Source: Shimia sp. (GTDB lineage: Bacteria > Pseudomonadota > Alphaproteobacteria > Rhodobacterales > Rhodobacteraceae). Taken from it: DNA of 64,000 bases. The stretch is taken from assembly GCF_022448905.1 (NCBI RefSeq), contig NZ_JAKVCW010000020.1:1-64000 (forward strand), given 5' to 3'. Positions within the stretch are counted from its first letter, which is position 1. Every line of letters starts with the position of its first letter. Positions 1-64,000 of this stretch are shown here, in pieces. The notes beneath the pieces were generated by a model that made no database searches, was not told the DNA's origin, and saw only the letters and a list, made by a program, of their open reading frames with translations. The position numbers were made by a program, and so were the translations under genes.

Positions 1-352
1 TTCCTACCACCCCAGCCACTAATCTGAACATCAGCGCTTATCGACTCCGTGACAGTACATTGCCCCCCAATGTGCACCAAAATCACCCGCATCGAACGCC
101 CCGCACGATGCCACACCTCGATAACCCAATCCTTTAAACTTGGCGCGTTGCCCGCGACCACCTCCCTGCGATCACACTTTTCCAACAAACAACTGCTTCC
201 CACCAAGTATCCTCAATGGAAACTCACTGTCCCCACAAGCAAATGTGTCAATCTTTAGGCGACTTTGAATCAAAATTTTGCTACTCGTTGCGTATCCAAA
301 AAACGATAGACACAGCTCTTTTGGTTTTTTCAGCATTTGAGGAGGCTACAAA
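1..352. other. Leading intergenic region, no gene seen
   Basis: No supported coding region lies before the RTX gene. The one open frame of note (49-258, plus strand) encodes a Thr/Pro/Cys-rich peptide with no family resemblance and no ribosome binding site, so it is left out. The only clear signal is the strong Shine-Dalgarno sequence GAGGAGG at about 340-346, which serves the RTX gene at 353. Confidence 0.6.
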
Positions 353-1216
353 ATGCCAATTTTGACAATCGACGGCACCCATTTGTCCGACACCCTTTTG
401 GTCAACGAAATCACTTATCCAGGCGCTTACACCGGGTTTCAAATTTCCGGCAATGAAGGCGACGATGTGATCACCGTTACGGGTTTACTACCAGCCGAAA
501 TCAACGGCGGCACAGGAAATGACACGTTGAGCGGTGGCCGAGCCAATGACACAATTGATGGTGGTGCCGGCAACGATGTGATCTTTGGCGGGCGCGGCGA
601 CGACCGCCTGCTCGGCGGCGACGGAAATGACATCATCAACGCTGGCAACGGTGCGGACGAGGTGTTCGGCGGCAGCGGCAATGATCTGCTGAATGGCGCC
701 GGCGGGAATGATTATCTGGCCGGAGACCATGGGAACGACACTATCAATGGCGGCTCCGGCGACGATTTCATCTTTGGCAGCAAGGGTCACAATCTCCTGT
801 CTGGCGGCGGCGGAAACGACACGGTCAACACGGGCGACCAAACCTCCACAGCAGATGGGGGCGAAGGGGATGATCTGATTGTCGCGCGCCTCAAAAAAGG
901 CGGGGACCATATTCTAACTGGCGGGACCGGCGCGGACACGTTTGAGTTTATCTATCAGACCCATAAGAAAAGTTCCGATGTTGTTATCACCGACTTTGAA
1001 CTTGGCGTTGATGATCTGATCATCGGCGGTCAGGATTCGCAAACTTGGCTTGAGAACAATCTGGCTTTTGCGGCCACATTTGGTCTGGACCTGGTGACGG
1101 AAGTTGACGGCAACACGGTTCTCAACATCGGCTCAAATGACTCGATCACTTTCGAAGGGATCTCTTTGGCCGAGGTTGAAACCTACTTCGAAGACATCGG
1201 GATCGCGCTCGGCTAA
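353..1216 (+). CDS. RTX (hemolysin-type calcium-binding repeat) protein
   Basis: A 287-residue protein with roughly a dozen glycine/aspartate-rich nonapeptide repeats (GGxGNDxU type) between about residues 45 and 200. In RTX proteins such repeats bind calcium and fold as a beta roll after type I secretion. The C-terminal part has the VITDFELGVDDLI pattern common after RTX repeats, consistent with an uncleaved C-terminal secretion signal, and there is no N-terminal signal peptide. The first 45 residues are too short for an enzymatic domain, so this is essentially repeats plus export tail. The ATG follows a GAGGAGG site. No ABC/HlyD/TolC secretion genes are in the window, so any exporter must be elsewhere. 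Family assignment is firm; biological role is unknown. Confidence 0.85.
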   Translation: MPILTIDGTHLSDTLLVNEITYPGAYTGFQISGNEGDDVITVTGLLPAEINGGTGNDTLSGGRANDTIDGGAGNDVIFGGRGDDRLLGGDGNDIINAGNGADEVFGGSGNDLLNGAGGNDYLAGDHGNDTINGGSGDDFIFGSKGHNLLSGGGGNDTVNTGDQTSTADGGEGDDLIVARLKKGGDHILTGGTGADTFEFIYQTHKKSSDVVITDFELGVDDLIIGGQDSQTWLENNLAFAATFGLDLVTEVDGNTVLNIGSNDSITFEGISLAEVETYFEDIGIALG

Positions 1217-1359
1217 AATCCGAAAAATCGCAGTCAGATTGGGCAGCGCTCTTCCACTTTATGGCCGATGAAGTGGTCCGGTATTCATTTGGGCCACTTT
1301 GTTTTTGCGCAGGATCAACAGACAAAAAAACCGACAACAAGGTCAGCCTGCGAGTTAGC

Positions 1360-3849
1360 TCACTCCAGAATGCCCCGCCAATCTGTCTCTTGCACGGGCT
1401 TGGCCACACATCGCGGCTGTGGCCCGCCGGGAAGCGCGAGGCCTTGCGGCATATCACGTGTCGATATCAAAACCAACTTCGCTTCCGGAAACCGGCTGTA
1501 CCCCATATTCAACAAGTCCCAACCGGACTGACCACTGTCCAGATTCAGGTCGCTGACCAGAAGTGCCAGGTCAGACAAATCGCCCAGCTTTGTGCATCCT
1601 TCGGCAAATGACTTAGCGGTGACCACGTCAAACCCCAGCTTCGCCAAATCTCGCGCGGTAGTGCGCAAGTAAACTGCGTCATCGTCAATGACCAAAGCAC
1701 GCCCAACCGATGCGCCCTGTACAGTTAGGAGAACCTCCTCCCGATAAGGCGGAAAGCGCATACTCACTGTGGTCCCGTGGTCCTCATCACAGGCATTACT
1801 CTCCAGAAGTAATGCGCCGCCTGACTGGTGCACAAATCCGTCGACCATCGACAAGCCAAGCCCGGTACCGCCGCCGTCGGCACGCTGTGAAAAGAATGGC
1901 TCAGTTGCACGTCTGCGGACAGCCTCGCTCATACCGCGACCGGTGTCGCGTACAACCACCTCCGCCCCGCCACTCGCAGTGGCCCGCACCTGAACACTCA
2001 CCAGGCCTGCGCCGTCAATCGCCTGTCCAGCATTGACACAAAGGTTGAGCACGGCGCTCTCCAACTGCCCTGGGTCAACCCGCGCGAACACAGGCTCGTC
2101 CGGCACGTCAACGGTCATGTCCACCGTTTCCGGCATGCCGATTTCCAACAAGTCGGCCATACCCTCAACCAATTGACCAACATCGGTGACTTGTGGTTCC
2201 AAGTGTTGCTTGCGCGCAAAGGCCAGCAGACGTTCGGTCAACGACACCCCAAGGTCCAGAGCCGAGCGGATGCGGGCCTGCAACTCCTTGGACCGTTCCG
2301 CATCCGCGTCCTCCAAGAGGTGTACATTGCCAGAAATACTCGACAGGATATTACCGAAGTCATGCGCCACTTCGCCTGACACCTTGCCCAATGCTTCCAC
2401 ACGACGGATTTCCTCAAGCCGCTGCTCCATGCGCTTGCGCTCGGTGGTTTCCGACAGCAGCCAGACCTCTTCGCCATTGGGCAGTGGCGAGCGGCGCAGT
2501 TCCAGCACATTGCCTGCTGGATCGATATACTCCTCAAACCCGCCATGCTCGCTGGCAGACGTTTGACGCTCAAAACTCGACTCAGAAATCAAATCAACCA
2601 CTTTGACTTTTTCACCCGACTGAGCCGCAGGCAATCTCAGGAGCGCTCGTAGATTCGCGTTTTCTGCTTCGATCCACCCGCCCGCTGTGGCAATGGCCAC
2701 CCCGTCTTTGATGTTGCGAAAAACACGGGAAAACAGCGCGTTCTGGTGCCCAACTTGACGCGTCCGCCGCTCCAGATTGCGCGCGCTCTCCCGAAACACG
2801 TGAAACGCCGCATACAACTGACCAATTTCATCATCCGGCGCCGGCCCTTTCGGGAGGTCCGTACGATGATTTCCCGCAGCCAAACTCCGCATCGCCGCCG
2901 CGATCAAATGCAAGTTGCGCGCGACGTAACGAGACACATAAAGCGACGAGGAAATTGCCACCATCAGGCTCACAACGGTCAGCGCCAAAAAAGCTTTCTT
3001 GGCAAAGGCAAGGTTGCTCGATGTTTCCTGCCGCGCCTGCGATAAACGTTCCTCCGCCTCAAACACTTGTACCGCTGCAAAGGTGCTCACCCGCTTCGTT
3101 TCCTGCCGAATACGAAACAAGGCATTCTCCGCATCCAACCGCGCGGCCAAATCACGATGCTTTAGAACAAACAGGCTTTCGCTGCGACGCGTGGCCGCCT
3201 CAATTTCTGCCAAGGTTGCCTCATGCATCGGGCTCACTGTCCGCAGCGCCGCATCACGTTGCTTGCTGTACCGGCGGCTGAACTCTCCAAGCTCGATCAA
3301 GGCGATGGCCCGCCCGGCACCTAGGGCGCTTGCCGTCAACTGCTGCAACGCGGCCCAGACTTCACGTTCCGCCAAAGGCAACGCCTTGTCACTGGCCAAC
3401 CGGCGCACCCGTTGGTTCAGGCGTTCCAAGTCCCGGTCAATTGCCGCCAGTTCCGCCTGCCGGGCGGTCTGCGGCGTCAATGCATTTGTCAGGTCGTCGA
3501 TGGCCAATCGCAACCGCGCCACCGGCAAATCCAGCGCAGCATCTCCAGCCGACAAAGCTTCAACCCGGTTCAGGTTTTCGAGAACCTTGTTCCTTTCCTG
3601 CTCCAACTGAAACGGAGGAAACAACGCATGCAGGAAGGGTGCAGAGGTCGCGAGATCTGCGGATTCTCGCGACAGGTCCAAGGCGTCAGACACCTCCGCC
3701 AAGGTTTCCTTGTGCAAGACGTTCATCCAGAGCTCGGTACGATTTAGGACTAGAATGCCGATCAGGCTAACCAGCAGGATCAACCCAAACAGAACAGCAA
3801 TGGCGGCAGACAGGCGAAACCGCACACTCAAGCGCGCCAGTACCGACAT
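1360..3849 (-). CDS. Hybrid sensor histidine kinase (TorS/NtrB-like, C-terminal receiver)
   Basis: An 829-residue membrane histidine kinase. Transmembrane segments lie at about residues 12-35 and 284-306 and enclose a helical periplasmic sensor of about 245 residues; a HAMP linker (about 307-362) and a PAS-like segment (about 372-468) follow. The H box has His496 (VAHDFGN), the ATPase domain has the N box (NLCVNAGQA), DTGRGM and GTGLGLS, and a receiver domain (about 716-829) has acidic residues DDD at 722-724, phosphoacceptor Asp767 and a conserved Lys in AKP. It abuts the response regulator gene (shared base at 3849), so the two are a pair. The long helical sensor resembles TorS-type sensors that read a periplasmic binding protein. 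The divergent neighbour encodes such a binding protein; the link is inference. Confidence 0.9.
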   Translation of the reverse strand: MSVLARLSVRFRLSAAIAVLFGLILLVSLIGILVLNRTELWMNVLHKETLAEVSDALDLSRESADLATSAPFLHALFPPFQLEQERNKVLENLNRVEALSAGDAALDLPVARLRLAIDDLTNALTPQTARQAELAAIDRDLERLNQRVRRLASDKALPLAEREVWAALQQLTASALGAGRAIALIELGEFSRRYSKQRDAALRTVSPMHEATLAEIEAATRRSESLFVLKHRDLAARLDAENALFRIRQETKRVSTFAAVQVFEAEERLSQARQETSSNLAFAKKAFLALTVVSLMVAISSSLYVSRYVARNLHLIAAAMRSLAAGNHRTDLPKGPAPDDEIGQLYAAFHVFRESARNLERRTRQVGHQNALFSRVFRNIKDGVAIATAGGWIEAENANLRALLRLPAAQSGEKVKVVDLISESSFERQTSASEHGGFEEYIDPAGNVLELRRSPLPNGEEVWLLSETTERKRMEQRLEEIRRVEALGKVSGEVAHDFGNILSSISGNVHLLEDADAERSKELQARIRSALDLGVSLTERLLAFARKQHLEPQVTDVGQLVEGMADLLEIGMPETVDMTVDVPDEPVFARVDPGQLESAVLNLCVNAGQAIDGAGLVSVQVRATASGGAEVVVRDTGRGMSEAVRRRATEPFFSQRADGGGTGLGLSMVDGFVHQSGGALLLESNACDEDHGTTVSMRFPPYREEVLLTVQGASVGRALVIDDDAVYLRTTARDLAKLGFDVVTAKSFAEGCTKLGDLSDLALLVSDLNLDSGQSGWDLLNMGYSRFPEAKLVLISTRDMPQGLALPGGPQPRCVAKPVQETDWRGILE

Positions 3850-4577
3850 TACAGCGTTTCCGCGCCAAGGTTAAAAATGTAACCCTGCGCCCGCCGTGTC
3901 TGCAAATGCACAGGCTTTGACGGCACAGGCTCAATCTTTCGTCTCAATCGCAAGATCAAAACATCAATGGTGCGGTCCACATAGCGCTCCACATCTGAGC
4001 CCAGCTCCTTGAGAAGTTCTGGCCTCGGGATCACCCGATTGGGATTGCGAGCAAAATACTCTAACAGACGATACTCCGCGTTGGTGAGAGGAACCTCTTC
4101 GCCTTCCCGATCCAAGAGCCGACGGGATTGCACATCAATCCGCATATCTCGAAAGGCAATCCCCTGCCCGCTTGCGACACTTGGTTTGGCGGTGCCATGC
4201 CCGTAGCGCCGCAGGACGGCCCGAATGCGGGCCACCAACTCGCGCGGATTAAACGGCTTGATCAGATAGTCATCCGCGCCGGTTTCCAGCCCGATGATCT
4301 TGTCAATCTCGTCCCCCACACCGGTCAGCATCACGATCGGGATCTCATAGCGTTCCCGTATGTGGATCGCCAAGGTCAAGCCGGACTCTCCGCGCAGTCG
4401 CAAGTCGATCAGGGCCATATCGATATGTGGCGGATCTCCCAGCGCCATGAAGGCCGCAATGTCAGGACAACAGACCGCGCCGAACCCGCTGTCCCGCATC
4501 AAAGCGGACAGAGTGTCACGTACGCTCTCGTCATCATCCACGATCGCAATGAGCGGCTCGGCCTGGCCCGTAATCAT
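3849..4577 (-). CDS. OmpR-family response regulator
   Basis: A 242-residue two-domain regulator. The N-terminal receiver (about 8-122) has acidic residues DDD at 14-16, phosphoacceptor Asp58 (ALIDLRL), the conserved Thr (MLTG) and Lys (IKPF). The C-terminal winged helix (about 140-238) has the OmpR-type pattern LTNAEYRLLEYF and the recognition-helix region ending VDRTIDVLILRLRRKIE. It is the first gene of a two-gene minus-strand operon with the hybrid kinase and is divergent from the phnD-like gene across a 258-bp gap. It most likely binds in that gap, where two GTTAACA elements lie 31 bp apart. Overall layout resembles TorR, but the target genes are not tor genes. Confidence 0.92.
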   Translation of the reverse strand: MITGQAEPLIAIVDDDESVRDTLSALMRDSGFGAVCCPDIAAFMALGDPPHIDMALIDLRLRGESGLTLAIHIRERYEIPIVMLTGVGDEIDKIIGLETGADDYLIKPFNPRELVARIRAVLRRYGHGTAKPSVASGQGIAFRDMRIDVQSRRLLDREGEEVPLTNAEYRLLEYFARNPNRVIPRPELLKELGSDVERYVDRTIDVLILRLRRKIEPVPSKPVHLQTRRAQGYIFNLGAETL

Positions 4578-4691
4578 GAAACCTCATCCCGCGGCATTTT
4601 GTGGCCAATGGGTGTTCCCATTGACCAAGTGTTTTGAATCAGTTCCGCAGATCATGACAGATTGTAAGTCGGCGCGCGCGGCTTTGTAACA

Positions 4692-4732
4692 CTGTTAACA
4701 TTAAACCCTTGTTTCGTCTGTTCCGTTAACAC
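4692..4732. promoter_or_regulatory. Paired GTTAACA elements between the response regulator and phnD-type gene
   Basis: The divergent intergenic region holds CTGTTAACAT at 4692-4701 and CTGTTCCGTTAACA at 4718-4731. The shared core GTTAACA begins at 4694 and again at 4725, a spacing of 31 bp, close to three helical turns. Direct repeats on one face of the helix are typical of OmpR-family operators, and CTGTT resembles the start of the TorR box. That the neighbouring response regulator binds here is inference. Confidence 0.4.
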
Positions 4733-4835
4733 AAGCCTGCTCGCGGGCAAGCTCGCCACTCTCCTAAGCTGCTCTGGTCAGCGCCTTGCCTTGGGGCCAA
4801 TGTTCCACACGGCATGCGTTATAAGGGAGGATACC

Positions 4836-5813
4836 ATGACACCAATTTTTACCCGCGCCGCGACGGCTTTGGGCATCCTGTCGGTCAGCGCCTTTGCCGC
4901 TGCTGCCAATTGTGCAGATCGGGGCGCTTTGGACGAGCTTTACTGTGACGCCAATGGCGATCTGGTTGCGGACACGCCAACCGATCCGGCCGAGTTGCGC
5001 AACCCGGACACACTGGTTTTTGCTTACACCCCGGTTGAAGACCCCGCCGTTTATGCTGACATCTGGGCACCGTTTATTACCCATATGGAAGACGTGACTG
5101 GTAAAGGCGTGCAGTTCTTCGCCGTGCAATCCAACTCCGCCGAAGTCGAAGCCATGCGCTCTGGTCGCTTGCACGTTGCAGGCTTCTCCACTGGCCCAAC
5201 ACCATTTGCGGTGAACCTCGCCGGTGCTGTGCCCTTTGCCATCATGGGCGCCGAGGATGGCCAGTTCGGCTATAAACTGCAGGTCTTCACGCAGGCCGAC
5301 AGCGACATCCAAGCGGTCAAAGACCTCGCAGGCCGCCGCGTTGCGCATACCTCGCCCACCTCCAACTCCGGCAACCAAGCGCCTCGCGCGTTGTTCCCAT
5401 CCTTGGGTGTCGAGCCGGACAAGGACTACGAAGTGACTTATTCTGGCTCCCATGACCAATCCATGCTGGGTGTTGTGGCTGGTGACTATGATGCGGCTCC
5501 AGTGGCTTCCGAAGTGGTGGAGCGCATGGCGGAACGCGGTCTCTATGATCCCAAAGACGTGCGTATGGTCTGGGAAAGCGATCCGTTCCCAACCACGTCT
5601 TTCACCGTGGCCCACAACCTGGACCCGGAACTGTCCGAAAAGATCAAAGAGGCCTTCTTCACCTTTGAATTCTCCGGCACCAAACTGGGCGAAGAATTTG
5701 CCGGTGTGAGCAAGTTCATCCCAATCACTTACAAGGATCAGTGGGCGGTCATCCGTCAGATCCAGAGTTCCAACGGCGTGGAATACACCCCGCAGGGTCT
5801 CGCAGGTAAGTAA
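4836..5813 (+). CDS. phnD: PhnD-family ABC transporter substrate-binding protein (phosphonate/phosphate ester type)
   Basis: A 325-residue periplasmic binding protein with an N-terminal signal peptide (hydrophobic segment ending near AAANCADRG). The start at 4836 is chosen because AAGGGAGG lies just upstream and the signal peptide begins there. The mature protein has the PhnD/PtxB-type fold signature: a segment reading out the bound group (TSPTSNSGNQ) and a SGSHDQSM segment. It heads an operon with an ATPase and two PhnE-type permeases. A hairpin follows the stop codon, as is common after binding-protein genes. It differs clearly from the second PhnD of the window (37860-38762), so the ligand is probably different; phosphite, phosphate esters or a particular phosphonate are all possible. 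Family is firm, ligand unknown. Confidence 0.85.
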   Translation: MTPIFTRAATALGILSVSAFAAAANCADRGALDELYCDANGDLVADTPTDPAELRNPDTLVFAYTPVEDPAVYADIWAPFITHMEDVTGKGVQFFAVQSNSAEVEAMRSGRLHVAGFSTGPTPFAVNLAGAVPFAIMGAEDGQFGYKLQVFTQADSDIQAVKDLAGRRVAHTSPTSNSGNQAPRALFPSLGVEPDKDYEVTYSGSHDQSMLGVVAGDYDAAPVASEVVERMAERGLYDPKDVRMVWESDPFPTTSFTVAHNLDPELSEKIKEAFFTFEFSGTKLGEEFAGVSKFIPITYKDQWAVIRQIQSSNGVEYTPQGLAGK

Positions 5814-5830
5814 CTAAATCACCAAACAAA

Positions 5831-5864
5831 GCCCGGATAGCGCGCATCGCTGTCCGGGCCTTTT
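5831..5864 (+). terminator. Intra-operon hairpin after the phnD-type gene
   Basis: GCCCGGATAGCG and CGCTGTCCGGGC form a long stem (arms 5831-5842 and 5848-5859) followed by CTTTTC. Its place directly after the binding-protein gene suggests partial termination or mRNA protection, giving more binding protein than membrane components. Confidence 0.6.
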
Positions 5865-5927
5865 CGGCCCTGTGTGCGATCAGACACCGCGTCACAGGTA
5901 AAGCCGCGCTATGCCCGAGAGACCGCA

Positions 5928-6701
5928 ATGCTAAAAATATCAAAACTCACAAAACGTTACGGCTCGGGCGACCCCGTGCTCAAAGAACTCGACTTGACTG
6001 TCGAAGGCGATCAACTGACCTCAGTCATCGGCTCGTCAGGCGCCGGCAAAAGCACGCTGCTGCGCTGTATCAACCGGCTGGTTGAACCCACATCTGGCTC
6101 CGTTGATTTGAACGGCACAGAGTTCACCGCCCTAAAGGGGCGCGAGCTACGCACGGCGCGGCGTCGTATCGGCATGGTGTTCCAAAGCTTCAACCTGATC
6201 GACCGCTTGACCGTGATGGAAAACGTGCAATCCGGTCGCCTTGGTTACATCTCCACCTGGGCGGCCCTCACCCGCCGCTACCCCCGCGAAGACATCCGCC
6301 ACGCCTATGAGTTGATGGAACGAGTTGGTATTGCCCATTACGCCGATCGCCGAGCCGACGAGCTGTCCGGCGGCGAGCGTCAAAGGGTCGGCGTGGTCCG
6401 CGCACTGATGCAACGCCCGGAAATCCTGCTGGCGGATGAACCCACCGCTTCACTTGATCCCAAAACCTCCGAGCAAATCATGTCACTCCTGCGCGACCTG
6501 GCGTCAGAATTGAAGCTCCCGGTGATCATAAACATCCACAATGTCACCGAAGCCAAAGAATACAGCGACCGCATAGTTGGCATGCGCTATGGCCGCATCA
6601 TCTTTGACGACCTGCCGGGCAAGCTGACCCAATCCGAGATGGATGAAATATACGCTGGCGTACCCGCGATGGACCGTGCCGAAGTGGGAGCCGTGGCATG
6701 A
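5928..6701 (+). CDS. phnC: PhnC-type ABC transporter ATP-binding protein
   Basis: A 257-residue ABC ATPase. Walker A is GSSGAGKST (about residue 35), the signature LSGGE and Walker [13 protein letters not shown] follow, with the switch histidine in NIHNV. The PhnC family is indicated by the VIINIHNVTEAKEYSDRIVGM region and by the partner genes. The ATG at 5928 is preferred over an in-frame GTG at 5874 because homologous ATPases begin with a short beta strand such as LKISKLTKRYG. It couples ATP hydrolysis to uptake through the two PhnE-type permeases that follow; its stop overlaps the start of the next gene (ATGA). Confidence 0.88.
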   Translation: MLKISKLTKRYGSGDPVLKELDLTVEGDQLTSVIGSSGAGKSTLLRCINRLVEPTSGSVDLNGTEFTALKGRELRTARRRIGMVFQSFNLIDRLTVMENVQSGRLGYISTWAALTRRYPREDIRHAYELMERVGIAHYADRRADELSGGERQRVGVVRALMQRPEILLADEPTASLDPKTSEQIMSLLRDLASELKLPVIINIHNVTEAKEYSDRIVGMRYGRIIFDDLPGKLTQSEMDEIYAGVPAMDRAEVGAVA

Positions 6702-7492
6702 GCACAGCCAAAGACACTTGGCGCAAACCGCCCTTCATAGCCAACCCGCTCTTGCGCTATGGGCTCTACAGCGCGGTGGCGATCTACGTCATCTTAACAA
6801 TGACCACCCTGCCGATTGACTGGGACCGCGTGTCTGACGGCATGCGCCGTGCACAACGCATCTTCAGCGGAGCGTTTCCTCCGAGTTTTGAGCGCTCTGG
6901 CCTGCTGATAGACGGTTTTCTGGAAAGCCTGAAAATCGCCATCCTCGCCACCGTGGGCGGCATCCTACTCTCAGTACCCCTCGCCTTCATGGCGGCCCGT
7001 AACATTGCCATCAAACCAGTCTACTTTCTGGGCCGCGGCATCATCATTGTCGCGCGCAGCTTCCACCCGGTCATCGTCGCCATCATCTTTGTGAAAGCCG
7101 TCGGCTTTGGACCCTTTGCAGGCGCGCTTACGCTGGTGGTCTACTCCATCGGCTTTGTTGCCAAACTTCTGGCGGAACGCATCGAGGAAATCGACTTTGG
7201 TCAGGTCGAAGCCATGCGCTCTGTGGGCGCTGGCTACCTCGCAACGCTTGTCTACGCAGTCTTCCCGCAGATCATGCCCCGCCTTGTCGGCCTTGGCATC
7301 TATCAACTCGACAGCAATCTGCGTGCCTCCGCCGTGGTCGGCATCGTTGGCGCAGGCGGCATCGGAGCCACCTTGGCCAATGCCTTTGGCCGGTACGACT
7401 ATGACTTCGCGCTCGCCATCACCATGGTCATCGTCAGCGTCATCCTCATTTCAGAGGCAATCAGCGGCTTTATCAGAAAACGGATTGCATGA
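6698..7492 (+). CDS. phnE: PhnE-type ABC transporter permease (first)
   Basis: A 264-residue inner membrane permease with about six transmembrane segments: one near residues 22-40, then a cluster from about 75 onward. The cytoplasmic EAA-type loop is recognisable as VEAMRSVGAGYLATLVYAVFPQ and the C-terminal part has GIVGAGGIGATLANAF, both characteristic of PhnE. The start overlaps the ATPase stop by four bases (ATGA) and its stop overlaps the next permease, so the genes are translationally coupled. With the second PhnE it probably forms a heterodimeric pore. Confidence 0.88.
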   Translation: MSTAKDTWRKPPFIANPLLRYGLYSAVAIYVILTMTTLPIDWDRVSDGMRRAQRIFSGAFPPSFERSGLLIDGFLESLKIAILATVGGILLSVPLAFMAARNIAIKPVYFLGRGIIIVARSFHPVIVAIIFVKAVGFGPFAGALTLVVYSIGFVAKLLAERIEEIDFGQVEAMRSVGAGYLATLVYAVFPQIMPRLVGLGIYQLDSNLRASAVVGIVGAGGIGATLANAFGRYDYDFALAITMVIVSVILISEAISGFIRKRIA

Positions 7493-8301
7493 TGAACAGC
7501 CAAGCAATGCAACACACGCTTGACCACTGGTCCCGCTTCACCCTGAAACAACGCCTCATGCGCTACGGTGGCTTCGCCCTCACCCTGCTTGTGGTCGCCT
7601 GGGCGCTTTCCAGTATCAATGTGATCTGGGAATGGGTCTGGGACGCGCCAGCCCAAATGGGTGATCTCTTTGGCCGTATGATGCCGCCGGACCCCAGCAA
7701 TCTGCCATCTATCTTGGAGGCGATCTGGCAGACCGTGAACATCGCCACGCTGGCCACGATGTTTGCCGTCGTGGTTGCCCTGCCCGTGGCGTATATCTCG
7801 GCCCAGAACACCACGCCCAACCGGCTTTGCCTGTGGATCGGCCGCTTCATTCTGGTCTCGTCCCGCTCGGTCAACACCATCATCTGGGCGCTGCTGTTTG
7901 TGGCCATCTTCGGCCCCGGCATTGTTGCGGGTATTGTCGCGATCATGTTCCGGTCCATCGGCTTTCTCGGCAAACTGCTCGGCGAAGCCATTGAGGAAAT
8001 TGACACAAAACCGGTTGAAGCGCTGGAAGCCTGCGGCGCTTCGCGGTTCAAAATTGTGCTCTATGCCATTGTGCCTCAGGTCATGCCTGCCTTCTTCGCC
8101 GTCGCGATCCTCCGCTGGGACATCAACTTGCGGGAATCCACCGTGTTGGGCCTCGTCGGCGCAGGTGGCATTGGCATGATCCTGCAAGGGGCCATCGACA
8201 CTTTCAACTGGCCGGAGGTCTCCATGGTGTTGCTCACCATCCTCGCGCTGGTGGTCTTTGGCGAAGTCGTCTCTTCCTACTTGCGCAAGAAAATCCTCTG
8301 A
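7489..8301 (+). CDS. phnE: PhnE-type ABC transporter permease (second)
   Basis: A 270-residue permease of the same family as its upstream neighbour. It has an N-terminal transmembrane segment near residues 27-47, the EAA-like loop (VEALEACGASRFKIVLYAIVPQ) and GLVGAGGIGMILQGAI near the C-terminus. The first ATG (7489) overlaps the preceding stop and is immediately followed by a second ATG (7492), which is an equally possible start. It ends the transport part of the operon; a strong terminator-like hairpin follows at 8311. Confidence 0.88.
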   Translation: MMNSQAMQHTLDHWSRFTLKQRLMRYGGFALTLLVVAWALSSINVIWEWVWDAPAQMGDLFGRMMPPDPSNLPSILEAIWQTVNIATLATMFAVVVALPVAYISAQNTTPNRLCLWIGRFILVSSRSVNTIIWALLFVAIFGPGIVAGIVAIMFRSIGFLGKLLGEAIEEIDTKPVEALEACGASRFKIVLYAIVPQVMPAFFAVAILRWDINLRESTVLGLVGAGGIGMILQGAIDTFNWPEVSMVLLTILALVVFGEVVSSYLRKKIL

Positions 8302-8310
8302 CCTTACAAC

Positions 8311-8344
8311 GGCGGCCGACACCCTCGGCCGCCTTTTTTCTTTT
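8311..8344 (+). terminator. Rho-independent terminator after the second phnE
   Basis: GGCGGCCGA (8311-8319) pairs with TCGGCCGCC (8325-8333) around a five-base loop, followed by TTTTTTCTTTT. This is the strongest terminator in the first 10 kb. It lies only 13 bp before the next start codon (8357), so the HAD hydrolase gene would depend on read-through or on a promoter inside phnE. Confidence 0.85.
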
Positions 8345-8356
8345 CGGACGCAACTT

Positions 8357-9259
8357 ATGATCGACACGCAAACGGCGTTTGACCGCTACGAAAGCCTGCG
8401 CGACGCGCTGCCTTCCGCAACCTTTCCGACCAGGTCCCAAACGGGCCGCGACCTCAGCGACACCACCGCGCACTATGACGCTTACATACTGGATGCCTTC
8501 GGCGTCCTGAACCGAGGTGAAACCGCCATCGAAGGCGCGGTAGAACGCATAGCGGACCTGCGCGCCGCGGGCAAACGGCTGATTGTTTTGACCAACGCCG
8601 CCAGCTACACGCGCGTGGACATCCTCGCAAAGTACCATCGTTTCGGCTTTGACTTCACCGCCGACGACGTGGTCTCAAGTCGCGATGTGGCCTTCGCAAA
8701 CCTGCCTAAGCTGGCAGACGGTAAAGTCTGGGCAGCAATCTCTGCAGAAGGAGATGACTTCAGCGACACCCCCGCCTCTGCCAACATCGAAGACCTGATC
8801 GCCAACCCGGATCTCTTTGGCACTGCAGGCGGCTTCCTGTTCCTCTCCACGGCCCGCTGGATAGACACAGACACAGCCGCCTTAAGCCAAGCCCTCAAAG
8901 CCAATCCCCGCCCATTGGTGGTTGCCAATCCAGACCTTGTCGCGCCACGTGAAGACGGCTTGACCATCGAACCCGGCATTATTGCCCACGACATTCTTGC
9001 GCAGACCGGCACAGATGCTGTGTTTTATGGCAAACCGTATGACAACGCCTTTGAAAGCGCACTGGCACGTTTGGACGGCATCCCTCGCCACCGCATCGCT
9101 ATGGTCGGCGACACGTTGCACACCGATGTGCTTGGCGGGGCCGCAGCGGGCATCGGCACCATCCTGATCACCGATCATGGCCTATTCAAAGGCTTCGACG
9201 TCGCGCCTTACATCAAACTGTCCGGCATTCAACCGGACTGGATTATCTCAACAACTTAA
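8357..9259 (+). CDS. HAD-superfamily subfamily IIA hydrolase
   Basis: A 300-residue class IIA HAD protein (NagD/TIGR01459-like). Motif I is at residues 45-51 (LDAFGVL): the nucleophile Asp46 is present, but the second Asp of the usual DxD pair is replaced by Phe48. Motif II (VLTNAA), the motif III Lys (GKPYDNAF) and motif IV (GDTLHTDVLGG) are intact. The ATG at 8357 is used because family members begin about 40 residues before motif I. It lies directly after the organophosphorus transporter, so it may release phosphate from the imported compound; this is inference. Substitution of the general-acid Asp is tolerated in part of this subfamily, but makes the exact activity uncertain. Confidence 0.8.
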   Translation: MIDTQTAFDRYESLRDALPSATFPTRSQTGRDLSDTTAHYDAYILDAFGVLNRGETAIEGAVERIADLRAAGKRLIVLTNAASYTRVDILAKYHRFGFDFTADDVVSSRDVAFANLPKLADGKVWAAISAEGDDFSDTPASANIEDLIANPDLFGTAGGFLFLSTARWIDTDTAALSQALKANPRPLVVANPDLVAPREDGLTIEPGIIAHDILAQTGTDAVFYGKPYDNAFESALARLDGIPRHRIAMVGDTLHTDVLGGAAAGIGTILITDHGLFKGFDVAPYIKLSGIQPDWIISTT

Positions 9260-9273
9260 AGCGTTACAGAAGG

Positions 9274-9293
9274 GGGGCGCGTTTCAGCGCCCC
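9274..9293. terminator. Bidirectional hairpin between the convergent HAD and peptidase genes
   Basis: GGGGCGC (9274-9280) pairs with GCGCCCC (9287-9293) around a six-base loop. The stop codon of the minus-strand peptidase gene (9284-9286) sits inside the loop. There is no marked T-run on the plus side, so it is a weak terminator for that strand. Confidence 0.55.
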
Positions 9294-10378
9294 ACAATCA
9301 ACAACTCTTTGGGGAACGACGTCAACGCCCGCACGCCCTCGGCCGTGACCAGCATGTCGTCCTCAATCCGCACACCAAAGTTGCCCAGATCATACAGCCC
9401 CGGCTCATTGGTCCAGACCATGCCCTCCCGCATCACCTCGTGGTTTCCGCGCATGATGTAAGGCGCCTCATGCACCTCCCGGCCCAAACCATGTCCGGTC
9501 TTGGTACGGATGCGATCCGCAAAGGGCGAAGCCTCCAACACACCGGTGACAGAATCATCAATCTCGTGTGCCGTGACTCCGGGTTTGGTCACCTCAAAAC
9601 CCCGCAAGTTGGCGGCCAAAACGGTCTCATAAACCGCCCGCCCCTCGTCGCTCACGTCGCCCACAAAAACAGTGCGCGTGATGTCCGCTGCAAAACCATC
9701 TTTGCGCGCGCCAAAGTCGAACAACAGCGCGTCACCTTCTTGCACCGCATAGTCAGCCCGCGCCTTGCCATGTGGTCGCGCCGTGTTGTCGCCCGCCACA
9801 ACAATCGGCGAAAATGCCAGATCATCCGCCCCTTCAGCAAACAGCGCCTGTATCAAGGCACTCTCGATCTGCTTTTCCGTCTGCCCAATCCGGACACCCT
9901 CCAGCACCCGGCTTAATGCGCGCTCGGACACATCAATGGCAGACTGAAGGGCTGCCACATCCGCTTCCGTCTTAATCACCCGCAAACCAGAAATCGCTTT
10001 CTCGCCGTCCACAATGTGCAAATTCGGCTGTGCCTTGGTTAGCGCCACCTGCACAAACACCCGCATCACCTGCCCCTCCAAGGCCAGGGAACCAATATTG
10101 AGGTGCTCGGCTAATGCGGCAAAGGCCGCGTCATACCCATCCTGATCGCGCCAATCAAACACCGCGCCATCAAAATCCACCAACGCCCAGCTGCCTAATT
10201 CCAGGTTAGGCACAATCGCCGCTGGCGCACCCTCCGCAGGGATCACCGCCAGAAATGGGCGTTCATGGCTCATAAAAGGCTTCCCGAAGGCACGGGTGAA
10301 ATTTGGCCCTGGCACCAACGCCACAGCATCCACATTCAGATCCCGCGCCACTTGGCGATATTCGGACAGGTTCGACAT
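9284..10378 (-). CDS. M24-family Xaa-Pro peptidase (prolidase-like)
   Basis: A 364-residue peptidase with an N-terminal creatinase/prolidase domain (about 5-130) and a C-terminal pita-bread M24 domain. All five metal ligands are visible: Asp221 (LFDFGAR), Asp232 (ADITRT), His296 (GHGLG), Glu325 (NEPGLY) and Glu339 (RIEDDM). Such enzymes cleave dipeptides or N-terminal residues before proline or hydroxyproline. A copy of the island-wide palindrome (GGATACAATATCC, 10425-10437) lies about 50 bp upstream of its start, tying it to the hydroxyproline regulon: it probably frees (hydroxy)proline from imported peptides. A GGAG site precedes the ATG. Xaa-Hyp specificity is inferred from context. Confidence 0.85.
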   Translation of the reverse strand: MSNLSEYRQVARDLNVDAVALVPGPNFTRAFGKPFMSHERPFLAVIPAEGAPAAIVPNLELGSWALVDFDGAVFDWRDQDGYDAAFAALAEHLNIGSLALEGQVMRVFVQVALTKAQPNLHIVDGEKAISGLRVIKTEADVAALQSAIDVSERALSRVLEGVRIGQTEKQIESALIQALFAEGADDLAFSPIVVAGDNTARPHGKARADYAVQEGDALLFDFGARKDGFAADITRTVFVGDVSDEGRAVYETVLAANLRGFEVTKPGVTAHEIDDSVTGVLEASPFADRIRTKTGHGLGREVHEAPYIMRGNHEVMREGMVWTNEPGLYDLGNFGVRIEDDMLVTAEGVRALTSFPKELLIVGR

Positions 10379-10424
10379 TTTGATCTCCTGAAAACACTCG
10401 ATTCAGCGCAGCGCGTGAGTTTTT

Positions 10425-10437
10425 GGATACAATATCC
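10425..10437. promoter_or_regulatory. Operator GGATACAATATCC, site 1 (before the peptidase gene)
   Basis: A perfect inverted repeat, GGATA-CAA-TATCC, embedded in TTGGATACAATATCCTCAA. It is identical to site 5 at 20950 and lies 47 bp upstream of the minus-strand peptidase start. Presumed binding site of the GntR/FCD regulator encoded at 20225. Confidence 0.7.
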
Positions 10438-10680
10438 TCAAATCATCTCCGGGCACAATCACCATAAGAAAGCCAACGCGACGATCCAAGGAATCGCGCG
10501 AGTAAGCGGCTACTAACTGCGGGTTTGGCCCACTGCTTCCCGCTTCACGGACGTCCATCGTTTCCAAAGACGTGAAAATTTCAGCCCACCCCCACCAATA
10601 GAAAATCAATCATTTTCATAACCTTAAATGTACCCCCTCTCCAATCTACCGCGCCTCATGCGTTCTCTCGCAAATTTTAT

Positions 10681-10699
10681 ATTGGATTTTGTATCCAAT
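10681..10699. promoter_or_regulatory. Operator site 2 (before the transporter/catabolic operon)
   Basis: ATTGGATTTTGTATCCAAT is a 7+7 inverted repeat around five bases. Read on the minus strand the core is GGATACAAAATCC, one base from the perfect sites 1 and 5. It lies about 41 bp upstream of the binding-protein start at 10740, where a repressor would overlap the promoter. Confidence 0.7.
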
Positions 10700-10739
10700 T
10701 TATCCTAGCACTCGGTCCACCAACTTTTGGGAGGACCCT

Positions 10740-11540
10740 ATGCTTAAGAAACTTGCTGCCATCGCAGCACTCACCACCTTCGCCGCCATTCCGGCCAAAG
10801 CGGACACTCTTGATGACGTCGTTGATCGCGGCACCCTACGCTGCGGTGTGGTGCTCGATTTTCCGCCTATCGGCTACCGTGACGCCAACAACGAGCCAGC
10901 CGGCTTTGACGTCGACTACTGCAACGACCTCGCCGCCGCGCTGGAAGTGGAAGCCGAAGTGCTACCAGTGACCTGGGCGGAGCGTCTGCCAGTGATTGTC
11001 ACTGGCCGCGCAGACGTTGTGTTTGGTGCAACCTCTGACAGCCTCGCCCGCGCCCGCACCGTCGGCTTCACCATCCCTTACGCGATCTATTACGCCCAAG
11101 GCGTGGTGAACGCAGACAGCGGCATCGAAACCTTCGAAGACATCCGCGGCAAACGCGTCGCCGCCGCCATCGGCACCGTGCCAGAGCAGGAATGGCTGAA
11201 AATCGCCGCCGAATGGGGCGAAGAGGGCAACTATCAGGGCTACCAATCCGAAAACGAAGTCTTCCTGGCGGTAGCACAGGGCAAAGCCGACATCGGCATC
11301 ACCACCAACACCGCCGTTCTGCCAATCACGCAGCAGTATGACACCGTTGTGGCCGGCCCACGTATGCCTTGGACCACAGACTACACCTCCGTTGTGGGCA
11401 AGCGTGAAGACGTAACTTGGCTGAACTACCTCAACCTGTTTGTGACTCATCAGGTGCGCTCCGGCCGCTACAGCGAACTGTGGGGCAAATACGTCGGCGG
11501 CGAAGCGCCAGAGCTGCGCATCCCAGGCGTGATGTACTGA
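10740..11540 (+). CDS. Amino-acid ABC transporter substrate-binding protein (probable hydroxyproline uptake)
   Basis: A 266-residue family 3 solute-binding protein with a signal peptide (MLKKLAAIAALTTF, cleavage after about AKA). The start at 10740 follows GGGAGGA. Family features include RCGVVLDFPPIGYRD, GFDVDYCNDLA and the arginine/aspartate region binding the alpha-amino and carboxylate groups (RLPVIVTGRADVV, SLARAR). It is the first gene of a nine-gene operon that continues with two permeases, an ATPase and hydroxyproline enzymes, so hydroxyproline isomers are the likely cargo. Ligand assignment is from context only. Confidence 0.82.
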   Translation: MLKKLAAIAALTTFAAIPAKADTLDDVVDRGTLRCGVVLDFPPIGYRDANNEPAGFDVDYCNDLAAALEVEAEVLPVTWAERLPVIVTGRADVVFGATSDSLARARTVGFTIPYAIYYAQGVVNADSGIETFEDIRGKRVAAAIGTVPEQEWLKIAAEWGEEGNYQGYQSENEVFLAVAQGKADIGITTNTAVLPITQQYDTVVAGPRMPWTTDYTSVVGKREDVTWLNYLNLFVTHQVRSGRYSELWGKYVGGEAPELRIPGVMY

Positions 11541-11560
11541 TCCACCACTCCCTAAAACCC

Positions 11561-11590
11561 GCCCCCGTCCTGTCCAAACTGGGCGGGGGC
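11561..11590 (+). terminator. Intergenic hairpin after the binding-protein gene
   Basis: GCCCCCGTCC (11561-11570) and GGGCGGGGGC (11581-11590) form a ten-pair stem with one G-U pair and a ten-base loop. No T-run follows, so it more likely stabilises the upstream mRNA or attenuates than terminates fully. Position matches the hairpin after the other binding-protein genes here. Confidence 0.55.
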
Positions 11591-11606
11591 AACGGGAACA
11601 CTCCTC

Positions 11607-12269
11607 ATGTTTGACTATAATTTCCATTGGCGACCGGTGATGAAAAGCCTGCCAGATCTGCTTGAGGCGGCTTTGCTGACCTTGCAGGTGGCGGTGCTGG
11701 CCATGATCCTTGGCATCATCATCGGCCTCTGCCTGGCGCTCATCCGCCTCAACATGCGCGGCCCGTTGCGCTGGATCGCCTCCACCTGGGTCGAACTGGC
11801 CCGCAACACCCCTGCCCTGTTTCAACTCTTCTTCTTCGGCTTTGGTCTTGGCGCCTTTGGCCTGCACCTCTCACCGTACATGATTGTGCTCGCTGGTCTG
11901 ACCTTCAACTGCGCGGGGTACCTGGCAGAGAACTTCCGCGGCGGTTTTCAAGCGGTGCCAGACACACAAATCCGCGCCTCGCGCAGCCTCGGCATGACCG
12001 CCTGGCAAGCCTACACCCGCATCGTGATCCCGCAGGTGTTCCGCATCGTCTACCACCCGATCACCAACCAAATGGTCTGGGCTGTGCTCATGTCCTCTCT
12101 GGGCATGTTGGTGGGCTTCCGCGAACTCTCCGGTGAGACACAGTTCTTTGCCTCCCGCACGTTCCGGATTTTCGAATACTTCGCCGTCACCGCGGTCATC
12201 TACTACGTGATCGTGAAACTCATCCTCGGAGCCTCCCGCCTACTGGCGACCCGGCTCTTCCGGTACTGA
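11607..12269 (+). CDS. Amino-acid ABC transporter permease (HisM/GlnP family, first)
   Basis: A 220-residue polar amino-acid permease with about five transmembrane segments. The N-terminal region (SLPDLLEAALLTLQVAVLAMILGIIIGL) and the EAA-like loop (IRASRSLGMTAWQAYTRIVIPQ) are typical of the HisMQ family. It lies 66 bp after the binding-protein gene, separated by a hairpin, and ten bases before the second permease. The two permeases probably form a heterodimer. Confidence 0.85.
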   Translation: MFDYNFHWRPVMKSLPDLLEAALLTLQVAVLAMILGIIIGLCLALIRLNMRGPLRWIASTWVELARNTPALFQLFFFGFGLGAFGLHLSPYMIVLAGLTFNCAGYLAENFRGGFQAVPDTQIRASRSLGMTAWQAYTRIVIPQVFRIVYHPITNQMVWAVLMSSLGMLVGFRELSGETQFFASRTFRIFEYFAVTAVIYYVIVKLILGASRLLATRLFRY

Positions 12270-12279
12270 GGAGCGCCCC

Positions 12280-12942
12280 ATGGAACCTACTGTCAGCTTC
12301 TTCAGCGGCTTTGCTCCCAAAGACCTCCTGTTTCTTGGCGAAGCCGCCCTACGCACCATGTGGATTTCGGTCCTGTCGATCTCCATCGGCACTGTACTAG
12401 GCGTGATCTTCGGTTGGATTTTGTACGAAGGCAAATGGGCCGCCGCTCTGACTGTTGCCCCCATTCTGGACGTCTTTCGCTCCGTGCCCCTGATCATCCA
12501 ACTGGTGCTGTTTTACAATTTCGCACCAATCGTGGGGCTCAACCTCGATCCCTTTGCCTCAGGCGTGGTGATCCTCACGATCTACACCGCCTCGCTTGTG
12601 GCCAACGTCGCCCGTGGCGGCATTGAGGCTGTGCAACCCTCCATGCGCCGTGCCGCGCGCAGCCTGGGCATGAGCTACTGGCAAGACCTGCGCCATGTGG
12701 TGCTGCCCATCGGCGGCCGCGCCGTATTCCCCGCTTGGGTCGGTGTGGCGCTCGGCGTGATGAAAGACAGCGCGCTGGTCTCGGTACTTGGCTACGTCGA
12801 GTTGCTCAAGGCCAGCCAGATCCTGATCACCCGGACACAGGAACCCTTCCTCATCCTCACACTCGCTGGCGCCTTCTACTTCGCGCTCAGCTACCCAATT
12901 TCGCGCTACGCCGCGTCGCTTGAAAGAAAGTGGGCCCAATGA
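12280..12942 (+). CDS. Amino-acid ABC transporter permease (HisM/GlnP family, second)
   Basis: A 220-residue permease of the same family. It has a first transmembrane segment at about 20-45, the [17 protein letters not shown] segment typical of polar amino-acid permeases, and an EAA-like loop ([25 protein letters not shown]). A GAGGAGCG site precedes the ATG. Its stop overlaps the ATPase start (ATGA at 12939), indicating translational coupling. Confidence 0.85.
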
Positions 12943-13661
12943 TCGAAATTCATGACCTGCACAAATACTTTGGCTCCCTGCATGTGCTCAAAGGCATCAA
13001 CCTGAACGTCGAGAAAGGCGAAGTTCTCTCCGTCATCGGCGCATCGGGTTCGGGCAAATCCACCCTGCTCTATTGCATCAACGGTTTGGAACCGGTGCAA
13101 CAGGGCAAAGTCGTGGTCGATGGCACCGACGTGCACGCCAAAGGCACCGACATCAACAAACTGCGCCAGCAACTGGGCATGGTGTTTCAACAATGGAACA
13201 GCTTCCCGCACCTGACAGCATTGGAAAATGTCGCCCTCGCGCCCAAAATCGTGAAAGGCAAATCCAAAGCCGAAGCCCGCGAAATCGCCGCGCAACAGCT
13301 CAAACACGTGGGTCTGGGCGAGAAACTCGACGTCTACCCGTCGGCTCTCTCCGGTGGTCAACAGCAACGTTTGGCTATCGCCCGCGCCCTCGCGATGGAG
13401 CCGGAGTACATGCTTTTTGACGAAGCCACCTCCGCGCTTGACCCGGAGTTGGTGGGCGAAGTGCTCGAAACCATGCGCATGCTGGCCGAAGAAGGCATGA
13501 CCATGATCTGCGTCACCCACGAAATGGGCTTTGCCCGCGACGTGAGCGACCGCGTCGCCTTCTTCCACCAGGGCGTGATGGAAGAGATCGGCCCACCCGA
13601 GCAGATTTTCGGCACCCCACAATCTGAACACACCCAAAAATTTCTCGCCAACGTGCGCTAA
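12939..13661 (+). CDS. Amino-acid ABC transporter ATP-binding protein
   Basis: A 240-residue ABC ATPase of the GlnQ/HisP family. Walker A is GASGSGKST, the signature LSGGQQQR, Walker [21 protein letters not shown] and the switch histidine is in VTHEMGFA, all typical of polar amino-acid uptake. The ATG at 12939 is chosen over the frame's earlier in-frame codon because it gives the ATGA overlap with the permease and the usual [12 protein letters not shown] start. It energises the presumed hydroxyproline transporter. Confidence 0.88.
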
Positions 13662-13692
13662 CCCCGCACGCAAGACCAAAAAGGCTCAAGCT

Positions 13693-14652
13693 ATGACCAA
13701 TAATATCTTCTCCGGCACCATGCCGGCCCTCATGACCCCGTGCAAAGCCGACCGCACCCCGGATTACGACGCGCTTGTGAAAAAAGGCCACGACATGATC
13801 GCGGCGGGTATGTCCGCCGTTGTCTACTGCGGCTCCATGGGCGACTGGCCCCTACTGACCGACGAGGAGCGCATGACCGGTGTGGAACGTCTGGTTGAGG
13901 CGGGCATCCCCGTGGTGGTTGGCACCGGCGCCATCAACTCCAAATCCGCCGTTGCCCACGCTGCGCACGCGCAAAAAGTTGGCGCCGTTGGCTTGATGGT
14001 CATCCCGCGTGTGCTGTCTCGCAGCTCTTCCATCGCAGCGCAGAAGAACCACTTCAAAGCCATCCTTGAGGCCGCACCAGATGTGCCAGCCATCATCTAC
14101 AACAGTCCAGTCTACGGCTTCGCCACCCGTGCTGAGCTGTTCTTCGCCCTGCGCGCAGAGCACAAAAACCTGATTGGTTTCAAAGAGTTTGGCGGCAAAG
14201 ACGATCTGCGTTACGCGGCAGAACACATCACCTCGCAAGACGATCAGGTCACCTTGATGGTCGGCGTGGACACCGAAGTCTACCACGGCTTTGTCAACTG
14301 TGGCGCCACCGGCTCCATCACTGGCATTGGCACCGCCCTGCCCAAAGAAGCCCTGCTGCTCGCCGCCCTGTCGCAGAAAGCTGCCGCAGGTCACGCCGAA
14401 GCCCGTATGCGTGCCAAGGAACTGGAAGAGGCCTTTGGCGTTCTGGCCAGCTTTGATGAAGGCACCGATCTGGTCCTCTACTACAAGTACCTGCTCGTGC
14501 TGAACGGCGAGGAAGAATACCGCCTGCACTTCAACGAAACCGACATTCTGAGCGACGCCCAGCGCAACTACTGCGAACAGCAATACAGCCTGTTCCGCAC
14601 CTGGTTTGCCGATTGGTCCAAGCAAGGCGGAGTCATCGCTGAATGCATGTGA
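13693..14652 (+). CDS. Dihydrodipicolinate-synthase-family protein, probable pyrroline-4-hydroxy-2-carboxylate deaminase
   Basis: A 319-residue class I aldolase-fold protein of the DapA family. The Schiff-base Lys164 (LIGFKEFGG) and the conserved Tyr136 (IIYNSPVYG) are present. In bacterial trans-4-hydroxyproline catabolism a member of this family converts delta1-pyrroline-4-hydroxy-2-carboxylate to 2-oxoglutarate semialdehyde plus ammonia. Here it sits in one operon with a hydroxyproline 2-epimerase and an FAD-dependent oxidase, and a 2-oxoglutarate semialdehyde dehydrogenase is in the same regulon, which together fill every step. Its 3' end overlaps the epimerase start by ten bases. True DapA is unlikely because all neighbours are hydroxyproline genes. 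Confidence 0.85.
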   Translation: MTNNIFSGTMPALMTPCKADRTPDYDALVKKGHDMIAAGMSAVVYCGSMGDWPLLTDEERMTGVERLVEAGIPVVVGTGAINSKSAVAHAAHAQKVGAVGLMVIPRVLSRSSSIAAQKNHFKAILEAAPDVPAIIYNSPVYGFATRAELFFALRAEHKNLIGFKEFGGKDDLRYAAEHITSQDDQVTLMVGVDTEVYHGFVNCGATGSITGIGTALPKEALLLAALSQKAAAGHAEARMRAKELEEAFGVLASFDEGTDLVLYYKYLLVLNGEEEYRLHFNETDILSDAQRNYCEQQYSLFRTWFADWSKQGGVIAECM

Positions 14653-15575
14653 TCGACAGCCATACAGGGGGAGAGCCCACACGGGTGATCCTGGACGGGG
14701 GGCCGGATCTGGGGACCGGCTCCCTTGCGGAGCGCGCCCGCCGCCTCGCCACGGAGCATGAGGAATTCTATCTCTCTGTCATGCGCGAGCCGCGTGGCCA
14801 ACCCGCTATGGTGGGCGCGCTGCTTGTTGAACCCGTGGACCCCACCTGTGTGGCCGGTGTCATCTATTTTGACATGGGCGCCGTGCTTGGCATGTGCGGC
14901 CATGGCACCATTGGCCTTACTGTGACGCTGGCCCATCTGGGGCGCATCACCCCCGGTGTGCATCGCATCGAAACCCCGGCCGGTGTGGTGGAGGTGGAGT
15001 TGAGCGACGCCAACACTGTCACCGTGCGCAATGTCGAAAGCCGTCGTGTGCGCAAACAGGTGCATTTGGACGTGCCCGCGTATGGCGCTGTTACCGGTGA
15101 CGTGGCCTATGGCGGCAACTGGTTCTTCATTCTTGATCCCAGCCCGCTGCCTGTGAACATCGGCAACATTCGGGCCTTGACCGACATGGGCATCGCCATT
15201 CGCGAAGCCGCCATCGCGGTCGGTGCAGGTGGAGAGAACGGCGAACCAATCGATCACGTGATTTTTCAGGGCGAAGCGCCGGAGAAAGGCGTGCACAGCC
15301 GAAACTTCGTGCTGTGCCCGGATGACACCTATGATCGCTCGCCCTGTGGCACGGGCAGCTCGGCCCGCTTGGCCTGCTTGGCTGCAGACAACCGCTTGGC
15401 GCCAGGTGAAGAGATCGTGCAGCACAGCGTGATCGGCAGCCCCTACACGTTGTCTTACCAAACCGGCCCCAACGGTGGCGTGATCCCCTCCATCACAGGA
15501 CAAGCCTTTGTCACCGCACAAAGCACCATCCTGTTTGAAACCAAAGACCCGTTCAAACACGGCATCGCGCACTAG
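14643..15575 (+). CDS. 4-hydroxyproline 2-epimerase (proline racemase family)
   Basis: A 310-residue proline-racemase-fold enzyme. Both catalytic cysteines are present: Cys85 (MCGHGTIG) and Cys235 (SPCGTGSSA), which together abstract and return the alpha proton. The Cys/Cys pair fits an epimerase or racemase rather than a dehydratase. It is expected to convert trans-4-hydroxy-L-proline to cis-4-hydroxy-D-proline, the substrate of the FAD oxidase encoded next. Proline racemase is the alternative, but the deaminase and oxidase partners favour hydroxyproline. The start overlaps the deaminase gene by ten bases. Confidence 0.88.
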   Translation: MHVIDSHTGGEPTRVILDGGPDLGTGSLAERARRLATEHEEFYLSVMREPRGQPAMVGALLVEPVDPTCVAGVIYFDMGAVLGMCGHGTIGLTVTLAHLGRITPGVHRIETPAGVVEVELSDANTVTVRNVESRRVRKQVHLDVPAYGAVTGDVAYGGNWFFILDPSPLPVNIGNIRALTDMGIAIREAAIAVGAGGENGEPIDHVIFQGEAPEKGVHSRNFVLCPDDTYDRSPCGTGSSARLACLAADNRLAPGEEIVQHSVIGSPYTLSYQTGPNGGVIPSITGQAFVTAQSTILFETKDPFKHGIAH

Positions 15576-15581
15576 CGCCTT

Positions 15582-15613
15582 CCGGACAGACATCCCGCCT
15601 CGTGCCTGTCCGG
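15582..15613 (+). repeat. Intra-operon inverted repeat
   Basis: CCGGACAG (15582-15589) and CTGTCCGG (15606-15613) can pair across a 16-base loop in the 66-bp gap between the epimerase and FAD-oxidase genes. No T-run follows. It may mark an mRNA processing or stability boundary. Confidence 0.4.
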
Positions 15614-15641
15614 TTCCTCCCTCTCACGACAGGTCACAGGC

Positions 15642-16880
15642 ATGACAAACGATATCATCGTCATTGGCGCCGGCATCATCGGCATCTCCACCGCACTGGA
15701 ACTGCAACGTCGCGGCCATCAGGTCCGTGTTCTGGATCGCAGCGGTATTGCGGCGGAAGCCTCCCAAGGGAACGCAGGCGCCTTTGCCTTTACCGATATT
15801 GTCCCGCTCGCCACCCCCGGCATCATGCGCAAAGCTCCCAAATGGCTGCTTGATCCGCTTGGCCCCCTGTCGATTCCACCTGCCTACGCTCTGAAAATCG
15901 CTCCTTGGATGCTCCGCTTTTGGCGTGCCAGCTGGCAAGACCGCTACACCGCCTCGGTGGATGCCCAAACCCGGTTGATGACCCATTCCCGCGCTGCTCT
16001 GGAGCGTCAGATCACCGCCACAAATGGCGAAGACATGATGCAGCGCGAAGGCCAGTTACAACTCTATGAAGGCGAAAAAGAGTTCCGCGCCAGCCTGCCC
16101 GGTTGGGAGCTGCGCCGCGCACATGGCATCGACTTTCAAATGCTCGAAAGCCCCGACGCCATCGCAGAAATCCAACCTGGGCTTGATCCGAGGTTCACCC
16201 ATGCGATGTTCACTCCCGGCTGGATGAACACAGTTGATCCTCAAGCCTGGACACAGCATCTCGCCAAAGCATTTCTCGCGCTTGGTGGTCATATCGACAC
16301 TGCAACCATTCACGCGCTGAAATGCCATGATAGCGCCGCCGTTGTGCACACCGAAAACGGCCCCATCACCGCCCCCAAAGTGATTGTGGCGGCAGGAGCT
16401 TGGTCCCATCACCTCGCCCATACTATGGGCGACAAAATCCCGCTTGAAACAGAACGCGGCTACAACACCACGCTGCCTGCAGGCGCCTTCCCGCTGCGCA
16501 CCCACTTGACCTTTGGTGGGCACGGATTTGTGGTGACCAAGATCAACGGCGGCGTCCGCGTCGGCGGTGCTGTGGAACTTGGCGGCCTCAAACTCAAACC
16601 CAACTACAAACGCGCCGACACACTTCTGCACAAAGCGGCCAAGTTCATGCCTGCGCTGGACACGTCTGGCGGCAAGCAATGGATGGGCTGCCGCCCCTCT
16701 TTGCCAGACAGCCTGCCCGTCATCGGCCCCTCCGCACGCAGCAGCAACATCCTCTACGCTTTTGGCCACGGCCACCTCGGCCTCACCCAATCCGCTGGCA
16801 CCGCCGAACTGATCGCGGATCTCGTGGACAACGCCTCACCCGCCATACCTCTGACCGCCTATGCGGCCACCCGTTTCTGA
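15642..16880 (+). CDS. FAD-dependent D-amino-acid dehydrogenase-like oxidoreductase (D-hydroxyproline oxidase)
   Basis: A 412-residue DadA-family flavoprotein. The N-terminal dinucleotide fold has VIGAGIIGISTALELQRRGH followed by an acidic residue (VLD), and a second FAD contact near the C-terminus has FGHGHLGLTQSAGTAELIADL. It should oxidise cis-4-hydroxy-D-proline to delta1-pyrroline-4-hydroxy-2-carboxylate, linking the epimerase before it to the deaminase. It is a single-subunit type, unlike the multi-subunit Hcn-type hydroxyproline dehydrogenases known in some pseudomonads. Substrate is inferred from operon context. Confidence 0.83.
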   Translation: MTNDIIVIGAGIIGISTALELQRRGHQVRVLDRSGIAAEASQGNAGAFAFTDIVPLATPGIMRKAPKWLLDPLGPLSIPPAYALKIAPWMLRFWRASWQDRYTASVDAQTRLMTHSRAALERQITATNGEDMMQREGQLQLYEGEKEFRASLPGWELRRAHGIDFQMLESPDAIAEIQPGLDPRFTHAMFTPGWMNTVDPQAWTQHLAKAFLALGGHIDTATIHALKCHDSAAVVHTENGPITAPKVIVAAGAWSHHLAHTMGDKIPLETERGYNTTLPAGAFPLRTHLTFGGHGFVVTKINGGVRVGGAVELGGLKLKPNYKRADTLLHKAAKFMPALDTSGGKQWMGCRPSLPDSLPVIGPSARSSNILYAFGHGHLGLTQSAGTAELIADLVDNASPAIPLTAYAATRF

Positions 16881-16892
16881 AGGAGCGCCCTT

Positions 16893-17996
16893 ATGAAAAT
16901 CACCGGTTTCAACGTCTACCAAGTGGACCTGCCTCTGAAAGAAGGCCGCTATAACTGGTCCAACGGCAACTTCATCGAGGTCTTTGACAGCACAGTGCTG
17001 GAAATCCTCACTGATGAAGGCCTCAAAGGCTACGCTGAGTGCTGCCCACTGGGCTCCGCTTATCTGCCGTCTTTTGCCAAAGGCGTGCGTGCTGGCCTTG
17101 CCGAACTGGCCCCCCACCTCATTGGTCAGGACCCGCTCAACATTGGCGCCATCAACCGCACCATGGACGCCGCCCTGCGCGGTCACCCCTATGCCAAAGC
17201 CCCAGTCGACATCGCCTGCTGGGACTTGCTGGGCAAAGCCACCCTGTTGCCAGTCTACACCCTGCTGGGCGGTGCCGCGCAAGACGACGTTGTGCTCTAC
17301 CGCGCCATCAGCCAGGAAGACCCGGATGTCATGGCCAAAAAAATCGAAAGCTATGCCGCCGAAGGCTACACCAAGTTCCAACTCAAAGTGGGCGGTGAAG
17401 CCAATGACGACATTGACCGCATCCGCGCCACCCGCGCTGTTCTGAAGAAAACCGATCAGTTGGTGGCCGACGCCAATACCGGTTGGACCCGTCATGAAGC
17501 CGCCCGGGTTGTAAACGCCGTGTCCGATCTCGACGTCTATATCGAACAGCCCTGCCTGACCTATGAGGAAAGCGTCTCGATCCGCCGCCGCACCTCTCTG
17601 CCCTTTGTGATGGACGAGGTCATCGACACGCCCAACACCCTGGTGAAAGGCATTGCTGAAGACGCGATGGACGCCATCAACCTGAAAATCTCCAAGGTCG
17701 GCGGCCTCACCAAGGCCCGCCAGATGCGGGACCTCTGCGTGGCGCATGGCATCCCCATGACGATTGAGGACACCTGGGGCGGCGACATCACCACCGCAGC
17801 CATTGCCCATCTCGCACGTTCCACCCCCGCGGAATTCACTTTCTCCGCGACAGACTTCAACTCTTACGGCACAGTCACCATCGCCGAGGGTGCACCGGAG
17901 CGTAAGAATGGCCGCATGACCGCACCGGACACGCGAGGCCTTGGCATCACACCTGTGTTTGACGCTCTCGGCGAGCCAGTCGCCACCTACCGCTGA
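16893..17996 (+). CDS. Enolase-superfamily (MLE subgroup) enzyme, probable cis-3-hydroxy-L-proline dehydratase
   Basis: A 367-residue member of the muconate-lactonizing-enzyme subgroup: an N-terminal capping domain (about 1-125) and a C-terminal barrel. Candidate catalytic lysines are Lys165 (QLKVGG) and Lys265 (NLKISKVGG); metal ligands are Asp193, Glu218 and Asp241 or Glu242. The usual KxK motif reads Q-L-K here, as in hydroxyproline-betaine 2-epimerase (HpbD). Known relatives are HpbD and the cis-3-hydroxy-L-proline dehydratase of roseobacters. The next gene is a trans-3-hydroxyproline dehydratase and no Rieske-type betaine demethylase is present, so the dehydratase is favoured, giving delta1-pyrroline-2-carboxylate. 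The epimerase reading cannot be excluded. Confidence 0.75.
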
Positions 17997-18007
17997 AGGA
18001 CCACATA

Positions 18008-19033
18008 ATGCGCAGCAGCAAAACCATCCACGTGATCTCCGCCCATGCTGAAGGCGAAGTGGGCGACGTGATTGTCGGTGGCGTAACCCAGCCACCGGGC
18101 GACACCATCTGGGAGCAACGCAGCTTCATTGCCAAAGATCAAACCCTGCGGAACTTCGTCCTAAACGAACCGCGTGGTGGTGTCTTCCGCCATGTGAACC
18201 TGCTGGTACCGCCCAAACATCCGGACGCCGACGCCGCCTGGATCATTATGGAGCCCGAGGACACGCCCCCCATGTCTGGCTCCAACTCGATTTGCGTTTC
18301 CACGGTGCTTCTGGACAGTGGCATCATCCCGATGCAGGAACCGGAAACCCACATGACGCTGGAGGCCCCCGGCGGTTTGGTCAAAGTCCGTGCTGAATGC
18401 AAAGACGGCAAGGCGCAGCGTATCTTTGTGCAAAACCTGCCCAGCTTTGCCGACAAAATTGGCGTTCCGCTGGACGTACCGGGTCACGGCACAATCACGG
18501 TGGACACGGCCTATGGCGGCGACAGCTTTGTGGTTGTCGACGCCTCCGCGCTTGGCTTTGACATTGTGGAACACGAGGCCAAAGACATCGCGCGTCTGGG
18601 TGTCGCCATCACCAACGCCGCAAACGACCAGCTTGGTTTCACGCACCCGGAAAATACGGATTGGGACCACATCTCTTTCTGCGCGTTCTGCGGCCCCCTC
18701 TCCCGCACAGAGACAGGCCTCACGGGCAAATCTGCCGTGGCTATTCAGCCGGGCAAAGTGGACCGTTCCCCCACTGGCACAGCTGTCTCCGCCCGCATGG
18801 CCCTTATGGCCGCCAAGGGGCAGATGAAACCCAACGAGACCTTTGAAGCGATGTCCATCATTGGCTCCCGCTTCTCCGGCCGCATCGTGGAAAGCACATC
18901 CGTTGGCGACCGCCCAGCCATTGTCCCGGAAATCTCTGGCCGCGGCTGGGTGACCGGCATACATCAACACATGTTGGACCCGGACGATCCCTGGCCCACA
19001 GGCTACCGCCTGAGCGACACCTGGGGCGCATAA
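18008..19033 (+). CDS. Trans-3-hydroxy-L-proline dehydratase (proline racemase family, Ser/Thr active site)
   Basis: A 341-residue second member of the proline racemase fold. At the two catalytic positions it has Ser90 (MSGSNSI) and Thr256 (SPTGTA) instead of Cys/Cys. A Thr at the second position is the hallmark of trans-3-hydroxy-L-proline dehydratases, which remove the alpha proton and the 3-hydroxyl to give delta1-pyrroline-2-carboxylate. Ser at the first position is less common than Cys. The product would be reduced to L-proline by the Ldh2-family enzyme encoded convergently. It is the last gene of the long plus-strand operon. Confidence 0.82.
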
Positions 19034-19040
19034 AACAGGC

Positions 19041-19061
19041 TGGGCGGCCCTTAGCCGCCCA
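19041..19061. terminator. Bidirectional hairpin between convergent genes
   Basis: TGGGCGGC (19041-19048) pairs with GCCGCCCA (19054-19061) around a five-base loop that contains the stop codon (TTA on the plus strand, 19051-19053) of the minus-strand reductase gene. It closes both operons. Confidence 0.65.
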
Positions 19062-20067
19062 GTGTCTTCAGATCCTCAAGAAGCGCCTTTGGCACCTCAA
19101 CATATCCGCGCTCCGAATTGCGAGCCCGCGCCTCAAACCGGCGTTGAGACGGCAGCCGCGCGCCTTGCTCCAGAATATCTGCAAACAACCGCTCAGCCCG
19201 CGCATCATTATCCGCCACACGCCCACCGCTCAGGTGATACGGGTCAAACGCCAGAATGATCTGGCCATGATAGGGCGCTCCTCCCTGCCCTTCGGCAAAG
19301 GCCATGCTTTCCGCACTGGTGAGATCATCAATCAGCGGCCCGGCCATCAACTCAATCATGATCGACAGCGCGGAGCCTTTGTAGCCGCCAAAGGTCAGCA
19401 TCGCGCCATCCAACGCTGCCTGCGGGTCAGTGGTATAATTGCCCTCGGCATCTACCGCCACGCCTTCCGGCAATGGTTTGCCCGCGCGCAAATACAGCTC
19501 GATCTCCCCTCGCGCAAAGCCGCTGGTGGCAAAGTCAAACGTAAACGGGTCTTTGCCCGCACGCGGCCAGGAAAACGCCAGGGGATTGGTCCCTAGCGTC
19601 CCTCGTTTGCCGCCCGCAGGCGCAACCCAGGAATGGCTCGGCACCATAGAAAGACCAGCCAGCCCTTCTTCGGACAACCGCTCCACTTCCGGCCAAAGGG
19701 CCGAAAAGTGGAAACAGTTGTTCACCGCCATGGCCGCCATGCCAAATTTGCGCGCTTTTTCGATCAACAGCGGCATCGCCTCGTTCACCGCCAGAATAGA
19801 CATCGCATTCCGCGCATCCACCCGCACAATGGCCCCGTCGGACGGATCAATATGCGGCAAGGCATGGCCGTCGATCTTGCCCGCCTTCATGGTCTGGTGA
19901 CACATGAACAAGCGAAACAAACCGTGGGACTGACAATCATCGCGCTGACACTGATACAGCATCGAGGCAATCGCCGCGGCATGGCGCGGACCATAGCCCA
20001 CGTCTGACAAGGTTTGCACCGAAAGCGCACGCACCCCTTCCAGCGGCAACTGAACCATGTCCGTCAT
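19051..20067 (-). CDS. Ldh2/malate dehydrogenase-family reductase, probable delta1-pyrroline-2-carboxylate reductase
   Basis: A 338-residue NAD(P)H-dependent oxidoreductase of the malate/L-lactate dehydrogenase (Ldh2) family, with a VNNCFHFSALWP active-site histidine region and cofactor region near FDFATSGFARGE. In hydroxyproline and D-proline pathways such enzymes reduce delta1-pyrroline-2-carboxylate to L-proline, the fate of the products of the two dehydratases in this island. The start at 20067 is preferred because GGGAGACC precedes it and because the longer frame would run through the operator at 20101. One palindrome copy lies 34 bp upstream. Confidence 0.82.
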   Translation of the reverse strand: MTDMVQLPLEGVRALSVQTLSDVGYGPRHAAAIASMLYQCQRDDCQSHGLFRLFMCHQTMKAGKIDGHALPHIDPSDGAIVRVDARNAMSILAVNEAMPLLIEKARKFGMAAMAVNNCFHFSALWPEVERLSEEGLAGLSMVPSHSWVAPAGGKRGTLGTNPLAFSWPRAGKDPFTFDFATSGFARGEIELYLRAGKPLPEGVAVDAEGNYTTDPQAALDGAMLTFGGYKGSALSIMIELMAGPLIDDLTSAESMAFAEGQGGAPYHGQIILAFDPYHLSGGRVADNDARAERLFADILEQGARLPSQRRFEARARNSERGYVEVPKALLEDLKTLGG

Positions 20068-20100
20068 TCCAAGGTCTCCCAATCTGAGTAAGTGGATATT

Positions 20101-20113
20101 GGATACAATAGAC
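20101..20113. promoter_or_regulatory. Operator site 3 (before the reductase gene)
   Basis: GGATACAATAGAC within ATATTGGATACAATAGACTC: one half-site is perfect and the other differs by two bases from GGATACAATATCC. It lies 34 bp upstream of the minus-strand reductase start. Confidence 0.6.
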
Positions 20114-20182
20114 TCTTCCCTATTCTCAAGCCCTAAAACCACGATCCAGCTGCAAATCCTGTTGGAAAATCAGCGCCCAGCC

Positions 20183-20195
20183 GGTAGTTGTATCC
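20183..20195. promoter_or_regulatory. Operator site 4 (autoregulatory, before the GntR gene)
   Basis: GGTAGTTGTATCC matches GGATATTGTATCC (the minus-strand reading of the consensus) at 10 of 13 positions, with one half perfect. It lies 29 bp before the regulator start, fitting autoregulation. It is the weakest copy. Confidence 0.5.
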
Positions 20196-20224
20196 AAAAC
20201 ACACCTTAGAACGAGGGACACGGC

Positions 20225-20902
20225 ATGGCTGGAAAGCGCGCGGTTACCAAACAAAGTCTGCCAGAGATGATCGCCAACGATCTGCGCGAGCGCATCCTCA
20301 GCGGCGACATGTCGGAAGGTGAGCCGATCCGTCAGGAAGCCCTCGCGGAGGAATACGACGTGTCCCGCATGCCGATCCGCGAGGCCCTCAAACGCTTGAA
20401 CGCCGAAGGCCTCATCCAATGGGCCAACAACCGTGGCGGCACGGTTACCAAGCATTCTATTGCCGAGATTGGCGAAATTTTTGATCTGCGTATCCTGATC
20501 GAGACCGACCTGTTCCGCCGCGCGATCCCTTTGATGTCTTTAGCAGATTTCAGTCTTTGTGAGAAAATCCTCGATCAAATGGAAACCTCTTATGATGAGG
20601 ATGACGTGTCCCGCTGGGGCACACTCAATCACGAATATCACGGCGCGCTTTATGCCGCTGCGGGTCGTGGCCTAACCAAAGACATCCTGGACCGTATCAA
20701 CGTTCAATCAGACCGCTACGTGCGCCTACATCTCAGCGTCATGGAACAACGGGAACCGGCCAAGGAAGAGCACCGCAATCTGCTCAAACTGGCGCGGGAT
20801 CGGAATGTGGACGCCGCTTGTGATCTTCTGGCGGCCCATATCGAGCGCACCAAAACTGAGCTTCTGGAACTGATCGAAGCCAAACGCGCCATCGAAACCT
20901 AA
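20225..20902 (+). CDS. GntR-family (FadR/FCD subgroup) regulator of the hydroxyproline island
   Basis: A 225-residue regulator with an N-terminal winged helix (about 8-75: ANDLRERILSGDM, ALAEEYDVSRMPIREALKRLNAEGLI) and a helical FCD ligand-binding domain (about 85-215) with its conserved Asp/His metal ligands (LIETDLF; NHEYHGALY; HRNLL; HIERTK). Members of this subgroup usually repress catabolic genes until a substrate or intermediate binds. It lies in the centre of the island, divergent from the reductase gene and upstream of the semialdehyde dehydrogenase gene, and is the natural candidate to bind the five GGATACAATATCC-like sites. Ligand is probably a hydroxyproline or pyrroline carboxylate (inference). 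Confidence 0.88.
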   Translation: MAGKRAVTKQSLPEMIANDLRERILSGDMSEGEPIRQEALAEEYDVSRMPIREALKRLNAEGLIQWANNRGGTVTKHSIAEIGEIFDLRILIETDLFRRAIPLMSLADFSLCEKILDQMETSYDEDDVSRWGTLNHEYHGALYAAAGRGLTKDILDRINVQSDRYVRLHLSVMEQREPAKEEHRNLLKLARDRNVDAACDLLAAHIERTKTELLELIEAKRAIET

Positions 20903-20949
20903 GACACAAGCGCATTTTGCCGGATCGGACTTGCACGCGCTACTAAATT

Positions 20950-20962
20950 GGATACAATATCC
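20950..20962. promoter_or_regulatory. Operator site 5 (before the semialdehyde dehydrogenase gene)
   Basis: GGATACAATATCC, a perfect inverted repeat extended by one further pair to TGGATACAATATCCA (20949-20963). It lies 32 bp upstream of the ATG at 20994 and is the best copy in the window. Confidence 0.72.
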
Positions 20963-20993
20963 ATAACTGAGTTTTTTTAACAGCGAGTCCCAC

Positions 20994-22508
20994 ATGACTT
21001 TTGTTCCTCACGGCAACCACCTCATTGCTGGCACCTGGGTGTCGGGCGACACCAAATTTCCATCCGAGCCTGCGCATGGCCCCGCGCATGACTTCTCTGT
21101 CGGCACCGTCGACAACGTAGACGCCGCTGTGCAAGCGGCCGAAGACGCGTTCTGGAGTTTTGGCTACTCCACCCGCGCCGAGCGCGCCGCATTTCTGAAC
21201 GCCATTGCCGATGAAATCGAGGCCCGCGCCGAGGCAATCACCCGGATTGGAACGCAAGAAACCGGCCTGCCCGAAGCCCGCCTGCAAGGCGAACGCGGTC
21301 GCACCACCGGACAGCTGCGCCTGTTTGCGGAGCACATCCTCAAAGGCGACTTCCTCGACCTGCGCCACGACCCCGCCTTGCCGGACCGTGCGCCCCTGCC
21401 ACGGCCCGAGCTCAAAATGATGCAGCGTCCCATTGGCCCTGTCGCCGTGTTTGGCGCTTCCAACTTCCCGCTGGCCTTCTCCACCGCCGGAGGCGACACC
21501 GCCGCCGCATTGGCTGCCGGCTGCCCCGTTGTGGTCAAAGGCCACTCCGCCCACCCAGGCACCGGTGAAATCATCGCCGAAGCCATCCACGCGGCCATCA
21601 AGTCCTGCGACATCCATCCCGGCGTCTTCAGCCTGATTCAGGGCGGCAACCGCGCCGTTGGGTCTGCCTTGGTGCAACACCCGCTGATCAAAGCGGTGGG
21701 TTTCACCGGCTCCCTCGCCGGTGGCCGTGCCCTGTTTGACCTATGCGCCTCCCGCCCTGAACCGATCCCCTTCTTTGGCGAACTCGGCTCCGTGAACCCG
21801 ATGTTCATCTTTGAAAACGCGCTGGCCAACCGCCATGCGGAACTGGCAACCGGCTGGGCTGGCTCCCTCACCATGGGTGCGGGCCAATTCTGCACCAACC
21901 CCGGCATTGCCGTTGTTCTGGCTGGCAAAGATGCTGAAACCTTCGCACAGGAAGCCACCACCGCACTGGCTGATCAGCCAGAGCAAACCATGCTCACCGA
22001 CGGCATCGCCGCCGCCTACCGCAAAGGTCAAACGCTTGTGGCCGAAACAACCGGCGTTCAGGAACTGCTGAAAACCAGCTGCGACCTGCGCGGCGCCACG
22101 CCGTATCTCTACCAGACCACCGCACAGAACTGGCTCGCCAACGAGGTGCTGGGCGAGGAAGTGTTTGGCCCGCTGGGCGTGATCCTGGCGGCGGAGAACC
22201 TCGACGAGATGCGAGCCGTCGCCAAACAGCTTCAAGGCCAGCTTACCTGCACCCTGCACATGGACGACGCCGACACCGCAGCCGCGCAAAGCCTGCTGCC
22301 CATTCTGGAACGCAAAGCAGGTCGCATTCTGGCCAATGGATTCCCAACCGGCGTTGAAGTCAGTGACACCATGGTGCACGGCGGCCCTTATCCGGCCTCC
22401 ACAAACTTCGGTGCCACCTCTGTCGGCACCCTGTCCATCCGCCGTTTCCTGCGTCCGGTGTGCTACCAAAACCTGCCCGCAGCGCTGGACCCAACCAGAC
22501 TAACCTAA
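20994..22508 (+). CDS. 2-oxoglutarate semialdehyde (2,5-dioxopentanoate) dehydrogenase
   Basis: A 504-residue aldehyde dehydrogenase of the NADP-preferring KGSADH type. The catalytic Cys300 (GAGQFCTNPG) and general-base Glu263 (FGELGSVNP) are present, as is the cofactor loop GFTGSLAGGRAL. It oxidises 2-oxoglutarate semialdehyde to 2-oxoglutarate, the last step of trans-4-hydroxyproline breakdown, delivering carbon to the TCA cycle. It is transcribed separately from the main operon under its own operator (20950) and followed by a strong terminator. Confidence 0.88.
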   Translation: MTFVPHGNHLIAGTWVSGDTKFPSEPAHGPAHDFSVGTVDNVDAAVQAAEDAFWSFGYSTRAERAAFLNAIADEIEARAEAITRIGTQETGLPEARLQGERGRTTGQLRLFAEHILKGDFLDLRHDPALPDRAPLPRPELKMMQRPIGPVAVFGASNFPLAFSTAGGDTAAALAAGCPVVVKGHSAHPGTGEIIAEAIHAAIKSCDIHPGVFSLIQGGNRAVGSALVQHPLIKAVGFTGSLAGGRALFDLCASRPEPIPFFGELGSVNPMFIFENALANRHAELATGWAGSLTMGAGQFCTNPGIAVVLAGKDAETFAQEATTALADQPEQTMLTDGIAAAYRKGQTLVAETTGVQELLKTSCDLRGATPYLYQTTAQNWLANEVLGEEVFGPLGVILAAENLDEMRAVAKQLQGQLTCTLHMDDADTAAAQSLLPILERKAGRILANGFPTGVEVSDTMVHGGPYPASTNFGATSVGTLSIRRFLRPVCYQNLPAALDPTRLT

Positions 22509-22548
22509 GATCCGGCCAACCGGACCTATCCCAAAGACACCTCCCCAA

Positions 22549-22582
22549 GGGCGGCATCTCGCAAAGATGTCGCCCTTTTTTT
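22549..22582 (+). terminator. Rho-independent terminator after the semialdehyde dehydrogenase gene
   Basis: GGGCGGCATCT (22549-22559) pairs with AGATGTCGCCC (22565-22575), one mismatch, then seven T residues. It closes the hydroxyproline island. Confidence 0.85.
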
Positions 22583-22702
22583 GCGCCGCGCCCGCGCCTT
22601 TGGTCGCAGTTGCACTTCTCCCGCTTTCCAGTAGCTTACCAACCAGACCCGCAGCCAGTTTCAGCCAGCCCCCCTGTTCGTTACACATTCGGAGCGACCC
22701 TC

Positions 22703-23659
22703 ATGCGCCCCATTTCCCATGTTGACCGCGTTCTGGACGCTGCCTTTTCATCCTCTGCCGCCGCACACTCCCGCCTCGCCGCAAGCTGGCGCCGCTCCGC
22801 CCACAAACATGGGCTGGATCCGGCCTCCAAACGCGACGTTGCGCGTGTGACCCAGGACTGCCTCAAGGACCGCCGCGCGGCGCTCGACACCTTTATGACT
22901 GTGGCCGCCCCACGCCTGGACGCGCTTTATGCACTGGTCGGCCAATCCGGTTGCGGGGTGTTTTTGTCTGACGCCAAAGGCGTGATCCTCGACCAACGGC
23001 TCAGCGACGCCGACGCGCCAACCTTCGACCACTGGGGCCTGTGCAACGGCGCGGATTGGAGCGAAGCCCAGGAAGGCACCAACGGCATTGGCACCTGCCT
23101 CACCGAAGGCCGCCGCCTCATCATCCACCGAGATGAACATTTCTTTGCCCGCAACACCGCGATGAGCTGCATCGACGCGCCAATCTACGGCAGCGACGGG
23201 TCGATTGTCGCCGCCCTCGATGTGTCATCCGCCCGCGCGGATCAAACCGAAGCCTTCAACCGCCTAATCGCCGCCCAAGTGGCTCAGACCGCCCGCGCCA
23301 TCGAAGAAGCCCACTTCCGCGCCACTTTTCCCAACGCCCGCATTGTCGTCGCCGAAAGCGAAGACGCCGAAGCCGCCACCCTTCTGGCCATCGACAGCGA
23401 CGATCTGGTGGTCGGCGCCACCCGCGAGGCCCGCCGGGTGTTTGGCATAGAAAGCAGCCCCGCACTCACGCCGCGCCCCGCCGCAGACATCCTGGGGCGC
23501 GAAGACGGCCCCACCGGGTTTGAGAAAGCCGAACGCGCCGCCGTGGTGCGGGCCATCGCCCGTGCGGACGGCAACATCAGCCAGGCAGCGCGCCAACTCG
23601 GTATTGGCCGCGCTACGCTCTATCGCCGCATGAAACGCCTCGGCCTTAACGAAACGTAA
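22703..23659 (+). CDS. AcoR-like transcriptional regulator without the AAA+ domain (GAF plus Fis-type HTH)
   Basis: A 318-residue regulator. The N-terminal half resembles AcoR-type activators: RLAASWRRSAHKHGLDP near residue 27 and a GAF domain (about 60-205) with the GLCNGADWSEAQEGTNGIGTCL and RDEHFFARNTAMSC patterns. The C-terminus carries a Fis-type helix-turn-helix (ADGNISQAARQLGIGRATLYRRMKRLG). The sigma-54-interacting AAA+ domain that normally lies between them is absent: there is no Walker A or GAFTGA motif. The ATG at 22703 follows GGAG; the longer frame has no family match. It sits directly upstream of an aldehyde dehydrogenase gene with a perfect palindrome between them, so it probably controls that gene from a sigma-70 promoter. 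Confidence 0.85.
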   Translation: MRPISHVDRVLDAAFSSSAAAHSRLAASWRRSAHKHGLDPASKRDVARVTQDCLKDRRAALDTFMTVAAPRLDALYALVGQSGCGVFLSDAKGVILDQRLSDADAPTFDHWGLCNGADWSEAQEGTNGIGTCLTEGRRLIIHRDEHFFARNTAMSCIDAPIYGSDGSIVAALDVSSARADQTEAFNRLIAAQVAQTARAIEEAHFRATFPNARIVVAESEDAEAATLLAIDSDDLVVGATREARRVFGIESSPALTPRPAADILGREDGPTGFEKAERAAVVRAIARADGNISQAARQLGIGRATLYRRMKRLGLNET

Positions 23660-23662
23660 TCG

Positions 23663-23688
23663 AATGTGTCTCGCCCCTGAGACACATT
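23663..23688. promoter_or_regulatory. Perfect palindrome between the AcoR-like regulator and aldehyde dehydrogenase genes
   Basis: AATGTGTCTC (23663-23672) and GAGACACATT (23679-23688) are perfectly complementary around GCCCCT. TGTCTC-N6-GAGACA is the kind of upstream site bound by Fis-type HTH dimers of the AcoR group. No -24/-12 (GG/GC) promoter was found downstream, which fits a regulator lacking the sigma-54 domain. It could also fold as a terminator for the regulator gene, but no T-run follows. Confidence 0.65.
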
Positions 23689-23786
23689 AAGACCTCGACC
23701 TTCTCTACCGCAGTGACCGCCTTTTTGGCCTGCGCCATCCTCCCGGCAATCCGATCGGAGGAGATCGGACCTAGAGGAGGACCACT

Positions 23787-25310
23787 ATGAACGACATGAC
23801 ACACACCGAGGCTGGCACTTACGTCTCACCGTTTGCAGATCGCTACTACAACTTCATTGGCGGCGAATTTGTTGCACCGGTTAACGGCCGCTACTTTGAC
23901 AACGTCACCCCGATCACCGGCGAGAAAGTCTGCGAAGTCGCCCGCTCCGACGCAGCCGACATCGAAAAAGCGCTGGACGCCGCGTACGCCGCCAAGGACG
24001 CCTGGGGCAAAACTTCCGCGGCTGAGCGATCCAACCTACTGTTGAAAGTCGCGGACGCCATCGATGCCAACCTTGAACGTCTGGCCCAAGCGGAAACCTG
24101 GGACAACGGCAAGCCAATCCGCGAAACAATGGCAGCGGACATTCCATTGTCTGCCGACCACTTCCGTTACTTCGCAGGCGTGCTGCGCGGTCAGGAAGGC
24201 AACATGTCCGAAATCGACGCGGACACCGTGGCCTATCACTTCCACGAGCCACTGGGCGTTGTTGGCCAGATCATCCCATGGAACTTCTCCATCCTGATGG
24301 CCGCCTGGAAACTGGCACCCGCTCTGGCCGCCGGCAACTGCATCGTGCTGAAGCCAGCAGAGCAGACCCCTGCCGCGATCATGATCCTCGCGGAAATTAT
24401 GGCCGAGTACCTGCCTTCTGGCGTCCTGAACATTGTGAACGGCTACGGTGTAGAAGTGGGCGCCCCACTGGCCAGCTCCAAGCGCATCGCCAAGATCGCT
24501 TTCACCGGCTCCACCGCGACCGGCAAGAAAATCATGGCCGCCGCCACGGACAACTTGATCCCGGTCACTTTGGAATTGGGCGGCAAATCGCCAAACATCT
24601 TCTTCTCCGATGTCATGGCCAAAGACGACGCCTTCCTCGACAAAGCGGTCGAAGGCTTTGTGCTCTTTGCCTTCAACCAAGGCGAAGTCTGCACTTGCCC
24701 GTCCCGTGCGTTGATCCAAGAAGACATCTACGAAGAGTTCATTAAACGCGCGATTGCCCGGGTGGAAGCCATCAAACAAGGTGACCCACGCAACCCGGAA
24801 ACCATGGTGGGCGCGCAGGCCTCTGTAGAGCAGCAAGAGAAAATCCTCTCCTACCTGACCATCGGTGTGGAAGAAGGCGCCGAAGTGCTGACCGGCGGCG
24901 CAGCAGCCAAATTCAACGGCGAGCTTGCGGGCGGCAACTACATCCAGCCAACCATACTGAAGGGCCACAATAAGATGCGCGTCTTCCAGGAAGAGATCTT
25001 TGGCCCGGTTGTCTCCGTGACCACGTTCAAAGACGAAGAAGAGGCGCTCGCGATTGCCAATGACACTATGTACGGTCTTGGCGCCGGAGTCTGGTCGCGT
25101 GACGCCAACACCTGCTATCGCTTTGGCCGCGCCATCGAGGCAGGACGCGTCTGGGTGAACAACTACCATGCCTACCCGGCCCACGCGGCCTTCGGTGGCT
25201 ACAAGCAGTCCGGAATTGGCCGTGAGACCCACAAGATGATGCTGGACCACTACCAGCAGACCAAGAATATCCTGATGAGCTACAACCCAAACAAGTTGGG
25301 CTTCTTCTAG
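23787..25310 (+). CDS. NAD-dependent aldehyde dehydrogenase (ExaC/AldB type)
   Basis: A 507-residue aldehyde dehydrogenase. The catalytic Cys302 lies in [11 protein letters not shown], the general-base Glu263 in LELGGKSPN, and the cofactor loop is [11 protein letters not shown]. The VCTCPSR pattern, together with the C-terminal [23 protein letters not shown] segment, is typical of acetaldehyde/chloroacetaldehyde dehydrogenases paired with alcohol dehydrogenases and AcoR-type regulators. AGAGGAGG precedes the ATG. It is monocistronic, ending in a strong terminator. Physiological substrate is likely acetaldehyde or another short aldehyde. Confidence 0.85.
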
Positions 25311-25335
25311 GATCTCCTAACCCGTGAGGAGACTT

Positions 25336-25368
25336 CCCCCGCTGTTCCCCAACAGCGGGGGCTTTTTT
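25336..25368. terminator. Bidirectional terminator between aldehyde dehydrogenase and globin genes
   Basis: CCCCCGCTGTT (25336-25346) pairs perfectly with AACAGCGGGGG (25351-25361), followed on the plus strand by CTTTTTT. It also closes the minus-strand globin gene, whose stop codon is a few bases away. Confidence 0.9.
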
Positions 25369-25370
25369 GT

Positions 25371-25784
25371 CTAGGACCCGCCGGAACTCGCGCCGATCAT
25401 CACGTCAGCTAGCGTGCCATAGGCAGCGGTCCAAGCCTCCGCGACATCCTGTGTGAACTCATCACCTAGCCCCTGCCTCAAGGCCCAAATCAAAGCCTCG
25501 CCTACAACGGCGTAATGCTCCGGCGCAACCTCGTAGCCACTGTGCCGCTCACCGAGACCCACCACTGCCGGCAACAGAGTTTCAGGACTATTCAACCCGG
25601 TCACTGCCAGCCCCAACATCTGCATCAACTTCTTTTTCTGCTCCGCCAAGTCGTCTGAAAAAAGCGGCCGCACCTCCGGCGCCCGCTCAAACAACCGCCC
25701 ATAGAACAGATCCGCAATGCGGGCAGCCATTGGGGTCACCTGCCGAAAACTGCCCTGCACCAAAGCGATCTGTTCTGGGGTCAT
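25371..25784 (-). CDS. Single-domain globin (bacterial haemoglobin)
   Basis: A 137-residue globin similar to the haem domain of flavohaemoglobins and Vitreoscilla haemoglobin. The B10 tyrosine is near residue 28 (DLFYGRLF), a CD-region Phe lies in PLFSDD, and the proximal histidine is probably His81 (GERHSGYEV), followed by the conserved PEHYAVVGEAL. There is no reductase domain and none is encoded next to it. Such proteins bind O2 or NO. It is isolated on the minus strand, with an unremarkable 100-bp upstream gap. Confidence 0.82.
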   Translation of the reverse strand: MTPEQIALVQGSFRQVTPMAARIADLFYGRLFERAPEVRPLFSDDLAEQKKKLMQMLGLAVTGLNSPETLLPAVVGLGERHSGYEVAPEHYAVVGEALIWALRQGLGDEFTQDVAEAWTAAYGTLADVMIGASSGGS

Positions 25785-25892
25785 GTCGCGTATCCTTCAC
25801 AAGTGTAGTAGGCCCAGCCTACACCAGATCCTTGATTTCACGACAGGCAATTTGAACCGCGATCCAGAAACACTTTTTTCAGTTTTTGGCCC

Positions 25893-27038
25893 CTAAGCCG
25901 CGCGCACCCCTTTGTGCCAAACAGCGCGCAACGCTGGCACATCCTCGGTCAAACGGAACCGAATAAGGTCCGCCTGAAGGCCAACCTGCAAACGCCCGCG
26001 ATCTTCAAGGTTGGTGTATTTGGCGGGGGCGGCTGTCACAGTGTGCAGCCCCTTGGCCATATTGCCCCATTCATTGCCCAGCATCACGGCGCCCAACAGC
26101 AGTGAAGACGGCACATAGTCCGACGAAATGATATCGAGCAGCCCATTTTGAGCCAGTTCCATCGCCGCAACGTTGCCGGAATGGCTGCCACCCCGCACAA
26201 GGTTGGGTCCACCCATGATATTGGCGATGCCGTGGGCGTGATTGGCTAACGCCGCCGCAATCGTGGTTGGGAACTCCGCCAGGTGGATACCATAGGCCGC
26301 AGAGGTGGCCACTTGGTCTGCCGTTGTGTCGTCATGGCTCGCCAACACTGCACCAAAGCGCTTGGCGGCCGCTACTGTCGCCTCCTCATGGGCTTTGCCA
26401 AACTGGTCGTGCAGACCATGGAGAAACTGCACATACTCCCCAAAGCCTTCCGCATCCATCGCGTATTTGCCACAAACGTAAGCTTCAAATTTCGAGATAT
26501 CGGTGAACTGGCGCTGACCCGGCGTATGGTCCATCAGGCTGACAATACCAACCCGATCGTCCGGTCCAAACTCGGCCAGTTCCTCTACCAAAGTTTCCGA
26601 ACAGGTCTCCGCCCGCAGATGCAGATGGTGGCTGATCCGCAAGCCCCCGCTGTCGCGCATCGACAGAATTTCATCGGCCACAGAGCGTGCGTATTTGCCG
26701 TAGTTACGTCGCTCATCAGACAGGATCGAGCCAACCCGCAAAGCGTCAAAAACCGTGGTGATACCGACACTTGCGAGCTCCGCATCATGCGCCACAATCG
26801 CGGCCTGATGGGGCCAGTCCACTTTGGGACGCGGCTTCATATGCCGCTCCAGATTGTCGGTATGCAACTCCACCAGCCCAGGCGCTACAAAATCCCTTTC
26901 GCAGTCCTCCGCGCCGTTCGGCACCGAAGTGCCCTGCGCAATGTCCACGATCTGCCCGTCCCGCACCACGATGGATCCCGTCACGGTTTCCTCCGGTAAA
27001 ACGAGGGTGGCATTTGCAAGGATCATCTCTTGTGTCAT
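25893..27038 (-). CDS. phnM: PhnM-family hydrolase (canonical copy): ribose 1-methylphosphonate 5-triphosphate diphosphohydrolase
   Basis: A 381-residue amidohydrolase-fold enzyme that releases pyrophosphate from alpha-D-ribose 1-methylphosphonate 5-triphosphate, supplying the PhnJ substrate. Metal-binding motifs are VELHTDNLERH (His59, Asp61), HLHLRAE, SHDDTTADQV and the NLVRGGSHSGN loop. ATG 27038 is chosen since family members begin with a short strand like MILANATLVL; in-frame codons at 27053 and 27062 are possible and no site has a good ribosome binding site. The HTD form of the first motif is the canonical one. It is separated from the phnN-phnG operon by a plus-strand DUF1045 gene. A second PhnM lies at 33694. 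Confidence 0.85.
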   Translation of the reverse strand: MTQEMILANATLVLPEETVTGSIVVRDGQIVDIAQGTSVPNGAEDCERDFVAPGLVELHTDNLERHMKPRPKVDWPHQAAIVAHDAELASVGITTVFDALRVGSILSDERRNYGKYARSVADEILSMRDSGGLRISHHLHLRAETCSETLVEELAEFGPDDRVGIVSLMDHTPGQRQFTDISKFEAYVCGKYAMDAEGFGEYVQFLHGLHDQFGKAHEEATVAAAKRFGAVLASHDDTTADQVATSAAYGIHLAEFPTTIAAALANHAHGIANIMGGPNLVRGGSHSGNVAAMELAQNGLLDIISSDYVPSSLLLGAVMLGNEWGNMAKGLHTVTAAPAKYTNLEDRGRLQVGLQADLIRFRLTEDVPALRAVWHKGVRAA

Positions 27039-27090
27039 GTGGGTGTCACGCATTGTTGGCATTCGCTGTCAAAAGGTTGAAAGGGGCACC

Positions 27091-27774
27091 ATGCAGTTTC
27101 AAAGATACGGCGTATACTACACTCCGCATCCCGGCGCACTGGCGGATTTTGGGAAGTCTTGGCTGGGGTGGGATCTGGTTTCCGGGCAGACGGTGGCCCA
27201 TCCAGAGATGGATGGATTGCCACGGCCGGTTGCGGACATAACGGCGACACCGCGCAAGTACGGGCTGCACGGCACCATTAAGCCCCCGATTTTTTTGGCG
27301 GAGGGCGCAGATGCCGGAGAACTTGCCCGGCGTTTTGAAGCGCTCTGCACCACGTTGGCGCCGGTCACGCTGGGCGGCTTGGTTCTGGCCCGTCTTGGCG
27401 GATTTATTGCGTTGAAAGTCGATGGCGATCAAACCCCGTTGGCCAATTTGGCAGGCGCAGTGGTGCGCGAGTTGGATGACTTTCGCGCGCCACCGACGGA
27501 GGCCGAACTGGCCCGCCGCCGCAAAGCCAAACTGTCGGCCAAACAAGAGGAGCTGCTGGCGCAATGGGGTTACCCCTACGTTATGGAAGAGTTCCGCTTT
27601 CACATCACCTTGTCCGGGCGTCTCGGCTCTGACGTTGAGGCCACGATGGACGCTCTTGCACCTCACATCACTCCGCTGTTGCCGCGCCCGTTTGAAGTCG
27701 ACAGCCTGACCTTGGTGGGCGAGGACATAACGGGCAAGTTCCACGAAATCCATCGTCAGACCCTCTCCGGCTGA
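27091..27774 (+). CDS. DUF1045 2H-phosphoesterase-family protein of C-P lyase loci
   Basis: A 227-residue protein of the DUF1045 family found with C-P lyase genes. It has the two HxT motifs of 2H phosphoesterases, His60-Gly-Thr62 (YGLHGTIKPP) and His171-Ile-Thr173 (FRFHITLSGR), so it can be predicted to act on a cyclic phosphate or phosphodiester. No phnP gene is present in the window, and the cyclic 1,2-phosphate of ribose formed by PhnJ needs opening; this protein is a candidate (inference). GAAAGGGG precedes the ATG. It is on the opposite strand from phnN and phnM and overlaps the end of phnN by 19 bases. Confidence 0.8.
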   Translation: MQFQRYGVYYTPHPGALADFGKSWLGWDLVSGQTVAHPEMDGLPRPVADITATPRKYGLHGTIKPPIFLAEGADAGELARRFEALCTTLAPVTLGGLVLARLGGFIALKVDGDQTPLANLAGAVVRELDDFRAPPTEAELARRRKAKLSAKQEELLAQWGYPYVMEEFRFHITLSGRLGSDVEATMDALAPHITPLLPRPFEVDSLTLVGEDITGKFHEIHRQTLSG

Positions 27775-28292
27775 AGCGCGGCCAAGGCGCGCTGTACGGT
27801 TTCGCCTAACAGCCCATCATTGGCAATTTCGATCACATCCGGTCCTTGCGGGCGCATGCTGTCGGCCCGCTCCAAACGGGCGACAATCTCGGCGGAGGTT
27901 TCTCGCCCACGGGCCGCAAGGCGGGTGGCAAGCGTTTCCGTTTTGGCCGTGAGCGACAGGACGGCAAAGTCATCAAACGCTGCCCGCGCCTGATCCAAAA
28001 CGCCGCGCGACAGATTCACCAACACCAGTGAAGCCTTAGGGTGCGCCACCGCCGCCCGTGGTACCCCGTAACGCAAGCCATGTGCGGCCCACCACATCTG
28101 AAACCTGTCTTGGGCAATCAGATTGTCAAACTCCGCGTCGGTGGCGCCAATCGACTTTTCCCCGCCAGCACCAGCCGGGCGTGTGATCACACGGCGCACA
28201 AGTGTGATGTCTTTGCGCAAAGCGGCCATGGCCTCCATCACAGAGTCTTTGCCCACACCTGAAGGACCGACAACGCCAATTACATTTGTCAT
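27756..28292 (-). CDS. phnN: Ribose 1,5-bisphosphate phosphokinase PhnN
   Basis: A 178-residue P-loop kinase related to guanylate kinase, with Walker A GPSGVGKDS near residue 10 and the RRVITRPAGAGGE region. It phosphorylates ribose 1,5-bisphosphate to PRPP, recycling the ribose carrier of C-P lyase. The ATG at 28292 overlaps the phnL stop (TGATG); an in-frame GTG one codon earlier is less likely. It ends the phnGHIJKLN operon. Confidence 0.88.
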   Translation of the reverse strand: MTNVIGVVGPSGVGKDSVMEAMAALRKDITLVRRVITRPAGAGGEKSIGATDAEFDNLIAQDRFQMWWAAHGLRYGVPRAAVAHPKASLVLVNLSRGVLDQARAAFDDFAVLSLTAKTETLATRLAARGRETSAEIVARLERADSMRPQGPDVIEIANDGLLGETVQRALAALQPERV

Positions 28293-28975
28293 CACGCTGC
28301 CACTCCGGGGGTGAACACCGTGACATCAATCTCCCGGTCACAAACATGCTCCCGCGCGGCTTCATCATGGAAAATGCCCACAATGGCCGCGCCACGCGCT
28401 TTGGCCTCCTCAATGAGGCTCAGCACGGTTTCGCGATTTGCGGCATCCAAACTGGCTGTCGGCTCGTCCAACAACATCGCCGGATAGCTATGCGCAAATC
28501 CTCGCGCGATGTTCACACGCTGCTGCTCACCACCTGAAAAGGACGTCGGCGACAAAGACCACAACCGCTCCGGAATATTAAGCCGCGCCAACAGGTCACG
28601 CGCCCGGTCCCGGGCCGCTTCAGTCTCAACACCAACGGCCAGCAAAGGTTCGGCCACCACGTCCAAGGTTGGCACCCTGGGTACGACGCGAAGGAACTGG
28701 CTTACGTAGCCCAGCACCTCCCGCCGCAGCGCCAAAATCTCACGTGGCTCAGCAGTAACCACATCCACACCGTCCACCACAATGGAACCGGCGGCGGCCA
28801 GATAGTTGCCGTAAATCATCCGCATCAAGGTGGATTTTCCTGCCCCTGATGCTCCTGTCAGGGCCACACATTCGCCGCGTGCCACCGAAAGCTCAGCCGC
28901 GTCCATCACCGGAATAACGACCCCGCCCTGATTGTGCAGAGTGAAGGTCTTGCTCAGATTTTTGATCTCAATCAT
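28292..28975 (-). CDS. phnL: C-P lyase subunit PhnL (ABC-type ATPase)
   Basis: A 227-residue ABC-family ATPase: Walker [10 protein letters not shown], signature [14 protein letters not shown], Walker [14 protein letters not shown], and a switch histidine in [11 protein letters not shown]. PhnL works with the C-P lyase core rather than in transport, and is needed for formation of the ribose 1-methylphosphonate triphosphate intermediate. It lies 27 bp after phnK and overlaps phnN. Confidence 0.88.
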
Positions 28976-29002
28976 CAGTTTGTCTTTCTCAAAACCTATA
29001 GG

Positions 29003-29773
29003 TCACACTTGCAAAACCGAGCTGACCAGCAGTTGCGTATACGCATGTTGCGGATCATCCAGCACCTGATCGGTCAGGCCGGTTTCCACCACATGGCCGT
29101 CTTTCATCACCATCAGTCGATCGGCCAACAAACGCACCACTGCGAGGTCATGGGTCACAATGATCGCGCTCAACCCCATCTCGCGCACCAACCCGCGCAG
29201 CAAATCCAAAAGCCGCGCCTGCACGGAAACATCTAAGCCCCCAGTAGGTTCATCCATGAACACCAGCCGAGGACCTGTCACCAGATTGCGCGCAATCTGC
29301 AGCCGCTGCTGCATACCGCCAGAAAACTGCGTCGGCCGGTCATCTACACGGGTCTCGCTGATCTCCACGCGGCCAAGCCAATCCACAGCCTCTTCGCGGA
29401 TGTGGCCATAGTGACGCGCGCCCACAGCCATCAGCCGCTCGCCCACGTTACCGCCTGCACTCACATTCATGCGCAGCCCGTCACGCGCGTGCTGATGCAC
29501 AAAGGCCCAGTCTGTGCGGCTCAGCATCCGGCGCTCCGGCTCACTCATCGTGACCGTATCCCGCATGGCGCCGTCGCGCATTTCAAACAGAACCTCGCCG
29601 GTATCCGGATCAAGATGCCCGGCGAGGCAGTTGAGCAGAGTCGACTTGCCTGACCCACTCTCCCCAACAATTCCCATGACCTCTCCTGGGTAGAGGTCAA
29701 AATTCACATCCTTGCAGCCGATCCGGTGGCCGTAGAACTTGCTGATGTTCTCAACTTTAAGAAGCGGCGTCAT
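29003..29773 (-). CDS. phnK: C-P lyase subunit PhnK (ABC-type ATPase)
   Basis: A 256-residue ABC-family ATPase resembling oligopeptide transporter ATPases: Walker A GESGSGKST, signature FSGGMQQRLQIARN, Walker B RLVFMDEPTGGLD, switch His in VTHDLAVVR. PhnK binds the PhnGHIJ core complex. The start at 29773 forms an ATGA overlap with the phnJ stop; a longer in-frame start has no family support. Confidence 0.88.
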   Translation of the reverse strand: MTPLLKVENISKFYGHRIGCKDVNFDLYPGEVMGIVGESGSGKSTLLNCLAGHLDPDTGEVLFEMRDGAMRDTVTMSEPERRMLSRTDWAFVHQHARDGLRMNVSAGGNVGERLMAVGARHYGHIREEAVDWLGRVEISETRVDDRPTQFSGGMQQRLQIARNLVTGPRLVFMDEPTGGLDVSVQARLLDLLRGLVREMGLSAIIVTHDLAVVRLLADRLMVMKDGHVVETGLTDQVLDDPQHAYTQLLVSSVLQV

Positions 29774-30651
29774 GCGGCTGTCTCCTTCAGCGCAGCACTT
29801 GCAGCTGCGGCTTGCGCGCCAACGTGGCCGGCCTTGCGGCGGCTGGCGCAATAATCTGTGTCCGAGCACACAAACATCCGGTTGCCCGCGTCATCCATGA
29901 TGACCTCGTCCAAATAGCTGTCTGTGGCACCGCACATGTCACAAGGATGGTCAGCCTTGCTGGCTTCAAACGGGAAATCCTCAAAATCGAGGCTCACCAC
30001 TTGGCAATAGGGCGGCAGCGCATAAATCCGCTGCTCCCGGCCAGCCCCGAACAACTGAATCGCCGCCATTTCCATCTTTGGGTTGTCAAACTTCGGGATC
30101 GGGCTTGGGTCCATCACGTAGCGCCCTTCGACCTTCACCGGATAGGCGTAAGACGTGGCAATGGCACCGTGTTTGGCGATGTCCTCATAGAGCTTCACAT
30201 GCATAAGGCCATATTCCTCGAGGCTGTGCATCTTCCGGGTTTCAATCTCCGAAGGCTCCAGAAATCGCAGCGGTTCCGGGATCGGCACCTGATAGACAAG
30301 AATCTGATCCTCTCGCAGGTCCTCTTCCGGGATGCGGTGACGGGTCTGAATGACGCTCGCTTGCGCTGTCTCTTCGGTGGTGTCCACACTGGCAGTTTTC
30401 TCAAAAAACTTGCGGATCGACACGGCATTTGTGGTGTCATCCGCGCCTTGGTCGATGACCTTCAGCGTGTCCTCGGGCGTCAGAGTTGCCGCTGACACCT
30501 GCACCCCGCCCGTGCCCCAGCCATACGGCATCGGCATTTCCCGGCTCGCAAACGGCACTTGGTATCCCGGAATGGCAAGCCCTTTCAGGATCGCACGCCG
30601 GATCATGCGCTTGGTCTGTTCATCCAGATACGCAAAGTTATAGTCGCTCAT
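29770..30651 (-). CDS. phnJ: C-P lyase radical SAM subunit PhnJ
   Basis: A 293-residue radical SAM enzyme that cleaves the carbon-phosphorus bond, releasing the alkane and a ribose cyclic phosphate. The unusual cluster motif is intact: Cys237-x2-Cys240-x21-Cys262, plus the fourth conserved Cys268. The N-terminal ASREMPMPYGWGTGG block is also conserved. Length is normal (E. coli about 281), with an Ala-rich C-terminal extension. It overlaps phnI upstream and phnK downstream by four bases each. Confidence 0.95.
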   Translation of the reverse strand: MSDYNFAYLDEQTKRMIRRAILKGLAIPGYQVPFASREMPMPYGWGTGGVQVSAATLTPEDTLKVIDQGADDTTNAVSIRKFFEKTASVDTTEETAQASVIQTRHRIPEEDLREDQILVYQVPIPEPLRFLEPSEIETRKMHSLEEYGLMHVKLYEDIAKHGAIATSYAYPVKVEGRYVMDPSPIPKFDNPKMEMAAIQLFGAGREQRIYALPPYCQVVSLDFEDFPFEASKADHPCDMCGATDSYLDEVIMDDAGNRMFVCSDTDYCASRRKAGHVGAQAAAASAALKETAA

Positions 30652-31742
30652 TCCGCCGCCTCCTGTACTGGCATTGTGTTTTCCATCGCCTCACGGCGTA
30701 GCTTGCGGATCAGCTCCAACTCAGACTGGAAATCCACATAATGCGGCAGTTTGATGTGCTCCAAGAAGCCCGTCGCCTGAATGTTGTCGGAATGATAGAG
30801 CACAAACTCCTCGTCCTGCGCCGGCGCGCCAAGGTTGTCTTCGCCCAGCTCCTCCCAACGCAATGCACGGTCTACCAATGCCATCGAAATCGCTTTGCGT
30901 TCGGATTGCCCAAAGACCAGTCCATAGCCGCGCGTAAACTGCGGCGGCTCAGTTTTGCTGCCCTGAAACTGGTTCACCGTCTCACATTCAGTCAACTCAA
31001 TCTCGCCAACCTCAATGGCAAACCCCAGCTCTGGGATCTCCATCTCGACAGGGACTTTGCCAATGCGCAACTCGCCCACAAAAGCGTGGTTGCGCGCATA
31101 CCCGCGTTGCGTGGAATAGGCCATCGACAGCACAAAGCCTTCATCGCCACGCGTCAGCGCTTGCAGCCGCAACGGGCGATTGGCTGGCAGTTCAAGCGGC
31201 TCGCGCGTCAAATCGCCAGGGACGTCTTCCGAGTCCACTTCCGTCTGGATCAGCCCCTCTTTGTTCAGGAACTCCGTGATATGCGGCGTCGGCTCTGCGC
31301 GTGCTTCACCGCGCTCAACCGCGGAAGCCTCCCCTTCTGCGACCAACGCGAAATCCAGCAAACGGTGGGTGTAGTCAAAAGTTGGCCCCAAAACTTGCCC
31401 GCCCGGCGCGTCTTTGAAGGTCGCCGAAATCCGGCGATCACAGGCCATATCAGCGGTTTCCACCGGCGCCGATGCCCCAAAGCGCGGCAAGGTGGTGCGA
31501 TAGGCGCGGATCAAGAAAATCGCCTCGATCATATCGCCCCGCGCTTGCTTGATCGCCAGCGCCGCCAGATCCGGATCATAGAGCGATCCCTCGGCCATCA
31601 CCCGGTTCACCGCAAGGCTCAGCTGTTCGCGGATCTGCGCAACGGACAGTTCCGCCACATTCAGATCGCCCCGGCGTTCTTCGGCCAACCACGCATGCGC
31701 ATTGTCAATCGCGCGCTCGCCGCCTTTCACTGCAACATACAT
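30648..31742 (-). CDS. phnI: C-P lyase nucleosidase subunit PhnI
   Basis: A 364-residue PhnI: MYVAVKGGERAIDNAH at the start and the FTRGYGLVFGQSERKAISMALVDRALR block near residue 265 are family hallmarks. With PhnG, PhnH and PhnL it displaces adenine from ATP by the phosphonate. Length matches the family. It overlaps phnJ (30648-30651) and abuts phnH (shared base 31742). Confidence 0.93.
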   Translation of the reverse strand: MYVAVKGGERAIDNAHAWLAEERRGDLNVAELSVAQIREQLSLAVNRVMAEGSLYDPDLAALAIKQARGDMIEAIFLIRAYRTTLPRFGASAPVETADMACDRRISATFKDAPGGQVLGPTFDYTHRLLDFALVAEGEASAVERGEARAEPTPHITEFLNKEGLIQTEVDSEDVPGDLTREPLELPANRPLRLQALTRGDEGFVLSMAYSTQRGYARNHAFVGELRIGKVPVEMEIPELGFAIEVGEIELTECETVNQFQGSKTEPPQFTRGYGLVFGQSERKAISMALVDRALRWEELGEDNLGAPAQDEEFVLYHSDNIQATGFLEHIKLPHYVDFQSELELIRKLRREAMENTMPVQEAAE

Positions 31743-32311
31743 CAGGCCGCCTCCACTTTTGTTGTTCTGGGCAGCGCAGATACCTGATCTCCGCTGGTGA
31801 AGAAGAAATCGAGCCCCAATGGGAAGAGCAGAGCATTCATCTGAAAAGCTTCTGTCTCAGGCAGCGCCATCTCGGCGGTTTCCTTAATACCTGGCCCGCG
31901 CAATGTTGCGCCCGCTGCCACAAGTGCCTCGCGCTCCACAATCAATGTCGCTGAACGATCCGGATATTCCGGCGTACCAATCGCAAAACGGTTGAGTGGT
32001 GCTAGGGCATTCCAGTTGCCAACCGCAAACATCGCATGTGTAGCCCCTACGATGGGCGCCCCAATGTGGAAAGCGACCCAGTCCCGCACTTCCTGGCAAT
32101 CCCAGTCGCCAGCCAAATGCAACGGCGTGTCTGGATCACACAGCGTCAGGATCAACGTCCCAGCGGCAATCGACATCGGTGCAGGCGGCTCAACGCCTTC
32201 CAGGGTTTCGACCGTGCCTGGCCGTGCCATCACATTCATCGCTGCGCGAAACGCATGCGCGGCATCCACCGGCGCATTGGCAAATCCGCCTTTCAGAACA
32301 TCTGCGTTCAT
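31742..32311 (-). CDS. phnH: C-P lyase subunit PhnH
   Basis: A 189-residue PhnH, a core structural subunit of the PhnGHIJ complex. Typical features are the N-terminal FRAAMNVMARPGTVETL and the GPGIKETAEMALP segment. It is tightly joined to phnG (shared base 32311) and phnI, so the subunits are probably made in fixed ratio. Confidence 0.92.
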   Translation of the reverse strand: MNADVLKGGFANAPVDAAHAFRAAMNVMARPGTVETLEGVEPPAPMSIAAGTLILTLCDPDTPLHLAGDWDCQEVRDWVAFHIGAPIVGATHAMFAVGNWNALAPLNRFAIGTPEYPDRSATLIVEREALVAAGATLRGPGIKETAEMALPETEAFQMNALLFPLGLDFFFTSGDQVSALPRTTKVEAA

Positions 32312-32754
32312 CAGTCCTCTCCCCGCACCATGGTGAAGAAATCCACTTTTGTGGCCGCAGCCTTCTCCGCACGCGCGGTTTTGACTTCCGCCATCTCTGC
32401 GCTCAGTGGCTCCAGAACAGCGGCTTTCACTGCCGCCGCTTCCGGCCCCTGCATCAACGCATCCACCAGCGCAGCAATCTCTGCCTTCTGCTTGTCACGC
32501 CCTTGCACATAGCCGTGCCCCACCTCGCCACTCTCCAGCTGCAAGGCGCAGCGCGTCAGCGTCATCTCGCCAAGATTGAACGGCGCGCCAGTGCCTCCAA
32601 GGCGCCCCCTCACCATGCTCGCGCCAATTTCCGGCGCGCGTAGCCAGTGGAATTTTGGGGCAGCGCCATATGCATGCCAAAGCGCGTTCAGTCGATCTGC
32701 GGGCGCTTTGGCGAGCAGCGACATCCAGGCGCGTCTGTTACTTTCTGCGGTCAT
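32311..32754 (-). CDS. phnG: C-P lyase subunit PhnG
   Basis: A 147-residue PhnG, first gene of the operon. The RRAWMSLLAKAPADRL start and the GRLGGTGAPFNLGEMTLTRCALQLESGEVGHGYVQGRD block are characteristic. It lies divergent from phnF over a 113-bp region with an inverted repeat that is the probable PhnF operator. Confidence 0.92.
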   Translation of the reverse strand: MTAESNRRAWMSLLAKAPADRLNALWHAYGAAPKFHWLRAPEIGASMVRGRLGGTGAPFNLGEMTLTRCALQLESGEVGHGYVQGRDKQKAEIAALVDALMQGPEAAAVKAAVLEPLSAEMAEVKTARAEKAAATKVDFFTMVRGED

Positions 32755-32769
32755 CTAGACACCTTGTGA

Positions 32770-32801
32770 ATTTGTCTACTTTCCTATACAACTAGACAAA
32801 T
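32770..32801. promoter_or_regulatory. Inverted repeat in the phnG-phnF divergent promoter (probable PhnF operator)
   Basis: ATTTGTCTA (32770-32778) and TAGACAAAT (32793-32801) are perfect nine-base arms separated by 14 bases. HutC-type GntR regulators bind GT-N-TA-N-AC-like sites, and each arm carries GTCTA/TAGAC. Its position would let PhnF control both directions. Confidence 0.65.
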
Positions 32802-32867
32802 CCTAGCTGTGCGATGCGAGTCGCGCAATCCTGAGTCCTGTGAATTTTTGATGACATCGAGCCTGCC

Positions 32868-33581
32868 ATGACCGCCAAACGCACCCCAATCTGGCAATCG
32901 ATTGCCGCTTCTCTGACGGAAGACATCACCGAAGGCCGCTACGCCCCCGGCGAAAAATTACCTACCGAAGCAGAGCTTTCGGCGCGATTTGGCGTCAACC
33001 GACACACCGTGCGGCACGCAATAAAATCCATGTCCGAAAATGGCTTGGTGCATGCGCGGCGTGGCGCAGGTGTCTTTGTGGCTCAAGTTCCCACAGACTA
33101 TGCCATCGGCAAGCGTGTGCGCTTCCACCGCAATCTGGAGCAAGCGGGTCGACTGCCCGGCAAGGAGGTCCTGCACCTGGAAACCCGCACGGCCGACTCT
33201 GCGGAAAAGGAAGCGTTGAAGCTCTCCGAAAACGCGCGTGTGCATGTCTATGACGGACTTTCGCTTGCGGACGACAACCCGATTGCCGTGTTCCGCAGCG
33301 TATTCCCTGCCGCGCGCTTTCCGATGCTCACGGACCAACTGGCAGACCTGCGGTCGGTCACGGCAGCTCTCAAAGCCAACAATGTGTCGGATTACACCCG
33401 CGCCTGGACACGCCTCACAGCCAAGCGCGCCACAGCCACACAAGCGCTCCATTTGCGCCTGAACGAGGGTGATCCGATCTTACGCTCTATCGGCGTAAAC
33501 GTGGATGCCAATCAGACTCCAATCGAGTTCGGCACCACATGGTTCGCCGGAGACCGGGTCACACTCACCTTGTCAGAGTAA
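32868..33581 (+). CDS. phnF: PhnF, GntR/HutC-family repressor of the C-P lyase locus
   Basis: A 237-residue regulator with an N-terminal winged helix (PIWQSIAASLTEDITEGRYAPGEKLPTEAELSARFGVNRHTVRHAI, residues about 7-55) and a C-terminal UTRA ligand-binding domain (about 90-235). Its place directly divergent from phnG is the standard PhnF arrangement. It is followed by the second phnM in the same direction. Effector is unknown. Confidence 0.88.
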   Translation: MTAKRTPIWQSIAASLTEDITEGRYAPGEKLPTEAELSARFGVNRHTVRHAIKSMSENGLVHARRGAGVFVAQVPTDYAIGKRVRFHRNLEQAGRLPGKEVLHLETRTADSAEKEALKLSENARVHVYDGLSLADDNPIAVFRSVFPAARFPMLTDQLADLRSVTAALKANNVSDYTRAWTRLTAKRATATQALHLRLNEGDPILRSIGVNVDANQTPIEFGTTWFAGDRVTLTLSE

Positions 33582-33693
33582 CGTCACGTGCAAAAAGATA
33601 TCTCCACATAGTTTGAAAAAGTGACCCTGAAACGTCACGGCGGCGACACATAAGGACTGTAGAGATGGCGCAAAACAATTTGAGCACATCCAC

Positions 33694-34875
33694 ATGTCCA
33701 AACCCACCCTGTCCCTGCGCCTCACCGGCGCCAAAGTTCTGTGCGACGGCCTCCTTCAGGAAGACACGCTTGCAATTGAAAATGGATTGATCACCACCGG
33801 CCCGTTGCCGGAGGTAGACCTGACCGGCTATCTGCTGATGCCGGGCATCATCGACATGCATGGCGACGCCTTTGAGCGTCATATCGCGCCGCGCCCCTCC
33901 GCACCCTTCCCGCTGGAAATGGGCCTGCGTGCCACCGATCGGGACGCCGCCGCCAATGGGGTGACCACCGCATGGCTGGCCCAGAGCTGGAGCTGGGAAG
34001 GCGGCCATCGCGGCCCCGAAGCGGCAGAAACCCTGCTTGCGGCGATGGACCACTACCGCGATCACGCCGTCAGCGACCTGCGCATTCAAATCCGCTGTGA
34101 AACCCACACCGTGGACACGGGCGAGCGGCTGCTGTCCGCTGTGGAGCGGCACAAGGTCGATTATGTGGTGTTCAATAACCACCTCGAAGAGGCGCTCTAT
34201 CTGGCCCGGGAAAAACCCAATGAAATTGCGCTCTGGGCACAGAAAGCCGGGCGCACGCCTGAAGAACACATGCGCCTCGTGCGCGCCGCTTTTGACCAGT
34301 CCCCAAGGGTGCCGCGCTACCTCTGTGCCATGGCAGAACGCTTTGACGCGCTTGGTGTGCGCTATGGCAGCCACGATGACCCGGACGGCGACACCCGCGA
34401 ACGCTACTCTGTGCTGGGTGCGCGCATTTGTGAGTTTCCAACCGCACGCGGCCCGGCCGCCGTGGCCAAGGCGGTGGGCGACCACGTGGTGATGGGCGCC
34501 CCCAACATCGTGCGCGGGGGCAGTCAAGCAGGCAATATCAACGCCGCCCGTCTGGTGGAGGAAAACCTTTGCGACGTGCTGGTGTCTGACTATCACTATC
34601 CGGCGCTCGCTAAGGCGGCCTTTCGCATGGTGGACGACGGTCTATGCGACCTGCCCAAGGCTTGGGCGATGATCTCGACCAATGCGGCGCACATAATGGG
34701 GTTGTCGGATCGCGGCACACTTGTGCAGGGCAAGCGCGCCGATGTCGCTATTGTGAATGCCCAGACCCATGCCGTTGAAGGCACAATCTGCGCTGGGCGC
34801 ATCACGCATTTGACCGGCGAAGCGGCACACCGCTTCTTTGCCAACCAGCCCACCTCACGTCTGGCGGCGGAATAA
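33694..34875 (+). CDS. phnM: PhnM-family hydrolase (second, divergent copy)
   Basis: A 393-residue second PhnM. It has the same fold and landmarks as the copy at 25893: NIVRGGSQAGN, SHDDPDGDTRE and a metal motif. But its first motif is IDMHGDAFERH (His56-Gly-Asp58) instead of LHTDNLE, and overall identity to the other copy looks modest. Both have the metal-binding residues, so both may be active. It lies 112 bp downstream of phnF on the same strand. A different substrate (another ribose phosphonate or phosphate ester) or redundancy are both open. Confidence 0.82.
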   Translation: MSKPTLSLRLTGAKVLCDGLLQEDTLAIENGLITTGPLPEVDLTGYLLMPGIIDMHGDAFERHIAPRPSAPFPLEMGLRATDRDAAANGVTTAWLAQSWSWEGGHRGPEAAETLLAAMDHYRDHAVSDLRIQIRCETHTVDTGERLLSAVERHKVDYVVFNNHLEEALYLAREKPNEIALWAQKAGRTPEEHMRLVRAAFDQSPRVPRYLCAMAERFDALGVRYGSHDDPDGDTRERYSVLGARICEFPTARGPAAVAKAVGDHVVMGAPNIVRGGSQAGNINAARLVEENLCDVLVSDYHYPALAKAAFRMVDDGLCDLPKAWAMISTNAAHIMGLSDRGTLVQGKRADVAIVNAQTHAVEGTICAGRITHLTGEAAHRFFANQPTSRLAAE

Positions 34876-34897
34876 ACCGCCAGACCGCTCAGTGGCT

Positions 34898-35515
34898 TCA
34901 GGTTTCGTATTTTTCTAGAAAGGCTTCTGCCTTCAGCGCGCGGAAATCGGCAAGCGCCGCGCGCAGCCGCCCATGCTCCCAATCCCACCAGGCCAAAGCC
35001 ATCAAACGGTCCGCCACTTTCTCACTGAACCGCCGCCGCATAGGCGTGGCTGGCATGCCCGCCACGATCATGTAGGGCGGCACGTCTTTGGTCACCACGG
35101 CCCCGCTGGCCACAATGCTGCCATGACCAAGCGTGACCTCTGGTTTGATCATCGCCCCATGCCCAATCCAGGTGTCATGCCCTATAGTGGCCACACGACT
35201 TTGGCGATGTGCGAAGAAGGCTGCATCCGGCTCGGCATCGTCGAAATAGTCGTCGGACCGATAGAGAAAGTGGTGCAAAGAGGCGTTTTCCATCGGATGG
35301 TCCGTCGCCCCAATCCGACTAAACGCAGCAATGTTGGCGAACTTGCCAATCTTGGCATTGGCCACCTCCGCCATCCGGTCACAATAGGAGTAATCCTCAA
35401 AATGCGCAGAGATAATCCGACTGCCCTGCCCGATCTCCACATAGCGCCCAAAGGTAGCGTCATGCAGAATGCAATTGTCATGGATCAACGGTGTGTTGGC
35501 TGAGAGTTTGGGCAT
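34898..35515 (-). CDS. Hexapeptide-repeat acetyltransferase of phosphonate loci (DapH/CAT-like)
   Basis: A 205-residue left-handed beta-helix protein of the chloramphenicol acetyltransferase type often found in C-P lyase clusters. Hexapeptide repeats run from about residue 8 (IHDNCILHDATFGRYVEIGQGSRI) and resume after a loop (VATIGHDTWIGHGAMIKPEVTLGHGSIVASGAVV). The catalytic His is probably in the DHPMENASLHHF loop. ATG 35515 is preferred because AAAGGGGAG precedes it. It may acetylate an amino-phosphonate before or after import, as PhnO does in E. coli; the reaction is not established for this family. Confidence 0.8.
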   Translation of the reverse strand: MPKLSANTPLIHDNCILHDATFGRYVEIGQGSRIISAHFEDYSYCDRMAEVANAKIGKFANIAAFSRIGATDHPMENASLHHFLYRSDDYFDDAEPDAAFFAHRQSRVATIGHDTWIGHGAMIKPEVTLGHGSIVASGAVVTKDVPPYMIVAGMPATPMRRRFSEKVADRLMALAWWDWEHGRLRAALADFRALKAEAFLEKYET

Positions 35516-35594
35516 CTTTGGCTCCCCTTTAAAGTGATTTTGGACGTCCGGCTGCAGTTGCGACCCCGCAAAAACCACCGCCGGACGCACCCTC

Positions 35595-36920
35595 TCAGTG
35601 ACCGCTGTCATCTGCCGCAATGAGCTTGCGGCGCAGCCAGCCAGAGAACCAATCCATCACCATCACCATCAAGATGATCAGCACAATGTAGTAGGTCACC
35701 TCTTCCCAGTCCTTCTGGGTGATCATGGCCTGGGTGAGCATCAACCCAATGCCGCCCCCGGTGATGGCGCCGATGATGGTCGCGCTACGGGTGTTGGATT
35801 CCAGATAATAAAGGATCTGGCTCAGCAGGATCGGGGTGATTTGCGGAATAACACCAAAGCGATAGCGTTGGATTGGCTTAGCCCCTGTCGACTGAATGCC
35901 TTCAATCTGCTTCTTGTCTACGTTTTCAAGCGCTTCCGAGAACATTTTGCCAAAGCTACCTGTGTCCGTGATCAGGATCGCCAGAGCGCCGGTAAGGGGG
36001 CCAGGCCCAAATGCGCGGGACAAGACAATCGTCCAAATCAGCGCATCCACGCCGCGGAAAAAGTCAAAGAACCGACGTGTGACTTGGCGCACCACCATAA
36101 ATGGCGAGAAGTTCTTCGCCGCCATAAACGCCAGTGGCAATGCCACCATCGCGGCGCCCATGGTGCCGAGGAAGGCCATCAAGATGGTTTCAAAGATCGC
36201 CCATGCCACGTCCTGATGGCGCCACATCTTGTTGGTCCAGAAATCCTGCCAAATCTGCGCATGTTCCCCGCCCAGCGCGCGCGACATCACCTCACCAACG
36301 CTCAGGCCGGAATACGGGCTGTCCAGGGTAAAGAAGAACAGCTCCCAACCGTTGAAGTAGCGGAACACTTCTGTCCGGTTGCGCGTGATGGTCAAACGCC
36401 CGGCCTCCGTGGTGATGGTCATCCGGTTTTTTGACGCGTTGATCCACTCTGGAGTTTCGTCAGTCGGCAACACCGCCTGCACGCCTTTCGCGCGGCTAGG
36501 TTGCGCCGTTACAATCCCATATTCCGGAATGGCGTAGCTGACAAAATTGTCTGCGCCAAAGGTCACAACGTGCCCGTCTCCCAAATCAATGACCGTCTCG
36601 GTCTCGCCACGGGTCACCCACTCTGGTGACGTGCCGTCGGGATAAGTGCCCTTGCGCTCACCTTCTATGGCGGCGCTGATCTCTCCGGTGCGATTGTCAC
36701 GCGTGACATGCGTCTTGTAGCTGTAACTGTCCGCCACCAAGGCGCGGGCGTTATCCACTTCAAACCGCTGCGCCAGTCCCGGAATGTCAAAGGCGAAGAA
36801 TATGTAAGTCAGGTAAGCAAGCACCATGGCAGGCAGACCGAAGCTCATTAGCTTCTTACGATTGAACAGACGGTCGGCCTCGACCTTCAGCAGATCGGTT
36901 TCATTGGCAGTGATGGTCAT
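35595..36920 (-). CDS. phnE: PhnE phosphonate permease with a large extracytoplasmic insert
   Basis: A 441-residue permease. The first transmembrane helix lies at about 25-46; residues about 47-235 form a soluble, beta-rich, charged segment; the permease core follows from about 241 (FETILMAFLGTMGAAMVALPLAFMAAKN) with the EAA-like loop IEGIQSTGAKPIQRYRFGVIPQ and AITGGGIGLMLTQ. Typical PhnE proteins are 260-300 residues, so the insert adds about 150 residues that should face the periplasm, where the PhnD binding protein docks. It overlaps the upstream permease gene (ATGA) and is the last gene of the phnCDEE operon. Confidence 0.85.
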   Translation of the reverse strand: MTITANETDLLKVEADRLFNRKKLMSFGLPAMVLAYLTYIFFAFDIPGLAQRFEVDNARALVADSYSYKTHVTRDNRTGEISAAIEGERKGTYPDGTSPEWVTRGETETVIDLGDGHVVTFGADNFVSYAIPEYGIVTAQPSRAKGVQAVLPTDETPEWINASKNRMTITTEAGRLTITRNRTEVFRYFNGWELFFFTLDSPYSGLSVGEVMSRALGGEHAQIWQDFWTNKMWRHQDVAWAIFETILMAFLGTMGAAMVALPLAFMAAKNFSPFMVVRQVTRRFFDFFRGVDALIWTIVLSRAFGPGPLTGALAILITDTGSFGKMFSEALENVDKKQIEGIQSTGAKPIQRYRFGVIPQITPILLSQILYYLESNTRSATIIGAITGGGIGLMLTQAMITQKDWEEVTYYIVLIILMVMVMDWFSGWLRRKLIAADDSGH

Positions 36921-37789
36921 GACGCCACTTTCTGAGTTTTGCCGTGTGTCAGGCGCTCGCGCACCACGGAAGAGAGTTGATCGACCGCTACGATGGTCAG
37001 GAACAACAGCAGGAAAATTGCCATGGCGTCGTCATACTGACCTTTGCCCCAGCTCATGGCGTTGCGCAGTTCGTAGCCAATGCCGCCTGCACCAACGAAG
37101 CCAAGGATCGCCGACGCGCGGATGTTGATTTCAAAACGCAGCAGCGCGTAGCTGAAATAGTTCGGGGCCACCTGCGGGATCACGCCAAGCCACATCCGTT
37201 GTGACCAAGAAGCCCCAACCGATTGCAGCCCCTCGATCGGCTTAAGGGAGGCATTCTCGTTGACCTCAGAGAACAGCTTGCCGAGCGCGCCCGCTGTATG
37301 GAACGCAATGGCAATCATCGCAGGCACTGGCCCGCCGCCCATCACAAAAATTAGCACCAGCGCAATCACGATCTCTGGCATCGCGCGCATTATGTCCATC
37401 ACCCGGCGAAACAGCGGGACAAGCCGCGGCCACTTCGCCATGCCGCGCGTGGACAGCAGCGACAGCAACATACCCAGCATCGCCCCCAACAGAGTGGAAG
37501 CGGCGGCAATATTGATGGTCTCGATCAGCGATGGGAAATACGTCCAAAGATTGCCCGGCAATTCCGCAATCTTCTCGACCGCTTCGCTCAACACCTCTTT
37601 GGGGAAATCAAAAAACCGGTGCAGCCCGTCCCAGAAACCGCCTGCGTTCCGGTCATCTGCAATCATGAAACCGGTGACCATTAACGCGATAAACACCACC
37701 AAGATGATGCCGTCCATCATCCGCTTGCGTCGCATCTGCGCCATATAGTCGGCGCGGATGTCCAATACGCTTGAAGCCTGATCTGTCAT
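36917..37789 (-). CDS. phnE: PhnE phosphonate ABC transporter permease (standard length)
   Basis: A 290-residue permease of the PhnE family. The first transmembrane helix is at about 27-47, the core begins at about 95 (ETINIAAASTLLGAMLGMLLSLL), the EAA-like loop reads IEGLQSVGASWSQRMWLGVIPQ and the C-terminus has GFVGAGGIGYELRNAM. The start at 37789 follows GGAAAGGG; an in-frame upstream start would extend into the phnD terminator. It pairs with the longer PhnE encoded next. Confidence 0.88.
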   Translation of the reverse strand: MTDQASSVLDIRADYMAQMRRKRMMDGIILVVFIALMVTGFMIADDRNAGGFWDGLHRFFDFPKEVLSEAVEKIAELPGNLWTYFPSLIETINIAAASTLLGAMLGMLLSLLSTRGMAKWPRLVPLFRRVMDIMRAMPEIVIALVLIFVMGGGPVPAMIAIAFHTAGALGKLFSEVNENASLKPIEGLQSVGASWSQRMWLGVIPQVAPNYFSYALLRFEINIRASAILGFVGAGGIGYELRNAMSWGKGQYDDAMAIFLLLFLTIVAVDQLSSVVRERLTHGKTQKVAS

Positions 37790-37805
37790 GATCACCCTTT
37801 CCTTG

Positions 37806-37838
37806 AAAAACAGGCCCCGCAGAAACAAACGGGGCCTG
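37806..37838 (-). terminator. Terminator-like hairpin after phnD
   Basis: On the minus strand, CAGGCCCCG pairs with CGGGGCCTG (arms at 37830-37838 and 37811-37819), then five T residues (37806-37810). It lies between phnD and the first phnE, so it limits read-through into the permeases. Confidence 0.75.
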
Positions 37839-37859
37839 CCAAAACCAAGTGTTCTTGGC

Positions 37860-38762
37860 TTAGTTGGACTTCAGCTTGCGTGCCTCGATGATCACCTCAT
37901 AGGCGTCATGCCCGATTGGCATCACACCTTTGGCCTCGCCAGACAGAACGCCATAGGCGCAATCCGGATCAATCGACGGCAAGGACGCCATCAACGCAGT
38001 GAACTTGACTTTCACGTCCTCTGGCAGCGCTTTGCGCAGAACAATCGGACCTTCTGGGATCGGCTTGGACTGCCAGATTTTGACCAGCTCGTTCATGTCC
38101 ACAAGGCCAGCATCCACAGCGCGACGCAGTGCACCAGAGTTGTAGCCGTCTTCCCATTCGCCCAGACCGTCAGCCCAGGTCACACCGCCGTCAAAGTCGC
38201 CGTTATTCACACCAACGATGGTCTGCTCGTGGCCGCCGGAGAACTTTACTTCGCCGAAGTAATCACCAGAGGTCATAGTCGCGCCAGTAGCTTCCGGAAT
38301 TTCGATGGATGGGATCAGGAAGCCGGAGGTGGAGTTTGGATCACCAAAGCCAAAAGTCTTGCCTTTCATGTCTTCCAGCGAGGTGATGCCGCTGTCTTTG
38401 CGGGCAAAGCCAATGGAGTAATATCCGTAACCACCGTCCACGTTTACTTTTACCAGGATCGGCTCAACCGCTTCCGGGTCGGACAGATAGGTTTTGGCGT
38501 AGCCGGATGCACCCAACCAGGCCATGTCGATGGTACCGCCCAGCAAGCCCTGGATCACGCCGTTGTAGTCTGCCGGGGCGAAGAGTTTGGTTGGAACACC
38601 CAACACTTCTTCCGTCTTTGCGCGAAGGCACTCGTTGTTGTTCAAACGGTCCTGAGCGTTTTCGCCGCCCAAAAGGCCAATGCGGAATTCGCTGATGTCT
38701 TCTGCCACAACAGGTGTGGTCAGGGCGGTGGTTGCCAGTACGGCAGCGAGCAGTTTTTTCAT
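37860..38762 (-). CDS. phnD: Phosphonate-binding protein PhnD (C-P lyase locus)
   Basis: A 300-residue periplasmic binding protein with a signal peptide (MKKLLAAVLATTALTTPVVA). Canonical PhnD features are the ADYNGVIQGLLGGTIDMAWLG block and GDPNSTSGFL, the phosphonate-oxygen binding loop. The start at 38762 is the signal peptide start with GAGAGACC upstream. It is flanked on both sides by terminator-like hairpins inside its operon. It is distinct from the PhnD-type protein at 4836. Confidence 0.92.
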   Translation of the reverse strand: MKKLLAAVLATTALTTPVVAEDISEFRIGLLGGENAQDRLNNNECLRAKTEEVLGVPTKLFAPADYNGVIQGLLGGTIDMAWLGASGYAKTYLSDPEAVEPILVKVNVDGGYGYYSIGFARKDSGITSLEDMKGKTFGFGDPNSTSGFLIPSIEIPEATGATMTSGDYFGEVKFSGGHEQTIVGVNNGDFDGGVTWADGLGEWEDGYNSGALRRAVDAGLVDMNELVKIWQSKPIPEGPIVLRKALPEDVKVKFTALMASLPSIDPDCAYGVLSGEAKGVMPIGHDAYEVIIEARKLKSN

Positions 38763-38781
38763 CGTGGTCTCTCCAGTTGGT

Positions 38782-38810
38782 AAAAACCCCACGCTGTTCG
38801 CTGCGTGGGG
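38782..38810 (-). terminator. Terminator-like hairpin between phnC and phnD
   Basis: On the minus strand, CCCCACGC pairs with GCGTGGGG (arms 38803-38810 and 38787-38794) followed by TTTTT (38782-38786). It lies in the 59-bp gap between phnC and phnD, just upstream of the phnD start. Confidence 0.7.
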
Positions 38811-38821
38811 CATGATGAAAG

Positions 38822-39640
38822 TCAGGCAAGTTCGAGATCGGCGTGCTCTTTGGCGGTGCGGTCCAGCGTCTCGATCTCGGTCGAGGTGGCCGCTTCGCTA
38901 AAGGAGGCATCTGCGCCGTAAATGTCGCGCGCCACACCGGTGGTCAGCTGCTCTGGGGTTCCGTCAAAAACGATCCGCCCGTCGCGCATCCCAACAACGC
39001 GGTCGCAATAGCGGCGCGCAGTGTCCAGCGTGTGCAGGTTGGCAATGACCATGCGGCCATCTTCTTCATGAATCTGACGCAGCGATTGCATCACCACCTG
39101 CGCGTTCATCGGGTCCAGCGAGGCAATCGGCTCGTCAGCGAGGATAATCTCAGGATCCTGCATCAACGCGCGGGCAATAGCGACACGTTGCTGCTGACCA
39201 CCGGACAAGGCTTCAGCTCGCTTAGCCGCATGTTCGGCAACACCAAGACGCGCGAGAATGTCGATGGCGCGGTGCAGGTCTTCGTCGGGGAACAGGTTGA
39301 ACATTGTGGCCAAAGTACTGCGCCGATTGAGCGTGCCATGCAGCACGTTGCTGACCACATCCATCCGCGGCACAAGGTTAAACTGCTGGAAAATCATCGC
39401 ACAATCGCTCTGCCAACGTCGCTTGTCACCACCACTCAGCGCCGTGATGTCTTTGTCGCCAAAAACAATCTGCCCACTGGTGTGGTCCGTCAGGCGGTTC
39501 AGCATCCGCAGGAACGTAGACTTCCCCGCCCCAGATCGCCCGATGATCCCGATCATCGCGGGCTTCTCCACAGTCAGATTGACCGCATCCACAGCCACGT
39601 TCGGCCCAAAGGCCTTTGTCAGATTGTCTACTTTCAGCAC
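38822..39640 (-). CDS. phnC: Phosphonate ABC transporter ATP-binding protein PhnC
   Basis: A 272-residue ABC ATPase and first gene of the phnCDEE operon. Walker A is GRSGAGKST, the signature [14 protein letters not shown], Walker [13 protein letters not shown] and the switch histidine is in [11 protein letters not shown], the last typical of PhnC. A GTG at 39640 is taken as start (GGGGA seven bases upstream); a TTG further upstream is in frame but less likely. Confidence 0.88.
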
Positions 39641-39762
39641 AGCGCATCCCCAACTTTGTTGGGATCGCAATACGGGCGCTGCTCAAAGAAAAAGTGTCAG
39701 TTCCTTGAACTTTTTGTAACCATGTACCGGAACCGTCCTCCAAAGCCCCACGACAAACAAAA

Positions 39763-39789
39763 GGCCACCGCACGCAAGAAGCAGTGGCC
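39763..39789 (-). terminator. Second (distal) hairpin downstream of metH
   Basis: GGCCAC (39763-39768) and GTGGCC (39784-39789) pair across a 15-base loop; on the minus strand the stem is followed by TTTTG. It backs up the proximal terminator at 39809-39833. Confidence 0.5.
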
Positions 39790-39808
39790 ATTCTTATTTT
39801 CCCCGAAC

Positions 39809-39833
39809 CAAAAGCCTGCCCTCATGGCAGGCT
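39809..39833 (-). terminator. Terminator of the metH operon
   Basis: Minus-strand AGCCTGCC pairs with GGCAGGCT around a five-base loop (arms 39826-39833 and 39813-39820), followed by TTTTGG. It lies 24 bp after the metH stop. Confidence 0.75.
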
Positions 39834-39856
39834 GAACTTACATCGGCCTGTAAACC

Positions 39857-42592
39857 TCAAGCCGCCGCGTTTTGGGCGCCATCCGTAGGAATGTAGTTGA
39901 GCACCGGCGCCAACCAGCGTTCTGCCTCTGCAAGTGTCATACCCTTGCGCGCCGCGTAGTCCGCAACCTGATCGCGCTCCACTTTGCCAACGCCAAAGTA
40001 ATAACTTTCCGGGTGGCCAATATAGAGCCCGACAACAGATGACCCCGGCCACATCGCCATGCTCTCCGTCAAGGTAACGCCGGTGGCCGTTTCTGCGTCA
40101 AGCAGTGAGAACAACGTCCGCTTTTCGGTGTGGTCCGGTTGCGCCGGATACCCCGGCGCAGGACGGATGCCTTTGTATGGCTCACCAATTAAAGCCTGCG
40201 GATCAAACTGCTCCTCTGAAGCATACCCCCAGAACTCCCGCCGCACGCGCTCGTGCAACATCTCGGCCATGGCCTCGGCAATGCGGTCTGCCAGCGCTTT
40301 CACCAGGATGGCACCATAATTGTCGTTGGTCTTGTCGAGCCGCTCGGCAATCTCAATCTCTTCCGGCCCCGCGGTCACCACAAAACCGCCAACATGATCC
40401 GCCCCCTTACCTTCAGGCACGACAAAATCAGAAAGCGCCACATTTGGTCGATCTCCGCGCTTACTTGTCTGCTGGCGCAGGGTGTGCAGCGTGCTCAACA
40501 TCTCGCCGCGGCCCTCATCCGCATACAGCCGGATGTCATCGCCCACCGCATTTGCATGCCAGAAACCAACCACAGCGCGCGGTGTGAACCAGCGCTCCGA
40601 GATGATCTTCTCAAGCATCGCCTGAGCGTCCGCAAACAACGCCCGCGCTGCTTCCCCTTGTTTTTCATCATCCAGAATTTTGGGATAAACGCCGCGCATC
40701 TCCCAGGTCTGAAAGAACGGCGTCCAGTCAATGTACCGGGCAATCTCCGCAAGGTCCCAATCCTCGACAACCCGCGTCCCCGTGAAGCTTGGCGCAACCG
40801 GCGTATAGGTGTCCCAATCCAGCTTCAGCGCGTTGCCTCGCGCTTTGGCCAGAGGCAGGCGGTTCTTGGCCCGCTCACTGCGCTCGTGCTTTTCTGCCAC
40901 ATCGGCATATTCCGCCTGCAAGGCCGCAACATAATCCGGCTTTTGCGTTGAGCTTAGCAGCGCCCCAACCACGCCAACGGCACGGCTGGCGTCGGTCACA
41001 TACACCGCCTGCCCTTTGTTGTAACGCGGCGCGATTTTCACCGCCGTATGCACACGAGAAGTGGTCGCGCCGCCAATGAGCAATGGAACATCAAACTCTT
41101 CCCGCTCAAGCTCTGTCGCAAGGTGAACCATCTCATCCAGTGACGGCGTGATAAGCCCGGACAGCCCAATGATATCGACGTTCTCATCCCGCGCCACTTC
41201 CAGAATTTTCTGTGGCGGCACCATCACGCCAAGATCAACAATCTCGTAGTTGTTGCAGGCCAGAACAACCCCGACGATGTTCTTGCCAATATCGTGCACA
41301 TCGCCCTTAACCGTGGCCATAAGGACCTTGCCGGCAGACTGACGCCCTTCGCCTCCGTTCTGGCGTTTTTCTTCTTCCATATACGGTAGCAGAACCGCCA
41401 CCGCCTGTTTCATCACACGCGCGGATTTGACCACCTGCGGCAAGAACATCTTTCCCGCGCCAAACAGATCGCCCACCACGTTCATGCCGGCCATAAGAGG
41501 CCCTTCAATCACATGCAAAGGCCGCTCTGCCGCAAGGCGCGCTTCCTCGGTATCCTCCTCGATAAACTCGGTGATGCCATTGACCAGCGCATGTTCCAAA
41601 CGCTTCTCAACTGTCCATTCACGCCAGCTCATGTCCTTCTCTTTGCCCTTCGCTCCGCCCTGTCCGCGGTAACGCTCGGCAATATCGAGCAGGTTTTCGG
41701 TCGCGTTGCCACCGTCTTTGGGCAGTCGGTTCAGCACCACATCTTCACAGGCTTCGCGCAGTTCTGGATCAATCTGGTCATAAACCGCCAACTGGCCCGC
41801 GTTGACGATCCCCATATCCATGCCAACCTTGATCGCATGATAGAGAAACACCGCATGCATGGCCTCCCGCACCGGCTCGTTGCCACGGAAACTGAACGAG
41901 AGATTGGAAACGCCACCGGAAACATGGCAATGCGGCAGGTTTTCCCGGATCCACCGTGTCGCTTCAATAAAATCGACGCCGTAGTTGTCGTGTTCCTCAA
42001 TCCCGGTCGCCACAGCAAACACATTGGGGTCAAAGATAATGTCCTCAGGCGGGAAGCCCATCTCCTCAACAAGAATACGGTAAGCCCGCGCACAGATTTC
42101 CGTTTTGCGCTCAAAGGTGTCCGCCTGGCCGGTCTCGTCAAAGGCCATCACCACCACCGCAGCGCCATAGGCCAGACAAAGGCCCGCGTGATGCCGGAAC
42201 GCCTCTTCGCCTTCCTTGAGGCTGATGGAGTTCACAACAGACTTGCCCTGCACACATTGCAGCCCGGCCTCAATCACCTCCCATTTGGAGCTGTCGATCA
42301 TAATCGGCACGCGGGCAATGTCCGGTTCTGAGGCCACCAGGTTCAAGAACTCGATCATCGCCTGTTTGCTGTCGATCAGGCCTTCATCCATGTTGATGTC
42401 GATGATCTGCGCGCCATTCTCAACCTGATCGCGCGCCACATCCAGCGCAGCGGCATAGTCGCGGTTCACGATCAACTTCCGGAACCGGGCGGAGCCGGTC
42501 ACGTTGGTACGCTCGCCGACGTTCACAAAAGGAATATCTGGGGTCAATACAAAGGGCTCAAGACCTGAGAGGCGGAGATAAGGAGCGGTCAT
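39857..42592 (-). CDS. metH: Cobalamin-dependent methionine synthase, pterin/cobalamin/activation half
   Basis: A 911-residue protein holding the last three modules of MetH. The methyltetrahydrofolate-binding domain begins near residue 20 ([21 protein letters not shown]). The cobalamin domain has the GDVHDIGKN axial histidine motif near residue 430. The reactivation domain lies from about 590 on, with [31 protein letters not shown] near the C-terminus. The homocysteine-binding module is encoded by the preceding gene, overlapping by four bases. Because the split falls exactly at the linker between modules and the overlap is ATGA, this is a natural split, not a frameshift. Together the two proteins have about the length of E. 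coli MetH. Confidence 0.9.
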
Positions 42593-43641
42593 TTGGTCAC
42601 CTCACGAGGAGCAAAAGGGGCAACGGCATCGGCGATGGCGCGGATGTGATCTGGGGTTGTGCCACAGCACCCCCCGACCAGATTGACGATCCCCTCACGG
42701 GCAAACCCTGCAACCTGAGCTGCCGTTTCATCCGGCGTTTCGTCGTATTGGCCAAAGGCATTCGGCAAACCCGCGTTGGGATAGGCACAGGTCATCGATG
42801 TCGCGACACCAGCAATCTCGGCCATATGGGGGCGCATCGCTTCTGCCCCAAGTGCACAGTTCAGGCCCACGGAGAAGGGTCGCGCGTGGGCTACGGAATG
42901 CCAGAACGCCGTCGGTGTTTGCCCCGACAGCGTCCGACCGGAGGCATCCGTGATTGTGCCCGAAATCATAATTGGCAAACGCTTCCCGGCGCGCGCAAAA
43001 CTTTCAAACGCCGCAAAAATGGCCGCCTTGGCGTTGAGCGTGTCAAAGATCGTCTCGATCAGGATCAAATCCGAACCGCCCTCGATCAACCCATCAATCT
43101 GCTGTCCATAGGCGATGCGCAGGTCGTCAAAGCTTACCGCACGAAAGCCCGGATCGTTCACATCCGGACTGATCGACGCCGTGCGGTTGGTTGGCCCCAC
43201 TGCCCCGGCCACAAACCGTGGCCGTCCGTCTTCTGCCTGCGCCCGATCCGCGGCCCGGCGCGCCACCTGGGCACCAGCGACGTTCAGATCATGCACCGCA
43301 TCTTCCAGCCCGTAATCAGCCTGCGCGATTGTCGTGGAGGAAAATGTGTTGGTCTCGAGAATGTCTGCGCCCGCCATGGCAAACTCAAACTGGATATCCT
43401 CAACCGCTTTTGGCTGGGTCAACGCCAACAGATCATTGTTCCCTTGTTGCGGCTGGTCTGGATCATAGTGATGACGGCAGCCTGGACCATGGATGTGCCC
43501 TTTGGCGGTGAAGTCTTCCTCCGACATGTTCAGCTTCTGAATCATCGTGCCCATTGCGCCATCCAGAACCAATATCCGGTCTTTCGCGAGCGCACGCAGC
43601 GTTGCGTGGGCTGGGGTTTCTGGCAGGGAAAAATTGAGCAT
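42589..43641 (-). CDS. metH: Methionine synthase, homocysteine-binding half
   Basis: A 350-residue homocysteine S-methyltransferase domain equal to the N-terminal module of MetH. The zinc ligands are Cys262 (GLNCALGAE) and Cys325-Cys326 (GGCCGTTP); [13 protein letters not shown] and the [12 protein letters not shown] loop are also conserved. It transfers the methyl group from methylcobalamin bound to the partner protein onto homocysteine. The ATG at 43641 follows GGAACC; an in-frame ATG at 43659 without a ribosome binding site is the alternative. It is the first gene of the operon and lies downstream of a perfect palindrome. Confidence 0.9.
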
Positions 43642-43720
43642 ACCGCAGGTTCCGATCATCTATGTTGGTCGGGCTTATAGCCTAGCTTAAACATGAGAGA
43701 AAAATGATGATCCCAAAGGA

Positions 43721-43745
43721 TGATTATGAACACTCTTCATAATCA
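43721..43745. promoter_or_regulatory. Perfect 25-bp palindrome between metH and the L,D-transpeptidase gene
   Basis: TGATTATGAA (43721-43730) and TTCATAATCA (43736-43745) are perfectly complementary around CACTC. The inner part is TGAA-N5-TTCA, the form of MetR (LysR-type) operators. It lies 80 bp upstream of the metH start. A dimeric regulator of methionine synthesis is the likely ligand; the regulator gene is not in the window. Confidence 0.65.
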
Positions 43746-43883
43746 AAGAGGGATACCGTGTCTGGCAATCTTTACGCCCCCCAGCTTCCGTCACCGCTCT
43801 GCAGCGCTTCACACGACAATTTGACTTTTGCAGGGACAGATTTCTTCCTACATTCCGGGTCTGTTTTCTTGAGGGACATTGAC

Positions 43884-44549
43884 ATGCTCACCCGCCGACA
43901 TTTCCTAATCACGTCCGCCGCATTGTTCTCGGCACCCATCGCCGCACCTGTCAGTGCAGCACCCATTTCAGACCGGTCACGGTGGAACAGCTGGGACCGG
44001 CAGGTCACTCCTGCCAACTATGATCCAGCCACCTCCAACCCCTGGGGCCTACATGCCAGATTTCTACCGCAACGCGTGAAAGCCAACGACGGCCTGACGC
44101 CGGGGGACATCCATGTCGATGCGGTGGCGCGGTATCTGTACCACATTCAAAACGATGGCACCGCGATGCGCTACGGCGTCGCCATTGCCAAAGGCAATCT
44201 CTACGAACCCGGCACCTACACAATCCGCCGCAAAACCAAATGGCCCACTTGGACCCCGACTGCGCAAATGATCAAACGCGAGCCGGCCGTCTACAAACAG
44301 CACGAGAACGGAATGAATGGCGGCCCCTCCAACCCACTCGGGTCCAGAGCCTTCTACCTATACGTCGGAAACCGCGACACCTACCTGCGCATCCACGGTT
44401 CTCCCTCGCCAAGCTCCATCGGCGGACGGGCAAGTTCAGGATGTGTGCGGATGGTCATGCCGCACATCAACGACCTTTATGAGCATGTTGCTACGGGGTC
44501 GACTGCGGTCCTACACCCCCCTGAGGACGCGGTGACGTCCACAACTTAA
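43884..44549 (+). CDS. L,D-transpeptidase (YkuD domain), Tat-exported
   Basis: A 221-residue periplasmic cell-wall enzyme. The N-terminus (MLTRRHFLITSAALFSAPIAAPVSA) is a twin-arginine signal peptide. The YkuD domain runs from about residue 70 and ends in the catalytic motif HGSPSPSSIGGRASSGCVRM, with the active cysteine in SGCVR. It forms or exchanges 3-3 peptide cross-links or attaches proteins to peptidoglycan. The start at 43884 is chosen for the signal peptide and the GAGGG upstream; a longer frame from 43758 would hide the signal. Confidence 0.88.
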   Translation: MLTRRHFLITSAALFSAPIAAPVSAAPISDRSRWNSWDRQVTPANYDPATSNPWGLHARFLPQRVKANDGLTPGDIHVDAVARYLYHIQNDGTAMRYGVAIAKGNLYEPGTYTIRRKTKWPTWTPTAQMIKREPAVYKQHENGMNGGPSNPLGSRAFYLYVGNRDTYLRIHGSPSPSSIGGRASSGCVRMVMPHINDLYEHVATGSTAVLHPPEDAVTSTT

Positions 44550-44558
44550 ACAGCGCGC

Positions 44559-44825
44559 CTATTCCGGTGGCCGGGAGCACAGCGGGTTCCCCGCCTTCGC
44601 CCGCAACGGCAGGTACGTCGTTTCGACCGGCCCCACATGCCGGTACTCATAACACCCGTCTTCAGGGTTGATCCGCACTGTGGTGAGATCCTGATACGGT
44701 GCTGCAATGGCAACCAGATTGTCAGAGAGATTGGTCAGGTGGCCTTCCGAATTTGTGCCCCCTAAGTCACTACAGCCCGCCAGAAAAAATGCGAAACCGG
44801 CCACACCGCAAATAGTCTTTGTCAT
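44559..44825 (-). CDS. Small putative lipoprotein
   Basis: An 88-residue protein with a lipoprotein signal: MTKTICGVAGFAFFLAGCSDLGG, with lipobox LAGC and lipidated cysteine at residue 18. The mature part (about 70 residues) has a CYEYRHVGPVETTYLPL segment and a second pair of cysteines. GGAG precedes the ATG. It is convergent with the L,D-transpeptidase gene, nine bases apart. No function is recognised; an envelope role is suggested by the neighbour. Confidence 0.75.
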   Translation of the reverse strand: MTKTICGVAGFAFFLAGCSDLGGTNSEGHLTNLSDNLVAIAAPYQDLTTVRINPEDGCYEYRHVGPVETTYLPLRAKAGNPLCSRPPE

Positions 44826-45092
44826 AATCATCTCCAAAATCTGCATTTTTGTTTGTGTCTCAAGCCAAGACAGGCTGCCATTCAAAACATCGTGACGCCG
44901 CTCAGCTCGGATTTCCAATCATCGACAACACTCCCTGCGGCCTGCCAAAACCTGACACGATTGCCCACGTCCAAGCCCAACACTGCCCAGTCTCTGTTCA
45001 AATCAAAAGCCACAACCTTTTGTATAGTCAGCACCGCAATTCGTTAACAATGACTCATTGCACAGGTTCGCGTCCCTCAGCATAATAACCAC

Positions 45093-47033
45093 ATGAAAAC
45101 TGTACCGGAAACGTTTGTTCAATTCCTCTCTGAGACGAAGTTGAGAAAAGCGCGGGCGTTGGCGGTTTACCTGGCGATGGAACCAGGTAAGGAGCGACGC
45201 AGCGAACTGATCATTGACTTGCTTTGGCAGGATGCACAGCTGGCCAAGGCACGCGCCTCGCTGCGCCAAACGGTTCGGCATTTGCGTATTATGTCAGAAA
45301 CGCGAATTGCTTTTCCGCTGGTCGCCCGCAAAGGGTTACTCGTGTTAGACCACCCGAGGGACTGGAGCCTGTTTGACGAGGTGGAGCAAGGTCTGTCGGA
45401 CCCGGACCAATTCCAAACAGCGCGCCGCGCCGGATTGGACCTGCTGGATGCCTTTGAACAGCTGCTCGGGATTTCGGACAATTTTGACAGCTGGCTGGCG
45501 ATCACCCGCAACATCACCGTATCAAAACTGAGCGCGACGCTGGAAAAGGTGATGTCACAGCCCGAAGCAGCACTGTCTCAAGATGCGGCGCAGTTTCTTC
45601 TGGAGTTGAATGCCTGTCATGAGGAAGCCGCCCGATTTCTGATGCTTCAGTATTGGGAAGCAGGCGCGCCAAACAAGGCCATAGAAGTTTACAACCAGCT
45701 GTATCAGGCACTTGATGAAGCCTACGATCAAGATCCCGAAACCAGCACAATTGAACTTCTGGCGGCGATCAAGCTGAACCCCGAAGGCGCGCCAAACAAA
45801 GCTGCGGCAAAGTCGGGGCGTCCCAGTCGCGTGACGATGGTGGTGGAAGACCCCGACAACGGTCTGCTTGATGATCGCGATGCCAGCTTCCAAGCGGTCC
45901 TTGTCACAGACCTTCGCAGCCGGCTCGGCCGATTTCGCGAATGGCAGGTCATTGCCACCGAGCCAGAGGACAACGATTTCCTCGCTATCCGGCCACGCCT
46001 TTTCAAGCTGGACGGACAGTATCGTTTTCTGGTCGAAATTGTGCATCCCCGCAATCGAGAGCTGATCTGGTCCGAAATGATCGAAGATCCTCACAGCGAC
46101 TGGGTTGGCAAGGTCCGAATGCTCATGTTGAACATCGGCAACGCACTGCGGGTGGTTGTGGCGGACCGGCAGGGCAAAGACGAGCGCGCCGACCTATACG
46201 ACCGCTGGCTCCAATCCCTGGCTCTCAAGGGCACCTGGACCCATGACGACGAAGCGCACGCAGTGGCACTTCTGCGCGGCATCACCCAGGAACAACCGGA
46301 GTTTGGCCCTGCCCACGCAGAACTGGCAGGGATCTACAACATCCGCCATATCCTGCGCCCCGGCACCCATCAGGATCCAAGCCTCCGGGACAAAGCGCTG
46401 ACACATGCGCTGGACGCGGTCGCAGCAGACGCGATGGACACGCGCGCTCACCGGGTTCTGGCCTGGTGCTATTGCCATAAGGGCGAATTCGACCTGGCCG
46501 AATTCCATTTTGAGCAGTCCCTGCAATTAAATGCGCAAAATACCCAGACGTTGGCATCAGGTGTTTTGGGCTTTGCGTTTTGCAGCAATGAGCCGCGCGC
46601 CCGCGCCATGCTAATCGAGTTGGAACGGCTGCCTGAAACGCTGCAACCGTTTCACGAAATCTATCTGGCGGCTGCGCATTATCTGCTCGGCGATTACGCC
46701 ACCGCCGCAAACCATTGCGCAGGCGGCGATGGACTGATGTCGACCACCGGTGGCTGGCACAGCGCTGCACTGGCAAAACTGGGGGAAACCAAGGCCGCCA
46801 GACAACGCTTAGAGCAATATTACCAAGAAATCAGCGCGCTTTGGCACGGCACGGACACCCCGCAACTGCACGATGTGATCGACTGGTTTGTCGCCTGCTT
46901 CCCATTGCGCAGCGACGCGGTGGGGGAAGACCTGCGCCGCACGCTCTATGGTCTTGCGGCGCAGCCATTATCGTCTGATGCCCTAGTCGCACATGTTGGT
47001 GATGTAGATACCCACCGCGCGATGGAAGGCTGA
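45093..47033 (+). CDS. SARP/BTAD-type transcriptional regulator with TPR-like C-terminus
   Basis: A 646-residue regulator. The N-terminus (LRKARALAVYLAMEPGKERRSELIIDLLW, ASLRQTVRHLR) is the winged-helix pattern of SARP/AfsR-type activators and is followed by a BTAD-like helical domain (about 90-225). Residues about 255-360 resemble the TolB-like N-terminal domain seen in CadC- or cyclase-linked regulators (VLVTDLRSRLGRF ... DGQYRFLVEIVHPRNRELIWSEM). The rest, from about 380, is TPR-like helices (AHRVLAWCYCHKGEFDLAEFHFEQSLQLN). There is no transmembrane helix. It faces the YcaO-peroxidase operon and overlaps its last gene by 51 bases at the 3' end. It probably regulates that operon; inference from position. 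Confidence 0.78.
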   Translation: MKTVPETFVQFLSETKLRKARALAVYLAMEPGKERRSELIIDLLWQDAQLAKARASLRQTVRHLRIMSETRIAFPLVARKGLLVLDHPRDWSLFDEVEQGLSDPDQFQTARRAGLDLLDAFEQLLGISDNFDSWLAITRNITVSKLSATLEKVMSQPEAALSQDAAQFLLELNACHEEAARFLMLQYWEAGAPNKAIEVYNQLYQALDEAYDQDPETSTIELLAAIKLNPEGAPNKAAAKSGRPSRVTMVVEDPDNGLLDDRDASFQAVLVTDLRSRLGRFREWQVIATEPEDNDFLAIRPRLFKLDGQYRFLVEIVHPRNRELIWSEMIEDPHSDWVGKVRMLMLNIGNALRVVVADRQGKDERADLYDRWLQSLALKGTWTHDDEAHAVALLRGITQEQPEFGPAHAELAGIYNIRHILRPGTHQDPSLRDKALTHALDAVAADAMDTRAHRVLAWCYCHKGEFDLAEFHFEQSLQLNAQNTQTLASGVLGFAFCSNEPRARAMLIELERLPETLQPFHEIYLAAAHYLLGDYATAANHCAGGDGLMSTTGGWHSAALAKLGETKAARQRLEQYYQEISALWHGTDTPQLHDVIDWFVACFPLRSDAVGEDLRRTLYGLAAQPLSSDALVAHVGDVDTHRAMEG

Positions 47034-47717
47034 CACCGGCGACGCCAGAATGCGCGCCATGGATTTGCGGGTTGGATCTTCTTCGTCATCCTCAGCGCCA
47101 AGATCATTATCAAGCGCTGTTGAGTCCGCCCAAAGCGTGTTCAGCTGCGCTTTGATGGCGATTTTTGCCTCATCCGAAAGCACCGTGCCAGCCGCTTGCA
47201 CATCGGTCAGCGCGCGATCCAGCAAACCATCGTAAAAGTGCTTTACCATCAAATGATCGAGCGTATAGGTCAGCGGCGGCTCATACCCTGGTTGATTGGC
47301 CTGGGTGCTAAAAAACGCCTCGCGCTCCGCCAGCGTGTCGCGCACCGGAACCACCAGAGTGCGGGTGTTCACATCGCCGTTTTCCGCGTCCGACGTACGC
47401 TCATCCCATTGCAGCTTAAGTTCGAAGTTTTCATGGATCTGGGCAATCTTAGGGTCATTGAGGTCGTGTGTCTGATCCATCGGCACAACCGCCATCGCCT
47501 GCTTGAGCAGTTCGGCCGCTTCCTTGTACTCCGCGCTGTCCTCATCCAACGGACCTCCGCGTGACAGCTCCACCACTTTCTTACCAATAAACTCCACGTT
47601 CAACGCCGTGCCAAGCTGACCATCATTTTCCGGGTCGGTGGATACCTCACCGTCGTGATGCAAATACTTTGTCCCGCCGCCATCAACCTTGCGACCCACA
47701 ATAATATACTTGTCCAT
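46983..47717 (-). CDS. Unrecognised 244-residue protein of the YcaO/peroxidase operon
   Basis: No family is recognised. The protein is acidic, soluble, and has no signal peptide or transmembrane segment. It starts with MDKYIIVGRKVDGGGTKYLHHDGEVS, has an Asp/Glu-rich patch near residue 205 (LGAEDDEEDPTRK), and ends NMCD; the cysteine at 243 is its only cysteine. It is the last gene of a three-gene operon, 12 bases after the peroxidase gene, and its 3' end overlaps the convergent regulator gene by 51 bases. It could be a substrate, scaffold or assembly partner of the YcaO-like protein or the peroxidase. No function can be assigned. Confidence 0.75.
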   Translation of the reverse strand: MDKYIIVGRKVDGGGTKYLHHDGEVSTDPENDGQLGTALNVEFIGKKVVELSRGGPLDEDSAEYKEAAELLKQAMAVVPMDQTHDLNDPKIAQIHENFELKLQWDERTSDAENGDVNTRTLVVPVRDTLAEREAFFSTQANQPGYEPPLTYTLDHLMVKHFYDGLLDRALTDVQAAGTVLSDEAKIAIKAQLNTLWADSTALDNDLGAEDDEEDPTRKSMARILASPVSAFHRAVGIYITNMCD

Positions 47718-47729
47718 TTTACTTCCTCC

Positions 47730-49115
47730 TTACGTATTCACGATATTAATGATCTGCATGAAACTGCTGGGCTGAGGCAGATCCGGTGCAACAGCACTGG
47801 GATCGACCATGCGCACTCTGGAAATGGCGTCTTCGATCTTGCAGCGCAGCAATAGGCTACCAAGCGGCCCAAAGCCGCCGTTTTTGCCGTATAGCTGGGC
47901 CTCGATCATCAAGATCAGATGGATGTGACAACGCGCAACCTCAGCTTCCGTCAGTTCAAACCCCATCGGCGCCGCCACCTGCCGGGTAAAGTCCTGAGCA
48001 AGCTTGGTGGGTGCCAAGCGGTCGGACCAATCCGATGGCATCTGTGCCAAAACCGCTTGAATATCCGGACCGTCCAGACTTTGTGGCCCCAGGTCACGGG
48101 CAGTCGCGGCATCAAGTTGATCGATGGTCACCCCACCGCGTGGCCGGAAGAGCGGCGAGAAGCTGGCTGAGATGCCAGTTTTTGTCCCGTTCCGCGCTTG
48201 ATCAAACAACAGCGACCAATCCAACGGCCAACTGCTGAGTTTGTGCTCGTTGTTCCTCGGCGACCGCAGAACAAGTCCGCCCAGATCACGCAACTCGGGG
48301 AATTTGTAAGCTCTACGCGGCAAGGCGTGAAAAGCGCGCATCAATCCGTGCTGCGTGGTGACCGCATCAATCACTTTGTAACCGCGTAGCTCCTCTTCTG
48401 GCATCGCCGCCACTGCGGGAGCCAGAAACCAAGGCAAAAAGTCCTTGCGTATAATGCGATGCCAGCTGCGCAACACATGATTGCGCGCCATGGAAAACGC
48501 CATGTGGCGCCGGCTTTTCTCGTCCCCGGGCAACACCTGATAAAACTGCTCCGCGACACGATTGTGGTACCGCATCATGATCGCCGTTATTCGGTGCAAA
48601 AGGTGGACATCGCGGTTGCGCGCGTCGGCAATGGCCCGAACGCTCGCGTCATCGCCTCGGTGGGCCAGCGTGATGACACTCATCCGGTTGATCCGAAACA
48701 ACTGCGTTTCTTGATCATACAAATGCGGAAGAACCCGCGGGCCGGCCCCGTAGAGTGTTTCCAGTGTCAACGGGTTTTCGATGGCATTGTGACGCTTGGG
48801 CGGACACGATTCATCCTCCTCACGCACCGCATAGGGCACTTGAGTGATCGGAACACTGTGCCCCATATCGTGGCCTATCAACTGGCCCAGATAGGTATAC
48901 CCGGCCGGGATATGTTTCTTGGACGCCACACAGGCCTCACGCCAACTCTCAGACGCAAAATCAATGGCTGGCTGTTCCGATGATATGCCTGCGCCATCGC
49001 CTTCTACATGCCCCGCAGGGCATCCAGACCCGCTGACCCAGTTCTGATTTTTGTGGTGCCCCGTTTCAATATGAAAGGCCGAGATCACTTCTTCTGCTGT
49101 TGGATTATGGCTCAT
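47730..49115 (-). CDS. Animal-type heme peroxidase family protein
   Basis: A 461-residue member of the peroxidase-cyclooxygenase superfamily. The distal region is recognisable as YLGQLIGHDMGHS, with His82 in place of the usual GQFIDHD histidine, and the later LLHRITAIMMRYHNRVAEQF corresponds to the family's LHTLFLREHNRLA helix. A classical proximal motif (RFGHS) is not evident; His in MRAFHALPRRA or QHGLMRAF may serve. There is no signal peptide, so it is probably cytoplasmic, unlike secreted relatives. It lies 15 bases after the YcaO-like gene and 12 before the unknown gene, so all three are co-transcribed. Confidence 0.82.
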   Translation of the reverse strand: MSHNPTAEEVISAFHIETGHHKNQNWVSGSGCPAGHVEGDGAGISSEQPAIDFASESWREACVASKKHIPAGYTYLGQLIGHDMGHSVPITQVPYAVREEDESCPPKRHNAIENPLTLETLYGAGPRVLPHLYDQETQLFRINRMSVITLAHRGDDASVRAIADARNRDVHLLHRITAIMMRYHNRVAEQFYQVLPGDEKSRRHMAFSMARNHVLRSWHRIIRKDFLPWFLAPAVAAMPEEELRGYKVIDAVTTQHGLMRAFHALPRRAYKFPELRDLGGLVLRSPRNNEHKLSSWPLDWSLLFDQARNGTKTGISASFSPLFRPRGGVTIDQLDAATARDLGPQSLDGPDIQAVLAQMPSDWSDRLAPTKLAQDFTRQVAAPMGFELTEAEVARCHIHLILMIEAQLYGKNGGFGPLGSLLLRCKIEDAISRVRMVDPSAVAPDLPQPSSFMQIINIVNT

Positions 49116-49130
49116 TGAAAATCCCCCCGG

Positions 49131-50039
49131 TTACATAAATGGCGAATCCTGCCCCTGAAGGCCGGCATTTTCGATACCTTGCACTGTGCAACACCAAACG
49201 CGCCGCAGTTGACCGGCCGGCGTAATGTCACGCAGCGTCACCCCTTTCGACAGCGCCTCAATCGTGATCGCCTGCGCTGAAGCAGGCTCGATTTCAGCCT
49301 CAGCGCCCAAAAGCGCAGGACAACGGTGGGTATAGGCCGCTATTTTGTCTTCAATTGCGCGGGTGTCTTGGTCGCTGTGTCCGCTGCGAGAAGCCAGCAC
49401 CTCTCCCAGATTCAGCTCCATCAACAGTGTCTCACGCAACGCTTTGCGCACAGCGCGCTCAGGGTCTGTGTCGGCACCAAATCCCAGAATTGGGTCCTGG
49501 CCTGTTCCGCCCTGCGCACGGCTGACCGCAACGAAAACAACACCGGGACAGTCAAGCAACCAGACCCCCGTCTGACGGCGCTGAACAGCGCCTAGGCGCA
49601 GTTTTTTAAGCCATTCCCAGATCCCCATCCGAGACAACCAATCAGAAGAAACAGGCCGCGCGCCCATTTGCCCAAGCCACCATGCCCACACAGCGGCACG
49701 TTCATGGGCCTCAAAAATAGCAAGGCGCTGCGCAACAATCGGGTCTGGATGTGCAGCAACGCCAGATTGTCCCGTCAAAATTGGCGGCTGACCGGTTTCT
49801 CGCAGGGCAATATGCGCTTGAATTTCGGCAGTTTCACCCAGACAGCATTCCAACGCGTCTTCACGCGTGTCACCGGCCCCGCTGGCGGTCGCTGCTCCGT
49901 TCACAAGCGCTTGCAAGACACACAGGTTCGGCGACGTTAGAACTTCGCGCCAGTCCTGACGAGTCCACGCCGAAATCAGTTGGTTGGCTTCTTTCGCATT
50001 GGGTTTAGGTTGTTCTGCGCTGCCCTCAGCTGCTCCCAT
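49131..50039 (-). CDS. YcaO-like ATP-dependent (cyclo)dehydratase/thioamidase family protein, short form
   Basis: A 302-residue protein with the three ATP/Mg blocks of YcaO: GAATASGAGDTREDALECCLGETAE (Glu69, Glu72), FEAHERAAVWAWW (Glu110, Glu113) and GFGADTDPERAVRKALRETLL (Glu203). The C-terminus ends SPFM, reminiscent of the HPFP-type end of YcaO proteins. YcaO enzymes use ATP to activate peptide amides, forming azolines, thioamides or amidines. This one is about 100 residues shorter than usual. ATG 50039 is chosen for AAAGGATAA upstream. It is the first gene of an operon with a heme peroxidase and an unknown protein; no separate precursor peptide or TfuA partner was found. Confidence 0.75.
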   Translation of the reverse strand: MGAAEGSAEQPKPNAKEANQLISAWTRQDWREVLTSPNLCVLQALVNGAATASGAGDTREDALECCLGETAEIQAHIALRETGQPPILTGQSGVAAHPDPIVAQRLAIFEAHERAAVWAWWLGQMGARPVSSDWLSRMGIWEWLKKLRLGAVQRRQTGVWLLDCPGVVFVAVSRAQGGTGQDPILGFGADTDPERAVRKALRETLLMELNLGEVLASRSGHSDQDTRAIEDKIAAYTHRCPALLGAEAEIEPASAQAITIEALSKGVTLRDITPAGQLRRVWCCTVQGIENAGLQGQDSPFM

Positions 50040-50295
50040 GCTTTGCTTATCCTTTGTCGTTGCACGTGTTAGATAGCGTGCTGGTTCAGCTCTCCGGACA
50101 TCACTAGAATACCTGTGTGATTTTCCTGTGACCCGGCCTGTCGCCACCTGCCCCGAGCACCCTCACCGAAATGGGCCTGTACTCCCGCGTAAGTAACGGA
50201 CTGAAACTCGTTACTGGCCCAACAGCAAATCGCGCGTTTCGATCAACTTGCCAAAGGCCGGAAACCGCAAGGACCCCTAAAACGGTCTCAAACCC
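50040..50295. other. Intergenic region upstream of the YcaO-like gene
   Basis: A 256-bp gap with no credible small ORF or precursor peptide on either strand. It holds an inverted repeat AGTAACG (50192-50198) / CGTTACT (50209-50215) with a ten-base loop, which could be an operator or the end of the upstream minus-strand operon (nnrS). Confidence 0.4.
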
Positions 50296-51516
50296 TTAAG
50301 CCGACACATCATCGCCAAGGTTGCCGCGTCCGGAGATCGCAGGCCAATACGCGACCAACCTCAAAAGAAAACCTGCCGTCCACAAGAGAGAGGCGACGGC
50401 GTACATGGGGCCAGGCAAATCCACGCCAAAATCGGGCGCAACTCGAAGGGCGACCGCAGCAACAAGGCAATTGGCACCAAAACGGGTTCTGATCGACAAG
50501 CCCAAAGGTTGATCCGTGTGTAGTAGCCCCGCAATGGCAAACACGGCGTAGGTGCCCACCCCCAGACCGCCCATAAAAGCCACATGCAGACCAGACACCT
50601 CGGACCAGAAGGCACCAAGACGCGCCGCACCAAACAGGATCAATCCCCCGCCGGCCAACGCGCTGCTTCCGGCCAGCATCAAGATTTCCGCCCGCAGAGC
50701 CTCCCGGCCAATGAATCCTTCTGCCACACGATCCATAAACGCCGCCCCTGCTGCACACCAAAGAAACCCCGAAACAGCGTCGCTGAGACCGGCCGCTTCC
50801 CCCATCATCGCCACAAACACCAATCCTGGTGCCAGATGAAGACGGCCGGGATGAGGGCGGAAAGGAGAGGTTTCCTCGGAAGGATCCAGAACAAGATTGG
50901 TGACAGGCACGGTGATACGCGAAAGCGCAAGGCCAAGCAGACCCAGAAACGCAAAACCCGCGAGGTAAATGCCTTTGCTGGCAAGCTCAAAGCTGTCGAC
51001 ATGGAAACCGAAACGTCCGACCGCCGTGCAAATTGCCAGCAGGGCCAGCCAAAACACAAACGGGAGAAGTCGATCTGTTCTTCTTTGCAAGGACAGGTGA
51101 ACAAGCCAGCCAACCAAGCCAACCATCCAGAGCGCATCGGCCAAAGCACCAATCAGGCCAATATCTTCCCAGCCCAGAAACCCCACTCCCCGACCAACGC
51201 TCCATAGCGCCAACAAGCGCCACAGCCACGCGCCGCGCGGTGGCTCAGTGTCTGTCCATTCCGGGGCGGCGGTAGTGATAAACCCAATGAGCGCGGCACC
51301 AAAGGCTCCGACAATCATCTCATGTGCATGCCACAAGGACGGCGGAACGGTCTCTGCCAAAGGAACTCCCAAGCCAAACGCGAGGATCCAAAGCAGCGGA
51401 TAAAACGCAGCATAAAGCGCCGCGACGGGAAAGAAGAGCCGAAAGCCCTCTTCAGACAACGTCGCCCAAAGACCAGACGTCAAGGTCCGACGATGCGCCG
51501 TAGGTCCACAACTCAT
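50296..51516 (-). CDS. nnrS: NnrS-family heme/copper membrane protein
   Basis: A 406-residue integral membrane protein with about twelve transmembrane helices. Family signs are FRLFFPVAALYAAFYPLLW at the N-terminus, PPSLWHAHEMIVGAFGAALIGFITTAAPEWT near residue 80 with conserved histidines, and further histidines in FGFHVDSFE and GLHVAFMGGLGVGTYA. NnrS proteins are haem- and copper-binding and relieve nitrosative stress in NO-handling bacteria. It is the last gene of an operon with an ABC transporter of the nitrate/sulfonate type, joined by an ATGA overlap. Confidence 0.88.
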   Translation of the reverse strand: MSCGPTAHRRTLTSGLWATLSEEGFRLFFPVAALYAAFYPLLWILAFGLGVPLAETVPPSLWHAHEMIVGAFGAALIGFITTAAPEWTDTEPPRGAWLWRLLALWSVGRGVGFLGWEDIGLIGALADALWMVGLVGWLVHLSLQRRTDRLLPFVFWLALLAICTAVGRFGFHVDSFELASKGIYLAGFAFLGLLGLALSRITVPVTNLVLDPSEETSPFRPHPGRLHLAPGLVFVAMMGEAAGLSDAVSGFLWCAAGAAFMDRVAEGFIGREALRAEILMLAGSSALAGGGLILFGAARLGAFWSEVSGLHVAFMGGLGVGTYAVFAIAGLLHTDQPLGLSIRTRFGANCLVAAVALRVAPDFGVDLPGPMYAVASLLWTAGFLLRLVAYWPAISGRGNLGDDVSA

Positions 51517-52262
51517 GCGATCTGCCTTTCGTCCACATCATGGATATGGCGGAAAATGGGATCAGACCTAAGCGCATCCTGCACCCATGCAAAAACCTGC
51601 GCATCTCCCCGATGTCCCGGCGTATCGGGCAACAAACGTTCCCCGAGAATGCCATCACCACGCGCATCCAAAACGGCAATTCGATGCGAAATCCGTGCGG
51701 CCTCTTGCAAGTCATGGGTGATAAATAACCCCGCCCTCTGACCGCCCGCGCAGGTTTCGATCAACACGTCCTGCATACGGCGGCGCAACGCGACATCCAG
51801 TGCGGTAAACGGCTCATCAAAAAACAGAAAGTCCGGCTCAATGGCCAATGCCCGCGCAATAGCCACCCGTTGACGCATGCCACCTGAAAGCTCTACGGGA
51901 AACTTATCCAGATCCTCCGCCTCCAGCGCCACTTGCGCTGCAGCTTGCGCTATCCGGCGCGCACGTTCTTTGCGCGGCAGACCCGTCAACCGCAACACGT
52001 AATCAATGTTTCCCTGTGCTGTCGCCCAAGGCAGCAAAGCCGGATCCTGAAAGATCATTCCATGACGAAGATAGCCACGCGTGATCCGGCCCTCCTTTGC
52101 CTCAACAAGTCCCGCGGCGATATGGGCCAGTGTGGACTTGCCGCTGCCAGACGGCCCGACAAGCGCAACAATTTCTCCCGCCTGAACATCCAGCGTGATC
52201 CCAGATAGGTTGGTCCGCCCCAGATAGGCGTGACCGATGTTTTGCAAACGCAACAAACTCAT
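51513..52262 (-). CDS. ABC transporter ATP-binding protein (SsuB/TauB/NrtD type)
   Basis: A 249-residue ATPase with Walker A GPSGSGKST, signature [14 protein letters not shown] and Walker B FLFFDEPFTALD, as in nitrate/sulfonate/taurine importers. The switch histidine is in FITHDLQEAAR. It overlaps the permease before it and nnrS after it by four bases each. Ligand unknown. Confidence 0.87.
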   Translation of the reverse strand: MSLLRLQNIGHAYLGRTNLSGITLDVQAGEIVALVGPSGSGKSTLAHIAAGLVEAKEGRITRGYLRHGMIFQDPALLPWATAQGNIDYVLRLTGLPRKERARRIAQAAAQVALEAEDLDKFPVELSGGMRQRVAIARALAIEPDFLFFDEPFTALDVALRRRMQDVLIETCAGGQRAGLFITHDLQEAARISHRIAVLDARGDGILGERLLPDTPGHRGDAQVFAWVQDALRSDPIFRHIHDVDERQIA

Positions 52263-53077
52263 CGCTTTACCCCCCAGGGCTGAGCAGCTCGGCGCCAGCT
52301 GTCGACTTCTGATTTCACCGGCTGCACAAGCGTGTATTCGACAATTATCAACAAGCCGACTGACACCAAAACCCAGGCTAGCGCCTGCGCAATATCGAGG
52401 TTGATACGCGCCTCCGCCAAGGCTCCGCCAATGCCGCCCGCATTGGCCAGAAGTTCTGCCATCACCGCCACTTTGAACGACGTACCAAGCGCCAAGGCCA
52501 GTGCAGGAAACAGCGTGGTGGTGGTTTGTCGCAAACCCACGGTGAGAAAGCGCCGGATAGGGCCTGCGCCAAAGGCTTCCGCCATCCGATCCAATCCGCG
52601 ATCCCGTGTTGTGATACCGCGCGCCGCGCCCATGAACACAACCGGCAAGGCGGAAATCAGGATCACCGTGCGCACGGTCGCGTCCGACCCGCCAAACCAG
52701 ATCATGGCCAGCACAATCCAGGCGATGGGCGGCACGCCCAAGAGCACGGTGATCAGGGGCGTCACCAACCGAAGCGTGGCCGGGGAGTATCCTGCGACAA
52801 TCCCAAGCGCGGTTCCGGAAATGCCGACAAGAGCAAATCCCGTGATCGCCCGCTGAAGCGTCAGCCCCCCTATTGCCCAGGCTTCCGCGTCCCGTGCCAA
52901 CAGGCCAATGGCCCTGAGCGTGTCCAATGGCGCCGTCAGGATGAAGGGGCCATAAGCCTCATGGCCCGCCTGCCAAGCGGCGGCAAGCAGGCACAACGCC
53001 GCCAATCCAGCCCATCCGGACCAGAGAAACTCCAACACACGTCCGGCACGGGAAAGGAGGAATGACCAGACTGTCAC
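52259..53077 (-). CDS. ABC transporter permease (SsuC/TauC type)
   Basis: A 272-residue permease with about six transmembrane helices and the EAA-like loop RMAEAFGAGPIRRFLTVGLRQTTTTLFPALA typical of the SsuC group. A GTG at 53077 is used as start because AAAGGA lies upstream; a TTG further upstream would run into the binding-protein gene region. It lies 52 bases after the binding-protein stop. Confidence 0.83.
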   Translation of the reverse strand: MTVWSFLLSRAGRVLEFLWSGWAGLAALCLLAAAWQAGHEAYGPFILTAPLDTLRAIGLLARDAEAWAIGGLTLQRAITGFALVGISGTALGIVAGYSPATLRLVTPLITVLLGVPPIAWIVLAMIWFGGSDATVRTVILISALPVVFMGAARGITTRDRGLDRMAEAFGAGPIRRFLTVGLRQTTTTLFPALALALGTSFKVAVMAELLANAGGIGGALAEARINLDIAQALAWVLVSVGLLIIVEYTLVQPVKSEVDSWRRAAQPWGVKR

Positions 53078-53129
53078 AATAGCGTCCTTTGGGATGGCAG
53101 AGGCGTCAATCCGCCCCTGCCCTGGCTGG

Positions 53130-54128
53130 TTAAATGTAGAAGGCGTCGTCCGGCAACTTGCCGCCAATCTTCTTCATCTCTGCCCCAGACATCGCGCTCA
53201 GCATACGCTCAATATCCGCACGCGCTTCATGCGAAGCGCGCACCACCAGGTTGGAGCTTGGCACAGATTTTGCCAGCACCGGAGCCGGCAATCCCAGAGC
53301 ATCGGTGGCATTTTTGGCGACAGACATCGGATCGCTTTGCACCTCTGCAACTGACAAGTCCAGGGCCGCCTGAATGGCAGGCAGCGCCTGGGCAGAGCTA
53401 TCCAGGAAGCTTTGCGTGACCGCAAGGCCTGCCTGTGGCAACACTGGCGCCGCACCCGTCATCTCCCCCCAGGCCTCTTGCAGGTCGATCACCCGATGGA
53501 TGGTTTTGCCAGCCATTTTTTTGCCTTTGAGAATGGCGGCTGTGGCCGCAGGCTCAGACGTTAACGCCGCATCCACACGCCCCGCCATCATCATCTGCAT
53601 CGCCTCTGTTGGCGTGCCTGTGTAGGTGATCTTGAGGTCCGTTTCAGCCGCCAGATTGTGATGCTCAAGCAGCTGCGCCAACAGAATTTCCGGTGTATCC
53701 CCCCGGAATGGCACGGCGATGTGCCGCCCTTTGAGATCAGCGATACCTTTGATCGCAGCATCTTCTGAGATCACATACAAGAGCCCATTGGTCATCACGT
53801 TGGTCAGTCGGATTGGAAAGCCCCGATTGTAGAGGTTCGCTGCGGCCTGAACCGGCACCACGGAGATTTGAATAGAGCCGGAGGTGAGCCCCGCCCGCAA
53901 CTCATCCGGGCTGCGCCATGCGGTGAAACTGGGGGCCGCAGAAACCTCGGCAAGTTTTCCAGAGGCGACCGCATGGGCCAAGGTGATCGAAGGCCCAGCG
54001 GGCGGCCCAAAAATCGACAGCTCTGGCAGCGCCATGGCCTGTGCCATCGTGCCGATCGCCGGTGTCGCGAGACCGGCAGCCGTGGCTTTCAAAAACAGGC
54101 GACGTGAGAAGTTGGTGTGATTGGCCAT
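53130..54128 (-). CDS. ABC transporter substrate-binding protein (nitrate/sulfonate/taurine-like), Tat-exported
   Basis: A 332-residue binding protein of the NMT1/SsuA family. The N-terminus (SRRLFLKATAAGLATPAIG) is a twin-arginine signal, suggesting folding or cofactor loading before export. AAAGGACATG lies before the ATG. It is the first gene of the operon ending with nnrS. The SsuA-like fold binds small anions or heterocyclic compounds; ligand not determined. The pairing with NnrS hints at a nitrogen-oxyanion or metal-related role, which is speculative. Confidence 0.83.
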   Translation of the reverse strand: MANHTNFSRRLFLKATAAGLATPAIGTMAQAMALPELSIFGPPAGPSITLAHAVASGKLAEVSAAPSFTAWRSPDELRAGLTSGSIQISVVPVQAAANLYNRGFPIRLTNVMTNGLLYVISEDAAIKGIADLKGRHIAVPFRGDTPEILLAQLLEHHNLAAETDLKITYTGTPTEAMQMMMAGRVDAALTSEPAATAAILKGKKMAGKTIHRVIDLQEAWGEMTGAAPVLPQAGLAVTQSFLDSSAQALPAIQAALDLSVAEVQSDPMSVAKNATDALGLPAPVLAKSVPSSNLVVRASHEARADIERMLSAMSGAEMKKIGGKLPDDAFYI

Positions 54129-54318
54129 TGTTCATGTCCTTTGTCTCCCGCCAGCGAAGGCGGGTTCAGAGAATGAAAGAAATGGCTGGTCGCAACGGCA
54201 ACTGGCTAAAGACGTGTGGGCGGACAACCTGTCCAAACCTGCACTCTTTGTCAGTGAGATAGCTCTCGCAGCGCCATGCAGCCTTGCGATAAGTCAAGTC
54301 GTGCGCAAAATCGAAAAA

Positions 54319-55308
54319 CTATTCCGTTTTTCGCTGTGGCGTTCGCAGCAGTTTGGCCACCTTTTTGCTGCGCCGTTTGATATAACGCCAGGTATCAGAG
54401 AACGGGCGCAGATAGATGTCCAAAAGATTGGCGGCGCTCGCCTCTTCTGGAGGCAAGCCAAAGGTCAGTTCCTCTTCCTGCTCTGACAGATGCAGAGAAC
54501 CAAACAGCCAATCCCAGATCGCCAGAGCCGCGCCAAAATTCTTGTCAAAATGACGTTCCGCAGTGGAGTGGTGCAACTGGTGTTGCGCCGGAGAGATCAA
54601 CACCCGTTCCAACCAGGGCCAATAACTGATGTTGATGTGGGAATGGCGCAGGTTCGAACCTGTGACGTGGAACACAAACACCAACACATTGACCCCCACA
54701 ACCGTGTAGAGATCAACGGTGTTGCCGAAAGCAAAAATGAAGACCGGCAATACCAACCCCTGCGCAAAGGCGCTGCGCAACCCGTAGAGCACACCTTCAA
54801 ACGGATGCACTCGGTAAACCGTGATCGGCGTAAGCGTTTCTGCGGAATGGTGCACCTTGTGGATTGACCACAAGGGCGGCCATTTGTGCATCCAGCGATG
54901 CAGCAGATATTTGGTCAGGTCATCCATCACAAACAGGGTGACGGAGAACAGCGCAACAACCAGCGCCTTGTTGGCATCCGAAAAGACACCCGAGCTGATA
55001 AAGCTCTGCCTGTGCAACGCAAAGTAAATCGCAGTGGCAATGGCCACCTGTGTGATCAAAAGCGGTGAAATGAAGAGCGTAAAGGCGCGGTTGATCACAA
55101 AGATCTGGTAGTCGGCCAATGCGGACTTGGAAAAGAAGACCTTCCGGTCAAACACCCGCGCAAATGTCTCGCGCAGAGAACGGCGTTTGACAAACAACAA
55201 CCAGAGGAAAGCGATCAGTAGAGACAGCGCCAGATAGCCGACAAAGATCCTTTTTTTGGGATCAGCAAAGTCGGAGAAAACCGTGGCGAATGTCTGTGTC
55301 AGATCCAT
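54319..55308 (-). CDS. Sterol desaturase / fatty acid hydroxylase family membrane protein
   Basis: A 329-residue di-iron membrane protein with histidine clusters LLHRWMHKWPPLWSIHKVHHS, LRHSHINISYW and AQHQLHHSTAERHFDKNFG. These are the eight-histidine motif of the fatty acid hydroxylase superfamily (HxxxH, HxxHH, HxxHH). Transmembrane segments lie near residues 22-40, 70-95 and 110-135. Members act on sterols, hopanoids, fatty acids, carotenoids or alkylglycerols; the substrate cannot be told here. It is monocistronic, followed by a gap to the ABC operon. Confidence 0.85.
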   Translation of the reverse strand: MDLTQTFATVFSDFADPKKRIFVGYLALSLLIAFLWLLFVKRRSLRETFARVFDRKVFFSKSALADYQIFVINRAFTLFISPLLITQVAIATAIYFALHRQSFISSGVFSDANKALVVALFSVTLFVMDDLTKYLLHRWMHKWPPLWSIHKVHHSAETLTPITVYRVHPFEGVLYGLRSAFAQGLVLPVFIFAFGNTVDLYTVVGVNVLVFVFHVTGSNLRHSHINISYWPWLERVLISPAQHQLHHSTAERHFDKNFGAALAIWDWLFGSLHLSEQEEELTFGLPPEEASAANLLDIYLRPFSDTWRYIKRRSKKVAKLLRTPQRKTE

Positions 55309-55359
55309 GGGGCAAAGAGAATGGGGGCGGCGCTTTTGTCAACGCCGCCCGCCTGTACC

Positions 55360-56760
55360 TTAGTCGGTTTCAGCAGATGCTTCGGAGTTCAGCTTGCCTG
55401 CCAGACCTTCCAGATCGGCCAGCGCGTCGTTGGCGCGGGACTCGATGCCGAAGGTGTCAACAAGCACTTGCTGAACGTTCAGCATGTTCAGCTGATAGTC
55501 AGACCAGGTCATGCGACGGTCACGCAGGAAGTTGCCGTCCGCGTCCACACCAGTGACGTAGGTGTTGTCCAGAGTAACCGGGCCGTAGCCGATCAGACGG
55601 TTCAGCTCCACGGCAGTTTTGCCGAGGTTGTTTTTACCGGTCTGCAGCGCCATTGCGAAGCCTTTCAGCTCACCCCAGTGCTTGGCGTAGTTGCGGTACG
55701 CTTTTGCCAGCTCTTCGCCTTCCAGGCTGCCCATTTTGGAGATGTCATTGTAGACAGAACCGGCATATTTGAAGGTCGCTTCCGCCAGCACTTTTTCCCA
55801 CTCGGACTCGATGGTTGCAGCGTAGCCTTTCAGTTCCGCACGCTGCGCATCGGTCAGCGCTTCGCCGTTTGCAGAGGTGATCAGCTTACGGCCGTCGATG
55901 AAGGCCTGCATGATGGTGTGCATGTAGTTGGTGGATTTTGTGCCACCTTTGTCCGCACCGGCTGCGTAGTAGGCCGGGCCAAACACGTGCTCGGATTTCA
56001 GGTCAACCATGCCGTCGCCATCGGCATCCGCCGCGGCGAGGTCTTTTTGCTTGGCAATGCTGTAAGCTTGCTCTGGGCTCAGGCTCAGAGTGTGCGCAGG
56101 GCCACCCCAGTAACCAAAGGCCTCATCCCAGGAGTGCTCTTTGCCTGTGTAATACGCGCCATCTTTGTATGGCTTGTTGTTTGGCTTGTTGTCTGCTTCC
56201 AGCTTCTCGTCGAGATAGTTGTCAACAGCCTGATTATACATCATGGCGCCCATGGTGTACTTGGAGATCAGCTGACCCCAGTCCATGCCGTTTTCCGCGT
56301 CAAAGCCACCGTTGGATTGAGCAGCGTGCTTGATCATATGCAGAACAGCTTCTTTGCCGGTCACATCGCCAGGCCATGCAGGCATTGCGCCGTCATAGAA
56401 TTTGCCGGAGATGTTCTTGCCTTTGGAGATCGCGTTTACGGTCGCCTGTTTCACAGGGTAACCGTCCTTGGAGGCTGGCGCCAGAATGTCCAGATCCGCG
56501 TCAGAACCGTTAAAGAAAGCAAGCAGCATCGCTTCAACTTCGGCTGCATTGGCACCGCCGTCGCCCTTGCCAGCAGCTTTTTTCAGGCTGTCGTGCAGCG
56601 CGTGGCGTGCAATCTGACCAGAATAGGAAACAGAGTTGGTCTTGTCGCCTTCATAGCCCTTAACTGTGATCGGATACGGACCATAGGTTTCCGCAGTTGC
56701 AGCACCTGCAACGGCGCAGAAAGCCAGTGCAGTGGTCAGTTTCAAAGTGGTTTTGAACAT
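55360..56760 (-). CDS. DUF4856-family periplasmic protein (iron-related)
   Basis: A 466-residue exported protein with a signal peptide (MFKTTLKLTTALAFCAVAGAATA). It resembles the DUF4856 family, relatives of imelysin-like iron-responsive proteins: NSVSYSGQIARHALHDSLKKAAGK near residue 42, EHSWDEAFGYWGG near 205 and a Trp-Gly-Glu segment (HWGELKGF) later. A calcium-type loop (DADGDGMVD) is near 245. The neighbours are bacterioferritin and Bfd, which agrees with an iron role. The ATG follows GGAGGGAA and a terminator-like hairpin lies directly before that site (see 56774). Confidence 0.8.
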   Translation of the reverse strand: MFKTTLKLTTALAFCAVAGAATAETYGPYPITVKGYEGDKTNSVSYSGQIARHALHDSLKKAAGKGDGGANAAEVEAMLLAFFNGSDADLDILAPASKDGYPVKQATVNAISKGKNISGKFYDGAMPAWPGDVTGKEAVLHMIKHAAQSNGGFDAENGMDWGQLISKYTMGAMMYNQAVDNYLDEKLEADNKPNNKPYKDGAYYTGKEHSWDEAFGYWGGPAHTLSLSPEQAYSIAKQKDLAAADADGDGMVDLKSEHVFGPAYYAAGADKGGTKSTNYMHTIMQAFIDGRKLITSANGEALTDAQRAELKGYAATIESEWEKVLAEATFKYAGSVYNDISKMGSLEGEELAKAYRNYAKHWGELKGFAMALQTGKNNLGKTAVELNRLIGYGPVTLDNTYVTGVDADGNFLRDRRMTWSDYQLNMLNVQQVLVDTFGIESRANDALADLEGLAGKLNSEASAETD

Positions 56761-56773
56761 TCGCGTTCCCTCC

Positions 56774-56799
56774 AAAAAAACCCGACAAAGTAAGTCGGG
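56774..56799 (-). terminator. Terminator-like hairpin in the 5' leader of the DUF4856 gene
   Basis: On the minus strand CCCGAC (56794-56799) pairs with GTCGGG (56781-56786), followed by seven T residues (56774-56780), immediately before the GGAGGG ribosome binding site. It could end upstream transcripts (bfr lies upstream on this strand) or act as an attenuator for the DUF4856 gene. Confidence 0.65.
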
Positions 56800-56828
56800 T
56801 AAAATCCTGAGCGAACTAATCGGGTAAA

Positions 56829-56836
56829 TTTAGAAT
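56829..56836. promoter_or_regulatory. TTTAGAAT element upstream of the DUF4856 gene
   Basis: TTTAGAAT equals one arm of the Irr-bound ICE motif of alphaproteobacteria (TTTAGAA and its inverted copy). Only one arm is present, so this is weak. Location upstream of an iron-associated gene is the main support. Confidence 0.25.
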
Positions 56837-57057
56837 TGAGTCAAGCCGTTGGACCGCGTCAAAATGGATGCGTACACGGAATTGTGCTGGGCCGACTTTT
56901 CCACAACGAGCGCACGCGCCAACCGGCGACACCTCACTGCAGGCGTTAAACGACGTGCTAAAGGGGGGTGTCGCCCAATTATCCAATTTTCGAATGGCCA
57001 AGCGCGGCTCAAACACTGAAAGGCCACAGTTAGAACCGCGCTTCAAACACGATTTTG

Positions 57058-57546
57058 TTACCCGTCTACGTCGTCAGCTGAGTCAGCGTTCAACTGATTG
57101 TAGTTGGCCGCACCAATGTCATCGAGCAGCCCGATTTGTGTCTCAAGGAAATCCACATGGCCCTGCTCGTCCAAGATCAGCTCCTCAAAGAGATGCATCG
57201 AGGCAAAGTCGCCCACATCCGCGCAGTACTTGCGCGCTTCGGCGTACAGAGCCACAGCTTCCATCTCTACTTCGAGGTCACACGTCAATGTTTCGCGAAC
57301 ATCTTCGCCGATACGAAGCGGATTCAAGCTTTGCAGATTTGGCATACCTTCTAAGAAGATAATCCGATCAATAAGCTTGTCCGCATGCTCCATCTCTTCG
57401 ATGCTCTCTTCACGCATCTTTTTGGCAAGCTTTGTGACGCCCCAATCATTTTGAAGACGATAATGCAGCCAAAACTGGCTGACCGCTGTCAGTTCATGTT
57501 TTAGCGCAACATTCAAATACTCAATTACCTTCTTGTCGCCTTTCAT
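57058..57546 (-). CDS. bfr: Bacterioferritin
   Basis: A 162-residue four-helix ferritin with all di-iron ligands (Glu18, Glu51, His54, Glu94, Glu127, His130) and the haem ligand Met52 (EEMEHAD). It stores ferric iron as a 24-mer, with haem between subunits. It lies downstream of bfd on the same strand with a 136-bp gap, and the DUF4856 gene lies further downstream. Confidence 0.95.
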
Positions 57547-57682
57547 AGCTACACTCCCTTTTGGCTCTTATTGAAGGAGGGCCAAATGCCCTGCTGAGAG
57601 CTTAGGTCGCGCCGCTGAGCCGGCAAAACAAAACAGGTTTCCTAAAGTATTTGAAAGAGTGGAATAACCGCGCTGCCTGCGT

Positions 57683-57931
57683 CTAAACGGCGGCCAGCTT
57701 CTGGTTGGCGGACACACGCAAACCACGCAGTTCTGGCGGCACTTCAAGATTGGCGTTTGACCGCATCGAAGACACAAAGAGCTTCATACAGCCGCCGCAA
57801 TCCGGCGCCTTGCCAAGAGCATGATAGATCTTGCCCGGCGTTATGATCGCCGTCTCGTCCGCCGCACGCATCCAGTCGATAGCCTGGTGAATGTCGCGAT
57901 CAGAGATGGTTTGGCAGCTGCAGATGATCAT
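57683..57931 (-). CDS. bfd: Bacterioferritin-associated ferredoxin (Bfd-like [2Fe-2S] protein)
   Basis: An 82-residue protein with cluster cysteines Cys4, Cys6, Cys45 and Cys48 in a CxC...CxxC pattern (MIICSCQTISD, DCGGCMK). Bfd binds bacterioferritin and delivers electrons through the haem to release stored iron. It is upstream of bfr on the same strand; the C-terminal 25 residues extend beyond the minimal Bfd fold. Confidence 0.88.
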   Translation of the reverse strand: MIICSCQTISDRDIHQAIDWMRAADETAIITPGKIYHALGKAPDCGGCMKLFVSSMRSNANLEVPPELRGLRVSANQKLAAV

Positions 57932-58360
57932 TTAGAAGGTCCGTTTTAGATGTGAGTAGTTACCCGACCAAAACAATCAGGGTCAATACCTGATATTTTC
58001 AGTCAATTTCAAACACTCCACCACACCTGGCCCGAAATCACGCGGACATCCCGGTATGCCAACTGACCAACATGATTCTCGTGTGCCAATGCAGGAATGA
58101 CAAGGAAACGCTAAAAATCCTCAATTCTTCCCCAAATCTAAATATCTGTTCGTGCCCTCGACAGCACGCGCACTCCTTGCCCTCCATGCCTGATGGTAAT
58201 GTCAGGGTGATGTGACTACGGGGCTTCCGCCCCCTGCCTTGAATTTCACGGATTTGTCCGATAAAGCACCCCTAAGTAGACCTCCAGCCAATTGCCAGAG
58301 ACAGACTATTCCCGCAGCGCGCAGCCTGCGGTCCCGTCCCTTTTGTCTTTGGAGCTCGGA
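57932..58360. other. Divergent region between bfd and the glutamate-synthase-like gene
   Basis: A 429-bp region with no supported gene. The segment 58220-58233 holds a small hairpin (GGGGC-TTCC-GCCCC) in the leader of the plus-strand gene. An open frame begins at 58292 in phase with the downstream gene, but the true start is taken as 58361 because GGAG precedes it and the amidotransferase propeptide begins there. Confidence 0.5.
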
Positions 58361-61300
58361 ATGACTACCAAGCCATCCCCTTTTGGCCTCTATAACCCTG
58401 ACCTCGAACAAAGTTCCTGCGGGGTTGGTTTTTTGACACGTAAAGATGGGCGTCAAACCCATGACGTGCTCAAACGGGGCCATGAAGCGTTGTGCGCTGT
58501 ACCGCACCGTGGTGGCATGTCCTCCGAAGGTGTCGGCGACGGCGCTGGTGTGTCCGTGGACCTGTCTGTGTCCTTCTTTGAGAAACTCACCGGTATTTCC
58601 CTCTCGCCTGGCCAGTTTGGCGTGGGCAACTTTTTCTTGCCAGCAGATGAGTCTCAGCACGACCGCGCCGCGCAATTGATTGAAACCGCACTGGATGAGG
58701 CCGGCTTCCAAACCAAGCTGATCCGCAATATGCCGGTCAACAATGACGCCATTGGCGAGCGGGCCGTGAAGTGGCAGTTGCCGATTGCGCAATGGGTTTT
58801 TGTGGCGCCAGATGGCGTGGACCAAACCAGTTTTGATCGCCGCATTCACACCGCTTTGTTGGCAATTGAGGCAGAAGCCTACACCGATCCGGCGCTTGAA
58901 GGGTTATATCCTCTCTCCCTGTCCTCACGCATGCAGGTTTTTAAAGGCCGCCTGAACTCTTGGGAAATCATCCCGTATTTCTCCGACCTCTCCGATCCGG
59001 ACCATGCGGTGCACACGCTGTATTTCCACACGCGTTTCTCCACCAACACCGATCCGCATCCATCGATGGCGCAGCCGTTCCGTCTGATGGCCCACAACGG
59101 TGAGCTGAACACAGACAAGAAAAACCGCCTCAGCGAGGCCGCCATTGCGCTGGCCCGCAACAAGGCAATTGTGCGCCCCAAGGGCCAGTCTGACAGCTGT
59201 CGTTTGGACCAGACATTGAACGCCCGCGTCTATGACGAAGGTCTGGATTTGGTGACGGCCGTGGTCGCGATGATGCCTCCGGCATGGGAAAACGATGCCC
59301 GCGTCAGCCCACAAGTGCGGGCCATGCTGGAGTACTTCTCGCTCTCGGAAGAAAAAAACGACGGCCCTGCCGCGCTCGTATTTGGCGACGGCAACATCAT
59401 TGGTGCTCGTCTGGACCGTCTGGGCCTGCGTCCGATGCGGTCTGTGGAAACCGGCGAATACCTCGCAGTGATGTCCGAAGCCGGACAGATCGACTTCCCA
59501 CCCGAAGACGTGCTGCGCCGCGGCCGTGTTGAAGCGGGCGGCATGATCTACCTGAACCACGCCGAAGGCCGGATCTACGAAACCGACGAAGCGCTGGAGA
59601 TGCTGGCGCAGGCCAAAGACTATGCGGCGCTTTTGACTGAAGCACAGGTCAATATCGATGATCTGCCCGTCGCGGACCGCCTGCCAGCCGATGCGGCGGC
59701 GAGCTACAATGGTGATCTCGCCTGGCCCGCGCGATATGTCGGCTACACGCTCAACCAGGAAAGCTTCAAGTTCCTGATGGACCCTATGTTGCAAACCGGC
59801 GTCGAAAAGGTTTCGGCCATGGGTTACGGCAACGCCATCAATGCGCTTTCAGAAAACGAAGGCGGCGTGGCCAAATACTTCAGCCAGCGTTTTGCCCAAG
59901 TGACCAACCCACCGCTGGATTCGATCCGCGAAGCGGATGGCATGACCCTGCGCGTGGCGCTCGGCGAAAAGCCGCACCTCGGCCAAAGCCGCTCGCGTCA
60001 GATTGTGGTCAACAGCCCAGTGCTCTTGATGACCGATGTGCTGAAGATCAAAGCTCAAACGGACACGCCTTGGGCCAAGTTTGACATGCTTTATGCACCA
60101 GAGTTCGACGATGGCGCTGCCAACGAAGCCTCATTGACCAATGCAATTGACGCCGTGGCGGACGAGATCGTGGCCTTCGCCCGCAAAAAAGGTGGCATCG
60201 CAATCCTATCCGATCGCCACCTCAGCCGCGCACTTGCGCCCATGCCAATGACTTTGGCGATCTCCGCAATCAACCAACGTCTGATCGAAGAAGGCATGCG
60301 GTTCAAGGTCAGCTTGGTGGTGGAGAGCGGCCAAATTTGTTCGTCCCACCACATCTGCTGTGCCTTGGGCTTTGGTGCCTCCGCGGTTTATCCCATGGCC
60401 GTGCGCATGCGCGCCGAAGAGCTTTTTGGCGAGGACGCGCCAGCCGCCTACGGCAAGTTTAAAAAGGCCGCGGAAAAGGCGTTGATGAAAACCATGGGCA
60501 AAGTTGGGCTTTGCACCGTGGAAAGCTACTCGGGGGGCGAGTTCTTTGAACCTAACTTCCTGGACACCAACGATCCGGTCTTTGCCAAATACCTGCCAAA
60601 CATGAAAACCCCTGTCGGTGGCGTGCGCTTTGACGTTGTCGCGAAATCCGTGGCCGATTGGCACGAGCGGGCGCTTTCGGTGGAAAGCGACAAGGACATT
60701 CCGATCCTCGGCCTCTTCAAAGAACGTGCCGAAGGTGCAGGCCACTCTTACGGCACCACCGCTGTGCGTGGCTTTGTCGATCTGACAGAAGAGAAGATCA
60801 CCTTTGACCAAAGCAACGACGGCGGTGCGCTGGATGGCGAGACCGATCCATTCCGCCTGCTGACCCTGCGCCAAATGGATGATGCCTTTGGCGTCGATGA
60901 CAAAGGCTATGTAAACACTTCGTTTGAGAAGCTCTCTGACGAGCAGATCAACACATTCGAGATCACCCCCGGCTACCGCGCCTTCAGCGCTATGATGGCC
61001 GAAGAGCGCCACCGCCGCCCAGCTGCGCTGCGCGATGTGCTGGCCTTCCCAGCGGACATCACCTTCCTGGACACCGTTGCCGACATGAAGCGCGAGATGA
61101 TGCTCTTCAATCGGGCTGGCAACAATGACTTTGTCATTCGCGGACTTGCCGTTGAGGAACTGAGTACAGGCGAATACCTCCTGCGCCTATCCGGGCCAAA
61201 GTCCAGTGACATCGGCCGGCTTGATGTGCTGGCCGAAACGCTGGTGGATCGTTTTGGCAAAGACGTCGAAGGCCACTACATCACCAAAGGCGCGTTGAAA

Positions 61301-63841
61301 GTCACCGTCAAAGGCATGGCGCTGGATTACATATCCCGCCTGCGCCAAGCGCCCGACCGCCTGCCACTTGGAGACGTGCAACCGGCCAGCGAGATCACTG
61401 GTCGTCTGGCCTCTGGTGCAATGTCACACGGCGCGCTGGTGGCCTCAGCCCACGAGGCTGTGGCGCATGGCACCAATATGGCGGGCGGCATGTCCAACTC
61501 CGGTGAAGGCGGCGAGCACATCACCCGATACGGCACGATTCGCGCCAGCCGGATCAAACAGTTTGCCTCCGGTCGATTTGGCGTCTGGGCAGGCTATTTG
61601 GCCGACCCGAACCTGGAAGAAATCGAGATCAAAATCGGTCAGGGTGCAAAACCCGGCGAAGGGGGGCAGCTGCCCGCGCCCAAGGTGACCGTAGAGATCG
61701 CGGCCGCCCGTGGGGGCACACCTGGCGTAGAGCTGATCTCGCCGCCTCCGCACCATGACACCTATTCCATCGAAGACCTTGGGCAGCTCATCCACGACGC
61801 CAAGGCGGCGCGGGTGCGGGTGATTGTGAAACTGGTGTCCTCTGAGGGCATCGGGACGATTGCTGTCGGCGTCGCCAAAGCCGGTGCTGATGTGATCAAC
61901 ATCGCAGGCAACACCGGCGGCACCGGCGCGGCGGCGGTGACCTCGCTCAAATACACTGGTCGCGCGGCGGAAATTGGCATTGCCGAAGTGCATCAGGCGC
62001 TGTGCGCCAACGGCATCCGCCAGAAAGTGCTGCTGCGCTGTTCTGGTGCGATGCAGACCGGCTCAGATGTGGTCAAAGGCGCGCTGCTGGGCGGCGACAG
62101 CTTTGAATTTGGCACCACCGCGCTGATGATGCTGAAATGCGTGATGGCGAAGAACTGCAACGTGAAATGCCCGGCCGGTTTGACCACCAACCCCGAAGTA
62201 TTTGACGGCGATCCACGCGCGTTGGCGCAGTATCTGCTGAACATCGCACATGAAGTGCGCGAAATCCTTTCGTCACTGGGTCTGAAATCCTTGCAAGAAG
62301 CGCGCGGTCGTTCCGATCTGCTGCACCTTCTGGATCACCCGGCCTCCGTTGGGAAGCTCGACCTGCGGGCGATGCTGACCAATGTGGCAGAGATAAAAGT
62401 CGACGATCCGATCTATCTGGAAAAAGACTTTGCCGTGGATGACGCGCTTCTGGAGCAGGTGAAATCCCGCTTGATCGAGGGCGGCGAACGCAAAATCGAG
62501 CTGCGCCCCAATGCGCCGCTTAACAACCGCAACAAAACCGTTGGTGGCCAGCTTGGCGTCGATATCGAACGCCTTCTGAACCACGAGTTGGCCGATCTGC
62601 CAGCGGCTGCATTCGAAGACAGCCGAGGCCGCCGCTACCTTGACCCGCGCTCGGTGCGTGTGATCACCAACGGCTCCGCGGGCCAGAGCTTTGGTGCCTT
62701 CTGTAACGACGGCATGGTGATGGAACATACCGGCACCTGTAACGACGGTGTCGGCAAAGGGGCATCTGGTGGCGAAATCGTAGTGCGCAGCCCGGGCGGG
62801 GCCAAAGGCCGTGAAAACGTGCTGATCGGCAACTTCGCCTTGTTCGGCGCCACCGGCGGGCGGACCTTTGTCGAAGGCCAAGCGGGCGACCGCTTTGCCG
62901 TGCGCAACTCCGGTGCCACAGCGGTGGTCGAAGGCGTGGGCGATTTCTGTGCCGAATACATGACCAACGGCGCGATCCTCAACATCGGTGGCTTTGCCAA
63001 AGGCTTTGGCAACGGCATGTCCGGCGGCTTTGCCTATCAGTACGACCCCGAAGGGCGTCTGCAGGACATGATGAGCCAGGATTCTGTGCTGGCAGGCACA
63101 CTGGTCGACGGCTCCGATCATGCCACCATTCATGAACAGGCCGTGCGTCAAATGCTGACTTGGCACGTAGAGGCAACCGGCTCTGCCAAAGGCCGTGATC
63201 TGCTGGGCGACTGGGACAACACCCGTGCGCACATGGCTTGGGTTATGCCCAAAGCCCTGTTGCAATATCAGGACTCCGACGCCATACTGGCCGCCCGCAG
63301 CCGCAAAGAGCTGATCGAGGAACTCTCCACCGCGCTCGCGGCGCATCAGATTGCCGAGCTCAAGAAAGCGTGGAAGCAAGGGCGCCCAGTCCATCGCGGC
63401 GCGGTGCCGTCTTATGGCGAAATGGACACCGATGAGATGTTCCGCCTGCTGGGCAGCTACGTAGTGTTGGAACAGGCACAGGCGATTGCCGACAAGCGTG
63501 TGAAGGGGGCCGACCGCATCGCCCGCGACAAGGCCGCCCGCAACCTGATCCTGACCGAAGACTTCGGCCTCATGGCAGCCTTGGCAAAACACGCCAAAGC
63601 CTCTGTCGAAGGCTATGACGACGCAGGCTTGGCCGCCCTTGTGGCCAACAAGCGCTTGAGTGACTTCAAGCGCGCGCTCAGCCTACGCAACATTCTCAGC
63701 ATGGACAGCCCGGGCACCTATGCCTGGATCCTGCACCAAAGCGCCAAAAACCGCGCGGCTCTGGGCGAAGTACCCAGCTTTGACGCGCTCTTTGCAGAAA
63801 ACGCGATCCCAGATGTGATCGCCCGCACCGCAGCGGAGTAA
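58361..63841 (+). CDS. Oversized glutamate synthase large-subunit-like protein (GltB family)
   Basis: A 1826-residue protein with GltB architecture. It has a class II glutamine amidotransferase with nucleophile Cys20 (SSCGVGF) after a 19-residue propeptide, a central domain (SSHHICCALGFGASAVYPM near 660), an FMN barrel (TGRLASGAMSHGALV near 1010) with 3Fe-4S cysteines Cys1260, Cys1266 and Cys1270, and a GXGXG helix (GGGA-type repeats near 1460-1550). GltB is usually about 1500 residues. The surplus comes from about 110 extra residues near 893-1000, before the FMN barrel, and a tail of about 197 residues after the usual end (VMPKA). No gltD follows; a CysJ-like flavoprotein gene does. Glutamine-dependent transfer is likely, acceptor and electron donor uncertain. 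Confidence 0.82.
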   Translation: MTTKPSPFGLYNPDLEQSSCGVGFLTRKDGRQTHDVLKRGHEALCAVPHRGGMSSEGVGDGAGVSVDLSVSFFEKLTGISLSPGQFGVGNFFLPADESQHDRAAQLIETALDEAGFQTKLIRNMPVNNDAIGERAVKWQLPIAQWVFVAPDGVDQTSFDRRIHTALLAIEAEAYTDPALEGLYPLSLSSRMQVFKGRLNSWEIIPYFSDLSDPDHAVHTLYFHTRFSTNTDPHPSMAQPFRLMAHNGELNTDKKNRLSEAAIALARNKAIVRPKGQSDSCRLDQTLNARVYDEGLDLVTAVVAMMPPAWENDARVSPQVRAMLEYFSLSEEKNDGPAALVFGDGNIIGARLDRLGLRPMRSVETGEYLAVMSEAGQIDFPPEDVLRRGRVEAGGMIYLNHAEGRIYETDEALEMLAQAKDYAALLTEAQVNIDDLPVADRLPADAAASYNGDLAWPARYVGYTLNQESFKFLMDPMLQTGVEKVSAMGYGNAINALSENEGGVAKYFSQRFAQVTNPPLDSIREADGMTLRVALGEKPHLGQSRSRQIVVNSPVLLMTDVLKIKAQTDTPWAKFDMLYAPEFDDGAANEASLTNAIDAVADEIVAFARKKGGIAILSDRHLSRALAPMPMTLAISAINQRLIEEGMRFKVSLVVESGQICSSHHICCALGFGASAVYPMAVRMRAEELFGEDAPAAYGKFKKAAEKALMKTMGKVGLCTVESYSGGEFFEPNFLDTNDPVFAKYLPNMKTPVGGVRFDVVAKSVADWHERALSVESDKDIPILGLFKERAEGAGHSYGTTAVRGFVDLTEEKITFDQSNDGGALDGETDPFRLLTLRQMDDAFGVDDKGYVNTSFEKLSDEQINTFEITPGYRAFSAMMAEERHRRPAALRDVLAFPADITFLDTVADMKREMMLFNRAGNNDFVIRGLAVEELSTGEYLLRLSGPKSSDIGRLDVLAETLVDRFGKDVEGHYITKGALKVTVKGMALDYISRLRQAPDRLPLGDVQPASEITGRLASGAMSHGALVASAHEAVAHGTNMAGGMSNSGEGGEHITRYGTIRASRIKQFASGRFGVWAGYLADPNLEEIEIKIGQGAKPGEGGQLPAPKVTVEIAAARGGTPGVELISPPPHHDTYSIEDLGQLIHDAKAARVRVIVKLVSSEGIGTIAVGVAKAGADVINIAGNTGGTGAAAVTSLKYTGRAAEIGIAEVHQALCANGIRQKVLLRCSGAMQTGSDVVKGALLGGDSFEFGTTALMMLKCVMAKNCNVKCPAGLTTNPEVFDGDPRALAQYLLNIAHEVREILSSLGLKSLQEARGRSDLLHLLDHPASVGKLDLRAMLTNVAEIKVDDPIYLEKDFAVDDALLEQVKSRLIEGGERKIELRPNAPLNNRNKTVGGQLGVDIERLLNHELADLPAAAFEDSRGRRYLDPRSVRVITNGSAGQSFGAFCNDGMVMEHTGTCNDGVGKGASGGEIVVRSPGGAKGRENVLIGNFALFGATGGRTFVEGQAGDRFAVRNSGATAVVEGVGDFCAEYMTNGAILNIGGFAKGFGNGMSGGFAYQYDPEGRLQDMMSQDSVLAGTLVDGSDHATIHEQAVRQMLTWHVEATGSAKGRDLLGDWDNTRAHMAWVMPKALLQYQDSDAILAARSRKELIEELSTALAAHQIAELKKAWKQGRPVHRGAVPSYGEMDTDEMFRLLGSYVVLEQAQAIADKRVKGADRIARDKAARNLILTEDFGLMAALAKHAKASVEGYDDAGLAALVANKRLSDFKRALSLRNILSMDSPGTYAWILHQSAKNRAALGEVPSFDALFAENAIPDVIARTAAE

Positions 63842-63846
63842 TCCCA

Positions 63847-64000
63847 ATGAACGATATGACCACAAAAGTGCCCTATATCCCTGAGGATGCGCCGTTTTCC
63901 GGCGAGCAAAAGACTTGGCTAGGCGGTTTCCTCGCCGGCCTGCATTCTCGCCTCGTCGCCGGCGGCGGCGCCGCTGCGCCAGCCGCAGAAGCGGCGGATG
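63847..64000 (+). CDS. CysJ-like flavoprotein (sulfite reductase alpha type), 5' part only
   Basis: Partial gene, cut by the window end. The first 50 residues include VPYIPEDAPFSGEQKTWLGGFLAGLHSRL followed by an Ala-rich linker. This opening is typical of diflavin sulfite-reductase flavoproteins (FMN plus FAD/NADPH domains) in alphaproteobacteria. It starts five bases after the glutamate-synthase-like gene, so the two are probably one operon. It may supply electrons to that enzyme or to a sulfite reductase encoded further on. Confidence 0.65.
   Translation, partial: MNDMTTKVPYIPEDAPFSGEQKTWLGGFLAGLHSRLVAGGGAAAPAAEAAD

Follow-up and report, generated by a model that had tools for sequence, protein, structure and literature searches.

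A gene encoding a stand-alone YcaO protein, a haem peroxidase gene and a gene for a third protein, referred to as U, form a conserved unit beside a BTAD-type regulator gene in Shimia sp. and its relatives, and it is reasonably likely that this unit represents a RiPP-like protein-modification cassette, in which YcaO and haem peroxidase act on a conserved C-terminal Cys. In the window, i.e., the whole stretch of 64,000 nt that was analysed, the first-pass annotation had placed a YcaO-like gene, a heme peroxidase gene and a gene of unrecognised function in one operon facing a SARP-type regulator gene. This minus-strand arrangement, including the intergenic gaps of 15 and 12 bases, was verified for the following ORFs and features:

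49131..50039, minus strand: stand-alone YcaO, short form, 302 aa from ATG (Pfam PF02624, fold, invariant residues)
47730..49115, minus strand: animal-type haem peroxidase by sequence, 461 aa (Pfam PF03098, invariant residues)
46983..47717, minus strand: candidate precursor or substrate protein U, 244 aa (alignments, AlphaFold model, YcaO and peroxidase neighbours in relatives)
46986..47030, minus strand: codons of the U C-terminal tail, the proposed modification site, residues 230-244, AFHRAVGIYITNMCD
46989-46991, minus strand: codon of Cys243 of U
47004-47006, minus strand: codon of Tyr238 of U
45093..47033, plus strand: BTAD/SARP-type regulator with TPR repeats (BTAD just above cut-off; homologues beside cassettes in relatives)

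The regulator gene is convergent to the operon, sharing 51 bases with the 3' end of the U gene. Its product matches Pfam BTAD with 22.6 bits (cut-off 22.1), and the TPR matches are below their respective cut-offs. All four genes were observed at 24 out of 26 loci found by means of U, the remaining two being truncated by contig ends, and a regulator homologue is complete at 25 of these loci and partial at L028; the neighbours are thus kept as a unit in other genomes. Some members of the type I set were gathered with a DNA pattern covering part of the U tail, and the sampled loci are almost wholly from Alphaproteobacteria. In Shimia CNT1-13L.2, YcaO and peroxidase are encoded by a single fusion ORF of 818 aa. 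Paracoccus denitrificans and Phaeobacter inhibens P78 are further carriers of the cassette.

The assignment as YcaO held up in the profile search: the window protein matches PF02624 with 54.6 bits (cut-off 25.7), the alignment being confined to positions 110-268 of the 325 in the model, i.e., approximately half of it. An alternative GTG start at 50147 would extend it to 338 aa. All 23 type I sequences aligned share E69, E72, E110, E113, R114, and E203, including both Glu pairs that had been pointed out earlier (69/72 and 110/113), which we take, with their individual roles, to be the ATP/Mg glutamates of YcaO enzymes. The AlphaFold model (pLDDT 90) is devoid of a separate N-terminal domain, and solved YcaO enzymes are its top Foldseek matches (best E 5.4e-9 for 6ci7, TM 0.64 by query length). 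TruD, LynD, and MusD are the nearest solved relatives by profile. All 10 members of set A2 match PF02624 at E 0.01, and all 10 type II/III YcaO proteins tested exceed the Pfam cut-off. In case of the SagD-type model, the window YcaO obtained 35.8 bits, far under the cut-off of 219.25, which was reached by none of the YcaO proteins tested; five remote YcaOs score higher with this model than with the McrA-thioamidation model. As far as found, the genome contains one YcaO. Profile searches of the genome gave no match for TfuA, in line with the lack of a TfuA partner noticed before, nor for a SagB flavin dehydrogenase.

The neighbouring protein is, judged from its sequence, an animal-type haem peroxidase with a predicted haem site. 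It matches PF03098 with 27.9 bits (cut-off 25), Q78, H82, D83, R166, R260, and H263 are invariant in 10 sequences, the haem-site motifs Q-x3-H-D, R-N, and R-x-x-H are invariant, and no signal peptide was evident by eye. In mammalian peroxidases, the Asp preceding the distal His carries a haem ester; this position is occupied by Gly in the window protein. In the peroxidase tree, a cassette clade (support 0.989) holds 43 of the 44 type I and II members and no solo member. Four changes between cassette and solo state are needed on this tree under parsimony, so that the pairing of YcaO and peroxidase may have arisen more than once. A tblastn search of phage records (E 1e-3) retrieved no peroxidase relative. 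A known defence or phage role was dropped as a candidate, since the four proteins remained without PADLOC or PHROGs match up to E 0.01.

For U, previously listed as unrecognised, Pfam and NCBIfam searches were indeed empty up to E=1. Sequence comparison to the PDB gave two chance-level matches only, and comparison of the fold gave no match below E 0.001. U contains a single Cys, C243, within a tail ending in Tyr-x4-Cys-x. The last 15 residues are the best-conserved 15-residue stretch of the protein in 27 aligned sequences, with a mean majority fraction of 0.88 vs. 0.49 elsewhere in U. Among 12 tails (11 from Paracoccus, one from a Rhodobacter MAG) codons differ at 12 of 15 positions and residues at only three, which argues for a constraint on the tail as protein. 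Conservation merely due to the overlapping regulator gene was ruled out, because conservation at the protein level persists in 12 loci where the two genes overlap by 4 bases or not at all. A conserved Gly-Gly site is absent: only 3 of 30 type I and 3 of 15 type II proteins contain GG in their final 60 residues.

The association of the tail with the two enzymes was evaluated on 91 distinct peroxidase loci, of which 62 were found without using U. Eighteen of these 62, from the same family and other Alphaproteobacteria, possess a YcaO gene and 44 do not. At 13 of the 18 YcaO-peroxidase loci, a same-strand ORF directly after the peroxidase gene carries the Tyr-x4-Cys tail; in case of L110 the tail is situated on the opposite strand, and at L157, L158, L218, and L220 small ORFs with a different C-terminal Cys are present. 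Except for L204, where the YcaO gene is internally deleted and the tail retained, the tail is absent after the peroxidase at the 44 loci without YcaO. At the 43 loci that lack both YcaO and regulator it was never observed, so that the tail goes with the cassette and not with the peroxidase fold. On four of the stretches without YcaO, Tyr-x4-Cys-x(1-2) is matched by chance at other places. Tyr belonged to the selection pattern of the 45 tailed candidates; the four other candidates were chosen for a nearby ORF ending in Cys and are all without Tyr.

Due to the conserved Cys tail and its co-occurrence with YcaO and peroxidase, U is probably the precursor or substrate of the cassette enzymes itself, and the statement of the first-pass annotation that a separate precursor gene is missing has to be revised. 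The partner proteins of the remote types II and III are small and hardly alike beyond the tail, and none of ten such proteins has an NCBIfam match up to E 10. A small type II precursor is encoded, for instance, on Mesorhizobium huakuii pMhuNZP2235a. In profile comparisons, type II matched the NHLP leaders with 91% (score 40.9, with 60 column shuffles yielding no more than 17.0) and type III with 96% (three sequences, without shuffle control). The window U reached 1.1% against NHLP directly and a weak 13.6% against type II (score 27.6 vs. 21.2 for the best shuffle and 23.5 for the reversed profile). By these profiles, a weak link of the window U to NHLP is suggested through the remote types alone.

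According to the mechanism we propose, U would consist of a folded carrier part and a conserved C-terminal core ending in Tyr-x4-Cys-x. The stand-alone YcaO would activate the backbone amide preceding the tail Cys in an ATP-driven manner and close a thiazoline at this Cys, with a thioamide as second choice. Subsequently, the haem peroxidase would oxidise the YcaO-modified site, replacing the flavin dehydrogenase of classical azole RiPPs, and yield either a thiazole from the thiazoline or a cross-link involving the Tyr five residues upstream of the Cys. That both enzymes act on the U tail appears rather likely; the thiazoline-to-thiazole chemistry is a tentative proposal, and a Tyr-Cys cross-link seems unlikely. 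As a universal reaction, the cross-link was demoted as main reading, since the four type III/L220 candidates contain no Tyr. The regulator presumably switches the operon. As neither a protease nor an exporter linked to the cassette was found, the product is probably kept inside the cell, where it would stay on U or be trimmed by host proteases.

The size of U, its globular AlphaFold model (pLDDT 83.8) and the near-invariant tail speak against a RiPP reading, as typical precursors differ in these respects. Together with the missing fold match in the PDB and the residues invariant outside the tail (R107, D115, N117, R119, P147, P148, Y151, and D154), the predicted globular structure would suit a partner protein or enzyme, with the tail docking into the peroxidase or the Cys ligating or reducing it, and YcaO modifying another target, e.g., the peroxidase. 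However, the type II/III proteins are small, resemble each other mostly in the tail and, by profile comparison, probably possess an NHLP-like leader as in known RiPP precursors, and the tail is confined to cassettes in the comparison of loci given above, so that we regard such a partner role as improbable. It is tempting to speculate that the cassettes represent a novel class of modification of ribosomally made proteins: YcaO and haem peroxidase would jointly build a conserved cofactor-like group (azole or Tyr/His-Cys cross-link) from the Tyr-x4-Cys end of a folded carrier protein, to be kept and used in the cell, and such enzyme pairs would have been recruited repeatedly to substrates with a C-terminal Cys. 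This extension of the proposed mechanism is rather unlikely.

RiPP logic, the BTAD regulator and the plasmid-borne cassettes would be compatible with a short C-terminal peptide cut from U and exported as signal or antimicrobial. Yet, among the flanks of 48 cassettes, no gene of at least 110 aa beyond the four is common to more than eight, a conserved Gly-Gly site is missing, and the core is conserved here, in contrast to the hypervariable NHLP cores described in PMC2887384. A secreted peptide natural product is consequently quite unlikely. The weak Pfam match of the peroxidase and the occurrence of related peroxidases without YcaO at 45 of the 91 loci could point to a chance or loose clustering of an oxidative-stress peroxidase with unrelated genes. 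This explanation, very improbable in our estimate, is largely refuted by the maintenance of the four genes across genera, the YcaO-peroxidase fusion and the cassette-specific peroxidase clade.

In the openly licensed full text searched, no pair of YcaO and haem peroxidase is described, in agreement with the initial impression that the combination fits no nameable RiPP class. The closest likeness concerns bottromycin, for which PMC5103208 implicates the partnerless YcaO BtmE in thiazoline formation on Cys8 and predicts the P450 BtmJ, not a flavin dehydrogenase, as thiazoline oxidant; common to both would be a YcaO acting without partner cyclodehydratase and a haem enzyme as proposed oxidant. 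Differences are given by the peroxidase in place of the P450, by the location of the Cys right at the C-terminal end of a large protein, and by the single YcaO found in the genome vs. two in the bottromycin cluster, the second being the macroamidine YcaO. A P450 for oxidative decarboxylation is a further trait of bottromycin pathways. Proteusins and NHLP-type TOMM precursors (TIGR03793) resemble the cassettes in having a YcaO partner and in the match of the type II/III precursors to NHLP leaders in profile comparisons, and one proteusin precursor is globular in solution according to PMC2887384 and PMC10858898. Unlike these, the cassette has a conserved tail, no conserved Gly-Gly site or exporter seen, and a peroxidase beside YcaO, and the window U is without a direct NHLP match. 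YcaO-TfuA thioamidation likewise involves YcaO action on the peptide backbone, as proposed here, but the genome lacks a TfuA match and, by score, the cassette YcaO is closer to the SagD type. From SagBCD-type TOMM/LAP systems, the cassette differs in the missed SagD cut-off and the missing SagB match in the genome; as to an E1-like/RRE (SagC) partner, the 48 flanks share no candidate gene widely. Dual oxidase, myeloperoxidase, and lactoperoxidase are likewise animal-type haem peroxidases by profile, and differ from the cassette enzyme with its dedicated YcaO neighbour and without evident signal peptide.

The proposal assigns to this pair of enzymes, undescribed as far as found, a precise target that can be put to the test: a single Cys at the end of a single protein. 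If true, peroxidases would join the oxidants acting after YcaO chemistry, an unannotated protein family of the Rhodobacteraceae would be accounted for, along with its remote counterparts from this family and from further Alphaproteobacteria, and the question would arise why bacteria retain a conserved modified protein tail intracellularly.

Some of the cassettes are plasmid-borne; a search of plasmids with the type II YcaO of L114 gave no match. In the flanks, one group of ORFs occurs at 8 of the 48 loci in varying positions, and a group of five (L011, L025, L028, L029, and L104) is situated near the cassette in several cases.

The YcaO gene, the animal-type haem peroxidase gene and the gene of U, the 244-residue candidate precursor or substrate of both enzymes, follow each other in this order on the minus strand, separated by 15 and 12 bases. 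A regulator gene is situated convergent with this operon and overlaps the end of the U gene by 51 bases:

49131-50039, minus strand, YcaO gene (302 aa; Pfam 54.6 bits, cut-off 25.7)
47730-49115, minus strand, animal-type haem peroxidase gene (461 aa; Pfam 27.9 bits, cut-off 25)
46983-47717, minus strand, U gene (244 residues; without Pfam or NCBIfam match)
45093-47033, plus strand, BTAD/SARP-type regulator with TPR repeats (BTAD domain 22.6 bits, cut-off 22.1)

For U, the searches of Pfam and NCBIfam extended up to E=1. One YcaO gene was found in the genome of the window, and neither TfuA nor SagB was found there. Upstream of the operon, 50296-54128 (minus strand) encodes an NnrS-family protein together with a set of ABC transporter proteins, which includes an NMT1-like binding protein. 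At 39857-43659 (minus strand), a B12-dependent methionine synthase is, judged from the protein sequence, presumably split into two overlapping genes.

Searches with the whole protein as query, covering 295 genomes of the family, detected U in six of them, one being the genome of the window, and in six plasmid records (five Paracoccus, one Phaeobacter), four of which were inspected for their neighbourhoods. A scan of the species-genome collection with two peptide patterns, one overlapping part of the C-terminal tail of U, yielded 26 loci, in genera that we take to belong to the Rhodobacteraceae or in hosts labelled Rhodobacteraceae or Alphaproteobacteria. The complete unit of YcaO, peroxidase, U, and regulator was observed at 24 of these 26 loci (regulator cut in L028), and in case of the remaining two, L032 and L046, a contig end falls inside the cassette. 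The regulator is absent from the stretch of plasmid locus L012, and in Shimia CNT1-13L.2 a single 818-aa ORF comprises fused YcaO and peroxidase. Among clustered flanking ORFs of at least 110 aa from 48 loci, no group apart from U occurs in more than eight loci. A protein of approximately 400 aa is common to five of the 48 cassette flanks (L011 at 5122-6315, L025, L028, L029, and L104) and located near the cassette in several of them. In Paracoccus denitrificans DSM 413 (L034, 13509-20495), a second YcaO (241.9 bits) lies approximately 0.8 kb past the cassette regulator, accompanied by a radical SAM protein, a Cys/Gly-rich small protein, and an ABC transporter; possibly this group represents a separate RiPP-like cluster. 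A second YcaO likewise occurs in L036 and L014.

In alignments, U homologues are 25-77% identical to the window protein. Their most conserved stretch is formed by the last 15 residues (230-244, AFHRAVGIYITNMCD in the window), with a mean majority fraction of 0.88 compared to 0.49 for the rest. This tail ends in Tyr-x4-Cys-x, and Cys243 is the sole cysteine of the window protein. Among the 12 tails with a regulator overlap of four bases or none (11 from Paracoccus and one from a Rhodobacter MAG, some closely related), 12 of the 15 positions show codon differences and three show residue differences, which indicates that the constraint acts on the protein. The model of U is globular (pLDDT 83.8, pTM 0.79) with a C-terminal helix that stops just short of the final residues, and its comparison with the PDB gave nothing below E 0.001. 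A proteusin precursor of globular form is reported in PMC10858898.

Cassettes with U homologues are designated type I, and types II and III and L220 are remote YcaO-peroxidase cassettes. Among 91 distinct peroxidase loci, many of which came from U searches, a YcaO is present on the stretch in 46, and at 41 of these a same-strand ORF whose end lies 240-1400 bases past the peroxidase gene carries the tail, the exceptions being L110 and the four type III/L220 loci. For the 62 loci found without U, of which 18 carry YcaO, the tail follows the peroxidase in 13 of the 18 (all except L110, L157, L158, L218, and L220) and in one of the 44 counted as without YcaO (L204, with a deleted YcaO). The other 43 also lack a strong regulator match; some stretches are short or contig-cut, and the absence of YcaO is not certain at every locus. 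A loose tail pattern, probably a chance match, occurs elsewhere on the stretch at four YcaO-less loci (L172, L211, L213, and L217). In the first locus set, where several loci are one place fetched twice, the tail was found in 46 of 10,619 stop-to-stop ORFs of at least 60 aa, and except for L029 13641-13937 all lie inside cassettes (45 of 46). In the tree of the 91 peroxidases, one group (support 0.989) holds 43 of the 44 type I and II members and no solo peroxidase from outside a cassette; L110, type III, and L220 fall outside. Parsimony gives four changes between cassette and solo states, and the number of independent YcaO-peroxidase origins is uncertain due to the low support around L220 (0.33-0.41).

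The YcaO model (pLDDT 90) matches the folds of Methanopyrus YcaO, LynD, TruD, McbD, and other YcaO structures (best E 5.4e-9, TM about 0.6, rmsd 6-7), and its nearest solved relatives by profile are TruD, LynD, and MusD. Five remote YcaOs fit the SagD model better than that of McrA thioamidation, each with a SagD score under the cut-off, so that azoline formation is favoured, though not proven. The peroxidase retains the motifs Q-x3-H-D, R-N, and R-x-x-H, which we take to be the distal and proximal haem residues. In mammalian peroxidases an Asp forms a haem ester; this position is Gly in the window peroxidase.

For the chemistry and role of the cassette we infer the following. U would offer its C-terminal tail to YcaO, which with ATP would activate the amide preceding Cys243, followed by thiazoline closure, and the peroxidase would then oxidise this site. 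Because the tail is conserved and lacks a Gly-Gly site, and a conserved exporter was not seen, we expect the product to serve within the cell and not to be secreted. As a bolder reading, it is tempting to speculate that YcaO and peroxidase build a protein-bound cofactor. The proposed tail modification would work like a stand-alone-YcaO RiPP system. Its nearest precedent for a partnerless YcaO followed by haem-enzyme oxidation appears to be bottromycin: PMC5103208 implies a YcaO without its usual partner in thiazoline formation and assigns the oxidative step to a P450, in a cluster without flavin dehydrogenase, whereas a peroxidase is present here. The cassette differs from TOMM/LAP systems in falling under the SagD cut-off and lacking SagB, from thioamidated RiPPs in that its genome lacks TfuA, and from precursors of NHLP, a proteusin leader family (TIGR03793), in a tail without Gly-Gly and without variable core. 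A published description of a YcaO-peroxidase cassette was not found in searches of an open-licence library.

The remote loci were reached via YcaO or peroxidase queries, neither using the tail. The 15 further type II loci (L021, L102-L106, L110, L114, L116, L147, and L203-L207) occur in a Shimia-group genome, Paroceanicella, Mesorhizobium, other members of the window's family, and other Alphaproteobacteria. All contain a peroxidase, a whole or partial YcaO, a BTAD regulator, and an ORF ending in Tyr-x4-Cys-x(1-2) (e.g., RLGDYVLQHCD, RVGDYTISYCA, FADYTLSHCGP) that is barely similar elsewhere. In case of L204 (11705-12406; same family as L203 and L205), YcaO has a large internal deletion, while peroxidase, regulator, and tail protein are kept; in L116, YcaO is cut by the contig end. 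Membership of L110 in type II is less certain, since its tail ORF sits on the opposite strand. At the type III loci L157, L158, and L218 and at L220, YcaO and peroxidase are accompanied by a small ORF ending in SCASC, CCAAC, CCSEC, or RRCR, chosen by a search for a C-terminal Cys near both genes. All 49 distinct precursor candidates (30 type I, 15 type II, 4 others; one duplicate dropped, doubly fetched places left out) have a Cys within the final three residues, preceded five residues earlier by Tyr in types I and II and not in the other four; type I and II candidates were picked by the tail pattern itself, and the count is thus descriptive and not a test of the tail.

Profile comparison with NHLP leaders, gathered from genomes with TIGR03793, gave 96% for type III (score 50.4, 70 columns; three sequences, no shuffle control) and 91.4% for 12 of the 15 type II proteins (score 40.9; 60 column shuffles did not exceed 17.0, and the reversed profile scored 11.8). 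Types II and III compare with each other at 48%, and the unrelated pair of YcaO and type II at 0.2%. Judged from these profiles, both types look like derived NHLP precursors; ten type II and III proteins, searched singly, gave no NCBIfam match up to E 10. The window U reached 1.1% against NHLP, and U against type II 13.6%, at a score of 27.6 (21.2 for the best shuffle, 23.5 for the reversed profile). U is thus grouped with types II and III by its tail, its gene neighbourhood, and a weak similarity of profiles.

In L157, L158, and L218 (family of genome G576), the partner ORF ends in C-x-x-C (HHLIRSCASC type) with His at the position of the main family's Tyr, and a nearby protein is weakly similar to the regulator profile. 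In L115 (1-3211; contig 49 of genome G534), the stretch ends within a YcaO gene, next to which lie a cyclase-domain TPR protein and a small ORF ending in CGCAD, and it carries no peroxidase gene; possibly this locus represents a relative of the type III cassettes that lacks a peroxidase.
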